Shown: positions 1-20,114 of the stretch, one piece after another
Layout of the letters: each line of letters starts with the position of its first letter
Position numbering within the stretch: the stretch's first letter is position 1
DNA from: a virus
Direction: 5' to 3' (one strand)
Length of the DNA stretch: 20,114 nt
IMG/VR virus record: IMGVR_UViG_3300030389_005119
Location: 1 to 20,114 of that record
The notes under the pieces: model-generated
Databases searched by the model: none
The model's input: the letters and a program-made list of their open reading frames with translations, nothing else
What the model was told of the DNA's origin: nothing
Made by a program: the position numbers and the translations under genes

Positions 1-2765
1 GGTCCAACAATTACGACTCTATCCTCTGTTAAATCACTAATTTTAGCAGAATTAGCAACTAATCCACCATCAATATTAGCACCACCATTTGCATCAATAT
101 CCCCATCAAAGGTTGCCGTGCCAGATACAACTTGAATACCATTAGCAAAAGTTGATAGTCCAATAAATGTTGATACACCAGTGACTTTTAAGGTCCCAAT
201 TTCTTGATTTTCCAGAATTGTGTTTGTCTCAGCAAAAATTTGTCTTGCAAATATTTTGTCAAATCGTAATGATTCACTTTCACCGATGTTTACTGAATTA
301 GTAGTGGCTGGTACTATATTACTAGAGAACGTTGATATACCTGTAACAAATATTCCATCATTAAACGTAGAAAACCCTACATGTGTTGAAATACCAGATA
401 CATTTAAATCATCTAATTCTGTCTGCCCAAATACATCTAATTTTGCTATTGGTGCTACGCTACCAAAACCAACTTTACCAGTATGGTCAATGACCATATG
501 TGCTGTGAAGGCATTTGCATCAGAAACATTTGTGCTTCCAACTCCGACAACGAATCCATTATTATCATTATTATTTCCATCATATATTAAATTTAAACCA
601 GAGGCCGATGCAAGAGTCGTAAAATTACCACCACTACCAAAAGGAGGAACATTCTGGTCATTAAAATTTAAGAATGAAAAATTATATGGGTCATTCGTTC
701 TACCAACATATTCAACATTTTGCACCGCCATCCCAGCAGGACCTGATCCTGATATTCTTAATATTCCTGTAATCGCAGTTAAATTGTCACCAGTAATATC
801 TCCATCCACATCCATATTACCGACAAAGGTAGATAAACCAGAGACTTTTAAGTGACGACCAATATCTAAGTCTCTTTGAATTTCAATAAGACCACCTTCA
901 TTTAATACAAATCTTTCAGCGAAACTATCTTGTATTTCTTGTAATGCTAGAGTTCCATTGTTTCCAATAAACCTATAATCTGGATTATCATCACCCTCAG
1001 TGAAGGTTAAAGTAGGGTTATTATTTTTGATATGAATATCCCCACCAACAAATACATCATTTAGTGTGGTGACCACTCCTACAAATGTAGATACACCAGA
1101 TACATTTAATTGATCAGTATCAGTAGTTGCCTCTACAAAAATATCCTTACTAAAGGTGGCTATACCAACAAAAGTTGATACACCAGTTACATTTAAATGT
1201 GTGGTGCTTGTAATTCCTAGAACTGAAACACCTATCCCTGTCGTTCTAAATCGAAGATTATTATTATGAAATAAATCTACAGAACCTCCGTCTGTTGCAG
1301 TAAAATATGTCTTATCATTATCACTATTTTTTACGATTAAATTTGCTGATCGTACGACTAAATCTCCAGTTCCATTTTCATGAATAACAGTTTCTCCGTT
1401 CGTATCATGATAAATCTGTAAATCATCATTTAAACCAAGTCGAATTCGAGCATCATTCGGCATGTCCAAGTGAGATCCAATAGCAACTCTATTCTCAAAA
1501 GTTCCAAAACCAGTTACTCTTAAAGAATTTGTTGTAGTTCCATTTGAAACTACTACATTACCATCTCTGGTGATTCTCATCCTCTCTGGAACATCATCTA
1601 CAGAAGTTTTAGTAGAATTATCAACACCAAATACTAAATCAACTCTATTATTACCTTCATTTTTTGCATTTATATAAGCAACATACGCATCACCACTATT
1701 TCTCCATGCAATACCACGATCACTAGCATTACTAGTTGTCTGAATAATTAGACTATTTTTTCCAGTTCCATAAACAGCTAGATTTCCTTGATCGGTTGGT
1801 GATCCACCTGTAATAAAGCTATGGTTAGAACCAACTGTTAAAGTTCCATCAATAATTGCAGTATGATTAAAATACGCTGTTGTTCCAAATCCAACTGTTG
1901 CACCAGTTCCTACAAAAATATCATCAGTGAAAGTTGTGAATCCTATAAATTGTGAATTTCCTACGACTTCTAATAAAGTTGTGGGTTCTGTAACTCCAAT
2001 TCCAACTCTCTTATTTGTAAAATCATAGACAAAATTATCGGCACCTCCAAGCAATCCTGTTGAATCATGAAACTGAATTTCTTTAAATGTTCCCGCAGCT
2101 CCAACATCTATGCCTCTCACATCGGTATATTTTAAACCACCAGTTACTGTTTTAACTAAGAGATCACCAGTATTACCAACAAAATTGTCTTCATCAACAA
2201 TTGCACTTTCTAATCTTAAATTACCTACAACATGTAAATTTTCTGTTGGATCACTAGTTCCAATACCAACTGATCCAATACCTACACTATCATCAAATAC
2301 AAAAAATGGTGATGTCGCAAAATCACTTCTATCTGTTCCAACTCCAGCATCTCCTTGTGGATCAAATATTACATCTTTATACAGAATACTTTTATTTGGT
2401 CCAGGTGGAACAACAGTAATTGTGGCGGCAATCCCTAAAGTAACAGCATCAACTGTAAGACCTATTCCTACAAAATTTAATTGGGTGATACTATTTGAAG
2501 TACCGACTAATGTCCCATCATCAAAAACTGATATTGAACCTGGTATGATACCACCACCAACTGGAACCCAAAATCTCTCACCTGGTCTATCCAATAAAGA
2601 AACAATTTGATATTGTTGACCTAATGGTAAATCAGGTGATCCAGTAACGCTAGGACTATCTCCTAAGTTTGGTTCTGCTTGATCTAACCCAAGATACTGA
2701 TACCTATCTGTGCTTAAATAAGCCTGATCTCTTCTTTTAACTCTTCCACTTAAATACTTCGGCAT
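1..2765 (-). CDS. Large tail fibre / baseplate-appendage protein, C-terminus cut by window edge
   Basis: An open frame of 921 codons runs from the ATG at 2765 to the left edge without a stop, so the C-terminus is missing. The first ~120 residues form a distinct N-terminal domain (starts MPKYLSGRVKRRDQAYLS, later RFWVPVGGGIIPGSISVFDDG) that I associate with marine T4-like phage structural proteins and that may anchor the protein to the virion. The rest consists of repeats: VGIGTSDPTENLHVVGNL-type segments, LNVTGVSTFVGIATF-type segments, and one YHDTNGE...LRFRTTGIGVSVLG module. Such beta-rich repeats suggest a trimeric fibre. It lies one base after the 331-residue gene (TAAtATG junction), so translation is probably coupled. 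It shares an identical 85-bp segment with the 1467-residue fibre gene. The receptor-binding end, if it is one, lies outside the window. Fibre role is inferred; that it is a real virion-type coding region is clear. Confidence 0.85.
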   Translation of the reverse strand, partial: MPKYLSGRVKRRDQAYLSTDRYQYLGLDQAEPNLGDSPSVTGSPDLPLGQQYQIVSLLDRPGERFWVPVGGGIIPGSISVFDDGTLVGTSNSITQLNFVGIGLTVDAVTLGIAATITVVPPGPNKSILYKDVIFDPQGDAGVGTDRSDFATSPFFVFDDSVGIGSVGIGTSDPTENLHVVGNLRLESAIVDEDNFVGNTGDLLVKTVTGGLKYTDVRGIDVGAAGTFKEIQFHDSTGLLGGADNFVYDFTNKRVGIGVTEPTTLLEVVGNSQFIGFTTFTDDIFVGTGATVGFGTTAYFNHTAIIDGTLTVGSNHSFITGGSPTDQGNLAVYGTGKNSLIIQTTSNASDRGIAWRNSGDAYVAYINAKNEGNNRVDLVFGVDNSTKTSVDDVPERMRITRDGNVVVSNGTTTNSLRVTGFGTFENRVAIGSHLDMPNDARIRLGLNDDLQIYHDTNGETVIHENGTGDLVVRSANLIVKNSDNDKTYFTATDGGSVDLFHNNNLRFRTTGIGVSVLGITSTTHLNVTGVSTFVGIATFSKDIFVEATTDTDQLNVSGVSTFVGVVTTLNDVFVGGDIHIKNNNPTLTFTEGDDNPDYRFIGNNGTLALQEIQDSFAERFVLNEGGLIEIQRDLDIGRHLKVSGLSTFVGNMDVDGDITGDNLTAITGILRISGSGPAGMAVQNVEYVGRTNDPYNFSFLNFNDQNVPPFGSGGNFTTLASASGLNLIYDGNNNDNNGFVVGVGSTNVSDANAFTAHMVIDHTGKVGFGSVAPIAKLDVFGQTELDDLNVSGISTHVGFSTFNDGIFVTGISTFSSNIVPATTNSVNIGESESLRFDKIFARQIFAETNTILENQEIGTLKVTGVSTFIGLSTFANGIQVVSGTATFDGDIDANGGANIDGGLVANSAKISDLTEDRVVIVG
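1102..1186. repeat. 85-bp perfect direct repeat, copy 1 (left fibre gene)
   Basis: This 85-base stretch is identical, base for base, to 6102-6186, exactly 5000 bases apart. It encodes TGVSTFVGIATFSKDIFVEATTDTDQLNV-type repeat residues in the left fibre gene. Sequence beside it diverges at once on both sides. Confidence 0.9.
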
Positions 2766-2766
2766 A

Positions 2767-3762
2767 TTATGTTGAACTATTTTCTAGGATACTGGCAACA
2801 AACTCCATTTGAAGTGGTCCGACCAATCCACCCGTAGTTGTGATTCCAACATTCACAGTAAATGTATTTGCTACACCCACAAACGTCGATACTGCTAAAC
2901 CAACAAAATTTCCAGCTGGGTCTGAGTTACGAGGATATTTTTTTTCTTTAAAAAAATTGTCCTGAGAACATTTAAAAACTAAAGATTCTGTAGCAATCCC
3001 AATCTGATCACCATTTGCAAGTCCATGAGCAGATGAAGCGGTCACAGATAGAATTCCTGTTATAGAATCATATGTAGTTCCCTTTACAACTTGTATTTTA
3101 CTATCTGCCTGAGATCCAGTTTTAACCGTGATTGCATCTTTCTTTGCACGAATAAATCTATGTGTAGATGGTTGAAATGTATGAGGTAAATCATTTACTA
3201 TTCCAGTGTTAGTCTCAAAGATCGTACTAGTACCAACATGATTAACAGTAAATGAAACTTGTGGAGCTGGAAATATATTACTTGTAATTCCTGCAGTTGA
3301 GTCACACTCAAAGACTATACCAGCCATCGTTATTTTATCACCTTCACTAAATCCATGAGAATTAAGTGTGGTTACTGTGGTCAAACCTGTTGTATGATCA
3401 TATTTTACATCTTTAATTGTTGTAATTCCAGATTGAACTCCATTTAAAAGAAGTGAATCGGAAACAAGAGCTGTTCTTTCCAATACCAATCTCCCATCAA
3501 TTAGAATAAGAGCGTCATTTGGAGGTATTTCAATTTCATTTGCGATTCTATTATCCCGAATATTTCCTGCTGTTCTTGTAGATGTGCTGGTTCTTCGGAC
3601 AGTGAATGATACTTTAGGAAAAGTATTTGCAGCTCCAACATGAGATACTTGCGCTGCAAGAACAATCGCAGATGTTCCCACTGGAGCTTTATACAATTCC
3701 TGTATACCTGGTGCGACTGGAACAGCAATAGTCAGAAATTTATTTAGTGGTGCGATTGCCAT
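2767..3762 (-). CDS. Virion structural protein with internal repeats (331 aa)
   Basis: This 331-residue protein sits between two large fibre genes with single-base gaps on both sides (TAAtATG each time), so it is co-translated with them and is probably part of the same appendage. It has no visible signal peptide or enzyme motif. It carries two copies of a module at about residues 121-153 and 231-265, with the shared pattern YDxxTGxxxVTxxxxHGxxxGDxIxxxxxxxFxC. The second copy is followed by a KKYPRNSDP motif that I recall from other marine phage structural proteins. A second short repeat, NTFPKVSFTV-like, occurs near residues 46-62 and 162-180. Beta-sandwich or adhesin-like units are likely. 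The exact role (fibre adaptor, small fibre, or decoration) cannot be decided from sequence. Confidence 0.8.
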   Translation of the reverse strand: MAIAPLNKFLTIAVPVAPGIQELYKAPVGTSAIVLAAQVSHVGAANTFPKVSFTVRRTSTSTRTAGNIRDNRIANEIEIPPNDALILIDGRLVLERTALVSDSLLLNGVQSGITTIKDVKYDHTTGLTTVTTLNSHGFSEGDKITMAGIVFECDSTAGITSNIFPAPQVSFTVNHVGTSTIFETNTGIVNDLPHTFQPSTHRFIRAKKDAITVKTGSQADSKIQVVKGTTYDSITGILSVTASSAHGLANGDQIGIATESLVFKCSQDNFFKEKKYPRNSDPAGNFVGLAVSTFVGVANTFTVNVGITTTGGLVGPLQMEFVASILENSST

Positions 3763-3763
3763 A

Positions 3764-6700
3764 TTATCTCAGTGCTAGTATTAATGGTGTTACTTCTGCT
3801 TGAATTGATCTACTAAAATCTCTTCCAGAAATTGTTGATGTTGTTTGGTTAATTTGCAAACCTGCTCCTATATCAAAATTACCTTGTTGATCAGTAGAGG
3901 TAAATGGTATTTGTGCTCCATCAGAAGCAACAACTTCATTAGCCTTTATAGGAATAGCACCCTGCAAGGGTGTCGCTATATTTATATCTGTACCAGTACC
4001 AACATACTCGAAGGAGTGAGAACTTGTTAAAATACGACTAATTCTTTGTAAAGAGAATGGATCATCTGGGAACAACTCGTATGGTATAAATTCATTAAAT
4101 GTGATAGATGTGATACCTGTCGTTACTGTTGGAATCGTTGCAGTTTCAACAGTATAAAATATTGGTTCCATAACAGCTGTTGCGAGTCCTGTATTACCCT
4201 CAATATCAACGACTATATTTTGTCCTGAAAAATAATTTCTACCCGATGCAATTACATCCACCCCAACAAGTTTTCCTGCTGCGTCTATATCTGCAACTGC
4301 CTCTGCGATAATACCTTGTGGTCCTTTTGGTTCCACCTCTCCATCAGCATCCCTTATTAAAACACTTGGTGGATCAATCGCACTAAATCCTGTTAAGTCA
4401 GCACCATCAATTAATTTAACAGATGACAGCTGTTCAAGAGGTGATGTAATTCTTTGTTCTCCATCAAGTGTGCCTGGTTGAAGATTATCTATATTTACAT
4501 CTGCAATGTAATTAGTTACTTTTATCTTGAAGTATAATGCCTGTCCATCAAATGGTCTTCTTACATTATTATCCGAATCCTTAAGATTCGCAACAACAAC
4601 CGTATCTTGATTTTCAGGATTTGTGCTTGCAATTAGTTCTCCAGCTGGATTTGTACTACTTACAATACCAGTAAATTGAGTTGATCCTAACCCAACAGCA
4701 ACCAAACCGAAATTACCAAAAGAGGAGTTTGAGTTTGTTAAATCACATTGTGCTCCACTTGATGCAAAAATACCAATATCAGTGTTTATTGTGAATATGG
4801 ACACTAACTGGGCGTATGCATTATTTGTAAGAGAGACACCAATACCTGCTTCATTATATTGTGTAAATGAGTCACAAACCATAGATTTCAAATCTGCTCC
4901 AAGAATATTAACTCCTGTAAATCTTGCATCTGCATTATTTCCATCCACTTTCATACCAATACTTCCTGTCATGAAGTTCGTGCAGTTTCTTATGTATGGT
5001 GACCTCCATCTTCCTGATGGACCTTCATTCGCAGGACCAGGTTCTGTATATCCAGTTATTGCACTATCAGGACCAACAGGAGTAGGGAAGGCAACACAAG
5101 CGGCACCATCATGTGGTATACCGACATTTGACCCTCCAAAGTTTAGGTTTTCTATGAGACATCCTCTTCTAACATGAAAAACATCCTTAAATGTATTTTT
5201 TGGTTTAATAATACATAATCGAAGATCCTCACCTGTAACTGAAACATCAGTTCTTAATCCAATTGGGTTGTCCTCCTCATAAACGCCAGGTCTAATCTTA
5301 ATCGTATCTGTTTCAACTGCGATTGAAGCTGCAGCTCCAACAGTTGCTTTTGCATCACCCTCAAGTAATCCACTATTTGTATCGCATCCGTTTTTTGATA
5401 CCCATATAGTTCTTTTTGTCTGAACACCAGAGGGTCTCCATGAAACTCCAGTTCCCACCGATGCTAGACGATAATCCGTTTTACAGACACCAACCTCACT
5501 TGAATATCCTATACTGTCATTGATATCTTTTACTGGTCCGTCTAAATCAACTGTATCTGAGAAAGTTGAAACACCAGATACTCTTAGATCATCTAACTCA
5601 GTGTGTCCATCAACATCCAAGTTAGCATTCGCATCTATATCACTCTCAAATGTAGATATTCCTGAAGCACTTAATTGTGTGGTGAATAATGTGCTCTTTT
5701 GAGTGGTGATACCAACAAAAGTTGAAACACCAGAGACCTTTAAATCAGTGGTATCTAATTGTCCGAAGACTGTGGCACCGATTCCTGATGTGGAAAATCG
5801 TTTAGTTCCATCGTAATGTAAATTAACTGGACCAAAAGCATCAAAAAATCCCATTGTTTCGCCGTTATCGACGTTTTGAATTAGAATATCCTTACCTGTA
5901 AGAATTAAATTTCCTGCTCCTTCATCACGAATTATACTGTGATTACCTGAGTGAAATATGTGGAGATCATTTCCATCTCCAAATTTTAGTTTTGCATTAT
6001 CAATAAACTTAAAGGAATTATCTGACTTATCAAATCTTACTGAAGTTATTCCAGATGCTCCATGAAACTCAACATCATCCTTGAATGTTGAAACACCAGT
6101 AACATTTAATTGATCAGTATCAGTAGTTGCCTCTACAAAAATATCCTTACTAAAGGTGGCTATACCAACAAAAGTTGATACACCAGACACTCTTAAATCA
6201 TCTATCTCAGTATGCCCATCTACATTAAGATCCGCATTCATAACTACGTTTGCATTAAATGTTGATGTCGCATTTACGGTTAAAGTATCATCAGATGCAT
6301 CACCAAGTACCGTATTTCCTGCTACATCTAAATTTGCATTTGCGTCTATGTTACCTTCAAATGTGGCTAACTCTGCTACATTTAATACATCTAAATCTGT
6401 TTGACCATCTACGTCTAAATCTGCATTTGCGTCTATATTTCCAGTGACTGTTAAAATCTCACCAATATTTAAATTCTTCACAATACCGACACCACCATCA
6501 ACTACTACAGCTCCAGATGTAGTATCAATTGATTGTGTTTGATCATCTACATCTAATCTTCCAACAATCTGTACATTTTGATCAAATTTAGCGTTATCTT
6601 CAAAAGTTGAAATACCAGTAACGTTGAGTTCACCTTTTAGTCTTGTATCTCCAACGACATCCAAACTTACAGATGGAACACTACTTCCAATACCAACATT

Positions 6701-8167
6701 GGACATTCTGTAGACACTTGCAGTGGCACCACTTCCTACAAATCCCCACAAATCAAATGTTAATATGTTAGCTAATCCAAAAAAGTCACTTGTTCCAAAA
6801 TCAAATGTTGATGTTACATCTGATGATAATAAAGAAGCTTGTGATATAGTAACCACACCAGCAGTATTACCTGCAGGTACTGCAAGAACAGTTGCTCCTA
6901 ATGACACGACACCATTAGTATCACAAACAACCAATTGTCCTACTTCAATGTTAGTAGTGTTATCTAAAAACAGTATTGTGGATGCTGAACCAACTAATGT
7001 TCCAGTTTTATTTTCAACTACAATATTGAAAGAATCAGTTCCTGCATCTTCTGGTCTAACAGTATCGGTTCCTTCACCAAAACTGTTTATTGATTTAAAA
7101 TTAACAATTGAATATGATTTTGCAGCTCCAGCTAGTGGTATATAATTTCCTTCATCCTGTATGAAAATACCCTCAGAGAAAGATGGTTCAAATGTTACCC
7201 AACGAACACCAGTTTCATCACGATTTAAGAAAGCACCACTCGCACCTGGTGAACCAGCAGAGTCATATAAATTTCTTGTAATTGCGAGACTACCATCAAT
7301 TGCCAGTCTTAATTTTCCATTTGCAGTATCATCAAGGAGATTGGTAATTTGATCAGGATTATCAGTTCCCAGTCCGACTCTTGAAGTCCGAATGCCAACA
7401 TCAGGAACTATAATATCACCAAAAACTGTAATTCCGACTCCAGATGTGGATAATCTTTGATCTCCATCAAAAAATAGGTCTACTGAGCTATTTGCATTTG
7501 CAACAACACTATTTTCACCTGATGTTGGTTGAAGATTTATAGAACCAAATCCATTATCTCTTATGAATAAACGTCCAGTAGTATTATCAATGAAAGCGCT
7601 TGACCCATTATGATATATTTTTAAATCTTCATCATCACCAAAAACTGCCTTTGCATTATCTCTAAAATATGCTGTTGTTCCAAATCCGACTGTCGCACCT
7701 ACACCTATAAAAATAGGATCTTGGAATTCTACAATTCCAAGAAATGTAGAAAATCCAGTGACATATAAATTTCTTAAATCTAAATCAAGTATTTTTGCCT
7801 TTCCACCCACATCGAGTAATTCTGTTGGTTGAGCACTTCCAATACCAACTTTTCCTGGATTTAATCTTGAATCTGCCGTTATAACTGTTCCACCAATTCC
7901 AACTCTTAACCTATCTCTAACTTCTAAGTCGGGGAAAGATAAAGCTTGACTAAAAGTAACATTACCTAAAAAAGTGGCGTCATCAGTAAAAGTAGTAACA
8001 CCTGTTATTTGAAGACTAGGTACACCACGAATATCTGGAACATTTAATCGACTTAAACTTAATTGCTGATTGGGTAAACTTAAAAATCCTCCAATATTAA
8101 CATCTTTTAAAAATGTTACATTTTCATTAAATTGTGCCTCGTTACCTGTAATTGAAATATCTGACAT
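3764..8167 (-). CDS. 1467-aa tail fibre / appendage protein with repeat shaft and beta-helix domain
   Basis: The largest complete gene. Residues 1-900 are a shaft of beta repeats: units such as DIDANANLDVDGHTELDDL and RVSGVSTFVGIATF recur, together with two modules of the form IYHNGS...DLFFDGDQRLSTSGVGITVFG (DNA about 7410-7640 and 5755-5980). From about residue 915 the character changes: KRTIWVSKNGCDTNSG opens a region up to ~1165 that looks like a right-handed beta-helix of pectate-lyase type, with PGVYEE and GCLIENLNF-like rungs. The C-terminal ~300 residues end in a STDQQGNFDIGAGLQINQTTSTISGRDFS segment followed by VTPLILALR, a closing motif I associate with marine T4-like structural proteins. 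The gene begins one base after the spike gene (TGAcATG). It could be a host-contact fibre or a baseplate-proximal appendage; enzymatic activity on polysaccharide is possible for the beta-helix but no catalytic residues could be assigned. Confidence 0.85.
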   Translation of the reverse strand: MSDISITGNEAQFNENVTFLKDVNIGGFLSLPNQQLSLSRLNVPDIRGVPSLQITGVTTFTDDATFLGNVTFSQALSFPDLEVRDRLRVGIGGTVITADSRLNPGKVGIGSAQPTELLDVGGKAKILDLDLRNLYVTGFSTFLGIVEFQDPIFIGVGATVGFGTTAYFRDNAKAVFGDDEDLKIYHNGSSAFIDNTTGRLFIRDNGFGSINLQPTSGENSVVANANSSVDLFFDGDQRLSTSGVGITVFGDIIVPDVGIRTSRVGLGTDNPDQITNLLDDTANGKLRLAIDGSLAITRNLYDSAGSPGASGAFLNRDETGVRWVTFEPSFSEGIFIQDEGNYIPLAGAAKSYSIVNFKSINSFGEGTDTVRPEDAGTDSFNIVVENKTGTLVGSASTILFLDNTTNIEVGQLVVCDTNGVVSLGATVLAVPAGNTAGVVTISQASLLSSDVTSTFDFGTSDFFGLANILTFDLWGFVGSGATASVYRMSNVGIGSSVPSVSLDVVGDTRLKGELNVTGISTFEDNAKFDQNVQIVGRLDVDDQTQSIDTTSGAVVVDGGVGIVKNLNIGEILTVTGNIDANADLDVDGQTDLDVLNVAELATFEGNIDANANLDVAGNTVLGDASDDTLTVNATSTFNANVVMNADLNVDGHTEIDDLRVSGVSTFVGIATFSKDIFVEATTDTDQLNVTGVSTFKDDVEFHGASGITSVRFDKSDNSFKFIDNAKLKFGDGNDLHIFHSGNHSIIRDEGAGNLILTGKDILIQNVDNGETMGFFDAFGPVNLHYDGTKRFSTSGIGATVFGQLDTTDLKVSGVSTFVGITTQKSTLFTTQLSASGISTFESDIDANANLDVDGHTELDDLRVSGVSTFSDTVDLDGPVKDINDSIGYSSEVGVCKTDYRLASVGTGVSWRPSGVQTKRTIWVSKNGCDTNSGLLEGDAKATVGAAASIAVETDTIKIRPGVYEEDNPIGLRTDVSVTGEDLRLCIIKPKNTFKDVFHVRRGCLIENLNFGGSNVGIPHDGAACVAFPTPVGPDSAITGYTEPGPANEGPSGRWRSPYIRNCTNFMTGSIGMKVDGNNADARFTGVNILGADLKSMVCDSFTQYNEAGIGVSLTNNAYAQLVSIFTINTDIGIFASSGAQCDLTNSNSSFGNFGLVAVGLGSTQFTGIVSSTNPAGELIASTNPENQDTVVVANLKDSDNNVRRPFDGQALYFKIKVTNYIADVNIDNLQPGTLDGEQRITSPLEQLSSVKLIDGADLTGFSAIDPPSVLIRDADGEVEPKGPQGIIAEAVADIDAAGKLVGVDVIASGRNYFSGQNIVVDIEGNTGLATAVMEPIFYTVETATIPTVTTGITSITFNEFIPYELFPDDPFSLQRISRILTSSHSFEYVGTGTDINIATPLQGAIPIKANEVVASDGAQIPFTSTDQQGNFDIGAGLQINQTTSTISGRDFSRSIQAEVTPLILALR
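6102..6186. repeat. 85-bp perfect direct repeat, copy 2 (1467-aa fibre gene)
   Basis: Second copy of the segment at 1102-1186, located in the shaft region of the 1467-residue fibre gene. Neighbouring repeat units in both genes are only similar, so this pair is far more alike than the rest. Confidence 0.9.
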
Positions 8168-8168
8168 G

Positions 8169-8765
8169 TCATCTACCTAAATCTGGTACATCTCCAGTCC
8201 CTGAAACAACTGGTTTTGATATAAACTTATCACCTGCAGGAGGATTTTTAAGATAATCCTCACCAACATAACTACCTTTAAATACTCTCTGCAAAAAACC
8301 ACCAACAGTTTTCTCAATCAAATTTCCAATAAGACCTACTGCTTGAACTTTTGTTCCTTTCAAAGTCACTGTTGACGCAGCGTTTAAAGTTATATTTCGA
8401 CCAGCCTTCAAATCAATATCTTCATCTGCCTGAACAATCACACTTCCTCCAGAAATTTTCACCTGACCATTACCCATTACAGTTATTTCAATATTTCCCT
8501 CAACTGATTTAATCATAATTGATTCATCACTTCCACTATTTTTAGATCCTGCGACCACCTCAATTGTTCTTTCATTATGAAGTCGAAATACTCCAGATTC
8601 ACTTAGTGCAGAAAATTGTTTATCTTTATTGTCGGTAACTGCATATTGTAAATATGTATTTGGACCATCAGCTCCCATTTGAGGATTGTTTACATCAATT
8701 CGAAACTTAGGTCCTCTACTATCAATTACTCTTTGTTCCCAATTTTGATTCGGTTTTTCAGCCAT
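8169..8765 (-). CDS. Small beta-helix tail spike, gp5 C-terminal-like needle (198 aa)
   Basis: The middle of this protein (about residues 80-145) is a run of short alternating strands, such as NIEITVMGNGQVKISGGSVIVQADEDIDLKAGRNITLNAASTVTLKG cut into ~8-residue steps, the pattern of the triple-stranded beta-helix needle at the end of T4 gp5 and of VgrG spikes. It would trimerise and form the membrane-piercing tip below the hub. The start codon shares one base with the stop of the OB-fold hub gene (TAATG), and a GGAGGT ribosome-binding site sits nine bases upstream, so the two proteins are made together. In T4 the needle is the C-terminal part of gp5 itself; here it is a separate gene. The N-terminal ~75 residues and C-terminal ~50 residues are unassigned and could dock to the hub. 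The needle role is inferred from repeat pattern and position. Confidence 0.72.
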   Translation of the reverse strand: MAEKPNQNWEQRVIDSRGPKFRIDVNNPQMGADGPNTYLQYAVTDNKDKQFSALSESGVFRLHNERTIEVVAGSKNSGSDESIMIKSVEGNIEITVMGNGQVKISGGSVIVQADEDIDLKAGRNITLNAASTVTLKGTKVQAVGLIGNLIEKTVGGFLQRVFKGSYVGEDYLKNPPAGDKFISKPVVSGTGDVPDLGR

Positions 8766-11089
8766 TAGTAACCACCTCCATATCCACCACCACCTGATGG
8801 AGGAGCACTTGGTGGTGGACTACTTGGTGGTGGAGTGCTTGGTGGTGGAGTTTGTGTTGTTGTATTATCTGTCATCGTTGATGTTGGAGTTATTGTTGGT
8901 TGATCTGAAGTAACAACCTGTGTTGTGGTAGATGCGACACCTATTACAGACGGTGTAAAACTTTGCTCTGGTGTATCATAAATTATTGCATGTGGAGATG
9001 AAGTATGTGCTATGCCTACCATCTTCACACCTTTTGTTGGATGTATATGATAAGGACCATAATATGGTTTACCATTTACATATCCAACCAAATTATTTGT
9101 TTCAGGTCCTACACAATCAATCACCTGTATCACTTCACCTTGTGGAGTGAGTGGTAGTCTACCTATAATTGGTTTAATAAGTGCACCAACACCCGTAGGT
9201 GAAGACACAACAATTTTAGGTATTTCAGTAATCTTAACATTATTTATCGGAGTTGCAGATATGATTACACCATTATCAATTGTTAAATTATAATCAACAT
9301 TACCATCTGATGCTGTGGTTGTATCAACCTCATATCCCCTACCACCATCTACTACTCTAGTGCCAGTAACACCCACAGGTATTTCATCAGAATTAACAAC
9401 TTCATCGGTATCAGAACTCGGATAATTTTCACCGTCAGAAATCATATCAACAGCGATAATCTGTCCATATGTATCTGAATTTTGATCATAATCAATAACA
9501 GCCCTTCCAACTGCACCATATCCTTGTCCACATGGATCCTCAAAACTAACAACAGGAGGAGTTGTAAAATATGTTGAACCTGGATCTGTAATCTCAACAC
9601 CAATAATACTTGCAGTTCGACTTACATCTGCAGTAACATCAGATAATCCCTCTGTGTTATCTACAATACCACCTAATATGACTCGACCAAATCCACCAAT
9701 ACCATCTCCACCAAAGAAACTAACAGTTGGAGGACCGCAAAAAGTTCTAGATGCACAATCTGGTTTTGTTAGAGGACCACTATCAGCTCCAAGTGTGTCT
9801 GCAATATTCATATTTCTCAAAACATTATCATAAGTATTCTGTAAATCAAAAGTTCTTGCAGCACCATATCCAAGAGTATATTTTTTAACTTGACCCACAC
9901 ATTTACCATCACTTTGATTACAATCTAATACTCCACCAATCGATTTAAATACATCAGAACTACTTCGAAGAAAATCCTGAACTTTAAAACTTTTTGGAAC
10001 AATCTCACTTAATCCCTCAAGTGGTGCATCAAGAGCCGATGATATATCATTTGTAATCCCATTTAATAGTGAACCAGCTAATTGCTCGGTAATACATGTT
10101 CCCGTATCCACCACTTCAAGAACAGCTGATGTTATCAAATCTCGAATTGTTTGTCCTAATCCATTAACGACTTTACCACTTAAACAATTGAGATCATTTT
10201 GAAGTGATGCGACTTTTGATACTTGTCCTTTTTGTGCTTCGATACCAGCCAATTTTGCTAAACCACTATTTTGAGTGGCTGCAAACACAGCACCATACGT
10301 CCTATTGTATAGTGCATCTAATCCTCCCTGTAGTTCAGGAATCATACCCGAATACAAAGATTCCATCATTGTTGATACTGCACTATTTGATAAGTTTTGT
10401 ATTTTTTTAGTTACGTTCGCAACATCTGATAAAAAGTCTGTGCTTTCACTCGTAACTGATAATAAATTATCTAAACTTGCAGATACTTTCCCTATAAAGT
10501 TGTCGGCACAAGAGTCAGCAGGTATCGATGACTTTCCAAGAGTAGATGATGCTGATATTTTGTCCTCTCCTGCACTTACTTTTCTTGTAACAGGAGATTC
10601 TTGTGCGGTTGTTTCTGTGCTACCAGACTCATTTGCTTTTAGTGTTCCATTTGGTGCTGGTATTTTATCAGTATACCCTGTAAATGGTACAAAGCCAATC
10701 GATTCAGATGGTAAACTTTGTGGAACATCACTTGTTCTTGAAAAAGCACCTAATATTACGGGTTGTTGTGCTGTTTCACCATCAAGAAAAAATCCAATTA
10801 CAACATCACCTGGTCTTAATGCAACAGATGCTGTAAAATTTGCTCCACCAGTACCTGATGTGGAAGGGAGCATGATATTTGCCCAAGGTAAATCTTCATC
10901 TGCTAAGTCTGCTTTCGAAAAGGGATGATATCCCATAATACGGACTTTTAACCGATTACCCCATGAGCTTCCCCCATCCTTTGGTGCAAGTTGTTCACCT
11001 TGAACATTCGCAGGTGCAATTTGTCCTACCCACCAGCGGAAACCATCTTTTCCTACAAAATTACTTTTTAATAGTGCCTCATCTATCAT
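8765..11089 (-). CDS. gp5: Baseplate hub protein with gp5-type OB-fold; no lysozyme domain seen
   Basis: Residues 1-125 match the OB-fold domain of T4 gp5 and VgrG-like hubs (WWVGQIAP, NRLKVRIMGYHP, LPWANIMLPSTSG, LRPGDVVIGFFLDGE, QQPVILG). Residues ~190-400 are predicted helical and rich in Ser/Leu/Asp; I cannot find the E...D...T lysozyme catalytic pattern that T4 gp5 carries after its OB domain. Residues ~465-640 have repeated 'GSTYFTTPPVVSFEDPCG'-like units, and ~675-700 hold PYHIHPTKGVKMVG. The tail (~745-774) is PPPS repeats followed by a Gly/Tyr-rich end. At 774 residues it is longer than T4 gp5 (575). The gene overlaps the upstream hub gene by four bases (ATGA), with a strong GGAGGT site. 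It should sit centrally in the baseplate, joining the gp27-like hub to the separate beta-helix spike. Confidence 0.8.
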   Translation of the reverse strand: MIDEALLKSNFVGKDGFRWWVGQIAPANVQGEQLAPKDGGSSWGNRLKVRIMGYHPFSKADLADEDLPWANIMLPSTSGTGGANFTASVALRPGDVVIGFFLDGETAQQPVILGAFSRTSDVPQSLPSESIGFVPFTGYTDKIPAPNGTLKANESGSTETTAQESPVTRKVSAGEDKISASSTLGKSSIPADSCADNFIGKVSASLDNLLSVTSESTDFLSDVANVTKKIQNLSNSAVSTMMESLYSGMIPELQGGLDALYNRTYGAVFAATQNSGLAKLAGIEAQKGQVSKVASLQNDLNCLSGKVVNGLGQTIRDLITSAVLEVVDTGTCITEQLAGSLLNGITNDISSALDAPLEGLSEIVPKSFKVQDFLRSSSDVFKSIGGVLDCNQSDGKCVGQVKKYTLGYGAARTFDLQNTYDNVLRNMNIADTLGADSGPLTKPDCASRTFCGPPTVSFFGGDGIGGFGRVILGGIVDNTEGLSDVTADVSRTASIIGVEITDPGSTYFTTPPVVSFEDPCGQGYGAVGRAVIDYDQNSDTYGQIIAVDMISDGENYPSSDTDEVVNSDEIPVGVTGTRVVDGGRGYEVDTTTASDGNVDYNLTIDNGVIISATPINNVKITEIPKIVVSSPTGVGALIKPIIGRLPLTPQGEVIQVIDCVGPETNNLVGYVNGKPYYGPYHIHPTKGVKMVGIAHTSSPHAIIYDTPEQSFTPSVIGVASTTTQVVTSDQPTITPTSTMTDNTTTQTPPPSTPPPSSPPPSAPPSGGGGYGGGY
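8808..8848 (-). repeat. 15-bp tandem repeats coding PPPS units
   Basis: CTTGGTGGTGG occurs at 8808, 8823 and 8838 with a 15-base period. On the minus strand it encodes PPPSx units in the C-terminal tail of the gp5-type protein, followed by a Gly/Tyr-rich end. A flexible, possibly length-variable linker. Confidence 0.75.
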
Positions 11090-12426
11090 GATCCACCTCC
11101 ATATAATCCAAACGTATCCCTTACTAATGTCATGGAGGTAAATGATCTTTTTGCCTCAAAGTGATGACATAATTCTTTAATCATATACTTACCACTTGTT
11201 TCTTGATCAATCTCATTTGAATCCTCTCTTGATATCTTTGGAAATTCACAAGTAATAATATCGCCAGCCTTTAAGTCTGTATTACAAGGCACCGTCATGC
11301 TTATATTTTGTGTCATTAGTAAATTATATCTAACAATATTCTGACCTTGATATTCTTCGGGAGAGTAATTTGTATTTTTTGAAATTTCTGTTGATGCACC
11401 AACATCAACAATTTGTGATACTGTTCTTGTTGGAAGTTGATTTAATGTTTGACTTGCATCATCAGATATTTTAGGTAGTTCTAAATCTTTACCAAGATTT
11501 TTTATACCTTCTTTTGCCCCATAATTGTATTTTGTCTGTGAAAAGGCATAAGTTAAAGGATTGAATGCTAATCTCACAAATGAGTAAGTTCCCATTCTTA
11601 AATTTTCAATTAAATTTTGATTTTTATCTACACTATATTGTAGAATTTTATAATCATTATTTCGAGTTATTGAACTTTCATTAACATCTGTATAGGTATA
11701 TGTAGCTTTAGATTTTTCCTTAATTAAAGAGTCGATGGATGCAAATTTAAATCCATCTTGATTTTGAAAAAATACAAATCCAGCTGTCGCATTTTTTGAA
11801 ACATCAGGAACTGATTTAGATGCTAATGAAATTAATGTCGAAAAAGGTTTCCTAAGATTACCCACAAAATCATAAGACCCTCTTGTATTTTCGACACTAT
11901 ATCTCGATTCATCTATTTTTAAAACATCTTTTAATATTTTAGTCACAGAACCACTAATTGATCCATTATATCTTTTCATAACTCTGGTAGTTTCATTTGT
12001 GATTGCCTCTCTTGAAACTAAATTAAGTAAAAAACTTTCTCTTTGTGTTTCCTGAAGAACTTGAGTGATACTCGATACAAACAAATATTTTTTAGGATCA
12101 GATGAAAAGTCAAGTCCTGTTTTTTCCTTTTTATTAAATGTTTTACCTTGATCTATTATTTTCATCACTAATCTCTCACCACCTCGAAGAGGAAGTCCAT
12201 TGTAGATTGACTGTTTCGGTCCATCAACTTTACTTGAATCTTGAGGATCTTTGGGTGAAATACTATCACCAGTGTTTATGACTCTTATTTTTGCGGTAAC
12301 TGTAGGTGAGAGAATATCCTCATAATAATCAACACTAACAACACCTGACCTTAAATCAGCGGTTCTCTCTTGATCATTTGACTCAAGTGTAAGTTCTTCA
12401 AAACTGGCTGCTTCTGATGCTGACAT
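11086..12426 (-). CDS. gp27-like baseplate hub protein (446 aa)
   Basis: The product resembles the trimeric hub proteins of contractile tails (T4 gp27, P2 gpD, VgrG N-terminal part). The N-terminal half opens with a beta strand-rich segment including DLRSGVVSVDYYEDILSPTVTAKIRVINTG, and the C-terminal part has DLKAGDIITCEFPKI, then SGKYMIKELCHHFEAKRSFTSMTLVRDTFG, which fits the second barrel-like domain that contacts the tail tube. Its length is close to T4 gp27 (391). It lies directly before the gp5-type OB protein, the same neighbour relation seen for hub and spike in many contractile systems, and overlaps it by ATGA. It starts three bases after the stop of the second tape-measure-like gene; no clear Shine-Dalgarno is seen, so coupling is likely. 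The C-terminal glycines (GGGS) are encoded by bases that also form the next gene's ribosome-binding site. Confidence 0.72.
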   Translation of the reverse strand: MSASEAASFEELTLESNDQERTADLRSGVVSVDYYEDILSPTVTAKIRVINTGDSISPKDPQDSSKVDGPKQSIYNGLPLRGGERLVMKIIDQGKTFNKKEKTGLDFSSDPKKYLFVSSITQVLQETQRESFLLNLVSREAITNETTRVMKRYNGSISGSVTKILKDVLKIDESRYSVENTRGSYDFVGNLRKPFSTLISLASKSVPDVSKNATAGFVFFQNQDGFKFASIDSLIKEKSKATYTYTDVNESSITRNNDYKILQYSVDKNQNLIENLRMGTYSFVRLAFNPLTYAFSQTKYNYGAKEGIKNLGKDLELPKISDDASQTLNQLPTRTVSQIVDVGASTEISKNTNYSPEEYQGQNIVRYNLLMTQNISMTVPCNTDLKAGDIITCEFPKISREDSNEIDQETSGKYMIKELCHHFEAKRSFTSMTLVRDTFGLYGGGS

Positions 12427-12429
12427 ATG

Positions 12430-13611
12430 TTAAAATAGAGATAATGCGAATTGATCTTTGATGCTGTCATCTTTTTGAACTATAATCGTAGTTTCACCGT
12501 CAGATCCCATTCCCGACTGTGGTTGAGATTGACCACCTTTATTTCCAATAATCATTACTGTATTTTTTGGTTTTCTTTCTGGTGTTATTGATGATGTGGT
12601 TACTTTAGTTTTAGGTTTACTAATATTTAACTTATCACCAATCTGTGCTTTTGGTGGATTTTGTTTTACATCTGATGTTCCTCCTGATGCCATAGATTCT
12701 CTAGCTTTTGCTAATTCCTCTTCAAAACCCTCATCTCCACGTCTTAGTTCTCTACCATCTAGAGTTTCTATTACAGTATTTCTAAATGGATCTTTTATGT
12801 CTTTTATTTTTTCTCTGAATGTCTTCACTCTCGCATTATCACCAAAACTTGTTGCCTCTTTTTCAATAGTTTTTAAACTATCATTAAAACTATTAGTTTG
12901 TGATGATAAAGTTTTTTGAGCATCTTTCACACTTGTTTTTAACTGAGCATCCTCACTATTATTAGCCTCGTTTTCAGACTCTTCATTAACTACCTCTTGC
13001 TCCTCTTTTTTTGCAAAGCCTAATACTGATTTAACACCATCTAAAAATCCTCCTGTCAAATCACTAAGAGCGTCTCTTAAACCTCCAAGTGATTCTTGCA
13101 TTCTATCTTTTAGACCTCCAAGATCTATTGATTTTATAAAATTAAATACATTTCCAACAACTTTTCCGATTGATTTAAAAAACCCAACCACCCCATCAAA
13201 AAATGCTTTAAATTTATCAACAATATTACGAATAGTTTTAATTACATTTTTAATTGTCTCAATTATTTGTGGTAATTTGTTTACTATAAAACCAACTACA
13301 AGTATTTGAACCAGAGATATAAGTCTTTCCAGTAAAGTCTTCCCAGCTGCTTTGACTCTATTAGTTGGTGTTTTTCTCTGAGATTTCTGTTGCTCTAATT
13401 GTGCTTCCTCCTCTTCCCTTTTCTTCTTCTCTCTTCTTCTCTTCATATATTTCATCTCTGCGATCCTGAGTCTCTGTTTTATTCTCAACCCCTTTTTTAC
13501 AGATTTATCAAATTTCTTACTACTTTTAAAGAGACCTTTCATCGTTCCTGAAGAATTTTTAGAAATCTTAAGTCCTAATTTTAATACTGATGCGACTGTT
13601 CCTGCTGCCAT
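12430..13611 (-). CDS. Tape-measure-like structural protein 2 (393 aa)
   Basis: A basic N-terminus (many Lys/Arg, residues 15-60) leads into a charged helix, then a hydrophobic and amphipathic helical block at about residues 93-165 (LISLVQILVVGFIVNKLPQII followed by several KxxxxFF segments). Residues ~210-300 are charged and coiled-coil-like, and the C-terminal ~90 residues are low-complexity with a TTIIVQKDDS end. This composition (long helices, central hydrophobic stretch, position between a gp26-type chaperone gene and the hub gene) fits a tape-measure or hub-filling protein such as T4 gp29, but the sequence itself is not decisive. It shares a hydrophobic-GFxxNK motif with the neighbour upstream, suggesting the two are paralogues. 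A good AGGAG site lies seven bases before the ATG; the gap to the previous stop is one base. Confidence 0.62.
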   Translation of the reverse strand: MAAGTVASVLKLGLKISKNSSGTMKGLFKSSKKFDKSVKKGLRIKQRLRIAEMKYMKRRREKKKREEEEAQLEQQKSQRKTPTNRVKAAGKTLLERLISLVQILVVGFIVNKLPQIIETIKNVIKTIRNIVDKFKAFFDGVVGFFKSIGKVVGNVFNFIKSIDLGGLKDRMQESLGGLRDALSDLTGGFLDGVKSVLGFAKKEEQEVVNEESENEANNSEDAQLKTSVKDAQKTLSSQTNSFNDSLKTIEKEATSFGDNARVKTFREKIKDIKDPFRNTVIETLDGRELRRGDEGFEEELAKARESMASGGTSDVKQNPPKAQIGDKLNISKPKTKVTTSSITPERKPKNTVMIIGNKGGQSQPQSGMGSDGETTIIVQKDDSIKDQFALSLF

Positions 13612-13612
13612 A

Positions 13613-15040
13613 TTATACTCCTATCAAATTATACTGTGTTTTTGAATAAACCACATGATTATTATCAGAATTTGATGCAGGTATATTTGGAACTGATGAC
13701 GACATGGTTTTTCCACCAGACATTCCAACTGAACCACCACCAGTATTTGTAGTTGCATCAATAATTTTTGGTTCTGCCTCATCTAATGTTGATATCTCAG
13801 TTTTTGCAGGAGGAGGTGTTATATTTTCATCTTTTTTATCAAAAGCACCCACATCTTTTGCAATTAAAGCTGCATCAATCGCAACAGAAGCAGCAGTTCC
13901 AAGACCAGGAATAGTTGATGCTGCACCAGAAGCTAACTCCATAGCAGCACCTGTAAAATCTCCTGCCATAGCTCTTTGTGCTGCAAACACGGCACCAAGT
14001 CCAAGTCCTAAAAGAGGTATTTTCTTAGCTAATGCCTTTCCAACTCCTTTTTTAGCAGCTTTCTTTACTCCTTGTTTTGCGATTTGTTTACCTAGTTTTT
14101 CAGTGCCTTCTTTAGCAATTTTTTCGGCACCTTCCTTACCAATTTTTTTAGTAAATGATTTACCAGCTTTTTTACCACCAACTTTTATGGCTACTCTCTT
14201 TGCTGCACCACCTAATCCTTTTTTAAAGATTGATTTTAATACCTTGACGGCACTAAACAATTTTCTCACGGCACGAATTGACCCAAATATAAGATCTGGG
14301 ATAATCATAAAACCACGACTCATAATAACAAATATACCACCAAGAATAGCAAGTCCTTTAAACATTTCATTTCTCATCTGTTTAAAGGTTTCGGTATCAC
14401 CAGACATTTTTGCCTGAATCATTCTAATTGCCTTATTTGCAACAAATCCACCAAAAAGTGCTAAAAGTGCCTCACCTAATCTACTGAATATACTTTTTGC
14501 AGCTTTTGCGACCTTTTCAACGGGTTTAAGTAAGGTTTTACCTATTGATTTACCAACACCCTCTAAAAGTCCCTCTTTTTTCTTTTTCTTATCAGAATCA
14601 TCATCTAATTGTTGTTGTCTTAAATCTTCCCTTTGTTCCTTTTTTTTCTTTTCTGCATCTCCAATCAATATTTTTGATACCTTGTCAATATTTAATTTTA
14701 CAATATTTTTTAACAATGTAATTTTTTTGGAATTATTTTCCACCTGTTTAAATAAGGTGGGTATTAACTTATTTTTTTCTTTCTCCTTCTTTAATTTTGC
14801 TTGAGACTTTTGAAATTCTCTAAGATTAATATCTGCCTCAACCTCTGCAACTGTCTGTAATTTTTTTGGTCTTCCTACTCTACCTGAAATACCACCTACT
14901 TTTGCTAAATTTGGATTCTTTTTACCAAAAACATTACCAGCTTTTATCTTTCTCCTCTTAAATACGCCACCAGTATTTGCAGCATCCACATTTGGATTAC
15001 TTAACATATTTGACGGAATTTTAGAGATGTTAGATGCCAC
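13613..15040 (-). CDS. Tape-measure-like structural protein 1 (475 aa, GTG start)
   Basis: Basic N-terminus (KRRKIKAGNVFGKK), a long charged coiled-coil segment at about 75-165, an amphipathic stretch ALLALFGGFVANKAIRMI near 190-208, a strongly hydrophobic segment near 227-250 (GLAILGGIFVIMSRGFMIIP), a Lys/Ala/Gly-rich stretch around 280-335, and a second hydrophobic Gly/Ala segment near 337-390 (IPLLGLGLGAVFAAQRA, later ASTIPGLGTAASVAID). Such membrane-active helices with Gly/Ala-rich tracts are usual in tape-measure proteins, which fill the tube and may enter the host envelope. The start is GTG at 15040, overlapping the small frameshift ORF by 11 bases; the next in-frame ATG is at codon 12 and has no better ribosome site. 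By position, this is the likeliest client of the gp26-type chaperone. Function is inferred from composition and context only. Confidence 0.65.
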   Translation of the reverse strand: MASNISKIPSNMLSNPNVDAANTGGVFKRRKIKAGNVFGKKNPNLAKVGGISGRVGRPKKLQTVAEVEADINLREFQKSQAKLKKEKEKNKLIPTLFKQVENNSKKITLLKNIVKLNIDKVSKILIGDAEKKKKEQREDLRQQQLDDDSDKKKKKEGLLEGVGKSIGKTLLKPVEKVAKAAKSIFSRLGEALLALFGGFVANKAIRMIQAKMSGDTETFKQMRNEMFKGLAILGGIFVIMSRGFMIIPDLIFGSIRAVRKLFSAVKVLKSIFKKGLGGAAKRVAIKVGGKKAGKSFTKKIGKEGAEKIAKEGTEKLGKQIAKQGVKKAAKKGVGKALAKKIPLLGLGLGAVFAAQRAMAGDFTGAAMELASGAASTIPGLGTAASVAIDAALIAKDVGAFDKKDENITPPPAKTEISTLDEAEPKIIDATTNTGGGSVGMSGGKTMSSSVPNIPASNSDNNHVVYSKTQYNLIGV

Positions 15041-15209
15041 TTCTTTGTTTGTTCTTTAAATTTTCTTCTTCAATATATTGTTCCAAGAGAGTAACGTATA
15101 CGTCTTTTTCCCATGGAATCATATTTTCAATCTCTGTCAGAGAGTATTTATGGTGCTGCATCAAAGCAAAATTTATTTTAAAGTATGACTCTAAACTAGT
15201 GTGAGCCAT
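15030..15209 (-). CDS. 59-codon ORF, probable -1 frameshift extension of the gp26-type protein
   Basis: This ORF (MAHTSLESYFKINFALMQHH..., with SLTEIENMIPWEKDVYVTLL and a charged EEENLKNKQR end) begins two bases after the stop of the gp26-type gene. Its frame is exactly -1 relative to that gene, and no stop lies between the slippery heptamer and its ATG, so slippage would give a fusion of 238 residues plus R-V-G plus these 59 residues (300 in total). The motif of an aromatic-rich helix ('IPWE..VYVTLLEQYIEEE') resembles the C-terminal extensions of frameshifted tail-assembly chaperones such as lambda gpGT and the P2 E+E' product. Independent initiation at the ATG is possible too, since GAG lies five bases upstream. 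It overlaps the GTG of the tape-measure-like gene by 11 bases. Confidence 0.75.
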   Translation of the reverse strand: MAHTSLESYFKINFALMQHHKYSLTEIENMIPWEKDVYVTLLEQYIEEENLKNKQRSGI

Positions 15210-15239
15210 ACCTACTCGAAAAAAGACGATAACCCTTCT
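15181..15239 (-). promoter_or_regulatory. Programmed -1 ribosomal frameshift signal
   Basis: Read on the minus strand, three elements line up. AGAAGGG (15239-15233), a Shine-Dalgarno-like stimulator, lies eight bases before the slippery heptamer T TTT TTC (15224-15218), which is in the correct X XXY YYZ phase of the gp26-type gene (codons TCT TTT TTC). Four bases later an 11-bp stem begins: AGGTATGGCTC (15213-15203) pairs with GAGTCATACTT (15191-15181), including two G-U pairs, around an 11-base loop. The zero-frame stop TAG is two codons after the heptamer. The two G-U pairs mean the stem is complete only in the minus-strand RNA. The arrangement is the same as the E. coli dnaX signal and the lambda G-T signal. 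Efficiency cannot be estimated from sequence. Confidence 0.8.
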
Positions 15240-15931
15240 AAAAGAACCTCATTTTTAACTTTCGTTTTTGGATTTGTTACCTTTATTGTGTGTGACAATT
15301 TAGGCATGGTATCAAAAAATTTTTCAACTTCTTTAAATTGTTTAGAACTTAATTGTTCCAAAAACTCAGTCATTTCCTTTTTCGTACAATCAGATGCATT
15401 CCAAGATTCCTCCTCATTATATACTTGCTCAATACATGAAATAATTAAATCAAAAGATTGATCTACAGTAATTTCATCATCTAAATCAAAATTAGTTTTT
15501 ACAAATTCTGATAATGAAGGATATCTCATTCTCATTACTAAACTGTCATCTAATTTAATATCTCTATTATGATCAGGATCTTTCTTTATCTTTATCTCAT
15601 CAAGTGGAATTATCACAGGAACTTGTGTTTCATCATCATCAGGACATGTAATAAGAACCTCTACATTTTCACCAACTGATTTACCTCTTATATTTAAGAA
15701 TAGATATTCAATATCAAAGGTAGATAATTTATCAACTTTGATCCCTCTTGTTAATATACAGTTATTAATTACAGATTTGATAGCGTTTGTTATCTGTTTC
15801 TGATCTTCAGATTCCATCGCAATAATCAATATTTTCTCTTCTTTAACTAAAAATGGTCGATATTTTATTTTTCGATCAGAAGAAGGAAGAACCAACTCAT
15901 ATGTCGGTGTCGCAATTTTTGGTAATGGCAT
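15212..15931 (-). CDS. gp26: gp26-type baseplate hub / tail-assembly chaperone protein (239 aa)
   Basis: I recognise this as the protein annotated gp26 (T4 baseplate protein family) in marine T4-like phages: MPLPKIATPTYELVLPSS, KYRPFLVKEEKILIIAMES, FDIEYLFLNIRGKSVGE, EVLITCPDDDETQVPV, EESWNASDCTKKE and FFDTMPKLSHTIKVTNP. It is acidic, soluble and without membrane segments. In T4, gp26 works in hub assembly. Here the gene is followed by a frameshift site and a -1 ORF and then tape-measure-like genes, which suggests it acts as a tail-assembly chaperone that holds the tape-measure protein before tube growth; this is an inference. The ATG at 15931 is supported by a late promoter whose TATAAATA lies 26 bases upstream; no strong Shine-Dalgarno is seen. 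Confidence 0.82.
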   Translation of the reverse strand: MPLPKIATPTYELVLPSSDRKIKYRPFLVKEEKILIIAMESEDQKQITNAIKSVINNCILTRGIKVDKLSTFDIEYLFLNIRGKSVGENVEVLITCPDDDETQVPVIIPLDEIKIKKDPDHNRDIKLDDSLVMRMRYPSLSEFVKTNFDLDDEITVDQSFDLIISCIEQVYNEEESWNASDCTKKEMTEFLEQLSSKQFKEVEKFFDTMPKLSHTIKVTNPKTKVKNEVLLEGLSSFFE

Positions 15932-15956
15932 AATGTTTATAGCACTTCAGTATTTT

Positions 15957-15964
15957 TATTTATA
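15957..15964 (-). promoter_or_regulatory. T4-type late promoter for the gp26-type gene
   Basis: The minus strand reads TATAAATA, a perfect copy of the T4 late promoter element used by the gp55 sigma factor with gp33 and the gp45 clamp. It ends 25 bases before the ATG at 15931, so transcription would begin roughly 10 bases downstream and give a very short leader. It lies in the only sizeable gap of the minus-strand block and would drive hub, spike and fibre genes. The motif is seen; use of it is inferred from the family. Confidence 0.75.
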
Positions 15965-15988
15965 GTACTTTTTTGAAATCCTGACAGA

Positions 15989-16026
15989 CCAAAAATTTTG
16001 GGGAATTTTTTTTCCCCGATTTTTGG
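15989..16026 (-). terminator. Two-tier hairpin after the tail-tube-like gene
   Basis: CCAAAAAT (15989-15996) pairs with ATTTTTGG (16019-16026), and inside it GGGGAA (16000-16005) pairs with TTCCCC (16012-16017) around a six-base loop; an asymmetric 3/1 internal loop separates the two stems. It sits 20 bases beyond the stop of the tube-like gene and about 25 bases before the late promoter of the gp26-type gene. No clean U-run follows it, so it may be a weak terminator, or an RNA stabiliser or processing site that sets separate levels for the tube-like protein. The structure is symmetric and could form in either strand. Confidence 0.5.
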
Positions 16027-16046
16027 AATTAAAAGTCAATTTTGGT

Positions 16047-16718
16047 TTAGGCTCTTGCCTTTTCTGTATTCTCACTCTTCTTTTTGTTGTACGATAAACT
16101 TGTCTGTTTACCAGATATGTATCTCTCGTAACTGAACGTCACATTAGCTCTCAACACATCAGAATTACCATACTGAACGGGAGTGGAAGAAAAGTTAATT
16201 GGAAACAATCCAAAGAAAGTATATTCTATCTCTGAACGATAATCAATATTAAATTTTACAATTTTTGTCTTATCACACTTATAACCTGAAGAAGACTCTC
16301 GTGGATATCTCATTCGATAAAAATATCCTGGATTATCTTTTCTAACATTAGGTGATGTCTTTTCTGATCCATTTGCAACGTAATCTATCCAGTGCTCAAA
16401 AAACTTTATCATTTTATAATCTTTATCAACGTAAAAATCAAGTGATAAGTCTGTAAATATTCTTGTATGTGCAAACTTTTCCTGTACTCCAGTAAAATTA
16501 CCAAATATATCAGTTGTTGCAAGAGAACTACCTGGTATTGATGCTTGATTACAAAGTAATCCAGCATTCTCTGTTATAAATCTTTTATTAACTCCCTTTG
16601 TACCAAGAAACTGAAATAGATCTCTTGATAGACCATCAAAGAACACCTGATAATGAGATGTTTGAGCTACATTAGTCAGTATTGGTTTGATATCAGCTAT
16701 TTTCTTAGGACGAACCAT
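16047..16718 (-). CDS. gp19-superfamily tail-tube-fold protein, possible tube initiator (223 aa)
   Basis: The sequence follows the T4 gp19 tube-protein plan: an early 'TSHYQVFFDGL' strand, CNQASIPGSSLATTDIFGNFTGVQEKFAHTRIFTDLSLDFYVDKDYKMIKFFEHWIDYVANG (about residues 55-116, given here in parts: PGSSL, EKFAHTR, FYVDKDY, FFEHWID), then a strand pair with KIVKFNIDYRSEIEYTFFGLFPINFSS and a last SYERYI strand. It is longer than T4 gp19 (163 residues). Because gp48 and gp53 are next door, and the main tube gene normally sits beside the sheath gene, this could be the baseplate-tube junction protein (gp54 role) rather than the main tube protein; that assignment is inferred. The C-terminal ~20 residues are charged. 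It has its own late-promoter-like CTAAATA 30 bases upstream and is followed by a hairpin, so it may be expressed independently of the hub genes. Confidence 0.75.
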   Translation of the reverse strand: MVRPKKIADIKPILTNVAQTSHYQVFFDGLSRDLFQFLGTKGVNKRFITENAGLLCNQASIPGSSLATTDIFGNFTGVQEKFAHTRIFTDLSLDFYVDKDYKMIKFFEHWIDYVANGSEKTSPNVRKDNPGYFYRMRYPRESSSGYKCDKTKIVKFNIDYRSEIEYTFFGLFPINFSSTPVQYGNSDVLRANVTFSYERYISGKQTSLSYNKKKSENTEKARA

Positions 16719-16757
16719 CTAAATACTTTATATTTTGTCTTACTATCTATTTAGATG
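16716..16757. promoter_or_regulatory. Divergent late-promoter pair inside a perfect inverted repeat
   Basis: CATCTAAATA (16716-16725) and TATTTAGATG (16748-16757) are perfect 10-base inverted repeats separated by 22 bases. The outer three bases of each arm are the start codons of the tube-like gene (minus) and gp4 (plus). Each arm also holds CTAAATA reading toward the opposite gene: plus strand 16719-16725 for gp4, minus strand 16754-16748 for the tube-like gene, each about 30 bases before its ATG. CTAAATA is close to the T4 late element TATAAATA. No Shine-Dalgarno is visible for either gene. Confidence 0.65.
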
Positions 16758-17195
16758 TCATATAAAGGTAGATATAGACCATCGAATCCAAAAAAATACA
16801 AAGGTGATTCATCTAATATAATATATCGATCACTTTGGGAAAGAAAATTCATGGTTTATTGTGATAATCAAACGAAAATACTTGAATGGGGAAGTGAAGA
16901 AATAGTATTACCCTATCGATCACCGATTGATAATAAAGTACATAGATACTACCCAGACTTTTACATCAAAGTTAGAGAATCTAATGGTAAAATCAAAAGA
17001 TATATTATTGAAATCAAACCTAAGAAACAGACAATCGAACCAAAGATGAAAAAAAGAAAAACGAAGGGATATATTTACGAAGTATACGAATATGCAAAAA
17101 ATCAGGCTAAATGGAAGGCAGCAGAGGAGTTTTGTAAGGATCGAATGTGGGAGTTTAAAGTATTAACCGAAGACGAATTAGGTATTAAGAAATGA
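16755..17195 (+). CDS. gp4: Head completion protein gp4 (TnsA/PD-(D/E)xK-fold)
   Basis: Close resemblance to T4 gp4 (about 150 residues) over the full 146 residues: YKGRYRPSNPKKYKGD, YRSLWERKFMVYCDN, PYRSPIDNKVHRYYPDFYIK, YIIEIKPKKQT, NQAKWKAAEEFCKDR and a final LTEDELGI. The fold is that of TnsA-like nucleases; the residues in place of the active site are E29, D68 and E86-x-K88. In T4 the protein is needed to finish DNA-filled heads so that tails can attach. It starts the plus-strand cluster, overlaps the next gene by four bases (ATGA), and should be driven by the CTAAATA promoter 30 bases upstream. The acidic/lysine residues are intact, so nuclease activity cannot be excluded. Confidence 0.93.
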   Translation: MSYKGRYRPSNPKKYKGDSSNIIYRSLWERKFMVYCDNQTKILEWGSEEIVLPYRSPIDNKVHRYYPDFYIKVRESNGKIKRYIIEIKPKKQTIEPKMKKRKTKGYIYEVYEYAKNQAKWKAAEEFCKDRMWEFKVLTEDELGIKK

Positions 17196-17569
17196 ACAGT
17201 TATCCCACAGATGATAAAGAAAATCGTATAAGATCGGTGGTAAATGGTCTGATTGGAACGGAAGAACCTGATGATATTATGATAGAGTTAATGGATAATC
17301 TGAGCACAACAGTCACATCATCTCCAAGTGTTGGAGGGTATTATGTATTTGTGTATAGTGCGAAAACTCCTAATATTCAATATGATTCAAATCCATTAGT
17401 CGCAGTCACTGATGTATTTGAATGGGGTTTTCGTGGTATCAATCTTCATGTGGGTCAATACCGTAATTATACATACAATGAACTGGTTGGACAGCTGTAT
17501 GAAGTCAACTCAGATGAGTTGTCTGATGTGAGAGAACTTCCATTTGGAAAAATGCAGCTAAATAGTTAA
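17192..17569 (+). CDS. Conserved small phage protein of unknown function (125 aa)
   Basis: I do not recognise a named function. The N-terminal third is acidic and likely helical (IRSVVNGLIGTEEPDDIMIELMDNL). The middle holds YYVFVYSAKTPNIQYDSNPLVAVTDVFEWGFRGINLHVGQYRNYT, whose core pattern YDxNPLxxVxxxxxxGFxGINLHxxxxR recalls a small conserved domain found beside head/tail completion genes in tailed phages, sometimes labelled DNA end protector; I hold that link at low confidence. The C-terminus is ELSDVRELPFGKMQLNS. It is translationally coupled to gp4 (ATGA) and lies before gp48, so a role in head completion or tail joining is likely. A late-promoter motif for gp48 lies inside its last codons. 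Confidence 0.8.
   Translation: MNSYPTDDKENRIRSVVNGLIGTEEPDDIMIELMDNLSTTVTSSPSVGGYYVFVYSAKTPNIQYDSNPLVAVTDVFEWGFRGINLHVGQYRNYTYNELVGQLYEVNSDELSDVRELPFGKMQLNS
17558..17564 (+). promoter_or_regulatory. Late-promoter-like CTAAATA before gp48
   Basis: The plus strand reads CTAAATA in the last codons of the 125-residue gene, 26 bases before the gp48 ATG. The same heptamer occurs at the divergent start region, so it looks like this phage's own late-promoter version of TATAAATA. Transcription would begin within a few bases of the GTAGG that could serve as ribosome site. Confidence 0.6.
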
Positions 17570-17583
17570 AAAGTAGGTCGATT

Positions 17584-18648
17584 ATGGCAAGAGGGACTAG
17601 AGGTAGTGCGTTCAAATATAAAAGAAAAAATGATGTTGTACCAGGCACTCGTATAAATGAAATAGGTGCAGAAGGTGGTGGAGAACCATCAAGTGGTGAC
17701 CTCTCTATGTTTGAAAAGAAAGGACCTTCACAAAAACCATCAAGGGATAGGAGTTTTGGAAATTTCAGATACCCCATGGCCAGATTAGAAAATGATAGTG
17801 ATTATCTTGAAATCAAAGTACTCGAATATCAAGCACCAGGATTTGAACAAAGTAATAGTGGTCAAGCTCTCCGACTACAAACAAGTTCAGAATCCTTAAA
17901 AAATAACGAAATTATATTAGGTCATATCTTTCTTCCAATTCCAGAATCAATCACCGATTCAAACGGTGTGACATGGGGTGAGGACAGTCTGAATGGAATT
18001 GCTGCTGCTGGTCTTGGAATAGCTAACAAAGTAATAACTGCAGACTCAGTTAATAAAGCTCTTTCAGGAGGAGCAGATGCTGTAGGACAAGGAATAAAAC
18101 AATTAACTGGTGATAAAGGATCTATATCTGCAATCAATGCAATTTTTGCGTCTGCAGCAGTTAATGTTTTTGGTGGTAATACAGACCCTACCAAAATTCT
18201 TTCAAGACAAACTGGAGCAGTATTAAATCCAAATATGGAATTATTATTTGGTGCAGTTCAGTTAAGACAGTTTAGTTTTAGTTTTGATTTTGCACCCAGA
18301 GATAAAAAAGAAAGTGAGGTAATAAGATCGATTATTCGTGCGTTCAAAAAAAGTTTAAATGCTAAAAATGGTTCAACTGATGAAAGTAGTAGTGGACTCT
18401 TTATAAAATCACCAGATGTATTTCAACTAACTTATAAAACAGGTGGAAAAAATCATCAATTTCTTCATAAATTTAAACCAATGGCTCTCTTAAATATTGC
18501 AGTCAATTATACTGGTGCAGGAACATATGCCACTTATGATAATACCGCACCAGTTCATACAAAAATTGATCTTACATTCCAAGAGTTAAATCCAATCTAC
18601 TCTGAGGATTATGATACAGAAGAAGGTTTGGAGGGCACAGGATTCTAA
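17584..18648 (+). CDS. gp48: Baseplate tail-tube cap gp48
   Basis: 354 residues, near T4 gp48 (364). Diagnostic parts are YPMARLENDSDYLEIKVLEYQAPG (about residues 60-83), FSFDFAPRDKKESEVIRSIIRAFKKS (about 230-257), SPDVFQLTYKTGG (about 276) and the strand pair NIAVNYTGAGTYATYDNTAPVHTKIDLTFQELNPIYSEDY near the C-terminus. In T4, gp48 caps the hub side of the baseplate and primes tube polymerisation; tube-like fold in the C-terminal half is expected. A middle Ala/Gly-rich insertion (about 125-200) is more variable. The gene ends in TAATG, sharing one base with gp53. It probably has its own promoter 26 bases upstream. Confidence 0.92.
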   Translation: MARGTRGSAFKYKRKNDVVPGTRINEIGAEGGGEPSSGDLSMFEKKGPSQKPSRDRSFGNFRYPMARLENDSDYLEIKVLEYQAPGFEQSNSGQALRLQTSSESLKNNEIILGHIFLPIPESITDSNGVTWGEDSLNGIAAAGLGIANKVITADSVNKALSGGADAVGQGIKQLTGDKGSISAINAIFASAAVNVFGGNTDPTKILSRQTGAVLNPNMELLFGAVQLRQFSFSFDFAPRDKKESEVIRSIIRAFKKSLNAKNGSTDESSSGLFIKSPDVFQLTYKTGGKNHQFLHKFKPMALLNIAVNYTGAGTYATYDNTAPVHTKIDLTFQELNPIYSEDYDTEEGLEGTGF

Positions 18649-19361
18649 TGGGATATTTTAGAGAGCTACCAAATTTACAATATCAATCACCATTCACATC
18701 TCGTGTATCAAGTGATAGTTATGTGACTGTGAAAAATTTATTTCGTCGAATGAAAATACGTGATGATTTACAAAATGTATTCACTGTTTTCAATAAATTC
18801 ACGATAAGTGATGGTGAGAGACCAGATACAGTTGCAAGGGATTTATATGGAAAATCTACTCTTGACTGGGTTGTACTAACAACTGCAGGAATAATCAATG
18901 TTCGTAATGAATGGCCTTTATCAAGTAAAGAATTATATGATTTTACGGTTGAAAAATATGGTCTTACTAAAATCAATGAAATTAAACATTACAAAACCAA
19001 AGAAGTTAAAAACAGTCGTGGAAATATAATTGTGCCTAAAGGTAGAATCGTTGACGAAAAAAGACAAGATGGTATGACAAAAGATGACGATGGTAATGAT
19101 GTTCCAAACATGGTCGATTATTTTGTGGACTATTATGATAGTGGAAATAAAAGAGTGAGTGGGAATGACGTTAGAGTAGGAATATCAAATTATGAATATG
19201 AAGTTGAAGAGAATGAAAAGAAAAGAAATATATTTGTTCTTCGTACAGAATATCTACAACAATTTTTAAATGACATAAGAAATGAGATGACCTATAAGAG
19301 ATCATCTCAATATGTAAACGATAAGTTAATTAGAACAGAAAATACAAGAGTAACAATTTAA
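18648..19361 (+). CDS. gp53: Baseplate wedge subunit gp53
   Basis: 237 residues (T4 gp53 is 196). The sequence matches the gp53 family: FRELPNLQYQSPF, VKNLFRRMKIRDDLQNVFTVFNKFTI, DGERPDTVARDLYGKSTLDWVVLTTAGIINVRNEWPLS (about residues 55-92) and, at the end, SNYEYEVEENEKKRNIFVLRTEYLQQFLNDIRNEMTYKRSSQYV. The wedge protein links neighbouring baseplate wedges. The insert between about 100 and 175 is charged and more variable than T4. An AGGA site lies five bases before the ATG, inside gp48. The stop codon abuts the stop of gp32 on the other strand with no spacer. Confidence 0.93.
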   Translation: MGYFRELPNLQYQSPFTSRVSSDSYVTVKNLFRRMKIRDDLQNVFTVFNKFTISDGERPDTVARDLYGKSTLDWVVLTTAGIINVRNEWPLSSKELYDFTVEKYGLTKINEIKHYKTKEVKNSRGNIIVPKGRIVDEKRQDGMTKDDDGNDVPNMVDYFVDYYDSGNKRVSGNDVRVGISNYEYEVEENEKKRNIFVLRTEYLQQFLNDIRNEMTYKRSSQYVNDKLIRTENTRVTI

Positions 19362-19367
19362 TTACTC
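19348..19367. repeat. Small palindrome over the gp53/gp32 convergent stops
   Basis: GAGTAA (19348-19353) and TTACTC (19362-19367) are a perfect inverted repeat around eight A/T-rich bases that contain the gp53 stop; the gp32 stop lies in the second arm. It could act as a weak two-way terminator, but the stem is only six pairs and no U-run follows. Confidence 0.35.
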
Positions 19368-20114
19368 ATCTGCAAGTTTCTGAAAATATGAAAGTGTGTC
19401 ATCATCATCTTCGTTTACAGACAACGCTGCAGCAGCTGCAGCACGATGACGACCATCAACAAGTTCTTCAGTAGCACCACGATCAGTATCTTCCTCTTCG
19501 ATTGAACTGGTTGGTCTTTTACTACCAAGCACATACTCTAGACGTTTTTTCAAGTCCTCATATGATTTAAACTGGTCAGACTCAACAAATTCTTTTAAAG
19601 AACTCTCTTTCTTCCAGACAGCTTCAAGTGCGTCATCGTCATCAAGTAAAGGAGTAACAGCAGTGAACTCAGAACTATCATAGTTTCTGTATCCTGCTAC
19701 ATTCTTTGCCTTTAACTTAAAGTTTGCACCCTGCCAGAAATCGAATGGATCGATTGCTTCCTCATCTTCAAACTCAGGTTGCATTGCTGCGGTAAGTTTA
19801 TCAAAGATTTTCTTTCCATACTTGTATAGAAATACTTTACCTTCGTTCTCAGGATTTGTTGGATCCTTCACAACATAGATGTTACTGATGTAAGTTAACT
19901 TACGTTTCTGCTTACGAGCAGCATCTTTACCTGCATCAGTTCCATTATTCCATAATTGAGAATTGTATTCTGATACTGGATCTTTTTGTCCAAGTGTGGT
20001 AAGAGAGTTCTCTATATACCATCCACCAGGACCTTGGAATGCATGACTATAAAGTTTTACAAATGGAAGATCTTCCCCATCTGGTGCTGGAAGGAATCGA
20101 ATAACGGCATATCC
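19362..20114 (-). CDS. gp32: Single-stranded DNA-binding protein gp32, N-terminus beyond window
   Basis: The frame is open to the right edge and gives 250 residues; the true start lies outside (an internal GTG at 19871 is only a valine codon within VVKDP). It matches T4 gp32 along its core: GYAVIRFLPAPDGEDLPFVKLYSHAFQGPGGWYIEN, SNIYVVKDPTNPENEGKVFLYKYGKKIFDKL, PFDFWQGANFKLKAKNVAGYRNYDSSEF and FKSYEDLKKRLEYVLGS. With ~40 missing residues the length would be near T4 (301). The T4 zinc ligands are not conserved: the histidine is there (SHAF) but CPVC is DPVS and the earlier cysteine is serine; no cysteine occurs in the visible part. The C-terminus is acidic (NEDDDDTLSYFQKLADE), as needed to recruit replication partners. 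Convergent with gp53. Confidence 0.95.
   Translation of the reverse strand, partial: GYAVIRFLPAPDGEDLPFVKLYSHAFQGPGGWYIENSLTTLGQKDPVSEYNSQLWNNGTDAGKDAARKQKRKLTYISNIYVVKDPTNPENEGKVFLYKYGKKIFDKLTAAMQPEFEDEEAIDPFDFWQGANFKLKAKNVAGYRNYDSSEFTAVTPLLDDDDALEAVWKKESSLKEFVESDQFKSYEDLKKRLEYVLGSKRPTSSIEEEDTDRGATEELVDGRHRAAAAAALSVNEDDDDTLSYFQKLADE

Follow-up and report, generated by a model that had tools for sequence, protein, structure and literature searches.

A probable −1 ribosomal frameshift joining gp26 and gp51 in the tail region of a marine T4-like phage

We propose, with a probability of about 90%, that gp26-gp51 of a marine, T4-like phage is made by a ribosomal −1 slip, with most ribosomes giving the short form, and that the resulting pair of proteins likely acts in tail or hub assembly as chaperones. 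From the sequence, a backward slip of the ribosome by one base toward the end of gp26, yielding gp26-gp51, is almost certain. The stretch of DNA analyzed here (the window, 20,114 nucleotides) covers positions 1-20,114 of the IMG/VR virus record IMGVR_UViG_3300030389_005119 and carries a T4-like tail region. Among annotated phages, the nearest relative is the Synechococcus phage S-SKS1 (Llyrvirus), which shares the gp26-gp51 arrangement.

The gp26 gene and its −1 extension

The gp26-type gene (15931-15212, minus strand, as are all parts of the cassette) encodes a short product (TAC-N) of 239 aa that matches PF12322 T4_baseplate in a profile search (2.2e-74) and phrog_150 (8.1e-82), the latter covering profile positions 5-233 of 282. 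A first-pass annotation, made from the window sequence, had read an in-phase T TTT TTC near the end of this gene, followed two codons later by the zero-frame stop, and both are borne out: the heptamer occupies 15224-15218 in the phase TCT-TTT-TTC-GAG-TAG, and the TAG lies at 15214-15212, the second codon past the heptamer. A −1 extension of 62 codons and a stop runs from the re-read C at 15218 to 15030, opening into a 59-codon ORF as had been claimed, and the slipped product comes to 238 + 62 = 300 residues with the junction ...SSFF-RVGMAHTS.... By sequence, the short and long forms have the N domain in common.

The 59-codon ORF (15209-15030, with its ATG at 15209-15207) lies within this extension and would supply the long product, TAC-NC, with its C-terminal domain. 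Its matches include phrog_634 (2e-28), the gp51 profile named 'baseplate hub assembly catalyst', and the C-terminus of T4 gp51 (35% identity, BLASTP 1e-5), and it also matches positions 240-278 of the 282 in phrog_150, directly past the part matched by gp26.

Under the proposed mechanism, the majority of ribosomes would halt at the TAG and release the 239-aa gp26, or TAC-N. A minority, aided by a stem-loop just downstream, would slip from UUU-UUC to UUU-UUU on U UUU UUC and read on through CGA-GUA-GGU-AUG into the 300-aa TAC-NC, whose C-terminal domain would be the gp51 of databases. We infer the slippage itself, and its efficiency, from these sequence features. The two forms would most likely work around the tape measure as paired chaperones of tail or hub assembly, by analogy with lambda gpG/gpGT and T4 gp26/gp51.

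Conservation of the slip site and rival readings

Relatives of the cassette were drawn from IMG/VR and GenBank phages, plus single records, and amount to 281 distinct loci. They cover Kyanoviridae, Llyrvirus, Eurybiavirus, and Vibrio and Aeromonas Straboviridae, along with the Pseudomonas phages pf16 and Milchi and phages of Stenotrophomonas and Rhizobium. The first-pass annotation had proposed a comparison of heptamer phase, −1 frame, and stem with compensatory changes among relatives, and all three prove to be conserved. An in-phase TTTTTT[C/T/G], 7-10 nt ahead of the stop of gp26, is kept at 275 of the 281 distinct loci, and the gp51 ORF is in the −1 frame at 278 of them. Among 50 representatives with <75% identity between any two, the retention of T TTT TT[C/T] against gp26's own codon usage gives log10P = -40.7, a value that assumes independent lineages and thus overstates the significance. 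Chance is therefore ruled out by the conservation of the heptamer. In Synechococcus, Prochlorococcus and Methylophilales phages the protein motif FFR[VIL][AGS][LMV] spans the slip site without a break, as does a similar motif in phages of Vibrio, Aeromonas, Pseudomonas and Rhizobium.

The best surviving alternative is that gp26 and gp51 are separate genes, with gp51 translated by termination-reinitiation at the ATG at 15209-15207, which in the window's lineage stands 2 nt past the gp26 stop. Many GenBank records do annotate gp51 as a gene of its own, an ATG is found at −1 codon index 3 in 122 loci, and the heptamer is absent from Ackermannviridae CRW-SP2, where the two ORFs meet in a TAATG overlap. 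However, 76 distinct loci have no ATG, GTG or TTG for at least 15 codons past the slip site, and these codons are under strong purifying selection: over 17 codons of the start-less loci, dN/dS is ~0.10 in the −1 frame vs 3.2 and 2.2 in the other two. A start-less segment that is under selection as protein must be entered from upstream, that is, from gp26. Separate translation is further opposed by the T6 heptamer, kept in phase far beyond codon usage, by the burial of the ATG in the stem, and by the GenBank gp51 starts of P-HM2, S-CAM3 and S-H38, which are placed later and cut into the conserved domain. We regard this alternative as very unlikely.

S-SSM6b has no gp51 annotated, and the GenBank annotation starts inside the conserved domain or is missing at four loci (L003, 1189-1281; L172, 1186-1299; L173, 1204-1317; and L169).

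Slippage of the RNA polymerase on the T-run, giving a mixed mRNA population with no ribosomal frameshift, is less probable still, and we consider it extremely unlikely. The homopolymer of six T, which reaches seven or eight in a few relatives, would be its substrate, but six T's are short for slippage by bacterial RNA polymerase. The run is moreover exactly six T followed by C in most lineages and is held in strict codon phase; an extra T would still encode Phe-Phe, yet the run stays at six, and the conserved stem 4-6 nt downstream fits stimulation of the ribosome. Slippery heptamers are common in A/T-rich DNA, with 52 in-phase A/T examples in the window's genes, but a functionless reading, in which a fast-evolving overlapping ORF meets a chance heptamer, is refuted by the conservation data and by the homology of the −1 domain to T4 gp51, and has next to no probability. 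Among those 52, the gp26 site has by far the longest −1 continuation (62 codons, the next having 43) and is the only one near the end of a main gene.

Several loci depart from the common arrangement. Two candidate exceptions were set aside as probable indel errors: L006, where gp26 and gp51 are in frame (2205-2220, site TCTTTTTGG), and L069, which has a frame break in gp26 and comes, as does L006, from metagenome 3300049043. L142 also has a frame break in gp26, and L092 is without the gp26 end. Vibrio K452 carries CTTTTTG only, the canonical heptamer being absent. The corresponding regions of CRW-SP2 and K452 lie at 1540-1560 of L184 and 1705-1725 of L183. In these two phages, other routes to the long form are possible. 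At L345 (around 1200-1231) the heptamer is present, and the zero frame runs about ten codons further rather than stopping two codons later.

Signals flanking the slip site

An 11-bp stem four bases downstream of the heptamer had been noted in the first-pass annotation, and it withstands two kinds of scrutiny, an excess over synonymous recoding and covariation. Its arms, AGGUAUGGCUC and GAGUCAUACUU, lie at 15213-15203 and 15191-15181 on the minus strand (15213-15181 in all), after a 4-nt spacer. The window stem has an MFE of -12.8, compared with -6.1 for synonymous recodings (p 0.018). In class A, which is the window's lineage with an ATG at −1 codon 3, the fold is more stable than that of synonymous recodings at p<0.05 in 18 of 22 representatives, and against this null the combined Fisher values are 2e-20 for class A and 2e-10 for class B. 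Covariation, assessed on a set picked without regard to the stem, is 0.242 vs 0.165 when shuffled, with 0/500 shuffles reaching the observed value, while sliding the partners gives at most 0.132. The share of paired cells (64.9%) and the covariation each lie above every one of the 500 shuffles and of the six slid versions. The clearest compensatory column (24/38) alternates among T-A, G-C and A-T (A-U in RNA). The shuffles keep relatedness, and the covariation therefore lends support without amounting to proof on its own.

In other lineages the stem position is taken by different hairpins, as in P-HM2 (GCCCTC/GAGGGC), S-CAM3 and S-N03. The result for class B is mixed, and no stem was found in some class-B relatives (S-H38, syn9). 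The 6-bp GCCCTC/GAGGGC hairpin of class B, often formed by the TAGCCCT region, would be a different stimulator at the same position. The TAGCCCT motif past the gp26 stop is common to the class-B loci L003, L282, L285, L312 and L334. It is conceivable, though we think it doubtful, that in the window's lineage the conserved ATG within the stem also gives a free 59-residue TAC-C by reinitiation, the stem balancing short, long and free products, and that the other lineages swapped in unrelated hairpins.

The SD-like AGAAGGG that had been put forward as part of the cassette is present eight bases upstream of the heptamer (15239-15233, minus strand), but it bears no mark of selection. Synonymous recoding gives elements just as strong (p = 0.75 for the window; of 50 representatives, 1 falls below 0.05). 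Since it sits inside conserved Glu-Gly codons and is no stronger than synonymous recodings, we treat it as probably incidental and reject it as a stimulator, there being nothing beyond the conserved codons. An upstream SD-like stimulator is not obligatory for −1 programmed ribosomal frameshifting.

Relation to T4, lambda and other tail assembly systems

In T4 itself, gp26 and gp51 both match PF12322, and their genes are on opposite strands. In T4 gp51, one ORF carries a full PF12322 domain (3.9e-52) and, after it, a phrog_634 C-terminus; >1300 T-even-type records have gp51 as a single ORF. Given that T4 gp51 is a contiguous gp26-like and gp51-C protein, the gp26-gp51 fusion corresponds, in cyanophages, to T4 gp51, and the make-up of T4 gp51, a gp26-like N domain plus a C-terminal domain, fits the TAC-N/TAC-NC scheme. 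T4 thus has two forms from two separate genes with no frameshift, whereas the window phage would obtain both from a single gene through the slip. Each record among the listed complete genomes matched at one place, with no sign of a second long gp51; the window itself is a 20-kb fragment, and its genome may hold another gp51 elsewhere. The first-pass annotation had taken the gp26-type protein for a chaperone made in two forms of 239 and 300 residues. The frameshift joining and the homology to T4 gp51 speak for the two forms, while the chaperone function is suggested by homology.

With candidate tape-measure genes behind it, the proposed scheme would parallel those of lambda (gpG/gpGT) and P2 (E/E+E'), where −1 slippage close to the 3' end of a short gene lying just ahead of the tape-measure region yields a rarer, C-terminally extended form. 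Their heptamers differ from that of the window, no sequence similarity was detected to either, and the window system is known from sequence. Directly downstream of gp26/gp51 is a 475-aa ORF (15040-13613, minus strand) whose matches fall within large phage tail proteins of the 'endolysin/peptidase' kind, followed by a 393-aa ORF (13611-12430, minus strand) with a weak match to phrog_58, tail length tape measure (1.6e-6). The first-pass annotation had placed the cassette right before tape-measure-like genes; the matches of both ORFs to tape-measure families are weak, and we would call them candidate tape measures. Elsewhere in the window, two very long tail proteins on the minus strand (3-2765 and 3764-8167) carry many 'VSGVSTF' motif repeats, and a gp4-like head-closure protein on the plus strand (16755-17195) matches the TnsA-like endonuclease N-terminal family PF08722 at 5.6e-24.

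An AlphaFold (AF2) model of gp26 has a pLDDT of 87 and matches gp26 family models. A PDB fold search with this model gave no significant match; the most probable (0.60) was the solved HK97 TAC 2ob9, at E 1.3 and TMt 0.42, and the likeness of the modeled fold to it is suggestive only.

The frameshift reportedly appears conserved in several T4-like groups, while T4 encodes the two proteins apart, in genes 26 and 51. G-T frameshifting is described by Atkins et al. 2016 (PMC5009743) as conserved in long-tailed phages 'except T4', and PMC10885494 states that in some T4-like phages a short gene is accompanied by a long, fused one. The references of the latter list Vladimirov, Gautam & Davidson 2022 (Virology 566:9-15) as identifying the TAC genes of T4-like phages, and PMC12846349 cites that study on T4-like phages whose TAC-N genes carry polyT −1 signals. 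The assertion in the first-pass annotation that frameshifting was undescribed for T4-like gp26 was therefore wrong in kind. As far as the study is represented in these sources, its T4-like TACs comprise a gp26-type TAC-N and a gp51-type TAC-NC, as in the window phage. In Vandenendeviridae/Andersonviridae (phage Adele, PMC12846349), a T-rich −1 site, GTTTTT, also lies at the TAC-N 3' end, with the −1 frame open through 'intergenic' sequence, but these are other families, and the window has T TTT TTC. Our literature search, which did not reach the text of Vladimirov et al. 2022, returned no cyanophage-specific statement of the frameshift.

The window locus is a well-supported further instance of the published idea of TAC frameshifting in T4-like phages, and the result is in line with the view, already in print, that chaperones serve T4-type tails by the same logic as in lambda. 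Sullivan et al. 2010 (PMC3037559) recorded cyanophage gp51 as annotated at ~20% of the length of T4 gp51, a shortness that would arise because gp26 supplies the rest by frameshifting. Hundreds of marine phage records with a truncated, mis-started or missing gp51 should accordingly be re-annotated as gp26 plus a −1 extension.
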